Below, one piece after another: positions 1 to 64,000 of a stretch of DNA of 64,000 bases. The notes beneath the pieces were generated by a model. That model did no database searches. It had not been told where the DNA came from and was given only the letters and a program-made list of their open reading frames with translations. Position 1 is the stretch's first letter; each line of letters opens with the position of its first letter. This DNA comes from Bryobacterales bacterium. Lineage in GTDB: Bacteria > Acidobacteriota > Terriglobia > Bryobacterales > Bryobacteraceae. The translations under genes were made by a program, and so were the position numbers. The stretch covers positions 71,392-135,391 of the forward strand of contig PLRS01000052.1 of NCBI GenBank assembly GCA_003164035.1, in the 5' to 3' direction.

Positions 1-30
1 GCGGCCAAGGGAAAATGACCTGACCCAGCG

Positions 31-191
31 GTGGGACAGACGATCGTTTTTTGTCGTCTGTCAGGCAGTTAGGGCCTGGCGAGGGGCCGACAGACCACGA
101 AAAACGATGGTCTGTCCCACCCGCTCGCCGCCGGGCCATGTTTTTGAATTTGTGGGGCTGGCCCTCGGCCGGGCCAGAGGGCCTGCCCCAC
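31..191. repeat. Two palindromic (REP-like) elements
   Basis: Positions 31-62 and 89-120 form an inverted repeat of 32 bases with three mismatches, beginning GTGGGACAGAC; each arm is itself a small hairpin. A second inverted repeat (152-166 and 177-191, one mismatch in 15) begins GTGGGGC and ends GCCCCAC. No credible gene covers 1-195. Related arms recur near 3750, 14865 and 31134, so this is a dispersed family. Lying just downstream of the minus-strand gene ending at 196, it may also act as a transcription end. Confidence 0.75.
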
Positions 192-195
192 CTGC

Positions 196-1050
196 CTACC
201 GGCCGTGCTTCAATTCCTCTTCCACAATCGGGGCAATCGCGCCCACCTCGAACACGCCGTTGAACTTTTTGCCGTCGATGAAAAACGTGGGCGTGCCTTC
301 CACGCCGGCGACTTCGCCTTCCTGCTCCTCGGCGTGCACGCGGGCGGCGTATTTATGGCTGTCCAACTCGGCGCGAAAACGCTTCATGTCGAGGCCGGTT
401 TCCCCTGCCCAGGCCAGAATTCGCGCATAGTTGATCTGGCGGAAATTGTCATACAGCTTGTCGTGCAGCGGCCAGAACTTGCCTTGCGCGTGCGCGGCCA
501 GCGACGCTTCGGCGGCCAGCGCGGCTTGCGAATGATCCTCCAGCGGGAACTGCTTGAAAACCAGCTTCACGTCTCGCGGGAATTTCTGCACCAGTTCCGC
601 CGCCTCGACCGCCGCTTTGGCGCAATAGGGGCACTGAAAATCGGAGAACTCCACAATGGTGACCTTGGCGTTCGCCGGTCCTTTAAATGGCGCGCCGTCG
701 ATCGAGAGCTTCACCGCGGGTTCCAGCAGCGGAGGCGGCTGCTTGGCGTACCTGTCGAGATCGGCGCGAATCGCCGCTTCCGATTTCCCGGAGGCCGCGT
801 CACGCACCGCGAAGGCGGCCAAACGGCGGCTGACGCCGCACGCGGGATCGTGCACCCGGCACTCGGCGACCTTCATGGCGCAGCCGCAGGCGCATGGTTC
901 CGTGCGAAGCACCGCCAGCACCGCGTCGCGCTGGGACTTCGAGAGCCCGGAAAAATCGACCCCGGGCAGCGCGTCGACCTTCTTCCAGTCGGTCCCCTGA
1001 GCCAGCGACAGCAGCGCCACGGCGAGAAATAAGATGCTTCGGCGAATCAT
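196..1050 (-). CDS. Exported DsbA-like thioredoxin-fold protein
   Basis: A 284-residue exported protein with a typical signal peptide (about residues 1-19). A DsbA/thioredoxin_4 fold fills the C-terminal 170 residues: active site CPYC at 140-143 after VEFSDFQ, and the cis-proline motif GTPTFF near 255. This arrangement is that of periplasmic disulfide oxidoreductases which oxidise or isomerise cysteines of exported proteins. Between signal and fold lies a small Cys-rich segment (C53, C55, C57, C64, C71), unusual for plain DsbA and possibly a metal or redox site. It is divergent from the PfkB kinase. The exact substrate and direction (oxidase or reductase) cannot be told from sequence. Confidence 0.88.
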   Translation of the reverse strand: MIRRSILFLAVALLSLAQGTDWKKVDALPGVDFSGLSKSQRDAVLAVLRTEPCACGCAMKVAECRVHDPACGVSRRLAAFAVRDAASGKSEAAIRADLDRYAKQPPPLLEPAVKLSIDGAPFKGPANAKVTIVEFSDFQCPYCAKAAVEAAELVQKFPRDVKLVFKQFPLEDHSQAALAAEASLAAHAQGKFWPLHDKLYDNFRQINYARILAWAGETGLDMKRFRAELDSHKYAARVHAEEQEGEVAGVEGTPTFFIDGKKFNGVFEVGAIAPIVEEELKHGR

Positions 1051-1087
1051 GCAACTCTATTGTCGCTTACCCTGGCATAATGGTGGC

Positions 1088-2017
1088 TTGATCGTCACTC
1101 TTACCGCGAATCCGGCCATCGACCGGATTCTCAGCGTGGACCGCTTGGCCTTCGAGGACCGCGCCTACATCAATTCCAGCCGCGAGTCGGCCGGCGGCCG
1201 GGGTATCAACGCCTCGCACGTGGTTCATTCCTTCGGCGGCGAAACGCTGGCCATCCTGATCTCGGGAGGCGCCACCGGCAAGCGCCTGGAAGAGCACCTG
1301 CGCGGCTACGGATTTCCATTCCGGGCCGTGCCGGTGCAGAACCGCATTCGCACCAATCTGACGATTACCGATAAGCAGGGCCTGACCGTGAATCTGAACG
1401 AAGCCGGGCCGGTGCTGACCAAGACCGAAGTATCGCGCCTGGAAAAGGTGGTGCGCGAGGCGCTGGAGGGGGCCGATTGGCTGCTGCTGTGCGGCAGCCT
1501 GCCGCCCGGCGTGCCCACTTCGTTTTACGCGCGGCTGATCGCCCTGGCTCGCGCCAGGCGCGTGAAGACCATGCTGCACGCCGACGGCAACGCGCTGCGC
1601 GAGGGAATCGAGGCGAAGCCCACGCTGGCGACTCCCAACCAGCCGGAAGCCGCGCGCCTGCTCAGCCGTACCCTGCTCACGCGCACGCATTACCTGGAAG
1701 CCGCCGCCGAGATTCGCGGCATGGGGCCGGAAACGGTGGTGCTTTCGCTCGGCAGCCGCGGCGCGGTGGGAGCGTTTGCGACGGGTACGGTGGAGGCTAT
1801 TCCGCCGCGCGTCGACGCCGTCTCCCCGATCGGCGCGGGCGACGCCCTGATGGCGGTGTACGCCTGGGCCATGACGCGCAAGCCGGACCCGGTGGATGCT
1901 CTGCGCTGGGGTGTGGCCGCCGGCACCGCTTCGGCCCGCTTGCCCGGCATGAGTTTCGCCAACGTGGCGCAGACCCGGGAGATCTATCGCCAGGTGGAAA
2001 TCCGAAAGGCGGAGTGA
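1088..2017 (+). CDS. PfkB-family hexose/1-phosphofructokinase-like sugar kinase
   Basis: A ribokinase-like (PfkB) kinase of about 309 residues, most like 1-phosphofructokinase and tagatose-6-phosphate kinase, which phosphorylate a sugar phosphate with ATP in the cytoplasm. Signatures: N-terminal TLTANPAIDR, the glycine-rich substrate motif AGGRGINAS, and the C-terminal PfkB signature PIGAGDA with the catalytic aspartate. I chose the TTG at 1088 because it yields MIVTLTANPAID, matching family N-termini; the upstream in-frame ATG at 1034 would overlap the divergent gene and add non-homologous residues. The zinc-ribbon gene follows 25 bases downstream and may be co-transcribed. The sugar specificity is not certain. 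Confidence 0.88.
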   Translation: MIVTLTANPAIDRILSVDRLAFEDRAYINSSRESAGGRGINASHVVHSFGGETLAILISGGATGKRLEEHLRGYGFPFRAVPVQNRIRTNLTITDKQGLTVNLNEAGPVLTKTEVSRLEKVVREALEGADWLLLCGSLPPGVPTSFYARLIALARARRVKTMLHADGNALREGIEAKPTLATPNQPEAARLLSRTLLTRTHYLEAAAEIRGMGPETVVLSLGSRGAVGAFATGTVEAIPPRVDAVSPIGAGDALMAVYAWAMTRKPDPVDALRWGVAAGTASARLPGMSFANVAQTREIYRQVEIRKAE

Positions 2018-2042
2018 CGCGTGTTACACTGCCATAGTAGAG

Positions 2043-2798
2043 ATGCTCTCCGACCTGAAGTTGGTGATCCGCCTCCAAGAACTGGATAGCCGTGTGGGCG
2101 AACTGGAGGCCGAAGTGGCCGCTCTGCCCAGGCACATCGCGGAAATTCAAAAAAAACTGGTTTCACACGAGCGGAAGCTGGAAGCCGATCGTGCCGCCCT
2201 CGCCGCCAATCAGAAGGAGCGCAAGCAGCGCGAAGGCGAGATCCAGGCCCAGGAGCAGAAGATTTCGAAGCTGAAAGACCAGATGCTCCAGGTCAAGACT
2301 AACGACCAATACCGGGCCTTTCAGAACGAGATCGACTTCTGCCAGCAGGAAATCCACAAGTTCGAGGACCGCATCCTGGAATTGATGAGCGAATCGGAAC
2401 CGCTGGACCGCGCCGTGAAGGTGGCCGAAGAGGCTCTGAAAGCGGAAAAAGTGGAAGTCGAAGCCGAGGCGCAAACCGCCCGCGAGCGCACCGACAAAGA
2501 CCGGCGGGCGCTGGACGAACTGCGGAAAGAGCGCGGCGCGATTGCTGTGCAGGTCACCAAACCTACCTATCAGCGCTACGAACGGAGCCGCAGGACGCGC
2601 AAAGGAATCGCGGTGGCGGAGGCGGTCGACGGACGATGTACCGCCTGCCAGATGTCCATGCGGCAGCAATTCCTGCAGGATCTGCGCAAGGGAGAACAGA
2701 TCATGGTCTGCGAAAGCTGCCAGAGAATCCTGTTCTACAACCCCCCAGTGCCGGTGGAAGACCTGGACGGCGCCGCCACCTCAGCCGCTCCGCGGTAG
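2043..2798 (+). CDS. Coiled-coil protein with C-terminal C4 zinc ribbon
   Basis: A 251-residue cytoplasmic protein: a long charged coiled coil (about residues 5-170, rich in E, K, Q and heptads) followed by a C4 zinc ribbon, CTAC at 199-202 and CESC at 223-226. This is the zf-RING_7 / CT398 family, conserved in many bacterial phyla and often annotated as a putative nucleic-acid-binding or secretion-associated zinc ribbon protein; its molecular role is not established. Length and architecture match the family. It follows the PfkB kinase closely, and a palindromic element just after its stop could end transcription. Confidence 0.85.
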   Translation: MLSDLKLVIRLQELDSRVGELEAEVAALPRHIAEIQKKLVSHERKLEADRAALAANQKERKQREGEIQAQEQKISKLKDQMLQVKTNDQYRAFQNEIDFCQQEIHKFEDRILELMSESEPLDRAVKVAEEALKAEKVEVEAEAQTARERTDKDRRALDELRKERGAIAVQVTKPTYQRYERSRRTRKGIAVAEAVDGRCTACQMSMRQQFLQDLRKGEQIMVCESCQRILFYNPPVPVEDLDGAATSAAPR

Positions 2799-2804
2799 CC
2801 AACC

Positions 2805-2869
2805 GTGGGACCGGCCTCCCGGCCGGTCTTCCTGGTTATCAAAACGACAGGCCGGGAGGCCTGTCCCAC
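2805..2869. repeat. Palindromic element between convergent genes
   Basis: Arms 2805-2828 and 2846-2869 form an inverted repeat of 24 bases with two mismatches, starting GTGGGACCGGCC and ending GGCCTGTCCCAC. Each arm also folds on itself (GACAGGCC...GGCCTGTC). It sits between two convergent stop codons, so it may act as a bidirectional terminator although no T-tract is present. A single arm almost identical in sequence occurs at 42180-42203. Confidence 0.7.
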
Positions 2870-2875
2870 AGCTCG

Positions 2876-3577
2876 CTACTTGTTTCCCCAGCTATAGCCG
2901 ACCCAAACCGTTTCTTCCGTCACGAACGAGGTGCCGAACTGCGTCAGATTGTTCACCCAGTGCGCCTTGAACTGCGGCTCGATATACATATGATCGGTGA
3001 GGTAAATCATCACGCCGGCGCCGAAATTCGCCGCAAAGTGGTTGGAACTTCCGGCGTATGAGGAGTAACTCTGGGTGCCGGTGAGCGCGGTGGTGGAACT
3101 TTCGCTCTCGTAGAATTTGAGATTGTCTCCACCGATGCCGCCAAAAATGCGCAATGCGGCGCGCTTGCTGCTCACCGCCTGGTAGACCGCGTCAAAATCG
3201 TAAAACGTGGTGCGCGATTGGATCGTGTAGCCGGGGTAGTTCGCGCCGGCGGCCGGAATATTCACGTAAGTCTGTTTCGACGGTTGCGTGGTGAAATCGA
3301 TCCCGAAGCCGAGATTGTGCTTCAACAGCACGGTGCCCCCGAAGCCCAGCATGAAGCTGTTCAGACTGCTGGGCAGGACCGGATCGGTACAGGAGGTACT
3401 CGTGGTGCAACTGTTGAGGGCGTTGGTGGACAGTTGATCGCCTTCAATGGGCGTGGTGGTGGCTTTGGCTTGGGCGGCGCCGAAGCCCATGTTGATGTCG
3501 AACTGGCTTTGCGCGTAGGCAACCGGAAAAAGGGAAAGCAGTAGGGAAAGCGGAAGGTAACGGCAAATTCGTCTCAC
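2876..3577 (-). CDS. Small outer-membrane beta-barrel-like protein
   Basis: A 233-residue exported protein with a clear signal peptide (ends VAYAQ, about residue 23). The rest alternates aromatic/hydrophobic and polar residues, as in 8-stranded outer-membrane barrels of the OmpA/OMP_b-brl type, and it ends in alternating aromatic residues (VWVGYSWGNK). The start is GTG at 3577, preceded by GAGGAG at good spacing. It contains a pair of cysteines near 57-62 (NSCTTSTSC). No catalytic motif is visible. A structural or small-solute role at the outer membrane is inference. Confidence 0.65.
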   Translation of the reverse strand: MRRICRYLPLSLLLSLFPVAYAQSQFDINMGFGAAQAKATTTPIEGDQLSTNALNSCTTSTSCTDPVLPSSLNSFMLGFGGTVLLKHNLGFGIDFTTQPSKQTYVNIPAAGANYPGYTIQSRTTFYDFDAVYQAVSSKRAALRIFGGIGGDNLKFYESESSTTALTGTQSYSSYAGSSNHFAANFGAGVMIYLTDHMYIEPQFKAHWVNNLTQFGTSFVTEETVWVGYSWGNK

Positions 3578-4092
3578 GTTCGGATTCTCCTCTAGATCTT
3601 GCGAGATGCGCGCACGACTTCTATTATCGCGTACAATACCGGGCTCGGATGCCGGAAATATCGTGCATCTTCAACACTTACGACGCGGAAACCGGTGCCC
3701 TGGTTTCACGCCGGCTGTGGCCGGCCCGCACATCGGGTCAGGGGTGGGCGATGGTCTTTCGTGGTCTGTCAGGCAGTTGGCCCGTAAGCGCCAGCTTAAC
3801 GTGGCGTACGCACTCGTGCGTGCCGCGTCGAGACTTTCTCGACGCCCGCGCTCGACCAGCGAAATCCCCGCGGATTGCGGACAGACCGGCTTCAATTTAC
3901 TTAGCCGAACTGGCCGCAACGTCGCCCGAATCTTCTTAAGCTCGCTCTGCTGCCGAACCGAGCAGAGCGATCGAATGGTTCTTTCCAAGTCGGTTCTCCC
4001 GTGCGTCCCACCGCGGTTCTCATCGAACGAAGCTCAGGCGTCGAGAAAGTCTCGACGCGGCACGCAGGAGTGCGTACGCCACGTCAGAAGTG
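3578..4092. repeat. 515-base intergenic region with 45-bp inverted repeat pair
   Basis: No credible gene. Positions 3801-3845 and 4038-4082 are reverse complements at 44 of 45 positions. Each arm contains a near-perfect hairpin, CGTCGAGA...TCTCGACG, plus a second short palindrome GCACTCGTGC (mismatched in the other arm). Near 3750-3785 there is also a relative of the element at 31-75 (shared GTCTGTCAGGCAGTT). The arrangement resembles paired REP elements or a small non-autonomous element flanking about 190 bases of unique sequence. Confidence 0.75.
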
Positions 4093-5262
4093 TCAGTACT
4101 TCTTCAGTTCCCGGAGCAGGGTGTCGAGGCCGTTGCGGCGATACAGATTGGTGAGACGCTCTTCTTCGGCCGAAGGAGGCAGCACGTCGCGCAACGTGCC
4201 GCTGCCCAGCGCGGTTTCAAAATCCCGGCGCGCCGGAACCCAGACCTTGCCGCTCGAAAATTGCACCTGGCTGACGAAGCCCCGCGCACCGCCAATGGCG
4301 ACCGGCTGATTGTTGCAGCGGAATTCGAGCGAAGTTTCCTCGGTGTCGCCGACGGTCTGGCCGGGGGCGATGCCTTCCGGCACGGATACCGGCAGCTTCG
4401 CCGCCACGTATTCGTGCCCATTGGCATCCTTCACCAGCCACCGGACCTCCACGTAGCGGACCGGTTCGGTCGAGCGGTTGCGCACCTGAATGCGCGGCTG
4501 GCGAGCCTGGTTGAAGGCCACTTGGGCGCGGCCATCGACGGGCTCGACCGGAGAATCGGGAAATTCGAGGAAGGCAAACTGTTCGCTATGTTCCGGGCCG
4601 AGCGCGGCGGAGGTGACAGAATGCCCGCGCGACACGCGCACGTCCAGTTGCGGGCGCGCCGCCTGGCGCGTCAGGCTGGTCAGAACCTCCCGCCGCAGCG
4701 CTTCGGGGCCGCCGCGCTCCAGCACGCTTTTGAAATACTGGCGGTCGCGCCCGGCTTCCATTTCCGCCGCCGTCAGCGTGCGCTGGGAGCCCAGCCGATT
4801 GGGTCCATAAAAGGCCAGGCTCTGAAACAGCACGCCGTCCAGGGTGACTTCCACCAGCGGGCCGGCAGCGGGTTGCGAAGGCCGCATCAACTGCATATCG
4901 ATATGCACGGGGAAGGACTCGCCGGTGGGAACATTCAGGCTGGTGAGCGAAACGGAGCCTTTGCCGCCCAGCGCCGCTTCCTGCGAAACCACCCGCAATA
5001 CCAGGCCGCGGATGCCGTCGGGGCCGATATTGCGCAAGGTAAGGGCGAGATGCAGGTCGATGGCCAGGGCCGCGCCGCGCGCGCTGGCGTGAGACTCGTC
5101 GGCCGACTTCAGCAGCACCAGCGGAGAATCGCCGGGAAAGTCGATATTGATGGAACCGGCCGGCAGCCGCCCGTCCTGGGCGAACGACGAAAACGCGCCG
5201 GCCAGCCCCAAAGCGATCGGGAGCACCGTCTTCGCCGCGATTTTCCAGTTGCTAATCGACAT
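4093..5262 (-). CDS. Exported protein co-encoded with ECF sigma/anti-sigma pair
   Basis: A 389-residue protein I do not recognise by family. It has an N-terminal signal peptide (TVLPIALGLAGAFSSFAQ), then several stretches that look like beta-sandwich modules (e.g. LHLALTLRNIGPDGIRGL near 70-88, and IQVRNRSTEPVRYVEVRW near 265), followed by a charged C-terminus. Its start overlaps the end of the anti-sigma gene by 11 bases, so the three genes are surely one operon. Function is unknown; the likeliest reading is an envelope protein under control of, or contributing to, the extracytoplasmic signal sensed by the sigma/anti-sigma pair. Confidence 0.7.
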   Translation of the reverse strand: MSISNWKIAAKTVLPIALGLAGAFSSFAQDGRLPAGSINIDFPGDSPLVLLKSADESHASARGAALAIDLHLALTLRNIGPDGIRGLVLRVVSQEAALGGKGSVSLTSLNVPTGESFPVHIDMQLMRPSQPAAGPLVEVTLDGVLFQSLAFYGPNRLGSQRTLTAAEMEAGRDRQYFKSVLERGGPEALRREVLTSLTRQAARPQLDVRVSRGHSVTSAALGPEHSEQFAFLEFPDSPVEPVDGRAQVAFNQARQPRIQVRNRSTEPVRYVEVRWLVKDANGHEYVAAKLPVSVPEGIAPGQTVGDTEETSLEFRCNNQPVAIGGARGFVSQVQFSSGKVWVPARRDFETALGSGTLRDVLPPSAEEERLTNLYRRNGLDTLLRELKKY

Positions 5263-5800
5263 CGACTTGATTCACCGTCACGTAGTTGGCATCTACGTAG
5301 CGGGCCTCCACCGAGCCCTCGGCGCCGGCCGTATAGGTCACGCTCTCGCCACCGCGATTCAGCAGGCCCATTGCCTGTCCGCCCCGTGTGAGGCGAACGC
5401 CTCCGGCCGTCATTTCCACCACGATTCCGGCCGCCGGCGGCAAAATGGGTGCGGGCCGTTCGATCCATACCGACGCCGCCGCCAGCGCCAACGCGGCGCC
5501 GCAGGCCACCAAACGCGCCGGCGTCCATACCGGCCGCCAATGCCGCCGAACCGGGGCGACACACTCTCCGGCCGTCAGCCCCAGGCGGATGTTGGCGCGC
5601 ATTTCGGCAGCCAGCCGTCCCCAAGCCAGATCCGGAATCGATTGCAATTCCGCCAGATCCTCGCGGACAGTCTCGTAAGCCGCCAGTTCGCGCCGGCACT
5701 GGGCGCAATGCGCCACGTGACGCCCGGTGCGCCAGCCGGCGAATTTCCCCAGGTCCCCGCCCGCGTGCAATGCCAGAGTTGCCTGATCGGGGTGTTTCAT
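5252..5800 (-). CDS. Membrane anti-sigma factor with zinc-binding motif
   Basis: A 182-residue single-pass membrane protein. The N-terminal 70 residues carry HVAHCAQC, the HxxxCxxC motif of zinc anti-sigma (ZAS) domains that grip ECF sigma factors. One transmembrane helix follows at about 95-112 (LVACGAALALAAASVW), and the C-terminal 70 residues would be periplasmic. The gene lies 3 bases after the sigma factor stop and overlaps the next gene, the standard arrangement for a sigma/anti-sigma switch. It would hold the sigma factor inactive until an envelope signal is received; the signal is unknown. Confidence 0.82.
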   Translation of the reverse strand: MKHPDQATLALHAGGDLGKFAGWRTGRHVAHCAQCRRELAAYETVREDLAELQSIPDLAWGRLAAEMRANIRLGLTAGECVAPVRRHWRPVWTPARLVACGAALALAAASVWIERPAPILPPAAGIVVEMTAGGVRLTRGGQAMGLLNRGGESVTYTAGAEGSVEARYVDANYVTVNQVDVD

Positions 5801-5803
5801 TCG

Positions 5804-6352
5804 TTACCGCTTTCTCTTTTCCAGGTAGCGGCGAAGCTTGGTGCGCGCATTGGCGATGTGCGATCGCACCGTCGCCTGCGAACAGGCCAGTTGCCTGGCC
5901 ACTTCCTCCGCCGGTAATCCCTCCACGTCCCGCAATACCAGCGCCGCCCGCTCGCGTGGAGTGAGCAGCCGCAAACCGTCTTCCAGATAGGCGCGGTGCT
6001 CGTCCCGCAGCAGAACCCGCTCGGGAGTCTCGTCGTGGCTTTCGCGCCCTTCCTCAATTTCGCAAAGCGTTACGCGCCCATTGCGGCGCAAAAAATCGAT
6101 CGCCGTATTTGTAGCGATTCTCGACAACCAATGAGCGGCCTTTTGCTCGTCCTTCAGTTGGCCGTGCCGCTGCAGGGCCTTGATGAACGCCTCCTGGGTA
6201 AGATCCTGCGCATCCGCCACGTTGCCCACGATACGGTAAATCTGCCCAAAAATCCGCCGCAGGTGTTCGGAAGCAAAGCGATTGCGCCGCTCCTCCAGGT
6301 CTAGTACCGGATCGACAACTTCGCTCATCGGGCCTGCAATGGCGGTTTCCAC
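5804..6352 (-). CDS. ECF-type RNA polymerase sigma factor
   Basis: A 182-residue sigma-70 family member with only regions 2 and 4. Region 2 is at about 25-95 (VGNVADAQDLTQEAFIKAL, WLSRIATNTAIDFLRR) and region 4 at about 120-178, with the helix-turn-helix LPAEEVARQLACSQATVRSH. This is the SigW/RpoE-like ECF group. It is first in an operon with its anti-sigma factor and an exported protein. The ATG at 6352 is used; a second ATG eight codons in (6328) is possible. Promoter specificity cannot be read, but such factors generally activate their own operon. Confidence 0.93.
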   Translation of the reverse strand: METAIAGPMSEVVDPVLDLEERRNRFASEHLRRIFGQIYRIVGNVADAQDLTQEAFIKALQRHGQLKDEQKAAHWLSRIATNTAIDFLRRNGRVTLCEIEEGRESHDETPERVLLRDEHRAYLEDGLRLLTPRERAALVLRDVEGLPAEEVARQLACSQATVRSHIANARTKLRRYLEKRKR

Positions 6353-6441
6353 TAGTCTCTACCAGAACTGACGCCAAAGCTCTCAAAACGTGGAAGTGAA
6401 AAGCGAATCCGCCGCTGGCTGTATTTTACCGCAGCCGGGAT

Positions 6442-8523
6442 CTACGGCACCGCCGCGGTCACGGTATTCGAATTCCCCAGACTGTTGGAAAGAGTCACCG
6501 AAACCGAGGTGACCGCCGAGGTGCTGCCGGAGACCGTAAAAGGTTGCGTGAAAGTGAACTGGCTGCCGTAGGCCGCGGAACCTGCGCTTCCGTACCATGC
6601 TGTAAACAAGGAAGTTGTTGGAACTGTGAAAGAAGTCGACGAAAGCGTCTCCCCAGAGGCCGGGGTGAACTGAAACACCGCTTGCGTGACTTGGCGGGAG
6701 GTGGCATACCCCACCACCGTAACGGTGAAACCGCCGGTTGTCGCGGTAGCGCTGACGCTCGTGATTACCGGCGCCAGGGCAGCGATGGTCAGGGTAGTCG
6801 AAGGCGGGGGAGTGGGGGTGACGTCCTGGCCGCCGGCCAGGAGCTGGGCAGTGACGGTGATGGTTCCGGCTACGGTGCCGGTTTGAATCGCCAGCGCGGG
6901 CAGGGCCAGGGTCGATCCGGCGGCAATGGTTTCCTGGGCGGTGCGGCCCCCGGTGGAGAACTGCACGCTGGGGTCGTCGGCGCCCGAAACCGGTGTAAAG
7001 GTCAGGGTCAGATTCACCGTAATGGGAACGGGGTAGGGGGCGGAAATGCCGATCTGTATGGGCGGCTGGGAAGCCGGTCCGGGCGTGGTAGAGCCCGCGC
7101 TGAGAATCACCGGAGGCAGGGAAGGCAGCGCGATCAAGACCGGAAGCGACGCGCTGGCCGTGGTGCCGGTGCTGTCCTTCACCGTCACCGATACGGGAAA
7201 CGTTCCCGGAGCTGTGGGAGTACCGGAGAGGCTGGTTCCGCTGGCACTGGCGACCAGGTTTACGCCGCCGGGAAGCCCGCTGGCCGTCCAGATGTACGGC
7301 GGAACGCCGCCGGTTGTCACCAGGGCGACGGAATAGGCCGTGCCCACCACGCCGCCGGGCAGACTGGCGGTGGTGATTACCAGCGGAGGCACCGAGACGG
7401 TAAGAGCCAACGACGTGCTGGCCTTGGTGCCGACTGCGTCGGTAACGGTAGCGGTCACCGTGGCCGGGGCCACCGCCGTCGGCGTCCCGGATATAGCGCC
7501 CGAGGAACTGCCCGACAAGCCGGCCGGCAGACCGCCCAACGACCAGGTATAGGGTAATACCCCGCCGGTTGCGCTGAATCCAGCCGAATAGGCCTCCCCA
7601 ACGATGGCGTTCGGCAGGCTCGTGGTGGTGATGGTGAGCGGAGCCGGGGAAACCGTCAGGGCGAAGCTGCCGGTCGCCGAAGTGCGGCTCGCATCGGTCA
7701 CCGTAACCGAGAGCGTGTAGGCGCCGGTCGCCGTGGGAGTCCCGCTGAGAACGCCCGCGGAGGATAAGCCGAGGCCCGCCGGAACTCCCGTGGCCGCCCA
7801 GGTGTAAGGCGCCGTGCCGCCGGTAGCCGCGAAACCGGCGGAATAGGATGCGTCGACGGTCGCATTGGCAAGCGGCGAGGTGGTGGTGATGACCAGCGGT
7901 GCGGTGGTTACCGCCAGCGTGAAGGACTTGCTGGCGGAGCTGCCTTGCGTGTCCGCCACGCCGACCAGAAAGCTATAGGAGCCGGTAACGGTCTGGGCCG
8001 GAGCCGTGAGAACGCCCGCGCCGCTGAACTGCGCGCCGGCGGGAAACGACCCGGTTGCGCTGAACGCGTAAGGCGGCTCGCCGCCGGAGGCTGTAAACGC
8101 GATGCGAATGGGTACGCCGACGGGCGAGGGAGGCAAGGCTCCGGTTGAGATCGTCAGAGGCGCCGGACCCACGTTCAGAATGAATCCCATGCTCGTGGTC
8201 GCGCCAGTGGAGTCCGTCACTTGCACGGTGAAACCGAACTGCCCGTAAGCGGTAGGAGTGCCGGCCAGGACGCCGGCGGAATTGAGCGTCAGGCCCCCCG
8301 GCAAAGAACCGCCAGTTAGCGAGAACTGGTACCCGGGAGTGCCTCCGCTGGCTTGAAACACGATGGAATACGGCGTACCCACGCCAGCACCCGGCAGGGG
8401 CGAGGTGGTAACGAAGGCCAGCGACGGCTGAGACGGTTGAGACGGCTGCGAAGGGTACTGTGCGTATAGCGAAGCCGCGGTGCAAAAAAAACCAAAAAGA
8501 ACCCAATCCGTACGGACTCTCAC
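6442..8523 (-). CDS. Secreted protein with tandem putative-Ig domains
   Basis: A 693-residue secreted protein. A signal peptide (to about residue 21, SLYAQ) is followed by PSQPSQPSQPS, then at least five tandem modules of about 90 residues with the He_PIG/cadherin-like signature: SLP..VVG..YS..., GG..PYTW, LPAGL and SGTPTA. The last 200 residues differ in pattern but remain Ser/Thr/Val-rich. Such domains are structural stalks in surface or adhesive proteins and bind no obvious cofactor. The GTG start at 8523 is preceded by GGAGGAAC. There is no enzymatic module and no visible sorting tail, so it is probably released or held by the envelope. Confidence 0.85.
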   Translation of the reverse strand: MRVRTDWVLFGFFCTAASLYAQYPSQPSQPSQPSLAFVTTSPLPGAGVGTPYSIVFQASGGTPGYQFSLTGGSLPGGLTLNSAGVLAGTPTAYGQFGFTVQVTDSTGATTSMGFILNVGPAPLTISTGALPPSPVGVPIRIAFTASGGEPPYAFSATGSFPAGAQFSGAGVLTAPAQTVTGSYSFLVGVADTQGSSASKSFTLAVTTAPLVITTTSPLANATVDASYSAGFAATGGTAPYTWAATGVPAGLGLSSAGVLSGTPTATGAYTLSVTVTDASRTSATGSFALTVSPAPLTITTTSLPNAIVGEAYSAGFSATGGVLPYTWSLGGLPAGLSGSSSGAISGTPTAVAPATVTATVTDAVGTKASTSLALTVSVPPLVITTASLPGGVVGTAYSVALVTTGGVPPYIWTASGLPGGVNLVASASGTSLSGTPTAPGTFPVSVTVKDSTGTTASASLPVLIALPSLPPVILSAGSTTPGPASQPPIQIGISAPYPVPITVNLTLTFTPVSGADDPSVQFSTGGRTAQETIAAGSTLALPALAIQTGTVAGTITVTAQLLAGGQDVTPTPPPSTTLTIAALAPVITSVSATATTGGFTVTVVGYATSRQVTQAVFQFTPASGETLSSTSFTVPTTSLFTAWYGSAGSAAYGSQFTFTQPFTVSGSTSAVTSVSVTLSNSLGNSNTVTAAVP

Positions 8524-8748
8524 GTTCCTCCGATTACCAAAGTGTACTGGTGCAGCAGTTCATTATTTCTCCACTTTGGGGGAAAAAGCAAAGATTCTCA
8601 AGGGTGGCACGATATAGAACCGGGCGAACTTGTCGCACACCCGGTACTTAACGGGCTGGTTTGAGTGCGCACTAAGACAAATCCGAGGCCTGAGACGGAG
8701 GTACCCCGAGCGATTGATGTAGTACAATAGCTTGGTCTGGGGGATGGG

Positions 8749-9534
8749 ATGATATATCGACTGCCTGTTCTATGTGCATTGCTTGGTGCGAGTTGCTTCG
8801 GCGGATCCATCAACACGTGGATTGCCGACGCGAATGGGAATATCGGCCAGGTCAACGTATCGACGGGGGTCGCGACGCTCGTCGGTAACGCCGGCGTCGT
8901 GCTGACGGACATCGCGTTTTCTCCCACCGGCGCCTTATATGGCATCAGCTTCACGGAACTGTACTCGATCAGCACCTCGACGGGCGCGGCAACTGCCATC
9001 GGCTCACTCGGTATTGCGAGCGACGATGCCAACGCTCTGGTGTTTTCTTCGACTGGAACGTTGTATACGGCGACGGTTGCAGGCAGCCTCTATACCGTAA
9101 ACACCAGTACTGGCTCCGCAACTGACATCGGCTCCCTCAGCGGTTACGGTTCGGCCGGCGATTTGGCATTCGTTGACGGGAGCCTCTATCTCGCCACGAG
9201 TTCCAATAATCTTGTGACCGTCAACCCTTCCACTGGAGCGGCAACTCTGGTGGGACCTTTCGGGGTCTCGAACGTGTTCGGACTGGCGACCCCGGACAAC
9301 GTCAATCTCTACGCGGCGGCCGGGGAGGATCTTTATACCGTGAACCCCTCCACTGGCGTTGCGACGTTCGACGTAACGTGGGCTGGAAACGCGGCGGGAC
9401 TGGGCGGCACGAATGGTCAGGCGTTCCCCACCGAATCCGGCTATACTCCCAGTTCGACTCCCGAGCCCGCCACGCTCGCTCTATTCGCTGCTGGCTTTGG
9501 GTTGCTCGGGCTGCGCCGGTTGTTCAAGCACTGA
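8749..9534 (+). CDS. PEP-CTERM-anchored secreted protein with repeat (propeller-like) body
   Basis: A 261-residue exported protein. After a signal peptide (to about residue 19) come repeats of about 40 residues built on LYTVNTSTGSATDIGSL / LVTVNPSTGAATLVG, suggestive of beta-propeller blades. The C-terminus is a PEP-CTERM sorting signal: TPEPATLALFAAGFGLLGLRR, that is PEP, a hydrophobic helix, then Arg-rich end. PEP-CTERM proteins are recognised and cut by an exosortase (EpsH/XrtA) and are associated with exopolysaccharide. No exosortase is in the window. GGGGGATGGG precedes the start. Confidence 0.85.
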   Translation: MIYRLPVLCALLGASCFGGSINTWIADANGNIGQVNVSTGVATLVGNAGVVLTDIAFSPTGALYGISFTELYSISTSTGAATAIGSLGIASDDANALVFSSTGTLYTATVAGSLYTVNTSTGSATDIGSLSGYGSAGDLAFVDGSLYLATSSNNLVTVNPSTGAATLVGPFGVSNVFGLATPDNVNLYAAAGEDLYTVNPSTGVATFDVTWAGNAAGLGGTNGQAFPTESGYTPSSTPEPATLALFAAGFGLLGLRRLFKH

Positions 9535-9622
9535 GCTTTCACGCCCGACGTCAGTAGAGCCTCGCGCCTTCCACACACCGGGCAAGAAGTCTCGGTTGCC
9601 GGGCAGCCTCAAGGCGGATGGT

Positions 9623-9904
9623 TCAGTGCAACGTCACCAGGGTGGCGCCCCAGCCGCCGGCCTCGGGGGGAGCGTCGCGAAAACCGGCTACGAATGTAGT
9701 TCTCTCCAGGATGGCGCGCACGATGGCGCGGCGAGTGCCTATCCCCCTGCCGTGAACGATCCGGAGCGCTTTGAACCCCAGGCGGTTGGCTTCGAGCAGG
9801 TACTCTTCCACCACCGGCTTCAGGTCGGCGGAGGGTACACTGTGCAGATCGAAGACATCCGTCACGGGGATGCGGACGGGCTCTTGGCCGGGATCGTCAG
9901 GCAT
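9623..9904 (-). CDS. Small Smr-domain protein
   Basis: A 93-residue stand-alone Smr (small MutS-related) domain. It shows the diagnostic DLHS near residue 18, and HGRGIG near 49 (the HGxG active-site motif), ending with the strand GATLVTL. Smr domains are nucleases or nucleic-acid binders; the family is tied to DNA recombination suppression and, in recent work, ribosome-collision mRNA cleavage. Here only the catalytic domain is present. It lies 99 bases downstream of a DUF465 gene on the same strand. Specific target unknown. Confidence 0.82.
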   Translation of the reverse strand: MPDDPGQEPVRIPVTDVFDLHSVPSADLKPVVEEYLLEANRLGFKALRIVHGRGIGTRRAIVRAILERTTFVAGFRDAPPEAGGWGATLVTLH

Positions 9905-10003
9905 AGCCGGTTCGAGCCAATGGACCGGATAAAACGCGGAACGCCCGGCTGGCCAGGGCCGACCGGGCGCTCGAAAACGCCGCGAACCTGCGCACCCGTT
10001 CCG

Positions 10004-10240
10004 TCACACGTGCTGGGCTCTATACTCCACCATGATCGCTTCCATTTGATCCTTGACACGAAGTTTCAGCTTCTTAAGACGCGTCTCCTCCAACTCCTCC
10101 TCATTGGTCAAATGGAGATGCGTTTCGAGATCGTCCAGCCTGTGGGCATACTCTGAATGCTGAGCAGCCAGGCGGCGAAACTCTTCACTGGTCGCCATCA
10201 GGTGCGCTTTCAATTCTTCCTGTTGTGCAGTCCGTTCCAT
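10004..10240 (-). CDS. DUF465 (YdcH-like) small helical protein
   Basis: A 78-residue helical protein with the DUF465 pattern: F..LA..H..Y...L in the first helix, then EEELEETRLKKLKLRVKDQMEAIM in the second (LKK.KL..KD core). Family members are small cytoplasmic coiled hairpins of unknown function. TTCCATTTTAGG upstream on the coding strand gives no strong ribosome site. It is oriented with rimI-like and Smr genes. Confidence 0.75.
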   Translation of the reverse strand: MERTAQQEELKAHLMATSEEFRRLAAQHSEYAHRLDDLETHLHLTNEEELEETRLKKLKLRVKDQMEAIMVEYRAQHV

Positions 10241-10353
10241 TTTAGGCAGTTCCTTCCAGTTGAAGTTGCCGCGCCGGGCCCGGTCCGCAAAACGAGGCCC
10301 GGCGGGTCATCTCCGATCTAGATCAAACAACGGCATCACCGTCTACGGCCAAC

Positions 10354-10770
10354 TTAACATGAATGAAACTTAAGAACAATAGCTGATTCGGTGGGATCCG
10401 GATAGTAGTGCTTACGAATGTTAACTTCTATAAATTTCAGTGACTTATATAGTTTTCGGGCTACGGAATTGGACTCCCGTACTTCCAGGAACACGGCATC
10501 GGCGCCGCTCGTCAGCAGCTCGAGGATAAGGCCCCGCGCGAGGCCTTTTCGGCGGTGCAGCGGGTCGGTAGCCAGGCTCAGAATCTCCCATTCGCCGGGG
10601 TATACGGAGCGCGCCACCAGGAAGGCAACCACTTGGTCTTCCACCTCGGCTACCCGGAAGTAGTGGTCGAGGTACTGGACCGGGTCCCAGTGAGCGGCTT
10701 CCGGGCTTTGCGTCTGGATTTCCAGTACCCGGGATAGATCGCCGGTACGTCCGGGCCGGATTCCTGTCAT
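10354..10770 (-). CDS. rimI: GNAT acetyltransferase, RimI-like
   Basis: A 138-residue GNAT-fold N-acetyltransferase. The order is that of ribosomal protein S18 alanine N-acetyltransferase: IRPGRTGDLSRVLEIQ at the start, WEILSLATDP, then the acetyl-CoA loop HRRKGLARGLI, FLEVRESNSVARKLY and a final F-x-E-V-N..YY segment. The ATG at 10770 is chosen because the fold begins immediately after it (MTGIRPG) and it abuts the divergent gene starting at 10779; a longer reading frame upstream is non-homologous. Substrate assignment to S18 is likely but not proved. Confidence 0.8.
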   Translation of the reverse strand: MTGIRPGRTGDLSRVLEIQTQSPEAAHWDPVQYLDHYFRVAEVEDQVVAFLVARSVYPGEWEILSLATDPLHRRKGLARGLILELLTSGADAVFLEVRESNSVARKLYKSLKFIEVNIRKHYYPDPTESAIVLKFHSC

Positions 10771-10778
10771 ATTGATGT

Positions 10779-11345
10779 ATGATGCGCGCACTGGTGGCAG
10801 TGCTGTTTTTTCTGGGACAGTCGTTTTGGGAAGCCAAGCCTCCGGAAAAGTGGTCCGAGGCGGAGATCGACACCGTCCGGAGAGCCAGTCCCTGGGCACA
10901 AACCATCGGACCCTCGCCCGAGGTACTGGTCTGGCTGGCGACGGCGGAGCCGATACGGGAAGCCGAAGCGGAAGCCCGGCTGCGCTTTAAGCATACCGAA
11001 AAGGAGCCGGATCCGGACTACGCCGGGTACGTGACCGAGCACGGCGACGAAATCTTCGTTCTGGCGGTCGCCTATCCCCGTCTGAGCGGTCTGGGCGTTG
11101 CCGAAGAACAGAAGCGTATGGAGGACGAGTGTTCCATGGTCGTGGATCATAGGACCTACCACATTGTCGGGCATTTTCCGCCGACTCAGTCGGACCCCGT
11201 ACTACGCCTGGTGTTTCCGAGGCGAGTGAAGGAATCCGACAAGGCGGTGGATTTCGTACTGTATCTGGCCGGTCTCCCCTTTCCCGAACGCCAGGTGGAA
11301 TTCCGCGTGAAGGACCTGCGGTTCCACGGCAAGCTGAGCATGTGA
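10779..11345 (+). CDS. Exported hypothetical protein
   Basis: A 188-residue protein with a short N-terminal hydrophobic stretch (MMRALVAVLFFLGQSFWEA) that is probably a signal peptide. The body is charged, with acidic/basic alternation and motifs such as DPDYAGYVTEHGDEIFVLAVAY and RTYHIVGHFPP. I do not recognise the family. It has one Cys (ECSMVVD). It is divergent from the rimI-like gene with only 8 bases between start codons, so the two promoters must overlap the opposite genes. Confidence 0.6.
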   Translation: MMRALVAVLFFLGQSFWEAKPPEKWSEAEIDTVRRASPWAQTIGPSPEVLVWLATAEPIREAEAEARLRFKHTEKEPDPDYAGYVTEHGDEIFVLAVAYPRLSGLGVAEEQKRMEDECSMVVDHRTYHIVGHFPPTQSDPVLRLVFPRRVKESDKAVDFVLYLAGLPFPERQVEFRVKDLRFHGKLSM

Positions 11346-11487
11346 AGTCCGATCACCGAACCGGCCAGCACGCGCGTATTTAACGCCGATTGCGCTCGCT
11401 GCAGAGCTTGCGGACCGGATGTTGAATTCGGAGCGGTGGTGAGGTTTTCTAGCCTCCAGGCTACGTCATCGGGGCTGAGTCGACGCC

Positions 11488-13113
11488 TCAGTTAAAGGGG
11501 ACCGAGATCCCGGTGCCGGCGCCGAAAAAGAGCAGCCCCAGATCCAGGCCAGGAGCCGAGAATCGCTGAAGGACGCCGTTTGCCACGTAGAAATACCCGT
11601 TTTCGGCGGCCGGTAGGCTTTCCAGCGCCGCGGCGGGAACCGTGAACTGCCCGGCCGAAAGCAGCGCGCTGCAGGTGAACCCGACGCGGGTGGTCGACCC
11701 GCCCGCGAGCGGGCTATATTGATAAAGGGGCGAATACCCGAATATATAAACGTAGCTTCCTGGAGCGCCCCCGCTCCACGTGACCGGTTGTCCTTTCGCG
11801 CGTTCCACCGCAGCGATGGCCGAGTCATTCGTCCATAGCAGCGGGGTGGTTAAACTGTCGCCCGATCCGAATCTAAAGGTCCCGACGCCCGGGCCGCCCG
11901 AGCCGTCATTGAACGTGAAGGCCCCGCCGGTAGGAGGGAGGATCGGGGGCGAGGTTCCGGTGGGCTCGAGGTAGCTGCCGCTTTCGCCGAATTGAGGCAG
12001 CGCCAGGGGACCGTCCGGCCCCGCTATGTTGATCTGCGCGCCTGCGCTGAGCTGGCCAAAGGCGCTGGAGCCCATGAGCGGAGGTTGCCACGGCCCCGCG
12101 GTGACCAGGCAGCTCCCGGCCGACGGCACCTGGAGGAAACCAACGGAAGCGAACTGCTGGGCGCTGTATTGCTGAAAGGTCGCGTAGGCCGAGTCGCCGG
12201 TGACGGTCCCTGCCGCTAGCGTCTCGAGGGAGATCACTCCTACGTTTACGTCGCCGAGGCCCAGGAGGGATTGGTACTCGTCCGCTGTCACTGGAACGAC
12301 CCCCGGATCGACGCAGATCCGGCCGCTGGCGGCGACCGGGATCGTCCCAAAGTTGCTGGGCACGCCCCCTGCGGACACCACCAGCGACACGTTGCATCCC
12401 GAGACGCCGGCCGGAACGATGACGTTGATCTGATCCAGGCCGGGGTAGACCGACCGCCCATGGTAGGGCACGGTCGCGCTGACGCCACCGATATCGACCT
12501 CGATCGGTATGCTCGTGAGGTTCTCGGGGGTCTGGTACTGCGTCTCATCTCCCGAAACCGGTCCCAGGCCCGACCCCCAGAGCGTGAGGTATTCGCCGGG
12601 ATTCGCCGCGTTCGCCTGGCCCAGCAACTGGCCACCCTCGCCCTGGTCCTGGGCGACCGCGGCCGCCCACGGCCCGCCTGGCCCCGAAGGCGAGACCGTC
12701 GCCAGCCCGAATGCGCTCGGGACCACCGTGATCGACGCTGAGACGGACTCGCCGCCCGAGCTCACCGTGACCGTTCCCTGGCCTATGGGGGTCTTCGAGG
12801 GCAGGATCGCAGTGATCTGGCTGGGCGAGACGAAGTACGGGATCGCCTGCGTCGTGACGGCACCCACGCTCACCGTGATCGCCACCCCCGCCAGAGTCGT
12901 TTGGAGCGGGACGCCTTGCGACGCGCTGGATTGCGCCATGTTATCAGAGCCGGCTATCACGAAGATCGATCCTTGCGCGATCCCGTAATTCGGCATGCCC
13001 GGCTGGATGCAACTGTAGTTGTTGCAAACCGACGGCCCGATCACCTGGGCACTCGTTGGGCGTGAAGACACGAGGATCGCGCCGAAGACCACAGCCGCAG
13101 CGGTTCGTAGCAC
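11488..13113 (-). CDS. Secreted TIGR03437-domain protein
   Basis: A secreted protein of about 541 residues. The GTG at 13113 is chosen: it is preceded by GGAGGTG with 4-base spacing and directly begins a signal peptide (LRTAAAVVFGAILVSSRPTSAQ); the open frame extends further upstream into transposase remnants. Residues of about 45-265 match the TIGR03437-type domain of Solibacter proteins (ITAILPSKTPIGQGTVTV, LTLWGSGLGPVSG, YPGLDQINVIVP). The last 275 residues are Gly/Ser/Pro-rich, with no catalytic motif seen. The role of this family is unknown; they are abundant secreted or surface proteins in this lineage. Confidence 0.78.
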   Translation of the reverse strand: MLRTAAAVVFGAILVSSRPTSAQVIGPSVCNNYSCIQPGMPNYGIAQGSIFVIAGSDNMAQSSASQGVPLQTTLAGVAITVSVGAVTTQAIPYFVSPSQITAILPSKTPIGQGTVTVSSGGESVSASITVVPSAFGLATVSPSGPGGPWAAAVAQDQGEGGQLLGQANAANPGEYLTLWGSGLGPVSGDETQYQTPENLTSIPIEVDIGGVSATVPYHGRSVYPGLDQINVIVPAGVSGCNVSLVVSAGGVPSNFGTIPVAASGRICVDPGVVPVTADEYQSLLGLGDVNVGVISLETLAAGTVTGDSAYATFQQYSAQQFASVGFLQVPSAGSCLVTAGPWQPPLMGSSAFGQLSAGAQINIAGPDGPLALPQFGESGSYLEPTGTSPPILPPTGGAFTFNDGSGGPGVGTFRFGSGDSLTTPLLWTNDSAIAAVERAKGQPVTWSGGAPGSYVYIFGYSPLYQYSPLAGGSTTRVGFTCSALLSAGQFTVPAAALESLPAAENGYFYVANGVLQRFSAPGLDLGLLFFGAGTGISVPFN

Positions 13114-13279
13114 GATGCACCTCCATGATACATCTTTGTGGGCGGCCCGCCGGATTTCCCAAGGGCAAGGCTCAGGCCGGCCCGCAAGGCCCGCATCACT
13201 GGTTATACGCGGTCGCTGGACCCGAGGGGGTAAACACCATCTGGCCCGCGGGCTGGGCATCGTGCCGCGGGGCCGGCAG

Positions 13280-13906
13280 GCGCGAGTGGCGTGTTTGCGG
13301 CGCCGGGCCTGGATGCTGGTCTTCTCGTCGGCTGAGATTACGAACTCATCGTCTTTCAACGGCTTACCTTCCCATTCGCGGGCGTACAGGTCCAGCAAGC
13401 GGCCCGCTTTGTCGGCGAAGTTGGGATCGCGCGGGAAGATCCAACTACGGTGGTACCAGGGCCGAATGGCGTCCTGATGCAACCAGCGCCAAAGCGTGCT
13501 GCCGCTGATGGAGGCGACCAAGCCCGCCTGGCAAGCCTCTCGGGCCAGATCGATGGTACTCCAGCGAGACAAGGGCAAGTCGTGCGTGGCCGGGAGTTCG
13601 CAAGCCCAAGCTTTCACCTGAACCACCAGATCAGGGGGAAAAAGTCCGGGGACGACCCGGACGAGAGCGCTCTTCCAAACCGGTGAGGCGTTCGGCAAAA
13701 AACCGTTTGCGCCAGAAACAGACGACTTCACGGCGGGTATCCAAGCGGGCCGCGATCTGGTCGTTGGACAATCCCTCGGCGGCCAACAGGATCATCTTGG
13801 CTCGCTGGACCTGAAAATACGCTAACGTATATTTGCCGGCACGCTTTTCGAGCTGCGCCAACTCGGCGGACGACAAGCGAATGACGTAAGGGCTCGTTCT
13901 GGGCAT
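13280..13906 (-). pseudogene. Truncated IS630-family transposase
   Basis: Remnant of an IS630 transposase. The first 91 codons (from 13906) encode the homeodomain-like helix-turn-helix (LSNDQIAARLDTRREVVCFWRKRF; ERSRPGRPRTFSP), then a TGA. A second segment in the +1 frame continues without gap (LVVQVKAWACELPATHDLPLS, STLWRWLHQDAIRPW, HRSWIFPRDPNFADKAGRL) to ISADEKTS, which holds the first catalytic Asp, and then homology ends near 13280. The remaining two acidic catalytic residues are missing, so it cannot be active. The frame change occurs at TCC CCC TGA, a sequence compatible with +1 slippage. Terminal inverted repeats were not found. Confidence 0.8.
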
Positions 13907-13992
13907 AAGGAGACACCTGCCCTGACAATGCCACAGCCGAACCTGGCATTCAAGCCCAAATAATACGTTAGTGTATTTATGAAACGGTGTAC

Positions 13993-14199
13993 TTAGCTAA
14001 GTTCGAAGCCATCCTCGGCGATGCCGGCCAACAGAATACCCGGCCGCGGCCGATCGAAGAAAAATGCGGCGGTGGCCTCAAGCACGTTCTTCCGCAGTTC
14101 GTCCCATGTATCCCCTTCGGTGAATATGCTCTCCGAAAGGCACTCGGCGCAGTAACCACCATCCGATTCCTGGACAACCTCGAACACCAGTTCCAGCAT
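13993..14199 (-). CDS. HicB-like antitoxin (orphan)
   Basis: A 68-residue protein with a HicB-type partial RNase-H fold: LVFEVVQESDGGYCAEC.., then FTEGDTWDELRKNVLEATAAFF. It lacks an obvious DNA-binding tail. It lies downstream of the hicB-hicA pair on the same strand, separated by about 110 bases; that gap contains no intact hicA. It may be a stray antitoxin paralogue or the left-over of a second pair trimmed by the adjacent IS630 remnant. Confidence 0.65.
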   Translation of the reverse strand: MLELVFEVVQESDGGYCAECLSESIFTEGDTWDELRKNVLEATAAFFFDRPRPGILLAGIAEDGFELS

Positions 14200-14310
14200 A
14201 TGTCCATTCTACGGCAATGCCTTGAGGACTTGCCGAATCGCAGCGAGGCCGACGATGGCTGGTTCCGCGCGAAGCCGCTGCGGTGAGAGCAGGTGTGCCG
14301 GTTAGTCCGA

Positions 14311-14529
14311 TCATTCCGAGGAAGCGATGCCGCTGCCCTCAATGATCGCCCGCATCGTTCCCAACGGAAGAACACGACCTCGATGATGGGCGACAATTAC
14401 CTGCTTGCCCGTCTGCGGGTGACGCCATTTCTGATGGCTCCCGGAAGCTCCAGCCGGCAAAAAGCCGTGGCGGCTAAGAATTCTGATCACTTGGTCTGAA
14501 GCGAGCCTCGGAGTCCCGCGCTCACCCAA
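14311..14529 (-). CDS. hicA: HicA-family mRNA interferase toxin
   Basis: A 72-residue HicA toxin with the double-stranded RNA-binding-like fold. Visible motifs: VIRILSRHGFLPAGASGSHQKW, containing the catalytic GSH, followed by HPQTGKQVIVAHHRGRVLPLGTMRAII (HxxR and the 'GT' helix). HicA cleaves mRNA when not bound by HicB. The start codon overlaps the end of hicB by 8 bases, so translation is coupled with antitoxin first. Confidence 0.85.
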   Translation of the reverse strand: MGERGTPRLASDQVIRILSRHGFLPAGASGSHQKWRHPQTGKQVIVAHHRGRVLPLGTMRAIIEGSGIASSE

Positions 14530-14725
14530 CCGTCACCTCAAGGAGCTTCGCATTTTCAGGGAGGTCTACCTCCTCTGGCGCCAGATAGAGCTCTATCGCT
14601 TCCCGCATGTTCGCCCTGGCCTCTTCCTCGGTTTCCCCCGCTGAGGCGCAGCCGGGGAGTTCGGGGCAAGCGGCAGAGTAATCGCCAGTATCGGGGTCGC
14701 GCTCCAGAATGACTCTGAACGTCAT
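14522..14725 (-). CDS. hicB: HicB-family antitoxin
   Basis: A 67-residue antitoxin: FRVILERDPDTGDYSAACPELPGCASAGETEEEARANMREAIELYL is the HicB partial RNase-H signature (PELPGC, AxG.T.EEA..N..EAI). It neutralises the HicA encoded immediately downstream, with an 8-base overlap. There is no C-terminal helix-turn-helix, so autoregulation through DNA binding would need the complex or is absent. Confidence 0.85.
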   Translation of the reverse strand: MTFRVILERDPDTGDYSAACPELPGCASAGETEEEARANMREAIELYLAPEEVDLPENAKLLEVTVG

Positions 14726-15216
14726 ACCTGAAGTATATTGCTACGCGGGCGGGAGCGCAAAGACCGCTGGTGCCCGAAAGGCGCGTTGAAGAAAAATCGC
14801 GGATGCTCTGAAGCGTGCAGCCAGATCGGGCACCGGCGCCGTCGGCCGCAGGCCCAGAGACGAGAGACCACAAAAAACGATGGTCTGCCCCACAGGTTCA
14901 GCCAGCGGTCGTAATGCGACGGAAAGGGCTCAGCCTATTTTCCTTCGCGGCGCGAAGTGCCGGGGCGACGCCAGGAGTTCGGAGACTCTGCACGGAGGTC
15001 CCCTCCAGTCCCGATGTGCCCAGGCAGGCGACATCGCCGGTGTGGCGCGGCTATCAAGTTCGGACTGTGCCACAGGGAAAGCGTTTATGAGGCGCCCTCG
15101 GATGCCGTTTTGGGTATTGGCGCCGATTCTCGTGGCGCAATTCGGCAATTCCGCAGCCGGAATCGGCTGCCCCACATCATGCGGGGCAGCCACCCGGCAA
15201 CGTGTGACCCCTACGT
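14726..15216. repeat. 491-base intergenic region with palindromic fragments
   Basis: No gene is supported. It contains a short hairpin of the family seen at 31-120 (14865-14886, AGACCA ... TGGTCT, followed by GCCCCAC) and a palindromic element at 15132-15175 (GTGGCGCA at the left, GCAGCCGGAATCGGCTGC, then CCCAC), which resembles the left end of the 120-bp elements at 58325 and 62182. Confidence 0.6.
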
Positions 15217-16308
15217 TTAGAGAGGGAGATTCTGCCGCGCCCAGTCGATGCACTTGCGGTTGTTGTCGTCTTCGAACTTCACCTGCGCTTCCAGGGTCAT
15301 GCCGTTGACATGGGGAACCGGGCCCTTGGGCTTGTTCTTGTGTACGATTTCCAGAATGTGAGCCAGGTCCTTGCCGGGGATATCGCCGAAGGTCGCCCAG
15401 TACTTGTCGGTGAAGACCGGAACCTTCAGCGGTTCGCGCGTCATCATCTCCAGGTCGAAGGGCATGTTCGGATCTTTCTTTTGCAGCGTCGAGACCATTT
15501 TCTCCAGGGGCAGGAATCCTTCGCCAAACGGGATCTCCGAGAGGGTGAAACCGTCCTCGTAAGGTTCCACCGCCTGGTCCTTGATATGGGCGGAGATGAT
15601 ATAGGGCAGGAGAATGTTGAGCGTGTCCATGGGATCTTCGCAGAACGAAATGTTGTTGCCGAAATCCAGGTGCACCTGCACCCACTCGCTGCTCACGCGC
15701 TTCATCCAGGCGGCTTGTTCGACGGCCCGCCAGCCCTTGTGGTTTTCGATCCCGAGCCGGATTTTGTATTTCGCCAGCACGGGTTCGGCCAGCTCGATCT
15801 GCTTTTGGCAGCGCTCGAAGTTTGCCTTGTATTTCTCGTAGGTGTCGAAGTCCTCGTAGCGGCGTCCCGTCATGGCGGCATGCAGGGCGAAAGCGCCGGC
15901 CTCTTTGGAAGCCTTCACCGCGGCGTCGAACGCCTCCACGTCGGATGGCTCGTTGGGAAGCCTGGGGCTCAGGATGACGCGCAGGTTGTAGGAGTCGAGC
16001 TTCTGCCGGAACTTTTTGATCGCATCCGGGGCGGACGACGTCAGCATGGTTTCCACGCTGCCCACCCCGACTTCATGGGCGTAATCCATGATGTCGAAGG
16101 GCGGCATAATGGGAGCTACGCGCGGGGCCGCGGGAGCCGCGCCCAACCGGGGTGGGCCGAACCCGCCGCCGCCGGCACGCATGCGCGCACCGAAAGATGT
16201 GCTGGCCACGCCCATGTGCTTTAGTACGCGCGGCTCGGCGCTCGCGCCTTTCAGAAAGAAAGCGGCCGTGGAACCGGCGGCCGCAAGCATGTCTCTTCTT
16301 GTCATCAT
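15217..16308 (-). CDS. Tat-exported sugar phosphate isomerase/epimerase-like TIM barrel
   Basis: About 363 residues. A Tat-type signal (MMTRRDMLAAAGSTAAFFLKG) is followed by a Gly/Pro/Ala-rich linker and a xylose-isomerase-like TIM barrel (AP_endonuc_2 family). Metal-site strands typical of the family are visible: RLGIENHKGW (Glu), VQVHLDFGN (Asp and His), SAHIKDQ (His), and E of DLEMMTRE. The ATG at 16308 has AAGGAGA eight bases upstream; longer frames run into the upstream gene. It lies 20 bases downstream of a Tat-exported Gfo/Idh/MocA oxidoreductase, a pairing common in periplasmic sugar (inositol/glycoside) oxidation. Substrate unknown. Confidence 0.85.
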   Translation of the reverse strand: MMTRRDMLAAAGSTAAFFLKGASAEPRVLKHMGVASTSFGARMRAGGGGFGPPRLGAAPAAPRVAPIMPPFDIMDYAHEVGVGSVETMLTSSAPDAIKKFRQKLDSYNLRVILSPRLPNEPSDVEAFDAAVKASKEAGAFALHAAMTGRRYEDFDTYEKYKANFERCQKQIELAEPVLAKYKIRLGIENHKGWRAVEQAAWMKRVSSEWVQVHLDFGNNISFCEDPMDTLNILLPYIISAHIKDQAVEPYEDGFTLSEIPFGEGFLPLEKMVSTLQKKDPNMPFDLEMMTREPLKVPVFTDKYWATFGDIPGKDLAHILEIVHKNKPKGPVPHVNGMTLEAQVKFEDDNNRKCIDWARQNLPL

Positions 16309-16328
16309 CGTGCCTGTCTCCTTCGCGG

Positions 16329-17741
16329 CTATACCTTTATCAGGCTCTTGAGAACTCCGTCCCACGGAGCGCGGTAAGATTTGCTGCACATGGCGGCGGC
16401 TTCCTTATCGCCGACGACCACTTCCTTCTCGGGATCCCAGTGAATGGTCCGCCCACCCAGGCGCAGCGACATGTTGCCCAGGTTGCAGACGATCGCCGTT
16501 CGATGGCCCATGTCGAGATTGCAGAACGGCTGCTTGCGGGACTTGATGCACTCGACCCAGTCGCGCTTGTTGTCGTTGAACATGCGCTCTTCCAGGGATT
16601 GGTAGTCGGCCATATTACCGCCGCCGCGGCCACCCGTTCCGGGTTGCGCTTCGATCCAGGGCTCGGGTTTGGTGTCGTTGAACACCGCACCGCCAACCGG
16701 TTGTTGGCCCTGGAACCGCGGAATCAGGTTAGGCGGGTCGTTCTTCATTTCGGGAATCACCTGGTTGGAGCCTATCGCCAGATTGCCTTTGCTGCCCATG
16801 ATGACCGCACCCTGCGGGTCGCGCAAGCCGTTAGCTTCACGGCAGCCCATGGTCATCATGAATTCGGGGAACTGATAGAGGCACTCCTGCAGATCGGGCG
16901 TTTCGCCATCGTCTTCCAGGGTGAAGCGTCCGCCGAACGACACCACCTTCGTCGGTCCTTTCACGCCCGTCACCAATAGAAACGCGGATACGCTGTGGGC
17001 GCCCAGGTTGGTCAACTGGCCGCCGGAATAGTTCCAGAACCAACGGAAATGGTACAGCCCGCGGTGCTTCTGATAGGGCGTCTTGGGGGCCGGACCGAGC
17101 CACATGTCGTAATCGAAATCGGCGGGAGGATTCTCGACGGGCGTCTTGCCGAAACCCGGAAAGATGTTGCGGCCACCGGCTCCGAGCTTGACCATCTGGA
17201 TTTTTCCCAGCACGCCGCTGTCGAGAATTTTCTTGGCGACCTGATGGCCGGGATTGTGGTTTCGCTGCGTACCCACCACCACCACACGCTTGTACTTGTT
17301 CATCGCCTGGATCATCCACTTGCCTTCGTCGATGAACACCGTGAGCGGCTTTTCGACATAGACATCTTTGCCGGCGGCGCAGGCCATGATGGTGAGCAAG
17401 GCATGCCAGTGGTCGGGAGTAGCCACAAGCACTCCATCGATGTCCTTGTTTTCGTACATCTTGCGAAAATCGCTGTAGCCCTTGGCATTGGGGCTTTCCA
17501 GGTACGCCAGTCCTTCCTCGACGCGCGGCTTGTAAACATCGCATACCGCGACGCGGTCGACGTCCGGGAACGACTTCTTAAAGTTATAGATATGCTGCTT
17601 GCCGATCAATCCGTACCCGATAAAGCCGATACCGACGCGGTCATTGGCCCCGAGAACCCGGTTGTATTGTGCAGCCGTCAAGGCGGCCGCGCCCAGGAAC
17701 CCTCGTCGGGTGGTCTGGGCCGTTTCCAGTTTGTTTGGCAT
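16329..17741 (-). CDS. Tat-exported Gfo/Idh/MocA family oxidoreductase
   Basis: A 470-residue NAD(P)-dependent oxidoreductase. It has a twin-arginine leader (TTRRGFLGAAALTAAQ), then a Rossmann fold (VGIGFIGYGLIGKQH), LVATPDHWHALLTIMACAAGKDVYVEKPL (the GFO_IDH_MocA EKP motif with the catalytic Lys) and a C-terminal alpha/beta domain containing NLGAHSVS. Exported members of this family carry the cofactor across the membrane folded and act on sugars or glycosides in the periplasm. It leads a two-gene unit with the TIM-barrel isomerase. Length and architecture match the long Tat-type subgroup. Confidence 0.9.
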   Translation of the reverse strand: MPNKLETAQTTRRGFLGAAALTAAQYNRVLGANDRVGIGFIGYGLIGKQHIYNFKKSFPDVDRVAVCDVYKPRVEEGLAYLESPNAKGYSDFRKMYENKDIDGVLVATPDHWHALLTIMACAAGKDVYVEKPLTVFIDEGKWMIQAMNKYKRVVVVGTQRNHNPGHQVAKKILDSGVLGKIQMVKLGAGGRNIFPGFGKTPVENPPADFDYDMWLGPAPKTPYQKHRGLYHFRWFWNYSGGQLTNLGAHSVSAFLLVTGVKGPTKVVSFGGRFTLEDDGETPDLQECLYQFPEFMMTMGCREANGLRDPQGAVIMGSKGNLAIGSNQVIPEMKNDPPNLIPRFQGQQPVGGAVFNDTKPEPWIEAQPGTGGRGGGNMADYQSLEERMFNDNKRDWVECIKSRKQPFCNLDMGHRTAIVCNLGNMSLRLGGRTIHWDPEKEVVVGDKEAAAMCSKSYRAPWDGVLKSLIKV

Positions 17742-17873
17742 GGGTGCTTCCCTTCCTGAAGCCTACGTGGTCCGTAGATTGCGCGGGCTGAAGCGAACAA
17801 GCCGCGCCCACCCAATCATACTCCGCGGCACGGCCGGGTGGAAGCGCCGTGCGCTTTATACTGAAGTTCTACC

Positions 17874-20036
17874 GTGGAGCGGCCCATCCTGGCATTCTTC
17901 AAGAGTTATTCGCGACTGACCCTACGCAATAGCCCGATTCTCATTTTCGGTTACCTCGTTCCGTTCGCTTTCCTGTTCGCCTTCGCTGAATTGTTTCGCG
18001 CGACCGGCGGCGGAATTGTTTATTTCGCCGGTCCGGTTCTGACCATTGGAATCGTCGGCGACGGCCTGTGGGGCGCCATCGGCGCGGCCGAGGGCGGTGA
18101 AGCGGGCGTCGCGGGGCGCTTGGCGGCAGGCATGGTGAGCGGTTGGCTGCTCTGTCTGCCGATGGCGGCCGGTACGCTGGCTTTGGCGCATGGCTGGTAC
18201 GGCATGGCTCCGCCGCGCGACTGGTTTTCCGTGCTGGCGATGGTCACGTTGGGAGTCTCGGCCATTCGCGCCATCGGCCTGGTTCTGGCCGCCGTCACCC
18301 GCCGCCTCGTGGGAACCGGCATTGCCATCCTGGCGCTGTACCTGCCGATGCTCCTTCTGAGCGGCGCCACGCTGCCGGCGGCGCTTCTGCCCAAGTGGGC
18401 GCAGACGGCGGCTGAATTCATGCCGGCGGCCTACCTGGTGAACGGCTTTCAAGGCATCTTCTTTCTCGACCGGACCCTTTGGGACAACCGCGACACCGCC
18501 GCGGCCTTGTTGCTTACCGCCGTGGTGGGTATGTTTCTTGCCGTGCGCCTCTTTCGCCGCCAGGAGGAAAGCCTTGCGCCGCGCCACAAAGCCTGGGTGC
18601 TGGCGGTGCTGGCTCCGTTCGTGGCGATGGGCTGCTGGCAGTCCGGCACCGGAGAACACATTGCCCAGAACCGGACGATGTTCCGCCACTGGGAGCGTTC
18701 CGGGGCGTTTTTGATCCGCCATGCGCGCATCTTTACCGGCGAAGGCGCGGCGATCGAGAACGGCTCGGTCCTGGTGCGCGACGGCAAGATTGCCGAAGTC
18801 TACCGGGCACCGGCCGCGCCCGATCCCGAAGCGCTGCACGCGGAGCTGGTGGAAGGGGCCGGCAAAACGCTTCTCCCCGGACTCATCGACGTTCACGTGC
18901 ACCTGGGAGGCGCGCCCGGCCTGTCCGGCTCGAGTGCCGATTACGACCCGGCCAACTCCATGCCGCGGGCGGCCGCGGCGCTGCTTTATAGCGGCGTAAC
19001 CAGCGCGCGGAGCGTGGGCGACGATCTCGACCGGACGCTGACGTTGCGCCGCCGGATCGACGAGGCCGCCACGCCGGGCGCGCGTCTGTTCGTCTGCGGA
19101 CCGATGTTTACCGCCGCGAATGGACACGGCACCGAATTTACCCCGTACGTTCCCGACGCCATGCGCGGCCCGGCGAAGGCGCAACTGGTGCGTACCGCCA
19201 AAACCGCCGGCGAGGCCCGCGCCCAGGTGCGCGAGCTGAAACGCCGGGGCGTGAACGGAATCACGGCGATTCTCGAAGCCGGCTGGGGCCAAGGCACGCT
19301 TTACGACCGGCTGGATCTGTTCCTGATACGAGCCATTGCCGAGGAAGCCCACGCCCGGAACCTTCCCCTGGCGGTACACACCGGCGATGCCCGCGACGTC
19401 TTCGACGCGGTGGATATCGGCGCGGCTTCGGTGGAGCAAGGCTCGTGGCGGGATGAGCTGCCGGATTCGCTGCTGGAGCGGATGGCCCGGGAGCGGGTGG
19501 GCCTCGACCCCACCCTGAGCGTGGTCGAGGCTTACGCCCAGTATTTTGCCGGCCAGACCGATGCGCTTTCGGGATCTCTGGTGCAACAGGCGGCGCCGGC
19601 CGGCGTGTTGAAAGCTACGCGCGAGTTTCTGGCGTCGGGCAAGTCCGCCGACCCCGCCCGAGTCGAGGCCTTCACCCACTCCATGGAGGTGGCGCGCGCC
19701 AACCTGCTGCGCGCCTGGCAGGCGGGTGTGCCGCTGGTGATGGGGACCGACGCCGGGAACCCCTTGGTCTTTCCCGGACCGTCCCTGCACCACGAGCTCC
19801 GGCTCTGGGTGCAGGCGGGCATTCCTCCGGCCGTGGCGCTGGAGGCAGCCACCGTCAACGCCGCGAAACTCCTGAACGCCTCCGGCCGAATCGGCGCGAT
19901 TCGCAAGGGCCTCGATGCCAACCTGTTGCTGGTGGATGGCAATCCACTCGAAGACATTTCCGCCACCGAGCGCATCTCTCTGGTGGTTTTGGAGGGTGAG
20001 CGAATTCACCGCGCGGAGCTTTTCGGGCGGGAATAA
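17874..20036 (+). CDS. ABC-2-type permease fused to metal-dependent amidohydrolase
   Basis: A 720-residue protein with two unrelated modules in one uninterrupted frame. Residues 1-225 look like the membrane domain of an ABC-2 permease: five to six hydrophobic helices, and SGATLPAALLPKWAQTAAEFMPAAYLVNG, which is the ABC2_membrane pattern near the last helices. Residues 240-254 form one more hydrophobic helix ending VAMGC, resembling a lipobox. Residues 275-720 are an imidazolonepropionase-like amidohydrolase: LIDVHVHLGG (H341, H343), LAVHTGD, and GTDAGNPLVFPG near the C-terminus (catalytic Asp). No ATPase gene is beside it. The hydrolase probably sits on the outer face, but topology is inference. 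Confidence 0.8.
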   Translation: MERPILAFFKSYSRLTLRNSPILIFGYLVPFAFLFAFAELFRATGGGIVYFAGPVLTIGIVGDGLWGAIGAAEGGEAGVAGRLAAGMVSGWLLCLPMAAGTLALAHGWYGMAPPRDWFSVLAMVTLGVSAIRAIGLVLAAVTRRLVGTGIAILALYLPMLLLSGATLPAALLPKWAQTAAEFMPAAYLVNGFQGIFFLDRTLWDNRDTAAALLLTAVVGMFLAVRLFRRQEESLAPRHKAWVLAVLAPFVAMGCWQSGTGEHIAQNRTMFRHWERSGAFLIRHARIFTGEGAAIENGSVLVRDGKIAEVYRAPAAPDPEALHAELVEGAGKTLLPGLIDVHVHLGGAPGLSGSSADYDPANSMPRAAAALLYSGVTSARSVGDDLDRTLTLRRRIDEAATPGARLFVCGPMFTAANGHGTEFTPYVPDAMRGPAKAQLVRTAKTAGEARAQVRELKRRGVNGITAILEAGWGQGTLYDRLDLFLIRAIAEEAHARNLPLAVHTGDARDVFDAVDIGAASVEQGSWRDELPDSLLERMARERVGLDPTLSVVEAYAQYFAGQTDALSGSLVQQAAPAGVLKATREFLASGKSADPARVEAFTHSMEVARANLLRAWQAGVPLVMGTDAGNPLVFPGPSLHHELRLWVQAGIPPAVALEAATVNAAKLLNASGRIGAIRKGLDANLLLVDGNPLEDISATERISLVVLEGERIHRAELFGRE

Positions 20037-20168
20037 CCCCTACATTTGGGGGCGCCCTTCCCCACATGATTTCTATTGATAGCGGCGCCGGGTTTCTGTA
20101 ACGTTACACCATGGCCCCGAAGAAAGCTCGAAACGCGGGCCATTCAGATCCGGGAAAGAGGGTTAAGA

Positions 20169-20390
20169 ATGCCGCACCTGTATCGAAGCACGACCCACCT
20201 GCAGCACTGGTTTGCATACACGCCGGCCACCGGCTGGGTGATCTTTCCGGCCAAGGAGAACGGCTGGGAGGATCGGCACAAAGCCGCGGGCCTCGATCAC
20301 CTGCGTTTGTACGAAGTGCCGCTGTGGATGGCCTTTGGTACCGGCCTCTCCGCCGGCGTCGAGTGCGCCAACCTGCGCCCGGCGGCGTGA
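20169..20390 (+). CDS. Small hypothetical protein
   Basis: A 73-residue protein starting at the ATG at 20169, preceded by AGAGGG. It is aromatic-rich (HLQHWFAYTPATGWVIFPAKENGWEDR) and ends with LWMAFGTGLSAGVECANL. I believe similar short proteins with the HWFAYTPATGW core occur in related acidobacteria, but cannot confirm. No signal, membrane segment or catalytic motif. Codon pattern (GC at third positions) supports real coding. Confidence 0.55.
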   Translation: MPHLYRSTTHLQHWFAYTPATGWVIFPAKENGWEDRHKAAGLDHLRLYEVPLWMAFGTGLSAGVECANLRPAA

Positions 20391-20422
20391 CGCGATTTTG
20401 ATCTTCTCGGGATTCTGGTCTT

Positions 20423-20857
20423 TTAGCGAGCGTGCGCCGTCAATACGTTCCAAGCCGCCAGAGAGTCCATGTAGTCTCTCCAGTGCGAAATTTTCCGGTT
20501 TTCAATATGTATGATTGAGCAAAACCGATTGTTGTACTTTAGGCCTGTCGCGAGGACAGTCCCATGGACTTCATATTCGATGACGACGACACGGCCGTTG
20601 TCTACCTTGTGGGTAATCAATTTATCGGCGGATTGAAGCTCGATGTTGTTGCCATAGCCCTTGAACTTGGCCATCAGGTCGGCGCGCCCCCGGATAATGC
20701 GAGGCCAACCGGGGAAGTCGTAGAGCACCTCGTAGACGACGTCGTCAGCGACGATGTCGAAGAAGTGCTCGCCATCGGCAAGGTCGCCTAGCGCCCCTCG
20801 AACCAACTCAAAGTAAGGCCGGGAGGCCTCGTAGGCGGCGTATTTCGGATTTGGCAT
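20423..20857 (-). CDS. SnoaL-like / NTF2-fold protein
   Basis: A 144-residue single-domain protein of the SnoaL-like NTF2 superfamily: a helix (YAAYEASRPYFELVRGALGDLADG), FFDIVADDVVYEVLYDFPGWPRIIRGRADLMAKFKGY, a central strand pair VVVIEYEVHG, and ISHWRDYMDSLAAW at the end. These cone-shaped domains act as isomerases, hydrolases or binding modules; the substrate cannot be deduced. It is a stand-alone gene converging on the small protein at 20169. Confidence 0.8.
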   Translation of the reverse strand: MPNPKYAAYEASRPYFELVRGALGDLADGEHFFDIVADDVVYEVLYDFPGWPRIIRGRADLMAKFKGYGNNIELQSADKLITHKVDNGRVVVIEYEVHGTVLATGLKYNNRFCSIIHIENRKISHWRDYMDSLAAWNVLTAHAR

Positions 20858-21026
20858 TCTGGATTCTCCAAGCGCTTCGCAAGGTTGACTACGTTAATAT
20901 ACATTGGGAAGCTAGTATCGAACAATGTCCTCCGGCCGCGCGCGGGGACTGGGGCAGGGTTGGAGAGTGGTCGATACCTGGGCGAATGGCTCCGGATAAT
21001 CCGTCCCACCAGCGACGCTGGCGCGG

Positions 21027-21437
21027 CTAACCGATCTCGTCAAACAGAGAACCCGTAAGGCCGCCGCTGGCTCCGCTACCGAGCAGGCTCTGGATTTCCG
21101 CCGATTGCATTTGTTCCGCGGTGGTTGCGGTAGAGGAAGTCGAAGCCGTGATAGAGGAAGACGCGCCGGAAGAAGTGGACGACTCGGCTGCCTGGGCCAG
21201 GACGTCCTCCAGGCTGGTACCGCTTGTGCCGCCGGCGTTGGCGCCGGTCGTGCCCCCGAACAGCGTATCCACATTCTCCAACTGCATGGCCGCCGTGCTC
21301 AGTTGGACGAGATCGGCGGGCGAGGCCTTCTCCAAAGCGGACACATCCTTCGAAGACGACGCCAACGGCGAGCCCACCTTAGAGAGAGTCTGGAGCAAAT
21401 CCGCTACCCCAGGATTGGTCGAAGAGACGGAACCCAT
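21027..21437 (-). CDS. Ser/Thr/Ala/Gly-rich hypothetical protein
   Basis: A 136-residue protein of unknown function. The ATG at 21437 is preceded by GGGAGG at 7-8 bases; the frame extends upstream into a palindromic element, which is not credible coding. The first half is helical (VADLLQTLSKVG, LVQLSTAAMQLENVDTLFG); the second half is low complexity (SSTSSGASSSITASTSSTAT) and ends GASGGLTGSLFDEIG. No signal peptide or membrane segment is seen. Confidence 0.55.
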   Translation of the reverse strand: MGSVSSTNPGVADLLQTLSKVGSPLASSSKDVSALEKASPADLVQLSTAAMQLENVDTLFGGTTGANAGGTSGTSLEDVLAQAAESSTSSGASSSITASTSSTATTAEQMQSAEIQSLLGSGASGGLTGSLFDEIG

Positions 21438-21494
21438 TACCACACCTCCCAATGTGATATCGGCTGCAAGGGCGATTCGCTTTAGGCTCTCCGA

Positions 21495-21655
21495 GTGCTT
21501 AACCGGCCTGGGGATTTCGCAGTATAACCGCGGCAACCGCTCCCTCGCGGTCGCGGCTCGGTAAGTGACTGAAAACACGTGGCGCTCGTAACCGAGCCGC
21601 GACCGCGAGGGAGCGGTTGCCGCGGAACGGATTTCCCCCAGATCGGTTAGGCACC
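21495..21655. repeat. MITE-like palindromic element, copy 1
   Basis: The inner arms 21528-21562 and 21591-21625 are a perfect 35-bp inverted repeat around a 28-base spacer (core CCGCTCCCTCGCGGTCGCGG). Outer flanks form a second, weaker inverted repeat: GTGCTTAACCGGCCTGGGGA at about 21495 and CCCCAGATCGGTTAGGCAC ending near 21653. Two more copies lie at 34318-34475 and 38744-38976. With the 21438-21838 interval otherwise empty, this element is its main content. Confidence 0.85.
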
Positions 21656-21838
21656 CAGGCCCTCCCAGGCCCTCCCTCCGATTTGACTTGCCGGCCTCGC
21701 ATGCGCTAGGATCTTCTGATGGCTGCGTAGCCGCTCGCCCAAAGAGCCTGCCTCTGCTGGTTTCTCGGTTCGCACGAAGGGTTTCTCGCTATCCGAATCA
21801 GGCGGGAACTGCCGCAAGTTTAAGAATTAGAGACTGTT

Positions 21839-22249
21839 ATGATGAACGCCAAATACGGAACCAAGTCGAACTTTGCCAACTATCGGCGGGTCCTGGAGAG
21901 TAAAGCGGAGGAAGTGCGCGACAGCCTGTCCAAACAGAAGGCCGCGCAAGTGGTTTCGCGCTTGGATATTCCTTCCGACGAAGGCGATCTGAGCCAGCAG
22001 CACCACGAAGAATGGCTGTTTCTGAATCGCAATTCGATCGACATGAAACTGCTGCGGGAAATCTCCGGCGCGCTGAAACGGATCGATCTTGGCTCGTACG
22101 GAGTGTGCCCCGAGTGCGAAGAGGACATCTCCGTCAAGCGTCTGGACGCGGTGCCATGGGCGCGCTATTGCGTGACCTGCCAGGATCTGGTTGCCACTCG
22201 CATCGAAGAGGGCGAGCTGGTCGACGAGCTCGAGGAAGCCAGCCGATGA
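21839..22249 (+). CDS. DksA/TraR-family zinc finger protein
   Basis: A 136-residue protein with a coiled-coil N-terminal half and the DksA/TraR C4 zinc finger at the end (CPECEEDISVKRLDAVPWARYCVTCQ, four Cys). Such proteins enter the secondary channel of RNA polymerase and modulate initiation, often with ppGpp. The acidic DxxDxA tip motif of true DksA is not clear in the coiled coil, so equivalence to DksA is not assured. It overlaps the next gene by ATGA and is upstream of hfq. Confidence 0.85.
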   Translation: MMNAKYGTKSNFANYRRVLESKAEEVRDSLSKQKAAQVVSRLDIPSDEGDLSQQHHEEWLFLNRNSIDMKLLREISGALKRIDLGSYGVCPECEEDISVKRLDAVPWARYCVTCQDLVATRIEEGELVDELEEASR

Positions 22250-22548
22250 ACCTGGTCGACCTGCGCAAGCTTTCGATTCGCCGCGGCCTCCGCATCCGTT
22301 TCCACTTGAACGGCGGTATGGAGTGCCTGATCGGCGAGGACGGAATCGCGCGGGTGCCCGGCCTCCATTCGATCCCCAAGTTCAATCTGGAAGAAGAGCT
22401 GGCCGCGGCGCAGCAATTCATGCTCGAATCGTCGGCCGCGCAACCGCCAAAGGCCTCGCCTGTCCGCACCGTGAATCGCCAGGAATTGGAAGCGATGGCG
22501 GCCGGCGCGGGGACCTCTTCCGGACCCGTCGAGCACGACGACGAGTAG
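22246..22548 (+). CDS. Hypothetical protein translationally coupled to DksA-like gene
   Basis: A 100-residue protein whose ATG overlaps the TGA of the DksA-like gene (ATGA). The first 60 residues look folded: LRKLSIRRGLRIRFHLNGGMECLIGEDGIARVPGL.., followed by helix NLEEELAAAQQFML and a polar tail. I do not recognise it. Its tight coupling and position before hfq suggest it belongs to the same expression unit. Confidence 0.65.
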   Translation: MNLVDLRKLSIRRGLRIRFHLNGGMECLIGEDGIARVPGLHSIPKFNLEEELAAAQQFMLESSAAQPPKASPVRTVNRQELEAMAAGAGTSSGPVEHDDE

Positions 22549-22656
22549 CCCATAAGGGCCAGTACGGAGCCATGCCCTTCCCAAACGGTGTACAATACAA
22601 TCGCCGATAACACTTTATCTGTTCTTTTTGACAGGCCTTGTTTTCTTGGGGGAGTG

Positions 22657-22959
22657 ATGGAGAAGCCGGCGCAAAATATTCAAGACAGCTTTCTAAACAA
22701 CGCACGGAAAGACAAGATTGCCCTCACCATCTATTTGATGAGCGGCGTAAAGCTTTCCGGCCGGATCAAAAGTTTCGACAAGTATTCGCTGGTGCTCGAG
22801 ACCAGCAGCCAGGAGCAGTTGATCTTCAAGCATGCCATTTCGACCGTGGTAACGCAGAAGGCAACTCACCCTTATGCTTCGAGCGCGCAAGCGGTGGGGG
22901 CACATCCGGGCGCGGGCATTCCCGGCTCGCCGGTGCACGTCGATACGGCGGAGGCGTAG
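22657..22959 (+). CDS. hfq: RNA chaperone Hfq
   Basis: A 100-residue Hfq. The Sm1 motif is clear ([40 protein letters not shown]), and the Sm2 motif reads [11 protein letters not shown], with KH of the YKHA signature. A short Ala/Pro/Gly-rich tail follows. The ATG at 22657 has GGGGGAG close upstream. Hfq forms hexamers that match small RNAs to mRNAs. The gene ends in TAG at 22957-22959, and hflX follows in the same reading frame (see findings). Confidence 0.95.
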
Positions 22960-23073
22960 CCCACGCTTTCGGGGCAGAGCCGCGGCGAGCGGGCCGTCCT
23001 GGCCGGCATCGAATGGAAGGGCCGGTCCGGCTCGGAAAGCGCGCGGATCTCGGCCGAAGAGTCGCTGGAGGAG

Positions 23074-24327
23074 TTGGCGGAACTGGCGGCCAGCGCCGGT
23101 GGAACGGTCGTGGACCGTTTCCTGCAGTCGCGAGCCGGCCCGGAGGCGTCGACCCTCATCGGTTCCGGCAAGGTGGCGGAACTGCGGAGCGCCGTCGCAA
23201 CGGCGGACGCGAGCGTGGTGGTTTTCGACCACGAGCTTACGCCCACCCAGCAACGCAATCTCGAAAAGGCTCTCGAAGTCAAAGTGCTGGACCGGACCCA
23301 GCTCATTCTGGACATTTTCGCTTCCCGGGCGCGCACTCGCGAAGGTCGCCTCCAGGTGGAATTGGCGCAGTTGAACTACCTGCTGCCGCGGTTGGCCGGG
23401 CACGGCGTGGAAATGTCGCGGCTTGGCGGCGGGATTGGTACTCGGGGACCGGGCGAGACGCAGCTTGAAACCGACCGCCGGCGGATCGCGCGCCGAATTC
23501 AAAAGATCAAGCGGGAGCTGGAAAGCGTGCGGGCGGGCCGGGCGCTGCACCGCCGGCGCCGGGTAGCGGTTCCGTTGGCCACTCTGGCCCTGGCCGGCTA
23601 CACCAATGCCGGCAAATCGACGCTTTTCAATCGCCTCACGCGGGCCGGCGTGGTGGCGGACGCGCGCATGTTCGCCACCCTCGATCCGACGGTGCGGCCG
23701 CTCGATCTGCCTTCCCGCCGCCGGGTGCTGGTGAGCGACACGGTGGGATTCATCCGCAATCTCCCGACAACCGTGGTGGAAGCTTTCCGCGCCACCCTGG
23801 AAGAAGTGACGGAAGCGGCGTTGGTGCTGCACATAGTGGATGCCTCGTCACCGGCGGCTTCCGAACATGTGGCGCACGTGCGGAAAGTGCTGGGCGAAAT
23901 CGGCGCGGGCAATATACCCCAACTCCTGGTCTTGAACAAGATCGACCGTCTGGACAATGGTTCGGGTGCTGTTTTCGATGCCGCCGCCTGGGGACGCAGG
24001 ATCGGGAACGAAGACCGTGCCGGCCTTCGGGCGGTGGGAATCTCGGCCGTCACCGGCGTAGGCGTGGACGGTCTGGTGGCCGCCATCGACGACGTGCTGC
24101 CTCTCGATCCGATCCTTCGCGCGGTTTACCGTTTTCCAGCCGCCGATGGCGCCACGTTGGCGCTCTTGCACGCCTGCGGCAAGGTTCTGGAGGTGCGCTA
24201 CGAGGGAGACGAATGTGTGGCGGACGTGGAGGCGCCTCAATCTCTGGGCCGGCGGGTGTCCCGATTTCTACAGAATCCACAGTTCTGTGGAAAACCTTGT
24301 GGGAAAGAGCCTGTTCCAGACAACTAA
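23074..24327 (+). CDS. hflX: GTPase HflX
   Basis: Ribosome-associated GTPase HflX. It contains the N-terminal nucleotide-binding region (LIGSGKVAELRSAV, VVFDHELTPTQQRNLEKAL, VLDRTQLILDIFASRARTREG), the HflX GGIGTRGPGETQLETDRR motif, then G1 ANAGKST-like (GYTNAGKSTLFNRL), G3 DTVGFI, and G4 NKID. Coordinates begin at TTG 23074, the only canonical start after the hfq stop, but clear homology begins about 30 codons earlier (ERAVLAGIEWKGRS, codons from 22987), where no ATG, GTG or TTG exists. It rescues stalled 70S ribosomes in other bacteria. The hfq-hflX neighbourhood is classical. Confidence 0.93.
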   Translation: MAELAASAGGTVVDRFLQSRAGPEASTLIGSGKVAELRSAVATADASVVVFDHELTPTQQRNLEKALEVKVLDRTQLILDIFASRARTREGRLQVELAQLNYLLPRLAGHGVEMSRLGGGIGTRGPGETQLETDRRRIARRIQKIKRELESVRAGRALHRRRRVAVPLATLALAGYTNAGKSTLFNRLTRAGVVADARMFATLDPTVRPLDLPSRRRVLVSDTVGFIRNLPTTVVEAFRATLEEVTEAALVLHIVDASSPAASEHVAHVRKVLGEIGAGNIPQLLVLNKIDRLDNGSGAVFDAAAWGRRIGNEDRAGLRAVGISAVTGVGVDGLVAAIDDVLPLDPILRAVYRFPAADGATLALLHACGKVLEVRYEGDECVADVEAPQSLGRRVSRFLQNPQFCGKPCGKEPVPDN

Positions 24328-24553
24328 CTCTTGTAAAGAAAGACAGTTAGTGCGAATTGAACCATGCGGCAGCAATTTCTTGTAATGGCTTGACTCCAGG
24401 GAACTTACTGCAAAAAAACAAGGCTGGCGCGAATGTTTCAGTTCGGTTGCACCGCCGAAACGCGCCCGTCCCCGATTCTTTTCCACACTGGGTACCGGAG
24501 GGTGGGAAGCGAACAGCCTCCGCAGTCTGGTAAACTGATAAAGCTGCGATCAC
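24328..24553. other. Spacer between hflX and tRNA-Met
   Basis: No gene or clear terminator is seen. The segment is relatively A-rich near 24335-24420, and it presumably holds the tRNA promoter, but no convincing -35/-10 pair could be chosen by eye. Confidence 0.4.
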
Positions 24554-24630
<77 letters not shown>

Positions 24631-24826
24631 CTCTTTTCAACGATTTCCAACCAATTCCAGCCACCGGGCCGCGCTCGCCTCAAGAAATAGGGCGATTAAC
24701 CTGACTAGAACTCCCGCTACGGGGCAACTGGCGCCATGGCCGACCTAACCCCCGTCCGCGCGGCAGCGGCCAAAGTTCTTGGCGATTCGCCCGGCCGGCT
24801 GCATAATGAGGTTTCGCGAGAACACC

Positions 24827-27235
24827 ATGACCTATCGCCCATGCAGGCTTGCCCCTGGTATCGGTGTCAGCCTGTTCTTCATCCCTACCCTCTTCGCCGC
24901 CTCGGCCAACCAACCACCCGGCCTGTTAAGCGACCCGGTCGATATCAGTAGCGATTTTCACGACTTTACCAACACGTTTTTCCTGGCCGACACGCTGGCC
25001 GCTTTCGACCCCGTCACCGCCACTGGCGCCATCTCCTGGCGCCGCCATCAGATGGTCCCGCGCATCGCCTTCGACAACATGGAGCCGGTGCTGCGCCCCT
25101 TCGCCGGCGAAACCTTCCCCGGCGGCGAATACGCCGTCGATCCCAGCTTGCCTTTCTCGATTCAGTTCGTCTCTCCGCGCACCGTCCGCATCCGCATCAG
25201 GACCGGCGGCGCCTCCCGGCCAGACGTGCCCTCGCTGATGCTGGTGGGCGAACCGCCGCGCGACGCCTCGTGGCGGTATTCCGCCGTCGAGGGAGGTCAT
25301 CGCTATACCAGCCAGGCAGGGTCGGTTACGATTCTGACCAACCCCTGGCACATCGAATTTCGGGATGCCCAGGGCAAGCTGCTGACCCGCACCAATCACA
25401 CCGCTGACAACCAGAAACTGCTCGACCCGGTACTGCCGTTTTCCTTTATTCGCCGGACCTCGGATTATTCGCGCAGCCTGGCCGCGGTGTTTTCCCTCAG
25501 CCCGGGCGAGAAGCTGTTCGGCTGCGGCGAATCCTTCACCCGCCTGGATAAGCGCGGCCAGAAGATCGTGCTGTGGGCCAACGACGCCAACGGAGTGGAG
25601 AGCGGCCGCATGTACAAGCCGATTCCGTTCTTCATGAGCAACCGGGGATACGGCATGTTCGCGCACACCTCGGCGCCGGCCACATTCGATTTCGGCGCCT
25701 CCTACAGCATCGCGAACTCCCTGCTGCTGGGCGATGACGAGCTGGACCTGTTCGTCTTTCTGGGCGCTCCCAAGGACATCCTGAACGAGTACACCAACCT
25801 GACCGGCAAGCCTCCCATGCCGCCGCTGTGGTCGTTCGGATTGTGGATGAGCCGCATCACGTATTCGAGCGAGGCGGAAGTGCGCGCCGTGGCCGCCAAA
25901 CTGCGCGAGAATCGGGTGCCGGCCGACGTGATCCACCTGGACACCGGGTGGTTCGAGACCGACTGGCGCTGCGACTACAAGTTCTCCACTACGCGCTTCC
26001 AGGACCCGGCCAGGATGATGGCCGACCTGAAACAGCAGGGCTTCCACATCTCGCTGTGGCAGCTTCCCTACTTCGTGCCCAAGAACCTTCTGTTCCCGGA
26101 AATCGTGGCGAAGGGGCTGGCCGTGAAGGACGGGCAGGGCAACCTGCCGTACGAGGACGCGATCCTGGATTTCACCAACCCGGCCACGGTCGCCTGGTAC
26201 CAGGAGAAGATCGCCAACCTGCTGAAGATGGGCGCCGGGGCGATCAAGGTGGATTTCGGGGAGGCCGCGCCGCTCACCGGCATTTACGCCAACGGGCGCA
26301 GCGGATTCTACGAGCACAACCTGTACCCGCTGCGCTACAACAAAGCGGTAGCGGACATCACCCGCCAGGTGACGGGAGAAAACATCATCTGGGCGCGCAG
26401 CGCGTGGGCGGGCAGCCAGCGGTATCCGCTGCATTGGGGCGGCGATTCCGGAAATACCGACACCAGCATGGCGGCGACGCTGCGCGGCGGTCTATCGTTC
26501 GGCCTGAGCGGGTTCACCTTCTGGAGCCACGACATCGGCGGGTTCGCCCAAAAACCGCCGGAAGAGTTGTACCGGCGCTGGACCGCGTTCGGCATGCTGA
26601 CCTCGCACAGCCGGTGCCACGGCGCGCCGCCGCGGGAACCATGGGAGTATAGCGCGCAGTTTCTCGACGATTTCCGCCGCGCCGACGAGTTGAAATATCG
26701 CCTGATGCCGTACATTTACGCCCAATCCAAAGATTCGACCGAGCGCGGCCTGCCGATGCTGCGCGCGCTGTTCGTCGAATTCCCCGACGATCCGGGCGCG
26801 TGGCAGGTGGAAGACGAGTACCTGTTCGGGGCGGATCTTCTTGTCGCACCTTTGATGGAGAGCGGAACGACGGGGCGCGATGTTTACGTGCCGAAGGGCC
26901 AGTGGATCGACTATCAGACAGGCAAGCTTTACGCCGGAGGCTGGCAGAAGATCGAGGCGGGCCAGATCCCGGTGGTGCTGCTGGTGCGGGAGGGTGCGAT
27001 TATTCCACGCATGAAGCCGGCGCAATCGACCTCCCAGTTGGACTGGAAGAATCTGGAGATGGTGGTTTATGCCGCGAGCGCACAGAGCGCCCAAGGCCTT
27101 GTCTGCCTGCCCGCGGACAACGAGCTGCGGCGCGTGAATGCCGCCCGCCGCGGTACCGGGTTCGCTCTCACTGCCGATCCGCTCGCGGGCAAAGCCGCGT
27201 CCACGGTCCGGCTGTACTCCGAGGTTGCGCGGTAG
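24827..27235 (+). CDS. Secreted glycoside hydrolase family 31 (alpha-glycosidase)
   Basis: An exported 802-residue GH31 enzyme, of the alpha-xylosidase/alpha-glucosidase type. The ATG at 24827 directly precedes a signal peptide (to ANQP, about residue 27). The N-terminal beta-sandwich (GEKLFGCGESFTRLDKRGQ) is followed by the catalytic barrel: WSFGLWMSR, DVIHLDTGWFETDW, then KVDFGEAAP with the nucleophile Asp, and WGGDSGNT with the acid/base Asp. The end (DLLVAPLMESG, VYVPKGQWIDYQTG) is typical. It releases alpha-linked xylose or glucose from oligosaccharides. It sits next to a decayed GH35-like gene, suggesting a former glycan-use locus. Confidence 0.92.
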   Translation: MTYRPCRLAPGIGVSLFFIPTLFAASANQPPGLLSDPVDISSDFHDFTNTFFLADTLAAFDPVTATGAISWRRHQMVPRIAFDNMEPVLRPFAGETFPGGEYAVDPSLPFSIQFVSPRTVRIRIRTGGASRPDVPSLMLVGEPPRDASWRYSAVEGGHRYTSQAGSVTILTNPWHIEFRDAQGKLLTRTNHTADNQKLLDPVLPFSFIRRTSDYSRSLAAVFSLSPGEKLFGCGESFTRLDKRGQKIVLWANDANGVESGRMYKPIPFFMSNRGYGMFAHTSAPATFDFGASYSIANSLLLGDDELDLFVFLGAPKDILNEYTNLTGKPPMPPLWSFGLWMSRITYSSEAEVRAVAAKLRENRVPADVIHLDTGWFETDWRCDYKFSTTRFQDPARMMADLKQQGFHISLWQLPYFVPKNLLFPEIVAKGLAVKDGQGNLPYEDAILDFTNPATVAWYQEKIANLLKMGAGAIKVDFGEAAPLTGIYANGRSGFYEHNLYPLRYNKAVADITRQVTGENIIWARSAWAGSQRYPLHWGGDSGNTDTSMAATLRGGLSFGLSGFTFWSHDIGGFAQKPPEELYRRWTAFGMLTSHSRCHGAPPREPWEYSAQFLDDFRRADELKYRLMPYIYAQSKDSTERGLPMLRALFVEFPDDPGAWQVEDEYLFGADLLVAPLMESGTTGRDVYVPKGQWIDYQTGKLYAGGWQKIEAGQIPVVLLVREGAIIPRMKPAQSTSQLDWKNLEMVVYAASAQSAQGLVCLPADNELRRVNAARRGTGFALTADPLAGKAASTVRLYSEVAR

Positions 27236-27246
27236 GAGGCGGGAGG

Positions 27247-28195
27247 GTGCAAAAGATCCGAGTGTTCTTGCCGGCCCTGGTGGCGGTGACGTTGTTCGCC
27301 CAGGTGAAGGAGAGCCCCATCCCTCGCCTGGTGCGCAGAGACGGGCGTTATGCGCTCTTCGTGGATGGTGCGCCGTTCCTCATGCTGGGCGCTCAAGTTC
27401 ACAATTCGAGCGCCTGGCCGGCGATGCTGCCGAAGGTATGGCCGGCCATGGAATACCTGCGCGTCAATACGGTGGAAATGCCCGTCTACTGGGAGCAGTT
27501 CGAACCCACCGAAGGGCATTACGATTACAGCGTCGTCGATACGCTGCTGGCCCAGGCCCGCGAACATCGCCTGCGGCTGGTCCTGCTCTGGTTCGGCACC
27601 TGGAAAAACGGCAGCCAGCATTACATGCCCGAGTGGATGGACATATCCAGCAGGTGGCGGCCGCCGGCAAAGCGGTCTACCCGCTCCCCCTATACGCCAA
27701 TGCGGCGTTGCGCGACCCCATCGGACCGGGCGCTCCCGGCAGTTACGAAAGCGGCGGCCCCACCGATAACGTCATTCCCATCTGGAAAGTTGCCGCTCCG
27801 GCGCTCGATCTCGTCGCACCCGATATTTATATGAGCGACTCGGCGCCGTATCTGAAGGTGTTGGAGCTCTACCGCCGCGAAAACCAATTCCTGGTAACCG
27901 GCTTCTACAGCCGCGTGGATTTTCGTCCCGCCGACGCGGCCAGGCAACGCCAGTTCCTCCGCGTGGAAGAGGGCGCCTACGAAAAAGGTGTTTTCAAGCC
28001 GGTCCGCGTCTGGAATGGCGACGAGACCGATTGGGGCCTCAATTTCGGAGCCGATCCGGTGGTGCTGCGCGTGTCGGTGGCGACATACTCAATCGCCGAG
28101 CAGGCCGGCCGGATCTGCCGAAACTTCGTGCCTTGTTCGGCGACGAGTTCGTCATGGGACGGATGCCGGTACCCGCCGTCCCCTGCGTCTCGTAG
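27247..28195 (+). pseudogene. Decayed GH35-like (beta-galactosidase-type) glycosidase
   Basis: Begins at GTG 27247 with a signal peptide and a barrel start typical of GH35/GH42-like enzymes with a DUF5597 tail: YALFVDGAPFLMLGAQVHNSS, NTVEMPVYWEQFEP, LVLLWFGTWKNGSQHYMPEW. At about 27640 the frame changes and the sequence jumps to IQQVAAAGKAVYPLPLYAN, so roughly 100 codons including the expected catalytic Asn-Glu are missing. The remainder (APDIYMSDSAPYLKVLELYRR) is intact to near 28100, where another shift occurs (KLRALFGDEFVMGRMPVP), ending at TAG 28193. It is clearly non-functional. Confidence 0.85.
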
Positions 28196-28256
28196 CAGGC
28201 TCTTGGGGACGCCAGAACCGCCTTGCCACCATAGGAATCAGCAGGAGGTCCCGGCC

Positions 28257-28535
28257 ATGCAGAATGTTTCGATTCGGAGGGCAAGTGAGCTATCCGCGGC
28301 GGCGAAGTCCGCCGTAGAACACCTTCTCGGCCGGTCAGTTGCGCCCGACGAGGGGATTAGCGTCGCTGCCGTTCCTCCGCAACGCGTTCCACCCTCGGAA
28401 AGCCGGGCCGTGCTCGCGCGGAATCTGGAAGTGTTCCTCAACCGCCGCGCGGACAAGGTCAACGGTCTTCCGGAAGTAGAAATCGATGCGGCCATCGATG
28501 AAGCCCTCCACGCCGTTCGGCACAAGCGTACATGA
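28257..28535 (+). CDS. Probable antitoxin partner of a broken PIN toxin
   Basis: A 92-residue protein started by ATG 28257 with AGGAGGT upstream. It begins MQNVSIRRASELSAAAKSAVEHLLGR and ends in an acidic helix (VNGLPEVEIDAAIDEALHAVRHKR). It overlaps the PIN-domain start by ATGA, the usual antitoxin-toxin order. I infer a VapB-like or related antitoxin from position and size; the family itself is not recognised with certainty. Confidence 0.55.
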   Translation: MQNVSIRRASELSAAAKSAVEHLLGRSVAPDEGISVAAVPPQRVPPSESRAVLARNLEVFLNRRADKVNGLPEVEIDAAIDEALHAVRHKRT

Positions 28536-28720
28536 GGATCGTCCTTGATACGAATATCCCTGTTCGAGCAAACGCGAAAGCCAGGGGACCAGCCACGGAG
28601 ATGAACCGTATGCCGCGATTCACGGATGGCTGCGCCTCTGTCCCGGTTCACGCACAATCCGTACGTGAGGCGCTACGGAGGGTGGCTCGGCGCTGTACGT
28701 GCCTTTCTAAGGGCGGTTGA
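28532..28720 (+). pseudogene. vapC: Truncated PIN-domain (VapC-like) toxin
   Basis: Starts MRIVLDTNIPVRANAKARGPA, the PIN-domain first strand with the catalytic Asp (LDTN) followed by a conserved VRA..KARGPA. After about 23 codons homology to PIN ends and the frame runs on through unrelated sequence belonging to the adjacent HNH remnant. The other three acidic residues are absent, so nuclease activity is lost. The preceding antitoxin gene remains intact. Confidence 0.65.
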
Positions 28721-29013
28721 GGTCGAGCCCGCCGCCGAAGGCTCCGGGCCCTGCGTCCCGCAACAGCCTGCGCGCGGTCCGAGGGATCCCTCGCTGCGGC
28801 TTCGGTTTCTAGTTATGAGGCGTGACCGGTTCTCTTGTCGACATTGCGGAGTGTCCCCCGCCAAAGATCCCAGCGTCGAGCTTCACGTCGATCATGTCGT
28901 TCAACGTCGTTCCATGGGTCGAGGGAGGCCCGACGACTCTGCAGAACCTCCAGACGCTATGCGCACGATGCAACCTGGGGAAGAGCGATCTGCAGGAAGA
29001 CGGACCTGACTAA
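28626..29013 (+). pseudogene. HNH endonuclease broken by 10-bp duplication
   Basis: From 28626 the reading frame gives RFTHNPYVRRYGGWLGAVRAFL, a homing-endonuclease-associated helix, then LRFLVMRRDRFSCRHCGVSPAKDPSVELHVDHVV, the HNH core with its CxxC half and HVDH. At about 28895-28912 the sequence GTCGTTCAAC is followed by GTCGTTCC. Removing 10 bases restores VVPWVEGGPTTLQNLQTLCARCNLGKSD, the expected C-terminal half with CxxCN. So a tandem duplication has caused a frameshift. The N-terminus is also probably lost at the junction with the PIN remnant. Confidence 0.8.
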
Positions 29014-29193
29014 CCCGCGCATGCGGGCGACCGGAGACGCCGCGAAGGCTCCGGCGCTTCGCCGCACGATGAGGTTCCGAACTCCTGAAGTCGCCCCGGC
29101 GGTTTTCTGGTGCTGAGGGGGAAAACGGGCTGACCCAACTGACGGGGAGCGGCGCGGGGAGGCAGGTGGTTCGGAGTCTCGTCCCTCCGCCGC

Positions 29194-30378
29194 ATGTTAC
29201 CCTCAACTTTCGTGTTCCAGCGCTTCATTTGGATGGTTTTAGATAGTGTCGGAATTGGCGCCATGCCGGATGCCGCGGCCTTCGGCGACCCGCCCGGTGC
29301 CGACACTCTGGGCAATATTGCACGCCTGCGCGGTCTCAAGCTGCCTAACCTGGAACGCCTCGGCATCGGCTGCATCAAGCCGCTGGCCGGCATCGCCGCC
29401 GTTCCCCAACCAGCCGCTTCTTATGGCCGCTGCACGCTGGCTTCGCCCGGCAAGGACACCACCACCGGGCACTGGGAAATGGTGGGCATTCATCTGGCCA
29501 GGCCGTTCCCGCTCTATCCCCACGGCTTCCCGCCCGTCATCATGGACGAGTTCGAACGCCGCATTGGGCGCCGTTCGCTGGGCAACAAACCCGCTTCCGG
29601 CACCGAGATCATCCGCGAGTTGGGCGAAGAGCATATCCGCACCGGCTCGCCCATCGTTTACACCTCGGCCGACAGCGTCTTCCAGGTGGCCGCGCACGAA
29701 GAGGTGATCCCGCTCTGGGAGCTTTACAAGATCTGCGAAACCGCGCGCGAAATCCTGACCGGGCCGAATGAAGTCGGCCGCGTCATCGCCCGTCCCTTCC
29801 TTGGCGAGCCCGGCAGCTTCCAGCGCACCGCCAACCGCCACGATTACGCCGTGCCGCCGCCCAAAGGCATGCTGCTCGATCGACTGGCCGCCGGCGGCAT
29901 CCGCGTCGATAGCGTAGGCAAGATCTTCGACGCTTTCCTGGGCCGCGGCATCGAACGTTCGTCCAAGACCACCGGCAACGCTGACGGCATGGCCAAGACG
30001 CTCGAAACCATGAAAGACGCCGGCGCGGGCCTGATCTTCGTCAACCTGGTGGATTTCGATCAACAGTACGGACACCGCAACGATGTCGCCGGCTACGCCC
30101 GCGCGCTCGAAGAGTTCGACGCCTGGCTGCCTGAATTCGAAGCCGCGCTCGCGCCCGGCGACCTCGCCATCTTCACCGCCGACCACGGTTGCGACCCCAC
30201 CGTCCCCGGCACCGACCACACGCGCGAATATGTGCCGCTCATTGCCTTTGGACCCGGTGCGAAGGCCGGCCGCGACCTCGGCATCCGGGCATCGCTTTCC
30301 GATATCGGCCAGACCGTGGCCGAAAACTTTGGCGTGCGCCTCGAACACGGCGCCAGCTTCCTGAAAGAGATCTTATGA
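29194..30378 (+). CDS. deoB: Phosphopentomutase
   Basis: A 394-residue alkaline-phosphatase-superfamily phosphopentomutase, interconverting ribose-1- and ribose-5-phosphate in nucleoside salvage. Diagnostic segments: VLDSVGIGAMPDA (first metal Asp), GADTLGNIAR, GKDTTTGHWEM with the phosphorylated Thr, NKPASGTEIIRELG, PIVYTSADSVFQVAAHEEV, VDFDQQYGHRND and ADHGCDPT. The ATG at 29194 and GTG at 29212 (before FQRFIW) are both possible; the latter matches typical N-termini better. The stop overlaps the start of tpiA by ATGA, so the two are translated together. Confidence 0.95.
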   Translation: MLPSTFVFQRFIWMVLDSVGIGAMPDAAAFGDPPGADTLGNIARLRGLKLPNLERLGIGCIKPLAGIAAVPQPAASYGRCTLASPGKDTTTGHWEMVGIHLARPFPLYPHGFPPVIMDEFERRIGRRSLGNKPASGTEIIRELGEEHIRTGSPIVYTSADSVFQVAAHEEVIPLWELYKICETAREILTGPNEVGRVIARPFLGEPGSFQRTANRHDYAVPPPKGMLLDRLAAGGIRVDSVGKIFDAFLGRGIERSSKTTGNADGMAKTLETMKDAGAGLIFVNLVDFDQQYGHRNDVAGYARALEEFDAWLPEFEAALAPGDLAIFTADHGCDPTVPGTDHTREYVPLIAFGPGAKAGRDLGIRASLSDIGQTVAENFGVRLEHGASFLKEIL

Positions 30379-31124
30379 GAAAACCAGTCATGGCGGGCAA
30401 TTGGAAAATGTACAAAACGCCCGCCGAAACCACGCAGTTTTTCGAAAAGTTCCGCCCCCTGGTGGAACGGGCTACGCATTGCGAGGTGGTGATCTGTCCC
30501 GCTTTCACCAGCCTCTTTGCGGCGGCGGACGCAGTCAAAGGCTCGGCCATTCGCATCGGCGCGCAGAATATCGCCTGGGCCAAGGAAGGCGCCTTCACCG
30601 GTGAAATTTCCGGCCCCATGATTCAATCCACCGGCGCCACTTACACTCTGGTCGGCCACAGCGAGCGGCGCCAGTACTTCGGCGAAACCGACAAAACCGT
30701 GCTCGATCGGACCAAGGCGGCCCTGTCGTATGCGCTTACGCCCATCGTCTGCGTGGGAGAGCGCCTGGAAGAGCGCGAAGCCGGCAAGACCGCCGACGTC
30801 CTCGCCACCCAGATCCAGAACGGGATCGCCCCTCTGCTGCCCGGCCAGTTTGCCGCCATCGTCATCGCCTATGAACCGGTGTGGGCCATCGGCACCGGCA
30901 AGACCGCGACCCCCGAGATTGCCGCCGACGCCCATCGCACCATCCGCGCACAAGTGCTCGCCGCCTTCGGCGAGGAAGCCGCCGCCGCCGTCCGCATTCT
31001 CTACGGTGGCAGCGTCAAGCCGGACAACGTGAAAACCCTGATGGCGCAGCCGGAAATCGACGGCGTCCTGGTAGGCGGCGCCAGCCTCGACCCCGTGTCC
31101 TTCGCCTCGATTGTCAACTTCTAA
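30375..31124 (+). CDS. tpiA: Triosephosphate isomerase
   Basis: A 249-residue TIM barrel with all active-site motifs: MAGNWKM (Asn, Lys), VGHSERR (His), AYEPVWAIGTGKTATPE (catalytic Glu, flexible loop 6), YGGSVKPDN and GVLVGGASL (phosphate binding). It interconverts dihydroxyacetone phosphate and glyceraldehyde 3-phosphate in glycolysis. The start overlaps the stop of deoB by four bases, placing sugar salvage and glycolysis in one transcript. A hairpin follows 11 bases after the stop. Confidence 0.97.
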   Translation: MRKPVMAGNWKMYKTPAETTQFFEKFRPLVERATHCEVVICPAFTSLFAAADAVKGSAIRIGAQNIAWAKEGAFTGEISGPMIQSTGATYTLVGHSERRQYFGETDKTVLDRTKAALSYALTPIVCVGERLEEREAGKTADVLATQIQNGIAPLLPGQFAAIVIAYEPVWAIGTGKTATPEIAADAHRTIRAQVLAAFGEEAAAAVRILYGGSVKPDNVKTLMAQPEIDGVLVGGASLDPVSFASIVNF

Positions 31125-31135
31125 GTCGCTGAGTG

Positions 31136-31165
31136 GGGCAGACGATCGCCTTTTGTCGTCTGCCC
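31136..31165. terminator. Hairpin after tpiA (possible terminator; repeat family)
   Basis: A perfect 10-bp stem GGGCAGACGA / TCGTCTGCCC with loop TCGCCTTTTG. It lies 11 bases after the tpiA stop. It has no strong T-run, so it may act as a weak terminator, or simply be another copy of the family found at 31-62. Confidence 0.45.
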
Positions 31166-31228
31166 TTCCCCGGAGCCAGGACACCCGTTGTGTCCGGCAG
31201 CGCGCTAATCTGGCACAGGGAGCCTGCT

Positions 31229-31684
31229 ATGTCTTTTCAGATTCTGTCGCATTCATTCGCGGAAGGTGGCTGGATTCCGGAATTGCATTCGTGCCAGGGC
31301 GCCGACCTTTCCCCGGCGCTCGAATGGAGCGGTGAGCCGAAGGATGTGCGCAGCTTCGCGGTCGTGGTGGAAGACCCGGACGCGCCTTCGGGCACGTTCT
31401 GTCACTGGCTCGTCTACGACATTCCCGCCGACGTGCACAACCTGGCACAGGGCGTCAAACCCGGCTCGGTGGGAGTGAGCGGCGCCAACGACTTCGGCCG
31501 GTTGGGTTATGGCGGCCCGTGTCCGCCCCCGGGAAAGCCGCACCGGTACTATTTCCGGCTGTATGCGCTCGACGTCCATACGCTCGGTCTCCACCCGGGA
31601 GTGGACCGCCGCGAATTGATACAGGCCATCAAGGGGCACGTCACGGCGGAGACCCAGTGCATGGGCCGGTTTCAGCGCCGCTAA
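31229..31684 (+). CDS. YbhB/YbcL Raf-kinase-inhibitor-like protein
   Basis: A 151-residue PEBP-family protein. Motifs: LSPALEWSGEP, VVVEDPDAPSGTFCHWLVYDIP (the DPDAP and GxxxHW anion site) and GYGGPCPPPGKPHRYYFRLYALD (GPxxPxGxxHxYxF). The ATG at 31229 follows CAGGGAG. It is cytoplasmic. The physiological role of bacterial homologues is unclear. It may be transcribed with tpiA or alone. Confidence 0.9.
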   Translation: MSFQILSHSFAEGGWIPELHSCQGADLSPALEWSGEPKDVRSFAVVVEDPDAPSGTFCHWLVYDIPADVHNLAQGVKPGSVGVSGANDFGRLGYGGPCPPPGKPHRYYFRLYALDVHTLGLHPGVDRRELIQAIKGHVTAETQCMGRFQRR

Positions 31685-31816
31685 GACCGGAGCTTCGGCT
31701 TGAGTGGCCCGCCGCGGGACTGTCAGTTGCCCAGGTTGATCCACGTGCGGAGTAAGGCGCACCGCCAAAAGCACCGGCGCCGGTAGCTACAATGGCTCTT
31801 CCACCAGGGAGAACCA

Positions 31817-33010
31817 ATGCTCTACAGAAAAGTGCCGAAGACGGGAGACGAGTTGTCGATCCTGGGATTCGGCTGCATGCGCCTGGCGCAGAAGGATGGG
31901 CGGATCGACGAAGAAAGGGCGACCGGCCAGATCCGCTACGCCATCGACCATGGGGTAAATTATATCGACACGGCCTGGCCCTATCATGGGGGCGAAAGCG
32001 AGCCCCTCGTCGGCCGAGCCCTCGCCGGCGGATATCGCGAGCGAGTGAAACTCGCGACCAAGCTGCCGGCATGGATGGTCAAAAGCCGCGCGGACATGGA
32101 CCGCTTTCTCGACGCGCAACTGCGGAAACTAGCCACCTCCCGGATCGATTACTACCTGGTTCACTCGCTCAATGGAGGGACTTGGGACCGGGTCGCGGCG
32201 CTCGCCGTGACGGAGTTTCTCGACCGGGCTCGGTCCGACGGGCGGATTGTAAATGCCGGTTTCTCTTTTCACGGGCTCCGTGAGGATTTCAAACGCATCG
32301 TCGACGCCTACGCCTGGACATTCTGCCAGATTCAATATAACTACCTCGACGAGGATCACCAGGCCGGCACCGAGGGGCTGAAGTATGCGGCCTCTAAGGG
32401 CATGGCCGTAATCGCGATGGAGCCGTTGCGCGGCGGCACGCTGGCCGTTTCCCCGCAGCCGCCGGCCATCGACGCAATCTGGCGGGAAGCCGAGCGGCGC
32501 CGTTCCCCGGCCGAGTGGGCTCTGCGCTGGGTCTGGGACCACCCGGAAGTGACGGTGGCCCTGTCGGGAATGAACGACGAAGCGCAGGTGGAAGAGAACC
32601 TGGCGATCGCCTCCGGCGCAGGTCCCGAATCGCTCACGATTGAGGAAGCCGGCCTGGTGGCTCGAGCGGCGCGGAAATACCGCGAGATCATGAAGGTCGG
32701 CTGCACCGGCTGCGGATACTGCCAGCCGTGCCCGTCGGGAATCGATATCCCCGGCTGCTTCGATCTGTTCAACGCGTTTCACACTTTCGGCAGGAAACAG
32801 GAAGCGCTGTTCCTGTACGTGGTGCGAGCCGGCGGTTTCCTGTCGGGCCATCCGGCTTATGCCTCGCTATGCGCGCACTGCCTGGAGTGCCTGGAAAAAT
32901 GTCCCCAGGAACTTCAGATTCCGGACCTGCTGGAGCAGGTCGCGAGCGAGTTCGAAGGGGAGGGACTGCGGGAGCGCGAGGCTATGGCGCGCCGCTTCTT
33001 CCAGGGGTGA
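31817..33010 (+). CDS. Aldo/keto reductase with C-terminal ferredoxin-like Fe-S domain
   Basis: A 397-residue protein. Residues 1-280 are an aldo/keto reductase barrel: LGFGCMRL, YIDTAWPYHGGESE (the Asp and Tyr), KLATKLPAWM (Lys) and DYYLVHSLN (His). Residues 290-390 contain cysteine clusters CTGCGYCQPCPSG and CAHCLECLEKCP that fit a 4Fe-4S ferredoxin-like domain. This combination is common in anaerobic or sugar-oxidising bacteria and suggests an electron route other than NADPH. Substrate unknown. AGGGAG precedes the start. Confidence 0.9.
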   Translation: MLYRKVPKTGDELSILGFGCMRLAQKDGRIDEERATGQIRYAIDHGVNYIDTAWPYHGGESEPLVGRALAGGYRERVKLATKLPAWMVKSRADMDRFLDAQLRKLATSRIDYYLVHSLNGGTWDRVAALAVTEFLDRARSDGRIVNAGFSFHGLREDFKRIVDAYAWTFCQIQYNYLDEDHQAGTEGLKYAASKGMAVIAMEPLRGGTLAVSPQPPAIDAIWREAERRRSPAEWALRWVWDHPEVTVALSGMNDEAQVEENLAIASGAGPESLTIEEAGLVARAARKYREIMKVGCTGCGYCQPCPSGIDIPGCFDLFNAFHTFGRKQEALFLYVVRAGGFLSGHPAYASLCAHCLECLEKCPQELQIPDLLEQVASEFEGEGLREREAMARRFFQG

Positions 33011-33025
33011 AGCGGGCAACCCGAA

Positions 33026-34267
33026 TCAGCGAGTTTCCGTGGAGCGCAGTTGCTGCGCGGTTCGCTCCACGGCAGCCATCAGGCGGAGCGTGTTTTCGCC
33101 GTAAATTTTGCGGATGTCCGCGGCGGTGTAACCTTCCTCCAGCAACGCGCGGGTCAGATTGGGCCACTTATCGACGCTGTCCAGGCCCTCGGGGGCGCAA
33201 GAGATGCCGTCAAAGTCGCTTCCCAGCCCAACCGCGTCCACTCCGGCCAGTTCCACCACGTGGTTGATGTGCCGGACCACGTCGGCCAGAGTGGCCCTTT
33301 GTTCCGGCGGCGCGCCCACCCGGGTGCGCGCCTCGCGCATGGCCGTACGCAAACCATCGGGGTTGTTGGCGTATTTGGCCATCAGCTCGTCGCGGATGGG
33401 CCGCAGCCTGGCTTCAAAATCGGCCTCGGCTTTGGCCGCGCCGGCATTCAGAAAATCGCACGAGAGATTGATCTGGACCACGCCGCCTTTCTTGGCCAGG
33501 GCGCGGATCATCTCGTCGGTCATATTGCGCGGCGCCGGCGCGATGGCCCGGCAGGAGGAATGCGACGCGAAGATCGGCGCCTGGCTGGTTTCGAGAGCGT
33601 CCCAGAAGGTCTTGTCGGAAACGTGCGAAATGTCGACGATCATCCCCAACCGGTTCATTTCGCGCACCACCTCTTTGCCGAATGGCGAGAGGCCGTTATT
33701 GGGCTTGTTGTCGTCTCCGGAGGAATCCGCCCAGTGGTTGCTGTTAGCGTGTGTCAGGGTCATGTAACGCACTCCTTCGTCGTAGTATCGGCGCAGCAAC
33801 CGGAGGCTGTCTTCGATGGCGTGACCGCCTTCGATACCGAGCAGCGCGGCGATTTTGTGCTGCCGGTGCGCGCGGCGGATATCGGCCACGGTAGTAGCGA
33901 GGAGGAAATCCCGAGGGTACTTCTCGACGATGTCGTGGCGCACGGTATCGATCATCTGCAGCGTACGGTTGGCCGAGCGATTGCCGTTCACGTAGCTGGC
34001 GGCCACGTATACGGCGAAAAACTGCGCTCCCATCCCGCCCGCCTTCATGCGCGGCAGGTCGGTCATATGATCGGTGTTCGGCTTGCCGATATCGAGCCCG
34101 GCCACGGTGGCGCTGGTGACGTCGTTGTGTGTATCGATGAGGATGGCGGAGGCGTGGACGCGCTTCACCTCGGCATCCGTAACGGTGTGCCTATGCCGGC
34201 CGGGAGCCTGGGCCGCGAGCACTGCCGGTAAGACCAGGCACGGTAGGATTCGAGCGAGTGCGTTCAC
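33026..34267 (-). CDS. Secreted membrane-dipeptidase-like peptidase (M19)
   Basis: About 413 residues: a signal peptide (MNALARILPCLVLPAVLAAQ) then a renal-dipeptidase-like metalloenzyme. Motifs: ILIDTHNDV (HxD), LLGIEGGHAIEDSL (bridging Glu), MTLTHANSN, IVDISHVSDK (His) and FASHSSCRAI (His); DAVGLGSDFDGI near the C-terminus. It hydrolyses dipeptides, often containing D-residues. I chose GTG 34267, since it directly begins the signal peptide; no good ribosome site is visible. It is convergent with the Fe-S reductase gene. Confidence 0.88.
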   Translation of the reverse strand: MNALARILPCLVLPAVLAAQAPGRHRHTVTDAEVKRVHASAILIDTHNDVTSATVAGLDIGKPNTDHMTDLPRMKAGGMGAQFFAVYVAASYVNGNRSANRTLQMIDTVRHDIVEKYPRDFLLATTVADIRRAHRQHKIAALLGIEGGHAIEDSLRLLRRYYDEGVRYMTLTHANSNHWADSSGDDNKPNNGLSPFGKEVVREMNRLGMIVDISHVSDKTFWDALETSQAPIFASHSSCRAIAPAPRNMTDEMIRALAKKGGVVQINLSCDFLNAGAAKAEADFEARLRPIRDELMAKYANNPDGLRTAMREARTRVGAPPEQRATLADVVRHINHVVELAGVDAVGLGSDFDGISCAPEGLDSVDKWPNLTRALLEEGYTAADIRKIYGENTLRLMAAVERTAQQLRSTETR

Positions 34268-34317
34268 TTGGGGCAGAATAGCACGGCGGAATCGCGGTCC
34301 ACCAGGCGCTCCGGTTT

Positions 34318-34475
34318 GCGCGGTAACCCGATCTGGGGATCTCACGGTTTGGGCGGCGCAAACCGCTCCCTCGCGGTCGCGGCTCGGTAAAGAACGCCGC
34401 GTGTGTTCAATCGCTTACCGAGCCACGACCGCCAGGGAGCGGTTTCCTGAGCTGATTTCCCCAAGACCGGTTAAG
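34318..34475. repeat. MITE-like palindromic element, copy 2
   Basis: The inner arms 34360-34390 and 34415-34445 are 31-bp inverted repeats with two mismatches, sharing the CCGCTCCCTCGCGGTCGCGG core of copy 1. Flanks GATCTGGGGAT on the left and ATTTCCCCAAGACCGGTTAA on the right repeat the outer arms. It occupies part of the 34268-34770 interval, whose remainder (34476-34770) has no feature I can name. Confidence 0.85.
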
Positions 34476-34770
34476 TCTTACCAGGACGCATGGAACTCAT
34501 CATACACGGCGCTACAATGGACCTCTGCGGCCGCTGGCGCCCTTCCGGCTGGATGTCGTAGCAAGAATGGTGGCTTCCTCGGACCCGTCGAGGTCGGAGC
34601 GAAGTCCCCAAACCAGAGCGGTAGGATATCGGGTTCCGGACTAAGGCGTCGGAACCTGGCCTACGGGAGAGCGTGCAATGCGTTGGCCGTCGATTCGCAG
34701 GATTGCTAAAGATGACTGCGCCGGTGGGCGAAGCGGCCATCCGGCGGTGAAGACACCCGGATTCGGGAAC

Positions 34771-37700
34771 ATGCCGTCCGCCGGATATCCTCACAGGACA
34801 TTGCGGTGCCTCCTATCGGCGGCGGCGATCTTCTGCGCCACTCACGTTTACGCGGCCGCTCTCACCGTGACCCGCTTCGACGACACCGAAGCGGTAAGCG
34901 GCGGCATTCCGGGCACCGGTCCCGGCGCAACCGGCGACTTGCGCGCGGCCATTCTGAACGCGAACAGTGGCGACACGATTCTGTTCATCTGTTCCTCCGC
35001 TCCTTGCACCATCGTTCTGAACGGGCCGCTGCCTCCCATCACCTCCAACCTTACCATCGATGGCGGCACGTTTGGCCGGATCGTGATTGACGGCAACAGC
35101 CTGTATCGCGTCTTCTTCGTGGACGTCGGGACGGTGGCCCTAAGCCATCTGCAGATCCAGAACGCCCTCGCCCAGGGAGGCAATGGCGGCGCCAGCGCGC
35201 TGGCGTGCGGAGGCGGAGGCGCGGGGCTGGGAGCGGGTCTGTTTGTGAACGGAGCGACGGCAGCGGCAACCGTCACCGTGACCCAGGTCTACTTCCTCCA
35301 AAACAGCGCCGCTGGCGGGAACGGCGGCTGCTACAGCGGCTACCACGGCTCTGGCGGGGGCGGCGGGCTTGGCGGAAATGGCGGCGACGCTGCGGGTTTC
35401 GAGGACAATTCCACCAGTGGCGGTGGTGGCGGCGTGCTGGGGCCAGGCGCGAACGGCAGCACGACCAGCCTCGATGGGGCTGCCGGCGGACTCGGAGGCG
35501 GAGGCGGCGGCGACCAAAATAGGGATGCATCCGCCGCCCAGGGCCCTGGCGGCGCTGGTTATGCTTCCAATGCCGCGGGCGCTAACGGTACCGATTCGAA
35601 CGCCGGCAACGGCGGGTTTGGCGGGGGCGGGGGAGGCAGTGACTACCAAGGCGGCAACGGCGGCTTCGGCGGCGGCGGTGGCGGGTCCGGAGGAACCGGT
35701 GGTGCTGGTGGACCAGGCGGCGGAGGTGGAGGCGGCAGAACCTCGGGCGCCGGCGGCATATTGTTCGGCGCGGTACAGGGCGGGGCTGGGGGTATGTATT
35801 ACGCTGGGCCGGCTACACAAGGCGGCGGTGGAGCGGCAGCCGGGCCCGATATCTTCGTCAACCAGGGCACTTTGACCACCATCGACAGCGTTTCTTCGGG
35901 TGCGATCGCCACCGGCGGACCCGGCGGCACCTTCGGACCTCACGGCGGGAATGGCGGCTCCGATGCTACCCCGGTTTTCAACTATAACGGCACCGTCAAT
36001 GGCTCTAGTGCGCAAGGCCCCATCGCCGGCGCTCTTCCCGGCAACGTGGTATCGGCTCTGAGCTTCTCCGTCCCCGCGTCCGCCACGCCCGGCGCCTCAT
36101 TCAGCTTCAGTGTCACGGCCCTCAACCCGTCGGACGCTACCGATACGTTCTACAACGGCACCGTTCATTTCACCTGCACCGATCTTTCAGCTACTCTGCC
36201 CGCCGACACCACGTTCGCCAGCGGCGTCTCCGGCACCCTGACGGCAACCTTCAGGACGCCGGGCAACCAGACCATCACCGCCACCGACACGGTCACCTCC
36301 TCGATTACGGGCACATCGGGCACGATAGCGGTGAGCGCCGTTTCCACCTCGACTTCGGTTTCCCCATCGTCCGCGACGGTGACCTACGGAACCGCGCAGA
36401 CCTTTACGGCGACCGTGACCTCCGGCGGGTTTGCGGTGACAGCCGGAACCGTCACCTTCACCGACACGACCACGGCTACAACCCTGGCGAGCGGGCTGGC
36501 ACTGAACGGCATTGGCCAGGCGGCTACCACCGCTACTCTGGCGGCTGGCGGCCACACCATCCAGGCGACATACGTTCCCGACGCCAGCCACGCGGGCAGT
36601 TCCAACACAACCGGCGTCAACGTGAACAAAGCCACGCTGACCGTGACGGCGAATAACGCCGGCAAGGTGTACGGCGCGCCTCTACCCGCATTCGCGGCGA
36701 CCATCACCGGCTTCGTCCATAGCGATCCTTCGGCGGTGGTCGGCGGCTCCGCGAGCCTGACCACCACCGCTACCGCATTGTCGCCCGTAGCCGGTTATGC
36801 GATCACCGTCACCGCGGGCACGCTGGCGGCGGCCAACTACACTTTCACCTTCGTCAGCGGTACCCTGACCGTATCGAAAGCCAGCACCGGCATCACGCTC
36901 ATCGTCTCCGCGGGCACGCTGGCCGCCACGGTTACGGTGGTCCCGCCGGGAGCCGGCACACCCACGGGCACGGTGCAATTCCTGAATGGAAACGCGCTTC
37001 TGGGCACGGTGCCCTTGACGGGGACGACGGCCAGCCTGCCCGGATCGGTGGGCACCATCGTCGCCGTTTATTCCGGGGACGGCAATTTCAGCGGCAGCGC
37101 GTCGAACCCGGTCACGATCTATCCGCCGGCCACATCTTCGCTATCGCTGACCAGCAGCGTAAACCCGTCGTCGCTGGGGCAGGCAGTCACCTTCACCGCC
37201 GTTGTCGGGACGAGTGGCGGGCCGCCCGGCACCGGGCCGCCTACCGGAAGCGTGCAATTTTCGGATGGCGCGGCGCTGCTGGGCAGTGGCACCGTTTCGG
37301 GCGGCCGGGCAACATTCAGCACCAGCGCGCTGACCGGCGGGCACCACACCATCATGGCCCAATACAGCGGCGATTCGACGTGGCCCACGGCCCAGGCCAG
37401 CTACGGCCAGACGGTCAATGCGCCAGTCACCATCACCGTGACAAGTTCCGCAGCCTCGGTCTACGGCCAGGCCGTGACCCTGACGGCCAACGTCAGCGCT
37501 ACCGTGCCGGCGGGATTCGCGGCGCCAACCGGACAAGTGACGTTCTCTTTAGCACCGGTGAGCATATTTGGTCCATCAACGCCGCTGGGTACCGCGCCAC
37601 TGACATCCGGGACGGCGACGCTCAGCGTCACTACCCTGGCCGTGGGCACCGAGACGATCGCGGCGCAATACAGCGGCGACGGCACCTGGAATGCATCGAG

Positions 37701-38718
37701 CGGTTCGACCGCGGTGACGGTTTCGCCGGCTTTCACGGGTACCGCGGTTTCACTCGCCATCGCTTCGGGCCAAATCGTTCTGGCGAGCGCGGTGGCCGCA
37801 GTGGCGCCGGGCGCCGGCACGCCCACCGGCAGCGTGCAGTTTGTGGACACGTCGAACCACACGCCGGTCTCGAGCGCCAGCCTTTCGGGAGGGAAAGCCT
37901 CGGCCACGATTGCCGCCGGCGCGGCGTCCACGGTGCTGGCGCGGCCGATCTCGGCGGTGTATTCGGGAGACGGCAATTTCAAAGGCAGCGCTTCCACGCC
38001 GCTTCCGGCGGTGGTGAATGCGGCTGCGAACCTTTCGGCCAGCTTCGCCGCCGACGAAATCGCCAGCCTGTTCGGCATCGTCGGGCTGACGGGCGATACT
38101 CCGGCCGCGCAACCGTTGACGACGTCGCTGGCCGGGGTGACGGTGAACATCGCCGACAGTGCCGGCACCAGCCGCCTGGCGCCGCTGTACGGAGTGTTCG
38201 CCTCCGCCGGCCAGATCAACTTCCTGGTGCCGGCCGGTTCCGCTTCGGGTCTGGCACTGGTGACCATCGCGCTTCCCGGCGGCGCCACGCCGACGACCGC
38301 AATCGACCTTGCGAACACGGCGCCCGGAATCTTCACCGCGAACATGGACGGGCAGGGCCCCTATGCGGGCCAGGTGATCTATGTCCACGCGGATGGCTCG
38401 CAGACGGTGGCAAACTCGGCCGCGCCCAGCGCGGGCGGCAATACCTATGTGCCCCTCCCGATCGACCTGGGCACGACTGGCGACCAGGTATTCCTGGTGC
38501 TCTACGGCACCGGCCTTCGCCATGCCGGTGCGCTGACGGCGGCGCTGAACGGCGTGAGCGTGCCGGTCGCCTACTTCGGCGCGCAGGGAAGTTACGCGGG
38601 GCTGGACCAGATCAACCTGGGTCCGCTGCCCGCGACCCTGGCGGGAGCGGGGCTGATCAATCTCGCGATCGGCGCGGACGGACAGGCAGCGAACACGGTG
38701 ACGGTGGCTATCCAATAA
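34771..38718 (+). CDS. Very large secreted repeat protein with TIGR03437 C-terminus
   Basis: About 1,315 residues from ATG 34771 (a longer frame opens at 34678). A signal peptide (RTLRCLLSAAAIFCATHVYAA) leads to a polymorphic-autotransporter-like start (LTVTRFDDTEAVSGG, GDLRAAILNANSGDTILF, LTIDGG). Then come about 200 residues extremely rich in Gly (GGNGGFGGGGGGS), then Ig-like and MBG modules (VTYGTAQTFTATVTSGG, KVYGAPLPAFAATITGF, VNPSSLGQAVTFTAVV, GGHHTIMAQYSGDSTW), and finally a TIGR03437 domain (SLFGIVGLTGD, GQINFLVPAG, LYGTGLRHAG, YAGLDQINLG). Such proteins are surface-exposed structural or adhesive proteins; none has a catalytic motif here. Confidence 0.82.
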   Translation: MPSAGYPHRTLRCLLSAAAIFCATHVYAAALTVTRFDDTEAVSGGIPGTGPGATGDLRAAILNANSGDTILFICSSAPCTIVLNGPLPPITSNLTIDGGTFGRIVIDGNSLYRVFFVDVGTVALSHLQIQNALAQGGNGGASALACGGGGAGLGAGLFVNGATAAATVTVTQVYFLQNSAAGGNGGCYSGYHGSGGGGGLGGNGGDAAGFEDNSTSGGGGGVLGPGANGSTTSLDGAAGGLGGGGGGDQNRDASAAQGPGGAGYASNAAGANGTDSNAGNGGFGGGGGGSDYQGGNGGFGGGGGGSGGTGGAGGPGGGGGGGRTSGAGGILFGAVQGGAGGMYYAGPATQGGGGAAAGPDIFVNQGTLTTIDSVSSGAIATGGPGGTFGPHGGNGGSDATPVFNYNGTVNGSSAQGPIAGALPGNVVSALSFSVPASATPGASFSFSVTALNPSDATDTFYNGTVHFTCTDLSATLPADTTFASGVSGTLTATFRTPGNQTITATDTVTSSITGTSGTIAVSAVSTSTSVSPSSATVTYGTAQTFTATVTSGGFAVTAGTVTFTDTTTATTLASGLALNGIGQAATTATLAAGGHTIQATYVPDASHAGSSNTTGVNVNKATLTVTANNAGKVYGAPLPAFAATITGFVHSDPSAVVGGSASLTTTATALSPVAGYAITVTAGTLAAANYTFTFVSGTLTVSKASTGITLIVSAGTLAATVTVVPPGAGTPTGTVQFLNGNALLGTVPLTGTTASLPGSVGTIVAVYSGDGNFSGSASNPVTIYPPATSSLSLTSSVNPSSLGQAVTFTAVVGTSGGPPGTGPPTGSVQFSDGAALLGSGTVSGGRATFSTSALTGGHHTIMAQYSGDSTWPTAQASYGQTVNAPVTITVTSSAASVYGQAVTLTANVSATVPAGFAAPTGQVTFSLAPVSIFGPSTPLGTAPLTSGTATLSVTTLAVGTETIAAQYSGDGTWNASSGSTAVTVSPAFTGTAVSLAIASGQIVLASAVAAVAPGAGTPTGSVQFVDTSNHTPVSSASLSGGKASATIAAGAASTVLARPISAVYSGDGNFKGSASTPLPAVVNAAANLSASFAADEIASLFGIVGLTGDTPAAQPLTTSLAGVTVNIADSAGTSRLAPLYGVFASAGQINFLVPAGSASGLALVTIALPGGATPTTAIDLANTAPGIFTANMDGQGPYAGQVIYVHADGSQTVANSAAPSAGGNTYVPLPIDLGTTGDQVFLVLYGTGLRHAGALTAALNGVSVPVAYFGAQGSYAGLDQINLGPLPATLAGAGLINLAIGADGQAANTVTVAIQ

Positions 38719-38743
38719 GTCTACTTGCGGCCGCGCGCATTCG

Positions 38744-38976
38744 GGTGCTTAACCGTATCTTGGTGGAGTTCGTTCCGGAAACCGCTCCCTCGGAAAGCCG
38801 TGTGAGAATTGGCTGGCAGGCGGAACCGCCTGCCCCACCCAAAAAACCGCTCCCTCGGCGGTCGCGGCTCGGTAAGCGACTGAGGACACGCAGCACTCGT
38901 AACCGAGCCGCGACCGCGAGGGAGCGGTTTCCTCGCCTAACTAAACCGTGAAGTCCCCAGATCGATTAAGCACCCC
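38744..38976. repeat. MITE-like palindromic element, copy 3, with nested insert
   Basis: Inner arms at 38844-38874 and 38900-38930 match copies 1 and 2 with a one-base insertion. Outer flanks are GGTGCTTAACCG (38744) and CCCCAGATCGATTAAGCACC (ending about 38975). Between the left flank and the inner arm is an extra segment: a partial repeat of AACCGCTCCCTCGG (38780-38793), then the hairpin GGCAGGCGG-AA-CCGCCTGCC (38815-38834) ending CCCAC. The copy therefore looks invaded by a second palindromic element. The rest of 38719-39087 is featureless. Confidence 0.8.
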
Positions 38977-39087
38977 ACGCATTTCCAGGGCTGCGAGCGA
39001 GCCGCGTAGGACCCTGGCTTCCGATCACAGAGGAAGACAGCGGGCCAAGCATAACTTACAAGCACGGCTCCCGGGTCGAGTCCCCCA

Positions 39088-41253
39088 TTACTTCACGGCC
39101 CCGTCGATTGGCTTCGATGGCCGTTTGCGAGCCAAGGGGGTCGCCATGACCTGGTTGAACGTCAGCGTGTAGTTGCCGAGCGAATAGGCATAAGCCAAGG
39201 GCTTGGCAACTACATAGTACGTGCCGGCAGGCAGGGTTTGGATGACTTCGGCGTTGGCGCCACCACCGGAACTGCCGTCTTGCGCGACCACGTCATCCTG
39301 CCCGTCGAGCACCGCCAGGGCGGCATCGAAATCGGTGGAAGCCAGCAGCAAGTCGACCGGCGCCGCCGATGCCAGCGTGAGCGAATAAATGTCCGCAAAT
39401 GTGCCGTCGACGTACTGGCAGGAGGTAATCGCCAGCGTGCCGGAAACGCTGCTACCCGGCGTCAGGCTCGCGAGCGGCGCACAAAAGGCGGGCCGCGGTC
39501 CGGAGGCCGCGACAAGACTCACCTGGTACAAGCCACCCGTTCCGCCGGCATCGGCGCTGGCTGCCAGTTGGTAGGTGCCGGCCTGCAGGAACTGGACGAT
39601 CAGCGGATCGTTTGCCGCGTAGCTGTCGTCGTCGCTGCGAAGATAGTTGGCGGAGGAGTCGGTGAGTGCGAGATGCCCCTGAAGCTGGCCGGAGGTCATT
39701 ACCGCGGCGATAACGCCCATCGAAGGCAAGGTGAACTGGTAGAAATCCGCCGGCTGACCGTTGGCCGCGGTACACCCTCCGGAGCCCAAGTCGGTGATGT
39801 AAAAGCTATTGGGAAACAGGCTGACAAACTGCGCGCAGGCCGCTAGCGTGGTTCCGGACTGGGGAGCGAATGTGGTCGTCAATTCGTAGCTGCCCGCACC
39901 CGCCATGGCCGCCGCCAGAATGGTGTAGCTCCCGGCCGGCAGCACGGCGGATCCGTTCGAATCCCCAAGCTCTTCGGTGTCGCTCGCGAGGTAAATCAGG
40001 TTGCCCTTGGCGTCGCTGAGCGCCACCTGTCCGGTGAAGCTGGAAGTTGCCAGGTCCACGTCGAGAGTTCCGGCGCTCGCGAGCGTCAACCCGTATTCAT
40101 CGGCCAGCCCGAGGCTGGTACGACAACTGGTGGCGGACGCCAGAGTCCCGGAAATCGCGCCGGCGGGTTGGGCCGTCGCCACCGCGCAGGGCTGCGGAGC
40201 GCCCGCCGTGAAGGCGTAGGTCAACTGGTAATTGCCCACCGTTCCGCTGCCCGAAACCAAGGCGATGTACGTCCCCGGCGCCAATTGCATGCGGATATCG
40301 GAAACTCCCGCGCCTCCGCCGCCGGAGTCGGCAGCGAGCGAATTGCCGGCCGCATCCAGCAGGCCGAGTGCCGGCACGAACGCACCGCCGGCGACGGTGA
40401 ACTCCGCCAGACCCGCGGCTGCCACCTGAACGTAATAGTAATTGAAATAGGTGGGGCTGCCGCCATTTTCCACAAGCGTGGAACATCCGCCGGCTGTAAT
40501 CGCATTCAAGTCCTGACCGGGCGCGGCGAATGTGGTTTGCGGGAAGCAGGTTTCCGATGCATCCGGCCCAAAGCTGGTCGTGAGCTGATAGGCGCCGGTG
40601 GTGTCCGAGGTGGAAACCACGATTTCATATTGCGATTCTTCACTCACTACCGCAGTCAGGCTGGTAGTGCCGCTGGCGGCAACCGTACCGTCCGCGTTGC
40701 GCACGATCAGCACCGGCGTGAACCCGGTCGCGGTCACCGAAACCGACAGCACTCCCCAGCCATAAGTTGAGAGTGCATACCCTTCATATAGCGTGCCGGA
40801 GGGCATCGCGCAGCCCGACGATCCCAGCACGCCGTTGACGGTCTGATTCAGTCCCACGGCCGGGAACTTGTTGCAGAGCATGCCGGTCTCCGGCGTAAAC
40901 GAGGACTGGACCGAGTACGCGCCCAGCCCGCCGCCGGCCTGCGCGTTCACCAGCAGCGTGTAGAAGCCCGCCTCAATGGGCCGCTGGATACTCACGCCCT
41001 GGGCCAGACTGGCGCCAGTCGTATCCCGCAGGATCAATACCAGGCCACCCGGCGTGGTCGTCAGGCCAATCTGGATCTGCCCGCGAACGGGCAAGGCAAG
41101 ACGATAACTGTCGTAGGCGCTGCCGTCGGAAAGTTGGCAACTGGAAGCAGTCAGCGCGCCGCTGATCTGACCCGCCGGCAGCATACTCGCCGGGACGCAG
41201 TTCTGGCCAGCCAGCACGGAAAGGCCGAACAGAAAAGCTCCGAGTAGCTTCAT
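39088..41253 (-). CDS. Secreted protein with six Cys-paired PPC-like repeats
   Basis: About 721 residues. The ATG at 41253 has TCGGAG upstream and directly starts a signal peptide (MKLLGAFLFGLSVLAG). The mature part is six tandem modules of 105-125 residues resembling bacterial pre-peptidase C-terminal (PPC) beta-sandwiches: each has a first Cys, a second Cys 20 or 21 residues later (e.g. CVPAS...SSC, CAPLAS...TSC), a D.Y.LTL strand, a VLDGQDDVVAQDG-like turn and L.AGTYYV.A. There is no peptidase domain. It is likely a structural/carbohydrate-contacting secreted protein. Confidence 0.8.
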   Translation of the reverse strand: MKLLGAFLFGLSVLAGQNCVPASMLPAGQISGALTASSCQLSDGSAYDSYRLALPVRGQIQIGLTTTPGGLVLILRDTTGASLAQGVSIQRPIEAGFYTLLVNAQAGGGLGAYSVQSSFTPETGMLCNKFPAVGLNQTVNGVLGSSGCAMPSGTLYEGYALSTYGWGVLSVSVTATGFTPVLIVRNADGTVAASGTTSLTAVVSEESQYEIVVSTSDTTGAYQLTTSFGPDASETCFPQTTFAAPGQDLNAITAGGCSTLVENGGSPTYFNYYYVQVAAAGLAEFTVAGGAFVPALGLLDAAGNSLAADSGGGGAGVSDIRMQLAPGTYIALVSGSGTVGNYQLTYAFTAGAPQPCAVATAQPAGAISGTLASATSCRTSLGLADEYGLTLASAGTLDVDLATSSFTGQVALSDAKGNLIYLASDTEELGDSNGSAVLPAGSYTILAAAMAGAGSYELTTTFAPQSGTTLAACAQFVSLFPNSFYITDLGSGGCTAANGQPADFYQFTLPSMGVIAAVMTSGQLQGHLALTDSSANYLRSDDDSYAANDPLIVQFLQAGTYQLAASADAGGTGGLYQVSLVAASGPRPAFCAPLASLTPGSSVSGTLAITSCQYVDGTFADIYSLTLASAAPVDLLLASTDFDAALAVLDGQDDVVAQDGSSGGGANAEVIQTLPAGTYYVVAKPLAYAYSLGNYTLTFNQVMATPLARKRPSKPIDGAVK

Positions 41254-41436
41254 CGCTCCGAACACGTCTTTTGCATTGCCTTAGTACGACTTCATGTTAG
41301 CAAGATACGACTGGCCCTTCCGCCGGGTTACCTGACCGGATCTTGCCGCTGAGTGCCATCAGCCACGCCAGCCTGTCAAAGCCGGGCTCGAACTGACGTG
41401 GCTTGCCTGACCTGCAACCATGGCATACTGGGGAAA

Positions 41437-42066
41437 ATGAGATTTCCATGGTTTGCGGCAGCGGCCGCGTGTCTGGCGTTGAGTGGATGTTCCTCGCCGG
41501 AGCCGGCCAAAGAGGCGGCGGTCCGGAGTTTCAAGGCGCCGGACGTATTCAAGATCAAGCTCGATACTTCGAAGGGACCGGTGGCGATTGAAATTCACCG
41601 CGATTGGGCGCCGATCGGGGCGGATCATCTGTACGACCTGGTAAAGCATGGCTACTACGACGGGGCTCGTTTCTTCCGCGTGTTGCCGGGCTTTATGGCG
41701 CAGTTCGGCATCGCCGCGGATCCGGCCGTGACCAGGAAATGGGTGGACGCGCGGATTCCCGACGACCCGGTGACGCAGCACAACACGGTGGGCATGCTGA
41801 CCTACGCCACCTCGGGACCGGCTTCGCGCACCACCCAGCTTTTTATCAATATGGCCGATAATTCCCGGCTGGATTCGCAGGGCTTCGCGCCGCTGGGCAC
41901 GGTGATTTCCGGCATGGATGCGGTGATGAGCTTTTATTCCGGCTACGGCGAAGGCGCGCCGAGCGGGGCCGGACCGGACCAGCAGACGATCACCAGCCAG
42001 GGGAACGAGTACCTGCAGGGCCATTTTCCCTTGCTCGATTTCATCAAGACGGCGACGGTGGAGTGA
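41437..42066 (+). CDS. Lipoprotein cyclophilin-type peptidyl-prolyl isomerase
   Basis: A 209-residue cyclophilin-fold protein with a lipoprotein signal (FAAAAACLALSGC, lipobox ending at C18). The fold is visible: FKIKLDTSKGPVAIEIHRDWAPIGADHLYDLVKHGYYDGARFFRV.. (R and F of the active site), FMAQFGIA, GMLTYATSGPASRTTQLFINM, FAPLGTVISGMDAV. It catalyses cis/trans isomerisation of prolines of exported proteins at the membrane. ATG 41437 is used; GGGGAAA precedes it. Confidence 0.92.
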   Translation: MRFPWFAAAAACLALSGCSSPEPAKEAAVRSFKAPDVFKIKLDTSKGPVAIEIHRDWAPIGADHLYDLVKHGYYDGARFFRVLPGFMAQFGIAADPAVTRKWVDARIPDDPVTQHNTVGMLTYATSGPASRTTQLFINMADNSRLDSQGFAPLGTVISGMDAVMSFYSGYGEGAPSGAGPDQQTITSQGNEYLQGHFPLLDFIKTATVE

Positions 42067-42138
42067 TATAGTGGAGGGAGCCCCGATGTGAAGGGGACCA
42101 AGAAGTAATCCATACAGGGTCAAATTGGATCGACGCGG

Positions 42139-42167
42139 CCCGGCGGGAGCGAAAAGCTTCCGCCGGG
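42139..42167. terminator. Likely intrinsic terminator after cyclophilin gene
   Basis: CCCGGCGG (42139-42146) pairs with CCGCCGGG (42160-42167); GAGC/GCTT extends the stem to 12 bp around a GAAAA loop. The following TTGTCTGTTGTTG is T-rich. Position is 73 bases after the cyclophilin stop. Confidence 0.7.
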
Positions 42168-42179
42168 TTGTCTGTTGTT

Positions 42180-42204
42180 GTGGGACAGGCCTCCTGGCCT
42201 GTCG
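42180..42204. repeat. Palindromic element arm upstream of HicB
   Basis: GTGGGACAGGCCTCCTGGCC followed by TGTC: a hairpin (GACAGGCC/GGCCTGTC) almost identical to one arm of the element at 2846-2869 on the opposite strand. It lies just before the hicB-like gene. Confidence 0.7.
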
Positions 42205-42222
42205 CGGGCCGTCCGCATAGGA

Positions 42223-42462
42223 ATGGCTGAACCGCTAAGGTATACCGTCATCGTTGAGCGCGCCGAAACAGGCTATGGCGCCTACGTCCCCGACCTGCCC
42301 GGATGCGGCGCCACGGGGAAGACCGAAGCCGAGGTGCGAGACCGTATCCGAAAGGCCATTGAAATACACCTCCGCAGCATGCGCGAGGATGGCGACCGAA
42401 TTCCCGAGCCCACCTCAACAGGACGGACCACCGAAGGCGATGGCCCGTCCCCGTTGCGCTAG
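42223..42462 (+). CDS. Orphan HicB-like antitoxin
   Basis: A 79-residue HicB family protein: YTVIVERAETGYGAYVPDLPGCGATGKTEAEVRDRIRKAIEIHL has the PDLPGC and GxT.xEx..R...AI signature. There is no hicA on either side, so it is an orphan antitoxin. Its stop overlaps, by four bases on opposite strands, the stop of the M14 peptidase gene. Confidence 0.75.
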   Translation: MAEPLRYTVIVERAETGYGAYVPDLPGCGATGKTEAEVRDRIRKAIEIHLRSMREDGDRIPEPTSTGRTTEGDGPSPLR

Positions 42463-45329
42463 GGAAGATCTACCGGTGTCGCACCGGCCAGATCGATGGC
42501 GTTGAACAGGAACTTGAAGGTCCCGTGCGGTTGCGCGCGGAAGGTGATCTCGGGGCCGAACAAGTATACCTTTCCTTTACCCAGACTCGCCTCTACGCCT
42601 TCGACGGCGCCGGACAGGTATTGCTGACCCCACGCCCAACCGCTGCGCAGTGGTTCCGGCGTGGCAAACCAGGCAATTGGGTATGTGTCACGGAGAGCGG
42701 CGTCCGGCGACAGATGAAAAGCGGGGTCGTTGTCGTAGAACACATCGAGCTTCCCTGGCAGGCCGTAGGCAATCGGCAGGGTGTTATCGACGGTGGCTTG
42801 CAGAACCGATCCCGGCACGTAAAACTTCGACGTGGGGAGCCTTTTGGGGCTGCCATCCGGGCCCAATTCGGTGAGTGCGTTGGTAACCGGCAGACCAAGG
42901 ACCGAGCCGAAGCCGGCCGAACTGCCGATGGCCAGCAGCGTTCCGCCGTCTTCGACAAAGCGGCGAAGCGGCGGCGCGGTAGTCGCGAGGGTAACGTTGC
43001 CGATCTCGTCTTTGAATTCATCCGGCACGCTTCTCTGCCCACCTCCACGTCCGCCACGGCCACCGCGTCCGCCGGCCGCATCCGGCCCGCCACCACCGCC
43101 GCCGCGATTTCCGCGGCCCTCGCCGCCGGGAAGACCGCCGCCGGGGAAGATCAATATATCGAATTTGCTCTTGAGGTCGCCGGCATCCAAAGCGGGGCCG
43201 TAGACGCGCTGATAGGTCGTCGGGAAAGCTTGTTCGAACAGCCAGCGGATCTGGCCCGAATCCTGCGACCCGCCGTAGCGGTCCCACAGACCGACACGCA
43301 CGGGGTGCAGTTTGAGGGCGGCGCCGGAAGGCCGGGCCACGGTCGCCTCGAAGCTCAGGCCTATTTCCGCGGCCAGCTTGTCGAGCAGCGCTGCGGTGGA
43401 GGGCCGGGCAGGTATATAAATGGCGCCGGCGGGGTAGGTCTTGCCGTTGGCGGTGAATTCCTTCTTCAGCCAGTAGACGTCTTCTCCGGCCGCCAGGAGG
43501 CGATTGGTGGCGACAAACGAATCGTTAACCTGATGGCTCAGCAGGTAACCCACGGTACCGGCCGCGTGCGAGACTTTTCCGGGCGGGGGCTTCAGCAGGT
43601 CGGGGATCTTTTCGAACGGGCCCTCGAAGCCATCGAGGATACGGTCGAACTGCACACCCATCTGGAAGGCGAGCGTATAGCCGGTGATGTCATAGGGAGG
43701 GCGCGGCGGACCGCCGGGGTAGACGAAATCGTTGGGGTGGTCCTGCGGTTCCAGCATATCGCGGAGATGCGGACGGAAAGCCTGGGCGGCCAATACGATA
43801 TAGGAGCCGGCCGGATACGCTTTGCCGGCGACCTGGAAGTCCCGCGTAGCGCGATCGACCACCACGCCGGCCTTAATCAGCGCGTTGACGAATTTCGTGG
43901 CAGTGAGGAAATCGGGCTGATCCGAAGGAATGATGTAGCCGCGAGGGTCGCGCGCCTCGGGCGTGTGCAACTGTTCCCAGTATTTGAGGGGCAAGCCTTG
44001 GTTGAATCCGCCGCCTCCGCCGGTATCGCCGGCGGGTGCAACCGCGCCGCCGCGCCGGCCCGCACCCGGTTCGTCTTTGGCGTATTGGGCTTCCAGGGCG
44101 GCGATGCGCTTGGGCGTCAGCGTCCAGTAATCCTGGCTGCCGCGCTCGATGGAGTTCTTCCCGGCGCGATAGATCCGGTACAGGAACTCCTCCCGGAAGC
44201 GGGACGCGATGTCGAGAATGGCCCAGTCGGCGGTAAGCAGATAGTCGATGGTCTGGCGCTGGTGCCACTCCTGGCGGGGGCCGATGGGCGCCGGTTGGTC
44301 TCCGTTCGCCAGCAGCTTGTTAGCAACCAGCGGAATGCTGATAGGCGTCGGATTGCCGATGATTTCCGAGAGCAGGCCGATCTGATTGTGGAAGCCCGTG
44401 GTGGTGCGGTCTCCGCCGTTGAACCAGGTGGAGTAGGGGGCGTTGGTGCGCATCACGGCGCCGGGTTTGCCCTCGGCCAGAAAACGTTCATGCACCGCCG
44501 CCGATACCAGGTCGATTCCGATGGGAACCAGCGGGTCCTGGTTGTAATTGAAGGGGTCGCGGAATGGCGCAAAGAACAGCACCGCGCCGGCCGGTCCGGT
44601 CTGGTGCTGGTTGTACATGATCTGGGGAATCCATTCGACGTACATCTGGCGGTTGACGGCTTCGGTTTCGGGCTGATTGGCGATGTAGGAGTCGCGGTTG
44701 TCGTCGTGGCCGACGTATTTCTGGTAAAGGCGCGGAATGCTATTGGTATTGCGAAGTTTCGGATCGCTCTCCCGCATATACCAGTTCGAGACCAGCTCCA
44801 TGCCGTCGGGGTTGATGGGAACCAGCAGCAGAATGTCGTCGTTCAGGATGCGGAGGGTTTCCGCGTCGTTGCGCGTGAGCAGCTCGTAGGTCTCGGTGAA
44901 GAGGGCCTGCGCGTTGACGCATTCGGTAGCGTGGAGGCCGCCGTCGATCCAGACAACCGCCTTGCCCTCGGTAGCGAGAGCGCGGGCCTGTTGGTCAGTC
45001 AAGCCTTCGGCCCGGCCCAGCTTTTGCGAAATCTCCTTGTACCGCGCCAGGTTCTTGAAGTTGCCCGGCGCGGTGATAATCGCCATTACGATCGGGCGAT
45101 CTTCGGCGGTCTTACCAATGGGAACCAGCTTGATGCGGTCGGACTGTTTGACTACGATATTCCAGTAGTCGAGCAACTGAGTGTAGTTGGCCAGAAAATA
45201 GTCGTCGCCGACGGTGTACCCGCCGAATTTCGGTTCCGTGATCGCCTTTTGCGCATACACGATGCCGCTTATAGCCAGAATGAGGGCGGCCAGCCGTGGC
45301 GCGCCCGATCTTCGTGTGCTGATTTGCAT
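42459..45329 (-). CDS. Secreted M14-type metallocarboxypeptidase with extra C-terminal domain
   Basis: About 956 residues. A signal peptide (MQISTRRSGAPRLAALILAISGIVYAQ) precedes a zinc carboxypeptidase domain (about 30-400): KLVPIGKTAEDRPIVM, GGLHATECVNAQAL (HxxE zinc ligands), LLVPINPDGMELVSNWYM, and NQHQTGP (second His). The C-terminal half has a GATase-like/flavodoxin-like segment (FDILIFPGGGLPGG, LLAIGSSAGFGS) with a Gly/Arg-rich insert (GRGNRGGGGGGPDAAGGRG). This long form is typical of Acidobacteria. It could trim peptides. ATG 45329 follows AAGGAAAG. It is probably last in the seven-gene operon beginning at 57124. Confidence 0.88.
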   Translation of the reverse strand: MQISTRRSGAPRLAALILAISGIVYAQKAITEPKFGGYTVGDDYFLANYTQLLDYWNIVVKQSDRIKLVPIGKTAEDRPIVMAIITAPGNFKNLARYKEISQKLGRAEGLTDQQARALATEGKAVVWIDGGLHATECVNAQALFTETYELLTRNDAETLRILNDDILLLVPINPDGMELVSNWYMRESDPKLRNTNSIPRLYQKYVGHDDNRDSYIANQPETEAVNRQMYVEWIPQIMYNQHQTGPAGAVLFFAPFRDPFNYNQDPLVPIGIDLVSAAVHERFLAEGKPGAVMRTNAPYSTWFNGGDRTTTGFHNQIGLLSEIIGNPTPISIPLVANKLLANGDQPAPIGPRQEWHQRQTIDYLLTADWAILDIASRFREEFLYRIYRAGKNSIERGSQDYWTLTPKRIAALEAQYAKDEPGAGRRGGAVAPAGDTGGGGGFNQGLPLKYWEQLHTPEARDPRGYIIPSDQPDFLTATKFVNALIKAGVVVDRATRDFQVAGKAYPAGSYIVLAAQAFRPHLRDMLEPQDHPNDFVYPGGPPRPPYDITGYTLAFQMGVQFDRILDGFEGPFEKIPDLLKPPPGKVSHAAGTVGYLLSHQVNDSFVATNRLLAAGEDVYWLKKEFTANGKTYPAGAIYIPARPSTAALLDKLAAEIGLSFEATVARPSGAALKLHPVRVGLWDRYGGSQDSGQIRWLFEQAFPTTYQRVYGPALDAGDLKSKFDILIFPGGGLPGGEGRGNRGGGGGGPDAAGGRGGRGGRGGGQRSVPDEFKDEIGNVTLATTAPPLRRFVEDGGTLLAIGSSAGFGSVLGLPVTNALTELGPDGSPKRLPTSKFYVPGSVLQATVDNTLPIAYGLPGKLDVFYDNDPAFHLSPDAALRDTYPIAWFATPEPLRSGWAWGQQYLSGAVEGVEASLGKGKVYLFGPEITFRAQPHGTFKFLFNAIDLAGATPVDLP

Positions 45330-45453
45330 GAGGAATCTTTCCTTGCTTAAGGTTTCTTTTCGGCCTCGGCCCTTGACGGCAAGCGAACCGGGGCGAATGC
45401 CAAAACAGAGGTGGATGGCATCGTCGATCGGTTTCCGGCTGAGTTGGATCAAA

Positions 45454-46767
45454 TCATAGGCGGTCCCTCATCGTCACCAACGGCGTTTCCCCGTCGATGG
45501 AAAGCGGCGTGACCGGGTCGATCAGAGTCCAGCACACCGCGCCCAAGCCGTAGATCGCCGCCGAACACCAGAAGGCGACGTTCCATCCATTGCGGGTGGA
45601 GGAGAGCAAAAGGCCCATGACCGCGGGGGCGACGCTGCCTCCGAAATGACCCAGCATGTTCATGAAGCCGGAAACCGTGCCGACGTGCTCGCCGCCGATA
45701 TCCATGGCGGTCGTCCAGGAAATGGGCCCACTGAATTCCGCCGCGAAACTCGAAAGGCTGAGCACACCCAGAGCCAGCACCGGCTGGGAAATCCAGGTGA
45801 ACAACAACAGCAGCGCTCCCGCTCCGCCGTAGGCGACGTAGGCGAGCAGCCGCCGGGCACGCGAAACGCTATCCAGGCGGACGACCAGCGCCGAAAGCGC
45901 ACAGCCACCCACCAGGCTTCCCAGGCCGGCCGTGAGCAGGGGCAGACCGGCGGCCAGTGAGCCGTGGCGCAGATCCAACCCGCGCGCCTGGTACAGGTAG
46001 AGGGGCAGCCAGGTAATGTAGAAGTAGAATCCGTAGTAGTGGCAAAACCATTGCGCCCCGAGCGCCCACAGGCTCCGGGCGCGAACCAGCTTGCCCCATT
46101 CCACCGCGTGGCCACTCGCGGGCCCGCCGGCGGCGGGTCGCCCGGGCGGGTCGTCCCGGTACCACCACCAGAAGGCCAATCCCCACACCAGGCCCAACAT
46201 GCCCAACATCAGAAATGTTCTGCGCCAGCCCACCCAGCCGGACAGCGCGGCGAACATTACCGGGGTAATCGCCGCGCCCCATCTCGCCGCCGCCGCTTTG
46301 ACGCCTTCGGCCGAGTTGCGTTCGCGCGGCGTCAGCCATGTGCGGAACACGCGTGCCAGCCCTGGGAAGCATCCCGATTCGCCGGCGCCGAACAGCAGCC
46401 GCGTAACGGCCAGGGACGGAAAATTCCAGGCCCAACCGGTGGCGGCCGTGAACAAAGACCACCACAAAACTACCCGCGTCAGCAGGCGGCGCGCGCCGAA
46501 GCGGTCGCACAGCCAGCCGCTGGGGATCTCGCAGGCCGCATAGGTGAATCCGAACGCCGAAAACACCAGGCCCATCTGGAACGGCGTGAGATGCAGCTCG
46601 CGCGAGATGGCCGGCGCCGCCTGGCCGATGGCGGCGCGATCGACGAACGAGAGAAGCGCGAGCGAAGCGCCGAACAGCACGATTCTGTGCCGCACTCGCG
46701 CCTCGATCGGCTGGATGACGGGAGGGTCGGCCGATACGATCGAATCGCGGCTGAACGTTCCGGTCAC
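45454..46767 (-). CDS. MFS transporter (anion:cation symporter type)
   Basis: A 437-residue 12-helix major facilitator. Motif A is visible after helix 2 (GWLCDRFGARRLLTR); other markers are FVDRAAIGQAAPAI at helix 1 and RLLFGAGESGCFPG at helix 4, which resemble the ACS family (hexuronate, tartrate, galactonate transporters). It probably imports an organic anion with protons. Its start overlaps the stop of the creatininase gene by ATGA, indicating tight co-expression. Confidence 0.9.
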   Translation of the reverse strand: MTGTFSRDSIVSADPPVIQPIEARVRHRIVLFGASLALLSFVDRAAIGQAAPAISRELHLTPFQMGLVFSAFGFTYAACEIPSGWLCDRFGARRLLTRVVLWWSLFTAATGWAWNFPSLAVTRLLFGAGESGCFPGLARVFRTWLTPRERNSAEGVKAAAARWGAAITPVMFAALSGWVGWRRTFLMLGMLGLVWGLAFWWWYRDDPPGRPAAGGPASGHAVEWGKLVRARSLWALGAQWFCHYYGFYFYITWLPLYLYQARGLDLRHGSLAAGLPLLTAGLGSLVGGCALSALVVRLDSVSRARRLLAYVAYGGAGALLLLFTWISQPVLALGVLSLSSFAAEFSGPISWTTAMDIGGEHVGTVSGFMNMLGHFGGSVAPAVMGLLLSSTRNGWNVAFWCSAAIYGLGAVCWTLIDPVTPLSIDGETPLVTMRDRL

Positions 46768-47621
46768 TGCTGCGTCCCGGTTGACGCGGGCCCGAGAAGC
46801 TGGCGGATCTGTGCCACCGCGTAGTCGACTTTCATGTCGACCACTTTCCTGCCGATTTCGACCGACGCGCGGCGCGCATCGCCGCTGATGCCGTTATTGA
46901 CGCGTTTGGCATTGGGATCGCGCGGCTCGCCCGGCTTGCGCACGGGGTCGCCCACGGCATCGGGGATTTCCTCTTTTCGCACCCAGCCGCTATCGCCGCC
47001 GAGATAGAGAAGCTCCGAGGTGTCCTTGATGCTGGCGTGGGCGCCGACCGGGAGATGGTTGTCCTCCAGCCACTGGTCGAAGTCCTTGCCGACTTTGGCG
47101 TAGACATCGCCGCAATAAACCACGCGAATGCCCTTGGCCGAGTATTTGGCATCCAGCTTGGCCGCCACTTCGCGCAGTTGCTGCTGCCCGCCGCCGTGGT
47201 CGCCCAGCAGGACCACGTTCTTGAACCCGTTGCGGATCATCTGCTCGGCAACCTCTTCGTTCAGGGACGCAAATAACGGGCCGCTGATGCCGATGGTGCC
47301 GGGGAGCGCGGGGTTGGCGTTGTTGAGCGAGTAGGGGACCACGGGAGCCAGAATGGCATTGCCCAGCTTTGCCGCGATGCGAATCCCGACTTCATGCGCC
47401 ACCAGAGTGTGCGCGCCATTGGTGCCTTGCGGGCCGCGCTGTTCGGTGCCGCCATTGAAGATCAGCGCGGTGGTTCTGCCTTGATCGAGGGCGGCCTTCA
47501 CCTCGACCCAGGTCATCTTTTCGAAATCGACCGGCGCGGGAGCGGTTTGGGAGCGCGCGGGTACGGCCATGAGAGCCGTGGCCCAGAGCGCCGCCGAGAA
47601 GAAAGAGGTGCGAAGAAGCAT
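46764..47621 (-). CDS. Exported creatininase-family amidohydrolase
   Basis: A 285-residue protein: signal peptide (LLRTSFFSAALWATALMAVPARSQ), then a creatinine amidohydrolase fold, with FNGGTEQRGPQG (Glu ligand), HTLVAHEVGIRIA (His), GFKNVVLLGDHGGGQQQL (Asp-His ligands) and a late NNGISGDARRAS. Creatininase family members hydrolyse cyclic or acyl amide bonds with a binuclear metal. Export is unusual for the classical enzymes but frequent in this lineage. The ATG at 47621 has TAAGGAGA upstream. Confidence 0.88.
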   Translation of the reverse strand: MLLRTSFFSAALWATALMAVPARSQTAPAPVDFEKMTWVEVKAALDQGRTTALIFNGGTEQRGPQGTNGAHTLVAHEVGIRIAAKLGNAILAPVVPYSLNNANPALPGTIGISGPLFASLNEEVAEQMIRNGFKNVVLLGDHGGGQQQLREVAAKLDAKYSAKGIRVVYCGDVYAKVGKDFDQWLEDNHLPVGAHASIKDTSELLYLGGDSGWVRKEEIPDAVGDPVRKPGEPRDPNAKRVNNGISGDARRASVEIGRKVVDMKVDYAVAQIRQLLGPASTGTQQ

Positions 47622-47643
47622 CGATATGGGTCTCCTTAAAGTT

Positions 47644-49245
47644 TCAGCGGGTGGCTTTCGGAGCCCCCGCGATAGGGACTTCGGCCGGCGGCGCTCCCAG
47701 TTTTTCGAGCAGGGCGATGGTGTCGGGATGTTCCATGGGCAAGTGGGCATTGACCATGGGACCGTTGGCCATGTCCGTGACGGTTTGGCCTTTCTTGCTG
47801 CGAACGTCCAGCTTGGCGCCTTTTTCCACCAGGAATTCAACCACGTCGTTATCGCCCCGGTAAGCCGCGCCGTGCAGTGCGGTGTAGTTGTAGATATCGT
47901 GAGCGTTGACGTCGGCGCCCAGCTCCACGCAATACTTCACCGTGGCCAGCCACGCGCCGGGGACGTTGCGAGAGGAATTCGCACCCCATCCCAGACCCGC
48001 GGCCGCCATCAGCGGCGTCACACCCTCTTCGGTTGCGAGATTGGGATCGGCGCCGTACCGCACCAGCAGGCGCATGGCTGTAACGTCGCTCGATTGTGCC
48101 GCGCGCCAGAAAGCCGTCGCGCCTTTCTTGTCCACCCACTCCTGATTGTGCGATGTCGGCCGGAACCAAAGCGTCTTGGCAAGCTGTGCGTTGGGCTTGG
48201 CGCCGTGCTCCAGCAGGATGCTCATCAGCGCCAGATAGCCGGTCTTTTCCTGAGTGGTGATGGGGTTCGGTCCCCAGCCGACCTGGGCCCATTCGGTGTC
48301 TTCGGCGGCATAGAGCGGCGTCAGTCCATCCATGTTGGCGAGGTTCGTATCGGCGCCGTGTTCCACCAGGTAAGCCGCCAGATCGTAGTGGCCGTTGGCG
48401 ACGGCGATCGTCAGCGGACTGGTCTGGTCGCCGTCCGAGACCTGGTTGATGGCGGCGCCCGAATCGAGCAGCGCCCGAACCGCCTCGGTGTTGCCGTTGC
48501 GCGCCGCCAGCAACAACGCCGTCATTCCGCCCATGACGGTAGCCGCCGCCCCGCGCGCCTGGCCGCCGGCGGCACCGCGCCCGCCCCTTCCGCCCGTGCG
48601 CGCCGCCGCTCCACCGCGCCCGGCGGCACCATTGCCGGCGGCGGCCGGCAGCGGATTGCCATCTTCATCGAAGCGCGGACGCCCGAGCTTCACCACGCGG
48701 CTGGTCACGGCGGCGTCCGCGCCTCGCGCCAGCAGCAGACGGATCGCCGCGGCACGATTCTCGGCCGCCGCAAACATCAGCGCCGTCTCGCCGCGCGCGG
48801 CTTCCCTGGCATTGGGCTGGGCGCCGCGATCGAGCAACGTCCCGACCGCCTCCGCGCTGCCGGAAGAAGCCGCCAGCATCAGAGGAGTAGCGCCGTTGGT
48901 GGCCGCGGCGTTGGCGTCCGCACCGGCCTTCAAAAGGGCCGCGATCAAAGCCGCGTCGCCAGTGGTGCTGGCCAACGCCAATGGCGTAATGGCGCCCACG
49001 CGGGTCACGGCTTTTGCGTTGGCGCCGGCGGCGATCAATTGGCGCGCAAGCCCGGTGTCGTCGTGCGCCGACGCCCAGTGGAGCGCCGTCATACCCTCGC
49101 CATCAGTCTGGTTGGGGTCCACCTTCCGGGACAACAGAAGCCGCACGGCGTCGGTGTCGCCCTGCCGCGCCGCATCCACCAGGTTTAATTCCGACGCGGC
49201 GGCGGGCAGCAGCGCCAGTGCCAGCATTCCCAACGATCGTTTCAT
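47644..49245 (-). CDS. Exported ankyrin-repeat protein
   Basis: A 533-residue protein with a signal peptide (SLGMLALALLPAAAS) and about ten ankyrin repeats, e.g. NLVDAARQGDTDAVRLLLSRKVDPNQTDGEGMTALHWA and NGATPLMLAASSGSAEAVGTLLDRGAQPN. A Gly/Ala/Arg-rich insert (about 200-240) interrupts the array. Ankyrin repeats mediate protein contacts; a periplasmic scaffold is inferred. It lies between DUF1552 and creatininase genes with 15- and 22-base gaps. Confidence 0.9.
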   Translation of the reverse strand: MKRSLGMLALALLPAAASELNLVDAARQGDTDAVRLLLSRKVDPNQTDGEGMTALHWASAHDDTGLARQLIAAGANAKAVTRVGAITPLALASTTGDAALIAALLKAGADANAAATNGATPLMLAASSGSAEAVGTLLDRGAQPNAREAARGETALMFAAAENRAAAIRLLLARGADAAVTSRVVKLGRPRFDEDGNPLPAAAGNGAAGRGGAAARTGGRGGRGAAGGQARGAAATVMGGMTALLLAARNGNTEAVRALLDSGAAINQVSDGDQTSPLTIAVANGHYDLAAYLVEHGADTNLANMDGLTPLYAAEDTEWAQVGWGPNPITTQEKTGYLALMSILLEHGAKPNAQLAKTLWFRPTSHNQEWVDKKGATAFWRAAQSSDVTAMRLLVRYGADPNLATEEGVTPLMAAAGLGWGANSSRNVPGAWLATVKYCVELGADVNAHDIYNYTALHGAAYRGDNDVVEFLVEKGAKLDVRSKKGQTVTDMANGPMVNAHLPMEHPDTIALLEKLGAPPAEVPIAGAPKATR

Positions 49246-49260
49246 GCTTCTCCTCCAGCC

Positions 49261-50637
49261 CTAGATCGCCACCAGTCCATTGCTGTCGCCGATGCTTTCG
49301 ACGTCCTCCACACCCAGCTTGTGCAGCAACGTCAGGAGCACGTTCGCCATCGGCGTTCCGGGCGCGCAGCGCAAGTGCAGATTGCCGCGGAGCCGGCCGC
49401 CGGCGTGCCCCGCCAGGAATAGCGGCACACGCTTGTGGTCGTGAATGTGGGAGTCGCCCATCGGGCTTCCGTAGAGCACCACGGCATGGTCCAGCAGGTT
49501 GCCGTCGCCATCCGGCGTATTCTTCAGCTTGTCGATAAAGTACGCCACTTTGCCGACATGATACTGGTTCAACTTGGCGAACTCGGCGATGGTCTCGGGT
49601 TTTTCGCCGTGGTGCGACAGGGCGTGGAAGGGGGTCTTCACGCCGCTTACCGGGTACACCCGGGAGCTGACGTCGCGGCTCATTTTGAAAGAAGCGACGC
49701 GCGTCACCCCGGACATGAAAGCCAATGCCTGCAGGTCGAACATCAGGCGCACGTGCTCTTCGAACGAGTCGGGCACACCCACGGGAGCTTCCGGCAGCGC
49801 CCGAGCCTCGCCGCTGGCATTATACTTCTCGATCCGCTCGATGCGCCGCTCCACCTCGCGCACGTCGTCCAGATAGTCGTTCAACCGGCTTCGGTCGGAT
49901 GGGCCCAGGTCCCGCTCCAGCCGCGGAATTTCGTGCACGATCCGGTCGAGGATGCCGCGGTCCGCTTGACGGCGCTCCAGCCGCTCCCCCGCCGTTGCGC
50001 CGTCCCCGAACAGGCGTTCGAAAACCACGCGCGGGTCCATCTCCATTGGCAGCGGCGTGGTAGGCGACGCCCACGAAATGGTGTTGGCGTAGACGCAGCT
50101 ATAGCCGTAACCGCAAGCACCCGATAGCGAACCAACGTCCTCGATGCAGAGCTGGATCGAGGGCAGCGGCGTATCCTGACCGAATTTCTGGGCATAGATC
50201 TGGTCGATCGACGCCCCGAGCAGGATGTCCGACCCTTCGGTCATTTTGGGATGCGCGGCGGTAAGGAAAACCGCCGAGGAGCGGGTGTGGTCGGCGCCTT
50301 CCTCGGATGGGGAAAGCGCCCGCGCGTTGTTGAGGTCGGTATCGCTGACGATGGTCACATATTCGCGATACGGTTCGAGCGATTGGAGGGTCGGCGTGAA
50401 TTCGAAGTCGGGGCCATCCTTCGCCGGCGACCAGTAGTGCTTGGCGCCGCCGTCGAGGGTGCTGCCGGCCGCGCCATGAACGATTTCGATGGCTGCAAGA
50501 CGCGGCTGCGGTGCAGCGGCCGTCTTCCGCAGCGGCGTCTGTGCCGGCACCATGGAATCGAGCAGAGGCAAGGCGATGGATACGCCGATGCCGCGAAGGA
50601 CCTCGCGGCGGGAGAGATGTTTTCGTGTGACAAACAT
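49261..50637 (-). CDS. DUF1552 Tat-exported protein
   Basis: A 458-residue exported protein with a twin-arginine-like leader (HLSRREVLRGIGVSIALPLLDSM). The body contains ADHTRSSAVFLTAAHP, TLIQL-type strands, PLPMEMDPRVVFERLFGDG, SDRSRLNDYLDDVREVERRIERIEKY and HHGEKPETIAEFAKLN, matching DUF1552, an alkaline-phosphatase-like uncharacterised family. These proteins nearly always accompany DUF1592/DUF1587 haem proteins, as here. Biochemical role unknown. Confidence 0.92.
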   Translation of the reverse strand: MFVTRKHLSRREVLRGIGVSIALPLLDSMVPAQTPLRKTAAAPQPRLAAIEIVHGAAGSTLDGGAKHYWSPAKDGPDFEFTPTLQSLEPYREYVTIVSDTDLNNARALSPSEEGADHTRSSAVFLTAAHPKMTEGSDILLGASIDQIYAQKFGQDTPLPSIQLCIEDVGSLSGACGYGYSCVYANTISWASPTTPLPMEMDPRVVFERLFGDGATAGERLERRQADRGILDRIVHEIPRLERDLGPSDRSRLNDYLDDVREVERRIERIEKYNASGEARALPEAPVGVPDSFEEHVRLMFDLQALAFMSGVTRVASFKMSRDVSSRVYPVSGVKTPFHALSHHGEKPETIAEFAKLNQYHVGKVAYFIDKLKNTPDGDGNLLDHAVVLYGSPMGDSHIHDHKRVPLFLAGHAGGRLRGNLHLRCAPGTPMANVLLTLLHKLGVEDVESIGDSNGLVAI

Positions 50638-50700
50638 GATTCGGTTCCTCGGATCGCTTTCACTTACTACTCAACCGCTCACTAAGTACTTGCTCAGCGG

Positions 50701-53082
50701 TCATTTCCTAATCGTCACCGCGACCTGCTCAGCCACCTCGGTCGCGGGCATCTCCTCGGCCCGGCGCATTTGGAATGGGAGGCTTCGGACGATGCCCAGA
50801 ACGTACTCGGAAAACCTGTTGCCTCGCAATGCCGCGCCGCGGTCGATGGCTCGCACCGCCGGCATGTCGTAGGGCTCCAGGCCCCGCCCTAACGCGTAGG
50901 CCAACAACTTCGCGCTGAACACGCGGATAAACGCGTCGGAATGGTTCACCAGAGCCCTGCGCAGACTCGCCGGACCGTCGACCTTCACCCCGTCCACCAG
51001 TTGCCCGGAAGCGTCGACGTCGCCGGTACCGTCGTGAATGCGCCAGGCGCCGGTGGCGTCGAAATTCTCCAGCGCGAATCCGATCGGGTCCATGATTTGA
51101 TGACAGGAGGCGCAGGCCGGGTTGGAGCGATGCTCTTCCAGGCGCACCCGCACCGGAACGGTCTTGGTATTAGCGGCGCTTTCTTTCAGCGGCGGAACGT
51201 TAGCCGGCGGACTCGGCGGCGGCGCGCCCAGCAGATTGTCGAGAATCCATTTGCCGCGCACCACCGGCGAAGTGCGATTGGCGAACGAGGTGACGGTGAG
51301 GATGCTTGCCTGACCCAGCAATCCACGACGATTATCGTCGGTTACCGCAACCCGCCGGAAACGGTTGCCTTCCACGTTGGGGATGCCGTAGTGCCGGGCC
51401 AGGCGCTCGTCGACAAAAGTGTAGTCCGCCGTCAGCAGGTCGACCACGTTGCGGTTTTCGCGCACGATGCTGTCGAAGAAGAGCTCGGTCTCGCGCTGCA
51501 TGGACTGCAGCAGATTATTGTCGAAGTTCGGGTAGGTGAAGACGTCCGGCTGCGCGCCGCTCAGGTTGCGCAGGTAGAGCCACTGGCCGGCAAAATTGCG
51601 CGCCAGGGCCGCGGAGCGCGGATCGGCCAGCATGCGCCTGACCTGGCGCTCCAGAACCAGCGGATCGGCCAGCCTGTTCCGGCTCGCCAGATTCAGCAGT
51701 TCATCGTCCGGCGCGGTGCTCCACAGGAAATAAGACAGGCGGGAAGCCAGTTCCAGGTTGCTGACGCGGTAGTTCTTGCCCGGCGCCGCGCTCGGAGGCA
51801 TACCCTCGAAGCGGAATACAAACTGCGGGTCGGCCAGAATCGCCTGTAGAGCCACGCGGATGCCGGATTCGAAATCTCCCTGGTTGCGGGCTTCCTGAAA
51901 GACGCTCAACAGGTCTTCGAGATCCGCGGCGGTCGCCGGCCGGCGGTACGCGCGCCGGGCCAGTGCGGACAGAATCCTGCGCGCGCACGGGATTTCTTCG
52001 CTTTCGCCGGTTGGACGGCAGGCGAAAATCCTGTCGCGGCTAGGGGTGTCGCTCACCCCGGTTGCGTGGTAAGGCCCGTCGATGCCCAGGTCCCTCAGGT
52101 GTGGCAGCGTAGTCAATCCCTGGATCTGGCCCGCGAACAGGTCCCCCAGACTCTGCTCGTAAGGCATCAGGAAATCGTCCGCCGGACCCGAAGCCGCCTC
52201 GATAAACGAAGCCGTGACGGTCCGAGGCCCCGCTTTGACCTTGATGGGAGGCGTGCGCAGGTCTTCGTCGACCTTGATGCGCGGGTTGACGTTCATGAGG
52301 GCCACGCGCTCGCCGTTCACCGCCACTTCCACCTGCTGATCCTTGGCCGTGGTGCCAAAAACAAAAGTGTTGGTAGTGAAGTAGAGCGTCAGGCGGAACG
52401 TATATTCGCCGTCGGCCGGAAAATTGTGCCGGAATACGGCGCCCCCGCGCGTGCCGAAAGGCGTGCCTTCCACATGGCGGGTCTGGGAGAACGTCGATGG
52501 GATGTGGTAGGTCTCCACCAGCGGCCTCATCTTCGCGTCACCCACCGCCAGGCGGCTGATCCTGCCGGCCGCCCGCACGTAGGCCTCCATCAACGTGGGA
52601 GACACGTTGAGCACCTCCGCCATGTTGTCGAAGCCATGACTCATGTCGTCGGGCGGCAGCAGGGAAGCTACGTCCACGTCCAGGCCGAGCAGGTCATGCA
52701 CGGAGTTGGCGTATTCGGTCCGATTGAGACGATGGAGCGACGGACGGCCCGGATTGGGGTGCGCGATGGCAGCCCGGTCGAGGGCGGTCTCGAGTGACTC
52801 GACAAAGCCGTTGAGGGCCGCCCGTTCCGGCCGCGGCGCGCGGGCCGGCGGCATCATTCCGGCCCGCAACTTGACGATGACCTTTTCCCACGTCTTCGGA
52901 TCCGTTTCCGGGTGCGCGGCGTCGAGTTTGGAAAACGTCAAACCGCCGGAACGGAGCTTGTCGTTGTGGCAGCCCGCGCAATAGCGTTGGACCAGGGCCG
53001 GTCCCGCCTGTTGGTGCGGAACACTCTGCGCCCCGGCCGTTGCGGCAGCCAGCAATGCCAGTCCCGCTACTGTCCGGACCAT
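50701..53082 (-). CDS. DUF1592/DUF1587/DUF1588 exported cytochrome-c-like protein
   Basis: About 793 residues. A signal peptide (VRTVAGLALLAAATAGAQ) is followed by a haem c site YCAGCHNDK near residue 34-38, then DUF1587 (HRLNRTEYANSVHDLLGLDV), a carbohydrate-binding-like segment (RHNFPADGEYTFRLTLYF), DUF1595/DUF1592 (RRILSALARRAYRRPAT; ELASRLSYFLWSTAPDDELL; LARNFAGQWLYLRNL), DUF1588 (RRGLLGQASILTVTSFANRTSPVVRGKWILDNLLG, with CASCHQIMDPIGFALENFD, a second CxxCH) and DUF1585. This is a large secreted dihaem-type protein typical of Planctomycetes and Acidobacteria. Substrate unknown. Confidence 0.92.
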   Translation of the reverse strand: MVRTVAGLALLAAATAGAQSVPHQQAGPALVQRYCAGCHNDKLRSGGLTFSKLDAAHPETDPKTWEKVIVKLRAGMMPPARAPRPERAALNGFVESLETALDRAAIAHPNPGRPSLHRLNRTEYANSVHDLLGLDVDVASLLPPDDMSHGFDNMAEVLNVSPTLMEAYVRAAGRISRLAVGDAKMRPLVETYHIPSTFSQTRHVEGTPFGTRGGAVFRHNFPADGEYTFRLTLYFTTNTFVFGTTAKDQQVEVAVNGERVALMNVNPRIKVDEDLRTPPIKVKAGPRTVTASFIEAASGPADDFLMPYEQSLGDLFAGQIQGLTTLPHLRDLGIDGPYHATGVSDTPSRDRIFACRPTGESEEIPCARRILSALARRAYRRPATAADLEDLLSVFQEARNQGDFESGIRVALQAILADPQFVFRFEGMPPSAAPGKNYRVSNLELASRLSYFLWSTAPDDELLNLASRNRLADPLVLERQVRRMLADPRSAALARNFAGQWLYLRNLSGAQPDVFTYPNFDNNLLQSMQRETELFFDSIVRENRNVVDLLTADYTFVDERLARHYGIPNVEGNRFRRVAVTDDNRRGLLGQASILTVTSFANRTSPVVRGKWILDNLLGAPPPSPPANVPPLKESAANTKTVPVRVRLEEHRSNPACASCHQIMDPIGFALENFDATGAWRIHDGTGDVDASGQLVDGVKVDGPASLRRALVNHSDAFIRVFSAKLLAYALGRGLEPYDMPAVRAIDRGAALRGNRFSEYVLGIVRSLPFQMRRAEEMPATEVAEQVAVTIRK

Positions 53083-53095
53083 GTCACCCCACACT

Positions 53096-56000
53096 CTAGA
53101 AATGCACCCGCAAGCCGAACTCCATGGTGCGCGGTGTGTTCGCCTGGGCGGTAACCACGCCCCAGGTTTGCGGACTGTCGATGTTCAGGCTCGGCGTGGA
53201 AGGCTGGAAGTGATTCAGCGTGTTGTAGACCTGAATCGACAGGGTGGCGCCGATTCTTTCGGTGGCGCGAATCTCTTTGGAGAGAGTGGCATCGAGATTA
53301 AATGTCGGGAAGCCACGTATCGGTCCGGCGCCGCTGGCGTTGTTGTCGAGACCCAGAATCAGGGGACGAAACTCGGAAAAGACCGCGTTAGGATTGGCGA
53401 ACAGGTTAATTCCCGATCCGCCCGACGACAGGTTCCCGTTCACTCCCGCGCCGCTGGCCACGGTGACGTGGTAGTGCGCCGAATTCCCGCCGGTAAAGGC
53501 GGTTACCAATTGAGCGTTCTCGACGGCAGTGTTGCTGTTGCCGTATTCTTCGCCGTACGACTGGGCGTCCGACGCACTACCCGTGCCGATACCGACTTCG
53601 ACCGGTGAGCCACTCTGGGCGGTGAACAGCGGTGCCACCGCCCAGCCTCCGAGGACGTGCCCGAGCACCCCGCGCTGACCGCGGAAGAACGGCAGCTTAT
53701 AGAGCATCAGTAAGTTGTAAGTGAACCGGAGGTCGAAGCCCTGGGGACCATAGGAATCGTGCATGTCCCAGGGATCGACCACCGTCTGCGAACTGCTGCT
53801 CTGTGCCGAATCCGCCGTGCCCAGCGCGCGGCTCCAGGTGAAGTTGGATTGTGCCGTGAGGCCGTGCCAATCGCGGGAAGTGAAGCGCAGAAATGCGGCG
53901 TTGTAATTGCCGAAGCCGACGCTCGATGCCATTTCGTAGGAAGTGAGCTGCGTGCCCACGCTCCCGCCATTGACGGCCGGCGAAGCCAGCAGCGTGCGGC
54001 CCAGAGTCCACGAAGGCGCGGCGTTGAGCGCGCTCCACAGGTTGTAGACCTGGGTCGAAACGATGGCGGATTTCTGCAGGCTGGCCACCGCCGCCGTGCA
54101 ACTGCCGTAGCCGGCGCAATACTTCGAGCTGGCGCCTCCGAGCGCGGTCTCCAGGAACGGCTGCGCGGTGATGGCTTGGCCGGCGCTGACTTCTTCGTAC
54201 AGATTGGCGAAAGCGTTGGCGAAGGTCTGCCCGCCCAGCGTAGTCATGGTGGGAACCGCGTCGATGTTGACCAGGTTGTATTCGTTGCGGATGATGCGCC
54301 CCACGTAGCCGGCTTCGACGGTCACTCGGGCGGAGAGGGCGCGTTGAATGGTGAAGTTGAATTGGTCGGAGCGGTCGGGCCGGAACTTAGGATCGACACC
54401 GGCGCCGTCGCCGGCGGAAATCGCGCCATTGATGCCCGAATAATAAGGCTGGGGCAATGTCTGTGTCACCGGAAGCGGGAAGGACAGGCCGTCGGTGCCG
54501 ATGCGAAAGGCCGACGTGGGATTCACGCCGTTGATGCCGAGGCATTGGCCGGTGATGCTGGCCCCGATGCACTGGTCGACCTGTTCCAGCCCGGCGCCCA
54601 ACACCGGGCTGCCTACCACGCGGCCGCCATTCAGGCGTCCGTAGATGCGGCTATATCCTCCCCGGACCACCGTCTTTCCGCGGCCGAATAGCTTGCCCGG
54701 CGCGCCATCGTTGAAGTTCGGATTCCAGGCTGCCGCCAGGCGTGGACTGAGCTCGCCATAGAAAGGATCGAACGGGTACTTCTCTCCGCCGCCGACGTTG
54801 CGCACGGTGGCAAAACCGACCGTCGGATCGTAGACCCGGCCCGCCAGCGCGGCTTGTTGCTTCTTGGCCAGATAACTCACCAGGTCGATAGGAACGCTTG
54901 TATTTGCCTGGTCGACGAGCTGCACCTGTTTGCCATCCAGTTCGTAGGGAGGCATTTCAATGGCGTAACCGAGGCCATAAGTCAAGGTAAAGGTTGGGCG
55001 AATGTGCCAGCTATCGGAAGCATAGAAGTTATAGCTGGGCACGATGGCGTGAACCGAAATCGGATCGGTAACCGGGTCCAGGGTCAGGTTGGAACCGCTG
55101 CGCGTGTACATCACCTGGGGCTGGGAGACAATACCCAGGACTTCGGCATAAAGATTCTGCCAATTGGAAGACTGACTCGAAGCCAGGCCGGCGGCTTGAT
55201 AAGCGGTAGTAACCAGGCCGGAGCCGCTGCCGATCTGGTAAACGGGCCAGGAATCCGTGGCGATGCCATTGTCGTTGCGGGTGTAGAAATCGAAGTTGCG
55301 GGTATAAGACGCCCCGAACTGCAGGAAGTGGTTATCATGAAGCAGCGTCAAATCGTCGCGATAGTTCTGGTCGTGTCCGTCCCAGGCGCGCTGCCGCGTA
55401 CTGGAACTGTCCACGTTGTAAGGAATCAGGGCGTTGGACGATTCGCCGCCGATTTCGACGGCCGCGCCCAAACCCGCCAACTGAGGCGTGCCGCCCGCGT
55501 CGGCCCACGCCCAGTAATTGCGGATGTAATTGAAATGGAAATCGTTGGTGAGGGTTGGCGTAATGTTGGTAGTCAACCCTGTCACGAAATATTCGCCCTT
55601 TTGCGGTTTGGTAAAGGAAGCGGCGGCCTGTCCGAGAGTGTCGCCGGGCAGCGCGCCGCCGATATCCACCTGACCCGAAGTCAACTGATTGAAGGTGTAA
55701 TATCGGTCGCTGACGGTGAAGTGGTTGCGCGAGCCGAAGTCGTGGTCGATTCGCTCCACCGCGAAGCGCTGGGTTTGCGGCAGGTTCACATTGGAGCGAT
55801 ACCCCTGGGTATTGTACAGATCGCCGGACTGCGGATCGTTGGGGAGCGGCATGTACTTCGACCAGATTTGGTTCACGACCGGGTTGAGCCCGAGGCCGCG
55901 CGGGTCGCATAAGGCTCCTCCGACGCAGGTCGCCGGGGCATAAGTGGTCCCATTGACGGTCACCGGATAGGGGTTCAGGTTATAAGCCGAATACACGCCC

Positions 56001-57124
56001 GCGCTATTGGGCACCTGAATCACTCCGGCCCGCATCAGTGCCGTGGGAACGGATCTCTCGACGGTGGTGGCATTAGGGTAATCGTAGCCTTCGAAATTGC
56101 CGAAGAAATAGGTCTTTCCGCCAATCCATTTGGGCAGCAGCGGACCGCCCAGCGCCGCGCCGTAATGGTTGCGGTGGGTTTTGGGTAAGGGTGTGTAGGG
56201 GAGGTTACCGGACGGAGTGTGATCGTCCTTCCAGGTGTTGGCCGCGCCCACGTTGCTGGCGTAAAAGTACTCGTACAAGGCGCCGTGAAAATCATTGGTG
56301 CCACGCTTGGTCACCAACTGAACCTGGCTGCCGGCCGCTCCGTTGAAATCGGCGGTCTGATTACTGAGGTTCACCTTGAACTCTTCCACACTCTCGATGG
56401 GCGTGGGAACTACCGCGCTGGGCGCGCCGTTGGAGGCGAAGCTGGTGGTATAGGAGTTGCTCGTCCCGGCCATGTCGTCGTTCACGTTGCCGCCATCGAG
56501 TTGGAACGAATTCTGGTCGCTCTGCACCCCCGCCACCTGACCACTGGGGGTGACGCCGACTTGCAGGACGGATAGCGAGGACACATCGCGGTTCAGGTTG
56601 GGCAGCAGCAGCAGGGACTCTCCGGCAATGGTAGCGCCCACTGTGGCGTTCAGCGTCTGCAACTCGGCCCCGGCCGACGCGGTTACCTCCACGGTGGTCG
56701 AGGTCGTTCCCACTTCCAGCTTGACATTCAGCGCCAGGCTCAATCCCACGTCCACCTTCTGCTCCGGCACCCGCACCAGGGCGAATCCGGGATGCGCGAC
56801 CGTCAAATCGTAGATACCCGGGGGAACGTCGACGAAATCGTAGCGTCCGGCCGGGTTGCTGACCGTGGCGCGAACCGTTTTGGTCGCCACATCCACCAAT
56901 TGGACCGTGGCGCTCACGACCACGGCGCCAGCCTGGTCGGTCACCTGCCCGCTCACCGTTCCGGAAGCGGCGGCTTGTCCCCACAGAGCCGCCGGGGTAA
57001 GCGCCATGAGCGCCAGCCCGAGTACGGCGGCAAGCCGGGTCCCAAGTCCGCGACAGCGACCCACCTGCCAACCTTGGCGAGGGAAGCCGTGGGCTCCCGA
57101 GACACCGGCCGATTCGATTCGCAT
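53096..57124 (-). CDS. TonB-dependent receptor-like outer membrane protein with Cna/carboxypeptidase-like N-domain
   Basis: About 1,342 residues. A long basic leader and hydrophobic stretch (RLAAVLGLALMALTPAALWGQ) precede a CarboxypepD_reg domain (SGTVSGQVTDQAGAVVVSATVQLVD, NPAGRYDFVDVPPGIYDLTVAHPGF), then a plug (AGVQSDQNSFQLDGGNVNDDMAG) and a large beta barrel ending in MEFGLRVHF with terminal Phe. This is the Oar-like/TonB family that Solibacter carries in dozens. It should bind and import a large ligand with TonB energy. ATG 57124 follows AGAGAGG. It is likely the first gene of the seven-gene run to 42459. Confidence 0.9.
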   Translation of the reverse strand: MRIESAGVSGAHGFPRQGWQVGRCRGLGTRLAAVLGLALMALTPAALWGQAAASGTVSGQVTDQAGAVVVSATVQLVDVATKTVRATVSNPAGRYDFVDVPPGIYDLTVAHPGFALVRVPEQKVDVGLSLALNVKLEVGTTSTTVEVTASAGAELQTLNATVGATIAGESLLLLPNLNRDVSSLSVLQVGVTPSGQVAGVQSDQNSFQLDGGNVNDDMAGTSNSYTTSFASNGAPSAVVPTPIESVEEFKVNLSNQTADFNGAAGSQVQLVTKRGTNDFHGALYEYFYASNVGAANTWKDDHTPSGNLPYTPLPKTHRNHYGAALGGPLLPKWIGGKTYFFGNFEGYDYPNATTVERSVPTALMRAGVIQVPNSAGVYSAYNLNPYPVTVNGTTYAPATCVGGALCDPRGLGLNPVVNQIWSKYMPLPNDPQSGDLYNTQGYRSNVNLPQTQRFAVERIDHDFGSRNHFTVSDRYYTFNQLTSGQVDIGGALPGDTLGQAAASFTKPQKGEYFVTGLTTNITPTLTNDFHFNYIRNYWAWADAGGTPQLAGLGAAVEIGGESSNALIPYNVDSSSTRQRAWDGHDQNYRDDLTLLHDNHFLQFGASYTRNFDFYTRNDNGIATDSWPVYQIGSGSGLVTTAYQAAGLASSQSSNWQNLYAEVLGIVSQPQVMYTRSGSNLTLDPVTDPISVHAIVPSYNFYASDSWHIRPTFTLTYGLGYAIEMPPYELDGKQVQLVDQANTSVPIDLVSYLAKKQQAALAGRVYDPTVGFATVRNVGGGEKYPFDPFYGELSPRLAAAWNPNFNDGAPGKLFGRGKTVVRGGYSRIYGRLNGGRVVGSPVLGAGLEQVDQCIGASITGQCLGINGVNPTSAFRIGTDGLSFPLPVTQTLPQPYYSGINGAISAGDGAGVDPKFRPDRSDQFNFTIQRALSARVTVEAGYVGRIIRNEYNLVNIDAVPTMTTLGGQTFANAFANLYEEVSAGQAITAQPFLETALGGASSKYCAGYGSCTAAVASLQKSAIVSTQVYNLWSALNAAPSWTLGRTLLASPAVNGGSVGTQLTSYEMASSVGFGNYNAAFLRFTSRDWHGLTAQSNFTWSRALGTADSAQSSSSQTVVDPWDMHDSYGPQGFDLRFTYNLLMLYKLPFFRGQRGVLGHVLGGWAVAPLFTAQSGSPVEVGIGTGSASDAQSYGEEYGNSNTAVENAQLVTAFTGGNSAHYHVTVASGAGVNGNLSSGGSGINLFANPNAVFSEFRPLILGLDNNASGAGPIRGFPTFNLDATLSKEIRATERIGATLSIQVYNTLNHFQPSTPSLNIDSPQTWGVVTAQANTPRTMEFGLRVHF

Positions 57125-57543
57125 TGCCAAAATCCTCTCTTCTGAAGCAGATTCTAGATAATGTATAGGGACATTATACAGTACCCAAATCGACAATCAA
57201 GCCAAATATATATAAAATCCATCGACATTTTTATTTTTATTATTATCAGTCAGTTACATGGATCATACAATGGATTTTCAAGATCGCGAGCTTGACAGGG
57301 TGCTACATACTCTACTAGTCTCTAGACAAGTGGACAAGCACGCGACCCCGAAATCCCGCGCAACGGCAGTTCCCCTTTCGCCGTTGCGCGGGCGTGTCGC
57401 TACCATGCGGACCTGTCGGGTGCGCCGCACGGTGGCGGTACGGCCGTGATGGCGCCTTTTGGGTTTTGAGCCGCGGCCGCAGGTCGGTTGTCAGACCGTG
57501 ACAACGTCATTTCTTCCGTTTCACTCGAGGAGACTCAAAAACA
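57125..57543. promoter_or_regulatory. 419-base divergent regulatory region with operator-like repeat and hairpins
   Basis: Between the receptor and GAF-ANTAR genes. A 7-bp inverted repeat ATAATGT-N6-ACATTAT (57158-57164/57171-57177) lies 34 bases before the receptor start. The following 57178-57260 is very AT-rich for this genome. A perfect 13-bp hairpin (57355-57367/57380-57392, loop 12) and a 7-bp hairpin GTTGTCA-GACCG-TGACAAC (57487-57505) precede the regulator gene. CGAGGAG (57526-57532) is the likely ribosome site for the latter. Confidence 0.6.
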
Positions 57544-58296
57544 ATGACAAATGCTGTGATTCCGTTCCCGTTTCCGCAAATCGCGCCTTCCCAGAGCAGC
57601 CATCCCGCAATTGCACCTCTGCTCGACATGGCTCTCAGCGAGACCCATTCCCAGGGTGCGTATCTGTATTGGTTCGATGCTTCCGGAGCCCGGGCCCGGA
57701 TCGTGCTCTGGGAGGGCCCGGCGCCGTCCATCGAGGCCGTTGCCGAGTCGCGGGAGGTGGGTGGCGCCGAATTTCAAAACCACCTGACGCGCACTACGCC
57801 CATCGTTGTGCATCAGGGGGCCGAAGCGGATCCTCGCTTCCGGTTTTTCCCGGAATTCCGCAGGAACCGCTTCGAAGGAGTAGTCTCCATCCCGCTGCTC
57901 GATGGCGGGGCGGTGGTGGGCCTGGTGAACATTTGCCGCTCTCGGGCGATGCCGTTACAAGCGCGCGATCTGGCGTTTCTGCTCAACCTGAGCGTGCCCA
58001 TCGGCAGCCTGATGGCGGCCTCGCTGACGCGCGCCGCGCTCGAGCGCGAACTGGATAAGCTCACCCGCCAACTGGCCGACCGGAAACTGGTGGAGCGCGC
58101 CAAGGGATTGTTGCAATTGTCCTGCAACCTGACCGAGGAGCAAGCTTACTTCGCCATCCGCAACGCCAGCCGGCGCCGCCGCGCTCCCATGCGCCTGGTG
58201 GCCGAACAGGTGATCGAAGGCACGTTCCCGATGGCGCCGGGCGGAGCAGGTGGGACGGAGTTCGCCGGAGGCCGTGAGGCGGCAGGCGGCGCATAA
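57544..58296 (+). CDS. GAF-ANTAR RNA-binding regulator
   Basis: A 250-residue protein. Residues about 20-165 form a GAF domain (LLDMALSETHSQGAYLYWFD, GVVSIPLLDGGAVVGLVNICR). Residues about 175-230 form an ANTAR domain (LADRKLVERAKGLLQLSCNLTEEQAYFAIRNASRRRRAPMRLVAEQVI), the antiterminator that binds nascent RNA hairpins. The tail is Gly-rich. GAF-ANTAR proteins sense small ligands and prevent termination in leaders of target operons. It is divergent to the TonB receptor gene. Confidence 0.88.
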   Translation: MTNAVIPFPFPQIAPSQSSHPAIAPLLDMALSETHSQGAYLYWFDASGARARIVLWEGPAPSIEAVAESREVGGAEFQNHLTRTTPIVVHQGAEADPRFRFFPEFRRNRFEGVVSIPLLDGGAVVGLVNICRSRAMPLQARDLAFLLNLSVPIGSLMAASLTRAALERELDKLTRQLADRKLVERAKGLLQLSCNLTEEQAYFAIRNASRRRRAPMRLVAEQVIEGTFPMAPGGAGGTEFAGGREAAGGA

Positions 58297-58611
58297 GCGG
58301 GGGTTGAGCCAGGTTTCGGAAATTGTGGGGCAGCCAATTCTGGCTGCAGCCGGCTTTTAGCCGGCATTCGCCTGGCAGGAGGACTCGCTCCACCTCGAAA
58401 GAGCCGCCTAAAAAGGCGGCTGCGGGCAAAATTGCCCGCCCCACAATTCATGCAGACTGTCCGCGACGAAAAAAGCATGGGGCATTAGGCCCTCGGCCTG
58501 CCCCACAAGCAAGTTCGGAGAGTCATCTCGGCTCTTCTTATTTAAGTGAACAGTATTGGGGCAAACCACCAATAACTAATGGCCTGCCCCACTCCTGTTG
58601 CCGGAAGAACC
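58297..58611. repeat. 120-bp element copy 1 and further palindromes
   Basis: 58325-58444 is a 120-bp element with terminal AATTGTGGGGC / GCCCCACAATT (11 bp, including four flanking bases) and three internal hairpins (GCAGCC..GGCTGC, GCCGGCTTTTAGCCGGC, AGCCGCCTAAAAAGGCGGCT) plus GGGCAAAATTGCCC. A second copy lies at 62182-62302, flanking the GH38 gene on its other side. Two further hairpins with TGGGGCA/TGCCCCA ends are at 58478-58506 and 58556-58591; the last may end GH38 transcription. Confidence 0.8.
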
Positions 58612-61600
58612 CTATTGACGTTCCGCCCTTTCCAAAGTGTCGAAGAGCGGTTGCGCGGGCTTCAACTCGGGGTTCGTTTCGGCTACGGAAACGGCCAGCA
58701 CGCGGATCTTGTCGTTATCCGGCAGGGTCAGGGTCTTGGCCCCGGCGGGCAGATCGATGGCGTAGGCGAACAGGTACGAATAGCCGTAGGGAACGTTGGC
58801 TCCCTGGGCGTCATGATGGTGGGATGCGTACCAGGCGATGGCGGCGGGCTTGATGTAGCCGGGCGTCAGGCCGACCATTTCGCGGTACGGATCCTGCTCC
58901 GTTTGGCCATTGCGGTCCACCCTCGTGCCGCTCTTCCAGACGCGATTGTCCCACTGGCCGACGAAGCCGCCCCAGTTTTCCACCGTCACTTCCCGGCTGC
59001 GGTCGCCGGCGCGGAAGGCGGCTTTCTGGTCGCCATCGGCCGAGGCGGCCAGCACGTACACGCGATTGAATGAGCCGGCCGGCAGAGCCAAAGTCTGTCC
59101 CTTGGCGGCCACGGCATTCGGCGTTCCCGCTTTGGCCGGCGCCAGCGTGAACGCGACGCCGTCGAGAGTCAAAGCCGTGGGAAGCATTTCGGCGGGATAC
59201 GAATTGCCATGGCCGTCAAAGCCGTCAGCCGATTTGGCACCGTCTTCGGAAGCAGTGGCAAGATCGTAGGTGAGCTCGACCGGCCGCGACCGGACGGCTG
59301 GAATCCTGGACGCTTTAGGGCCGAGTTTCAGAGCGAAAGTCCGCGGCTCGAAAGCGCTAAACGAAGTGACCAGAACACCACTCGAAACAGTGGCCTCACC
59401 GACGGGCTGCTCCTGCCCATTGATTTCGCGCGCGGCCACGATCGGAGCGGCCATCGACACGCGCACGTTATCGGCGGGACGGCCGTCGAGCTCCACCATC
59501 CGGACGACGACTTCGTCGCTCGATTCGGCCTTCTTCACCGCCAGCACGCGGATGCGCGGGTTGGAGACTTTGAGCAGCGAGAACTGCTTGCCGAGGGCGC
59601 CGGGATGTTTCGCGGATTCAAAGGCGATCGGCGGCTCGTTCAGGCGCCATGCCTGCCAGTCGGTCCCGGAGTGAATGCGGTCGCCGGGGTGTCCGGCAAT
59701 TCCGTAGACGAATTCGTGATGGCCGAGATCCTGGGTGGCCTGGTCGGGATAGCCGCCGCGAACGCCCGGGGTACGCAGCAGGGTCAGGCGAATCACGTTG
59801 TCGCGCGGTTTGTCGGAGCCGTTCTTGCAATCGGTCAGGATGGTGGTGCCGAAGGAACCCGACGCGTCGGTGAGGTCGATCCACTGGTGCGAAGGCACTT
59901 CGAACTTCTTCGGTTCGGCGGTGGGCCGTTCGATGGTGCCGATGTCCCAGTTGTAAGTGGCCACGTGGTTATAGGCGGTCAGGGGGAACACGGCTTTCAG
60001 GTTAACCTCGCGGGTGTTCCAATCGATCGCGTTGCCGATCTCGACGCGATTGCCGGGGTCGCCGGCCGCCAGGCTGACGGTCTGGACGAACTTGGATCCC
60101 TCGGTCTCGCGGGCAATCTCGACCGAAACCCGCACCGGGCCGTTCTCGGTAACTTTAATGGTGGCCGGGCCGCTAACGAAAGTGCGCGGCGGCGCCTGCT
60201 CCTGGTCCCAGTCCATATTCCAGGCGGGCCACTGCACAGGATTATCGTAGGAAATCGCCAGTCGCGCCGGCGCGGCGAGCAGTTCCTTTTGAATGGACTT
60301 ATCGAAAATACTGCCGATGTCGCCGGTGGGATCGATGCGGACCCGGTAGCGGGCGTTTTCGAGAGTGGATTCGGAGACATGAAGGGCGGAGCTCGAAGCC
60401 TCGCTGGCGGCTGGCTCGACGTCGTACACCGCATAGCCCACCGAGGGCACTTTGGCGAGGAACAATACGCGGCCGTTAGAGAGCTGCGCCGGCACGGCGA
60501 GACCCTCCGGCCCGACCACCCGAACCGCCTTGGTCCCGGCGGGCAAGTCGACTTTGGCTTCCACCAGGTCTTCGCGAGCCACGTTGAGCGGGTTGTACAC
60601 AACCAGCGCTATGCCCTTGGTTTGAGTGTCGAGGCCGGCGGCCACCGCTTCACTGGCATTCGCCATCACGCCGGCGAACTGGTTCATGGCGATGACGTCG
60701 TCGTTCCAGGCGAACTCGTAGGATTTGGGCGTAGCCGTGCCAGCGGCGATATCGTGAAAATGGCCGCCCATGGCGAGGGTCCAGGCATCGTTCAAACGCT
60801 CCCTGGGGTAAGGCCGGGCGCCCAGCCATTCGGCCGCGATGGAGGCTTTCTCGGCGCCATCGGCGAGCAGTTCCTCCTTCCGGATCCAGCGCTTCTGATA
60901 AGCCTGGGACGTGAGCGACCCGGCCGAGTGGTTGGTCAGCTCCATCTCCCCGGTGAAGCGCGGCAAACTGGCCGCTTCGGCGGGCGTGATGTCGAGAAAC
61001 ATCTGGTCGGCTTTGGAGGAAAGCACATGGACGGGACCGTTGCCGACCCTCACGTTCGGATCCGAACCGATTTGCGCCGTGCCCTTGGTAACGATGGCTT
61101 CCAGCAGCTTGACGGATTTCTCGCGCGGGGAGCCACCGATATCGCCGGTGCCATAGTAGTGGTAATCGGTTTGGACGCCGGTGAATTTGCCGTTGTTCTC
61201 GACGCGCGCGGCCCAGTCGCCCTGGTAGCGGCGCAGCGCCTGGTCGTCGGTGAGCTTGCCGGCCGGCGCGGGAAGCGGCGTGGTAAGGTCGGTGGTAATG
61301 TCGGCGCTATAGTCGCCAGGGTTGATGCCGGCGAGCACCGTCTTTCCATCCGGGCCCACCCACACGCCCACATCGAAGGGAGTGCCGACCGGAGTCTTTT
61401 CCATGGACTCCACGCCGCCGCCATCGGCCGAGGAACCCCACACCAGCTTCTGCGTGGAGAACCCTTTCACCCCGGCATGGGCCAGAATGCTGGGCAGGGA
61501 GGCCGGGAAGCCGAAACAATCCGGCAGCATGTACTCGGCGCTGGCCGTGCCCAACTCCTTGCGAAACCAATTATTGCCGTAAAGGACCTGGCGAACGATG

Positions 61601-61992
61601 CCCTCGGCGCTGGGCGCGTTGACGTCGCCTTCCTCCACCGACGAGCCGGCCGGGAACCAGCGGCCGGAATTCACGTACTGCTTCACTTTGGCGAAGTCGG
61701 CTGGGAAATACTCCTTCATGAAACGATAGCGGTTCGAACCGGAGAAATTGAAAATGTAGTGCGGGTACTTTTCGAATAGCGCGAAGTTGTCGCGCATGGT
61801 GTGCACAATGTATTCGTCGATGACCTGCGGATACTCCCAACGCCACTCCGTATCGAGGTGAGCGTAGCCGACCACATACAAGGTGGGTTGGCGGGTGAGA
61901 TCCGGCGCGGGATCGGCGGCAACGGCCTGGACGGGCCGGAAAACGAGAGCCGCAACCGATAAGAGGAGCCAGAAAAGCGTCTGTTTTGCCAT
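58612..61992 (-). CDS. Secreted glycoside hydrolase family 38 alpha-mannosidase-like
   Basis: A 1,126-residue GH38 enzyme with a signal peptide (LFWLLLSVAALVFRPVQAVA). The catalytic domain holds VVGYAHLDTEWRWEYPQ (zinc His-x-Asp), the nucleophile region YMLPDCFGFPASLPSIL (Asp), GFSTQKLVWGS and MGGHFHDIAAGTATPKSYE. A middle three-helix domain and a long beta C-terminal part follow (SIFDKSIQKELL; VYGIAGHPGDRIHSG). It cleaves alpha-mannosides outside the cytoplasm. ATG 61992 follows AGGAATT. It is flanked by two copies of the 120-bp palindromic element. Confidence 0.9.
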   Translation of the reverse strand: MAKQTLFWLLLSVAALVFRPVQAVAADPAPDLTRQPTLYVVGYAHLDTEWRWEYPQVIDEYIVHTMRDNFALFEKYPHYIFNFSGSNRYRFMKEYFPADFAKVKQYVNSGRWFPAGSSVEEGDVNAPSAEGIVRQVLYGNNWFRKELGTASAEYMLPDCFGFPASLPSILAHAGVKGFSTQKLVWGSSADGGGVESMEKTPVGTPFDVGVWVGPDGKTVLAGINPGDYSADITTDLTTPLPAPAGKLTDDQALRRYQGDWAARVENNGKFTGVQTDYHYYGTGDIGGSPREKSVKLLEAIVTKGTAQIGSDPNVRVGNGPVHVLSSKADQMFLDITPAEAASLPRFTGEMELTNHSAGSLTSQAYQKRWIRKEELLADGAEKASIAAEWLGARPYPRERLNDAWTLAMGGHFHDIAAGTATPKSYEFAWNDDVIAMNQFAGVMANASEAVAAGLDTQTKGIALVVYNPLNVAREDLVEAKVDLPAGTKAVRVVGPEGLAVPAQLSNGRVLFLAKVPSVGYAVYDVEPAASEASSSALHVSESTLENARYRVRIDPTGDIGSIFDKSIQKELLAAPARLAISYDNPVQWPAWNMDWDQEQAPPRTFVSGPATIKVTENGPVRVSVEIARETEGSKFVQTVSLAAGDPGNRVEIGNAIDWNTREVNLKAVFPLTAYNHVATYNWDIGTIERPTAEPKKFEVPSHQWIDLTDASGSFGTTILTDCKNGSDKPRDNVIRLTLLRTPGVRGGYPDQATQDLGHHEFVYGIAGHPGDRIHSGTDWQAWRLNEPPIAFESAKHPGALGKQFSLLKVSNPRIRVLAVKKAESSDEVVVRMVELDGRPADNVRVSMAAPIVAAREINGQEQPVGEATVSSGVLVTSFSAFEPRTFALKLGPKASRIPAVRSRPVELTYDLATASEDGAKSADGFDGHGNSYPAEMLPTALTLDGVAFTLAPAKAGTPNAVAAKGQTLALPAGSFNRVYVLAASADGDQKAAFRAGDRSREVTVENWGGFVGQWDNRVWKSGTRVDRNGQTEQDPYREMVGLTPGYIKPAAIAWYASHHHDAQGANVPYGYSYLFAYAIDLPAGAKTLTLPDNDKIRVLAVSVAETNPELKPAQPLFDTLERAERQ

Positions 61993-62181
61993 AAGTGAAT
62001 TCCTGCACCCTCTATAGTAAGGCCGATCGGCGGTCCTGCGACAAGCCCCCTCTGTGGGGCCGGCAGTGTCCTCCGCTTTGCGCAGCCGCCGACCCCTCTC
62101 GTAGACTGTCGCGTTGGCGCAATAGGTACTAATTTGGCGGATGCCACATAGTTTTCACTTTGGCGACGTTCGGCACAAATC

Positions 62182-62302
62182 GTGGGGCAGCCAATTCTGG
62201 CTGCAGCCGGCTTTTAGCCGGCTCTCGCCCTGGATGGAAGACTCGCCACGCCTCGAAAGAGCCGCCTAGAAAGGCGGCTGCGGGCAAAATTGCCCACCCC
62301 AC
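62182..62302. repeat. 120-bp palindromic element copy 2
   Basis: Nearly the same sequence as 58325-58444 and in the same orientation: GTGGGGCAGCCAATTCTGGC at the left, GCCGGCTTTTAGCCGGC, AGCCGCCTAGAAAGGCGGCT and GGGCAAAATTGCCC, ending CACCCCAC. The middle (62224-62255) is the most diverged part. Both copies are followed by ATGCAG a few bases later. Confidence 0.85.
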
Positions 62303-62332
62303 TTATGCAGGTTCGTGCCGGCCGGGGGAAAA

Positions 62333-62473
62333 CTATGTGGCATTGACCCAATTTGGCCCGAGCTGCCGGCGCCGGCGCGCTCTCGCGGCCATCCCGACGA
62401 TCTCCGCGTAAAGCCAGACCAACGTCAGGGCAAGGCCGAAGGCGGCGTACCACTCCATGTATTTCGGAGCGCA
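62333..62473 (-). pseudogene. C-terminal remnant of a Bax inhibitor-1-like membrane protein
   Basis: The minus-strand frame reads APKYMEWYAAFGLALTLVWLY followed by AEIVGMAARARRRRQLG and ends at a TAG (62333-62335). This looks like the last helix and basic tail of Bax inhibitor-1/YccA-family proteins, whose C-termini in related bacteria have EWY..F....TLVWLY.EI. Only about 45 codons remain; upstream sequence gives no further helices and soon runs into the repeat array. The identification is from memory of the family and is tentative. Confidence 0.45.
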
Positions 62474-62563
62474 CGCGGCAGCGGAACAGGCCGAAGCGGA
62501 AGAGAAACTCAAACGGGCAACCTATGCGGGGAAACGCGGGACGGAGGGAAACGCGGGAAAAAA

Positions 62564-63042
62564 CCGGTGACAAGAAACCGAAAAACCGGTGACGGAAAAA
62601 CCAAAAAAACCGGTGACAAAAAACCGACAGAAAAAGCCGGTGACAGAAAAAGCCGGTGACAGGCTATGTGTTCACTAGTAATTCCGGACGAAAAAACCGG
62701 TGACAGGCTACGTGTTCACTTCTAGGACGAAAAAACCGGTGACAGGCTACGTGTTCACTTCTAAAAAACCAAAAAAACCGGTGACAAGGCTACGAAAAAA
62801 CCGGTGACAAATACGAAAAAACCTGTTCACTAAAAACCGGTGACAAAAAACCGGTGACAGGCTACGTGTTCACTAGTTTTCTGAAAAAACCGAAAACCGG
62901 TGACAAACCGAAAACCGGTGACAGGCTACGTGTTCACTAGTTTTCTGAGCGCGAAAAACCCCGAAAAACCCGAAAAACCCGAAAAACCCGAAAAACAGAA
63001 AAACCGGTGACAGGCTACGTGTTCACTAGTTTTCTGAGCGCG
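62564..63042. repeat. Array of 14 CCGGTGAC boxes
   Basis: Fourteen copies of CCGGTGACA or close variants start at 62564, 62586, 62610, 62637, 62653, 62697, 62736, 62778, 62801, 62837, 62851, 62897, 62915 and 63004. Six are followed directly by GGCTACGTGTTCACT (once with T for C). Boxes are separated by A-rich spacers such as GAAAAAACC; a GAAAAACCC unit is tandem about four times near 62953-62995. CTAGTTTTCTGAGCGCGA follows the last two full units. Spacing is irregular and there is no open frame. Confidence 0.85.
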
Positions 63043-63640
63043 AGTGGGACGGGGACAGTGGGGACAGCCTGACGCGAGCCCTTCGTAATTCGCGGGTCCC
63101 GTATTATCACGCAGATACAGAGCCATTCTCAAGCGCAAGGGATGAGCGCTCTTTTGTTTTCAGCGAATCCGGGTGGTCTGCGGACCCCGAAATTCGCCAA
63201 GGGGACAGGGCGCCCTGTCCCTATCCCGCGCTTCAATACGCTTCGCGCGCGCCGCGGGGAAATGCGGGGCCGCCAATCCCGGTCACGGAGCGTAACCCAT
63301 TGATAACAAAGTCTGCTGGAGGCCAGCCGCTTGACCGCCCATGGTAACCTGTGTGCGGGGGGGAGAGAGGCTCTTGAAATTAGAGAATTACGGTGTCTTG
63401 GGCGGCTTTTACCGAACGAACTCGTTATTGCCCCGTAAATCACAGGGAGTCCGGGGACAGACGTAGGGAGACCCTCACACAGCCCGGAAAATCGGGGAAG
63501 CTTTCGCTGAAATCCGACTTCCGGTCTTTATAGAAGATATGTAATGTACCCCATGGTTGCGGCTGCCTTGTTCGTCGGGCGTTCGGACTGCCTTCGCAGC
63601 CGCCCTCTTCGGGCTGCCGGCGTAATGCCGCCCTTCGGAT
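63043..63640. other. Non-coding stretch without recognised feature
   Basis: No gene with recognisable protein sequence is found. Frames of 60-170 codons exist on both strands, but their products are arginine/cysteine-rich and resemble nothing known. Local pieces such as GACAGGGCGCCCTGTC (63205-63220) are small palindromes. Confidence 0.45.
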
Positions 63641-63650
63641 GTGCGTCCCA

Positions 63651-64000
63651 TGCACAAGAATGCACAACCATGCACAACGGAAGAAGCCCCCGATAAACGC
63701 CGGTGAAGAAAGTAAAGGGCTTATTTGTTTTCTCGCGCCCCGGGCGACGCGCAAGAATGCACAACGATGCACGACTGGCTCTGGCAAGAACAGCTCCCTG
63801 CGGGGCGCGCATCGTCGCGCGTATTGCCAGCCGTCACAAAGCCTGGAAAAGTGCGTCAATCCATGCACAAGAATGCACAAAAGCTGGCCGACGATCCCCG
63901 GCGGTTGATCGCGGTTCGGTCGGCCGGCATGCACAAGAATGCACAAGGGTGCACAACGGAAGAACCCCCCGTTCAGAACCAGCGAAGAAATTAAAGGACT
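63651..64000. repeat. 10-bp-phased TGCACAA boxes
   Basis: TGCACAA or close variants begin at 63651, 63661, 63671; 63748 (CGCAAGAA variant), 63758, 63768; 63864, 63874; and 63930, 63940, 63950. Within each cluster the step is exactly 10 bases. Two clusters (63651 and 63930) share a downstream sequence, ACGGAAGAA...C(C)CCC...GAAGAAA.T.AAAGG, so the whole unit of about 70 bases is duplicated. The array may continue beyond the window. Confidence 0.8.

Follow-up and report, generated by a model that had tools for sequence, protein, structure and literature searches.

A one-sided, outward-facing array of half-palindromes probably related to RAYT end-repeats in a Bryobacterales genome

RAYT transposases cut REP-type sequences in the test tube and, to our knowledge, the spread of these sequences is poorly understood, their multiplication being a long-standing open question. 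Studies on the TnpA-REP enzymes showed that they cut at C|T, and the Marinomonas enzyme also at C|A, that the E. coli and Stenotrophomonas enzymes do not act on an inverted REP, and that the 3'-OH left by the cut can prime synthesis or transfer (PMC8266576). A related group, the TIRYT genes, Acidobacteria included, presents inverted repeats sharing the motif GGGGWSAS, and TIRtron copies are found singly, as dimers and in groups (Di Nocera et al. 2013, PMC3733652). A 2018 survey placed 20 of 26 TIRYTs in subclass 2.1, for which the criteria are NHVH, W[EQ], YIELNP or Y[IV]HLNP and a C-terminal helix-turn-helix, and reported no REP-like sequences near the genes of this subclass (PMC6006769). Finally, the tandem clusters known for REPINs are composed of whole units with their flanks (PMC3116915).

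The locus studied here lies near the end of the window, by which we mean the whole 64-kb stretch of DNA that was analysed. The original prediction described an A-rich array of 14 boxes, six of them joined to a second sequence, and this count was confirmed: 14 CCGGTGAC boxes are found on the plus strand between 62564 and 63011, and six of them run on into GGCTACGTGTTCACT to form complete 24-nt units, one of which has a T in place of the C at 62667. The box occurs 20 times in the whole window, for an expected 3.5 ± 1.65 and a maximum of 8 in 100 shuffles. The contrast with GC-rich surroundings also held, since the array has 45% G+C and 40% A against 63% G+C and a median A of 18% for the window, of which it is the most A-rich 486-base stretch. 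No fixed period exists, as had been predicted: the successive spacings (22, 24, 27, 16, 44, 39, 42, 23, 36, 14, 46, 18 and 89) are aperiodic and out of frame. A CRISPR was rejected on the basis of these irregular distances of 14 to 89 and of fillers consisting of degenerate arm sequence, and a coding repeat because of the out-of-frame spacing and of 7 stops in one reading frame across the array, which is therefore not a gene. An Rfam RNA family was rejected as well, the only match within 62300-63300 being below threshold (15.4 bits versus 46.7, E 0.53) and outside the array.

Taken as a whole (62557 to 63042, plus strand, like all elements listed here), the array consists of 8 outer-arm half units, noted l, and 6 complete palindromic units, noted F, in the order llllFFFlllFlFF. 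Four outer-arm boxes (62564, 62586, 62610 and 62637, spanning 62564 to 62644) stand 5' of the first complete unit, CCGGTGACAGGCTATGTGTTCACT (62653 to 62676), which is followed by units 2 (62697 to 62720) and 3 (62736 to 62759). Three further outer-arm boxes (62778, 62801 and 62837, spanning 62778 to 62844) come next, the first extending to GGCTACG, and among them lies a lone scrap of right arm, TGTTCACT (62824-62831). Unit 4 (62851 to 62874) forms with its flanks AAACC...TAGTTTTC a longer imperfect palindrome. One outer-arm box (62897 to 62904) precedes unit 5 (62915 to 62938), and a run of the shortest arm remnants, of 9 bases (CGAAAAACC), occupies 62952 to 63003 ahead of unit 6 (63004 to 63027), the 3'-most element. 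The 3' flank of unit 5, TAGTTTTCTGAGCGCGA, recurs after unit 6, indicating that a whole unit was duplicated together with its flank.

Copies of the unit, an imperfect palindrome, are scattered through the genome. The original prediction proposed searching the genome for it, and the search returned single copies elsewhere: its 21-base core gives 25 matches with at most 3 mismatches in the 8.0-Mb genome, and none in the reversed control. The unit is present at about 15 places in this genome and also in a second genus. Outside the window its commonest form is GAAAACCGGTGACAGGCTACGTGTTTCCyAGTTTTC. When 84,980 species genomes were scanned for exact matches, the element form was recovered in one other organism only, the Bryobacterales MAG palsa_129, whose element sequences are the same as those from a member (G020) of the window genome's family; on this basis we regard the host as a Bryobacteraceae-like acidobacterium. 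Two Burkholderiales matches from the scan of genome contigs were discarded: the stretch is near-identical between both, holds no array and apparently belongs to one shared coding gene.

Taken alone, the window version of the unit is a weak hairpin and folds no better than shuffled sequences. When repeats bordering homologous RAYTs are aligned with the window unit over 30 positions, a shared stem of 9 pairs is kept in 80% of cells. In 13 cells both sides have changed, for a shuffled mean of 6.1 and with 0 of 500 shuffles as high, a result that counts as support rather than proof because the rows were chosen by hand and the structure derived from the same rows. Shifting the partner column by 1 to 3 positions lowers every measure. 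The original prediction had noticed a rough inverted pair in the compound unit; its reading as an end-site for a transposase agrees with the inverted-repeat character seen here, and its other reading, as a site for a dimeric binding protein, does not, the pair fitting an imperfect hairpin and not an operator.

One of the dispersed copies borders a transposase gene, as the prediction had suggested looking for. On contig 96, an llF arrangement (two half arms and a full unit) is separated by about 10 nt from the start of a downstream gene for a 230-aa Y1_Tnp protein with the motifs HVH (NHVH), WQ and YVERNP, the last without the L. Pfam identifies no helix-turn-helix in this RAYT, its score with NF047646 is 62 bits for a cut-off of 80, and its score with the NCBIfam IS200 model is far below the cut-off. 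We estimate the chance of finding a unit within 100 nt upstream of a RAYT at about 0.001 (on the basis of about 15 loci, 4 RAYT genes of the contig-96 type and 8 Mb), or a few-fold higher when the calculation is restricted to intergenic space. No inverted copy of the unit subfamily was found within 1.2 kb downstream of this gene, so the enzyme is only the likely cognate of the unit, and for the same reason we file the unit as a close relative of a TIRYT terminal repeat and not as a proven one.

On contigs 13 and 46, related repeats flank the gene as inverted copies at both ends, and the same is seen in a genome from another family of the same class (G291) and for most homologues. Among the homologous RAYT loci of the class with both flanks readable, counted manually, 24 of 31 give an upstream/downstream inverted match score of at least 14, versus 5 in the direct-repeat control. 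Many of these inverted repeats have the design GGGGACAG...TTCCCC and several resemble AAAAGGGGACAGGAACACAATTCCCCTTTT. The window units read GGTGACAG, one base off GGGGWSAS; in another member of the family, on contig 107, the sequence is GGGGACAG, which fits the motif. That the unit belongs with the end-repeats of RAYTs and TIRYTs is thus, in our judgement, very probable; the step from the unit to its own cognate RAYT is likely.

The element resembles the TIRYT terminal repeats in presenting inverted repeats, with a sequence close to GGGGWSAS, beside an IS200-like HUH transposase gene, and it differs from them in the one-base deviation of the window variant, in having only an upstream copy at the likely cognate gene, and in its one-sided outer-arm arrays, no description of which was found in the accessible parts of the TIRtron article (PMC3733652). 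The enzyme itself resembles TnpA-REP subclass 2.1 (Bertels group 1) by its NHVH and WQ motifs, its catalytic Y..NP motif and its size (230 aa for a median of 238; PMC6006769). In contrast with the survey of that subclass, its likely relatives here come with covarying palindromic repeats, some of which have dispersed copies, and RAYTs resembling subclass 2.1 thereby gain a palindromic repeat partner. With the REP, BIME and REPIN sequences of GTAG-type RAYTs the unit shares the short, dispersed, imperfect palindrome tied to a RAYT and the tandem clusters. However, its foot is GAAAACC and not GT[AG]G (GTAG is found only inside the loop, on the complementary strand), and its clusters are largely made of half-units of fixed polarity and not of whole REPINs with flanks. 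A HUH single-tyrosine transposase acting on single-stranded palindromic ends is also found in IS200/IS605 elements such as IS608 and ISDra2, but no subterminal hairpin/guide arrangement is evident for the unit and no tnpB was seen. The original prediction had thought of IS21-type ends, which likewise carry repeated boxes at the transposon end; this attribution is probably wrong, since the sole gene found adjoining the unit encodes a Y1_Tnp of the HUH type, no IstA/IstB-like gene was noticed at the elements and nothing points to IS21.

What sets these clusters apart is their grammar. The arrays parse as n outer (left) arms, with n from 0 to 8, followed by a complete unit, and in 12 of 12 arrays holding both arms and full units, among all fetched loci parsed, the full unit is at the 3' side. 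Right arms lacking left arms are practically absent across the same loci, the scrap at 62824-62831 being the one instance. The arms carry variants private to their own locus (GAACCC, AAAACCC or AAAATC), and their mean identity to the full unit of that locus is 0.976, versus 0.818 when loci are shuffled (0 of 20000 as high), which indicates that they arose in place. The truncation of the arms tends to fall at one step, 52 of 77 copies ending 0 to 3 nt past a C|A dinucleotide (as in GTGAC|AG), although the cut is not sharp: end points spread from -6 to +10, the +1 to +3 classes being inflated by chance matches to the A/G start of the next unit and the -6 class by anchors that are merely A-rich filler. 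The fillers between arms are short, variable and A/G-rich. Two loci on contigs 127 and 156 consist mostly of complete units (lFFFF and lFFFlF), suggesting that whole-unit duplication is a second growth mode. The kind of repeat is known; its directional growth, by the outer arm only and always outward, was not found described, and a limited search of the main texts of the open-access literature returned no description of one-sided half-unit arrays.

The same polarity recurs beyond the window's own unit. Another genus has an lllllF array of its own variant, CCCGTGAC. In the window genome, a second family, that of GGGTCAGCCTGA (GAACGGGTC|AGCCTGACGG), includes an element on contig 46 with arrays on both of its outer sides, of about 3 arms on one side and 9 on the other. 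In G291, a RAYT has arms on the outer side of each of its terminal repeats, AAAACCGGGG(AC) upstream and GAAATTCGGGGACAG downstream. Since outward growth is seen at either end of a single element, and these ends are on opposite strands, the direction of the fork does not cause the polarity, and replication direction was rejected as its source. Strand-specific hairpin stability was rejected too, as no strand bias exists across the set (6 versus 7, P 0.46). Half-arm arrays are uncommon: one array pattern was found in 3 of 399 genomes of the class, a second, wider pattern in none of 200 genomes, and most RAYT-bordering repeats in other genomes have no half-arm array. The contig-46 locus (positions 1378-3050) comprises a RAYT-type element with an intact gene (1504-2169) and, next to it, a second one that apparently retains a gene remnant only and that has outward half-arm arrays at both ends.

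We propose, with a probability of roughly 0.55, that the array arose by local amplification of a TIR/REP-like element of RAYT (REP-associated tyrosine, HUH) transposases, growing through RAYT nicking and re-extension of the arm. The enzyme would nick the unit strand at GTGAC|AG, so that the outer arm would end in a 3'-OH and the remainder would carry a 5' phosphotyrosine. The 3' end would then slip back to the A-rich foot and copy the arm a second time, and the transposase would rejoin the extended end to the remaining half, so that one outer arm would be added per cycle; later, whole units would be duplicated by ordinary repeat slippage. We infer these steps of nicking, slip-back, re-extension and resealing by a RAYT from the pattern of the arrays, as the model fits the polarity, the truncation point, the local origin of the arms and the variable filler. 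In such a case, the one-sided outward arrays, starting mostly from the C|A step, would look like the fossil record of a reaction, and their truncation points would directly predict the cut site of the enzyme. More tentatively, and with a chance that we consider rather small, this nick-primed addition of arms could constitute a DNA repeat-extending activity of RAYT/TIRYT enzymes at their own ends, which stacks outer half-sites outward one at a time; we know of no description of such an activity for HUH transposases. We see the array itself as a probable by-product, without a cellular role of its own.

Among the alternatives, a transposase-free origin of the half-arm arrays, in which RAYT terminal repeats undergo slippage during replication or template switching at the palindrome and the A-rich foot, is possible though doubtful. 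It agrees with the short, variable, A/G-rich fillers, the local origin of the arms and the presence of whole-unit duplications with flank. It would therefore explain the filler and the local origin, but not the polarity: a palindrome offers both arms, yet the outer one alone multiplies, the outward growth of opposite-strand ends leaves no bias to the fork direction, hairpin stability is about equal on the two strands, and a hairpin in the template should halt synthesis at its foot and not at the boundary between arm and loop. An array of protein-binding sites kept by selection, operator- or iteron-like, for a regulator or for the C-terminal domain of a RAYT, would account for multiple boxes in a single orientation, and helix-turn-helix tails have been reported for subclass 2.1 RAYTs (PMC6006769). 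We find this reading quite unlikely, since the number of half-boxes varies from 0 to 8 and their spacing differs between loci, and since the window array sits in a gene-free, repeat-rich stretch.

Nested insertion, the origin that the original prediction proposed to check, supposes that whole elements inserted into or beside earlier copies and that their right halves were then lost, and REPIN clusters in which elements inserted within or alongside existing ones have indeed been described (PMC3116915). Here, however, the boxes are left arms cut at their 3' side and added on the outer side, nesting would leave right halves in equal number, which are practically absent, and the arms agree with the complete unit at the same locus and not with a common source, making this origin very unlikely. 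An assembly error is conceivable in a short-read genome of 169 contigs, in which a 486-base array may exceed the read length, but many loci, mostly shorter than 200 bases, follow the same grammar, and so do arrays in two other genomes that were assembled independently. An artefact of this kind is extremely unlikely as the explanation of the arrays, even if the exact copy number in the window array may be wrong through assembly. Our preferred reading remains growth of the array by RAYT nicking and arm re-extension.

The array lies in sequence rich in repeats and free of genes, bounded by a glycoside hydrolase family 38 (GH38) gene (58612-61992, minus strand) and by a gene at about 64450 in window numbering, past the window end, whose sequence reads as folD. 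The truncated Bax-inhibitor-like fragment that the prediction placed ahead of the array was recovered as 29 C-terminal residues (62378-62464, minus strand) matching positions 203-231 of the 233 of BaxI_1 (PF12811, E 1.9e-9). This remnant adjoins an element of about 200 bp at 62143-62341 that is bounded by terminal inverted repeats of 14 nt (GCCACATAGTTTTC...GAAAACTATGTGGC), contains inner palindromes and looks like a MITE or a REPIN; its terminal repeat has 10 copies in the genome and none in the control. On the other side of the array, GGGGACAGTGGGGACAGCCTGA (63051 to 63072, plus strand) resembles GGGGACAGCCTGAGTAGCC, the terminal repeat of another RAYT of the same genome, on contig 13. A palindrome, GGGACAGGGCGCCCTGTCCC, is found at 63199-63222, and all four GGGGACAG of the window (in this palindrome and at 63051, 63060 and 63453) fall within about 450 bases 3' of the array. 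Finally, a repeat unrelated to the array, ATGCACAAGAATGCACAA, extends from 63640-63950 onward past the window, with several copies before folD.
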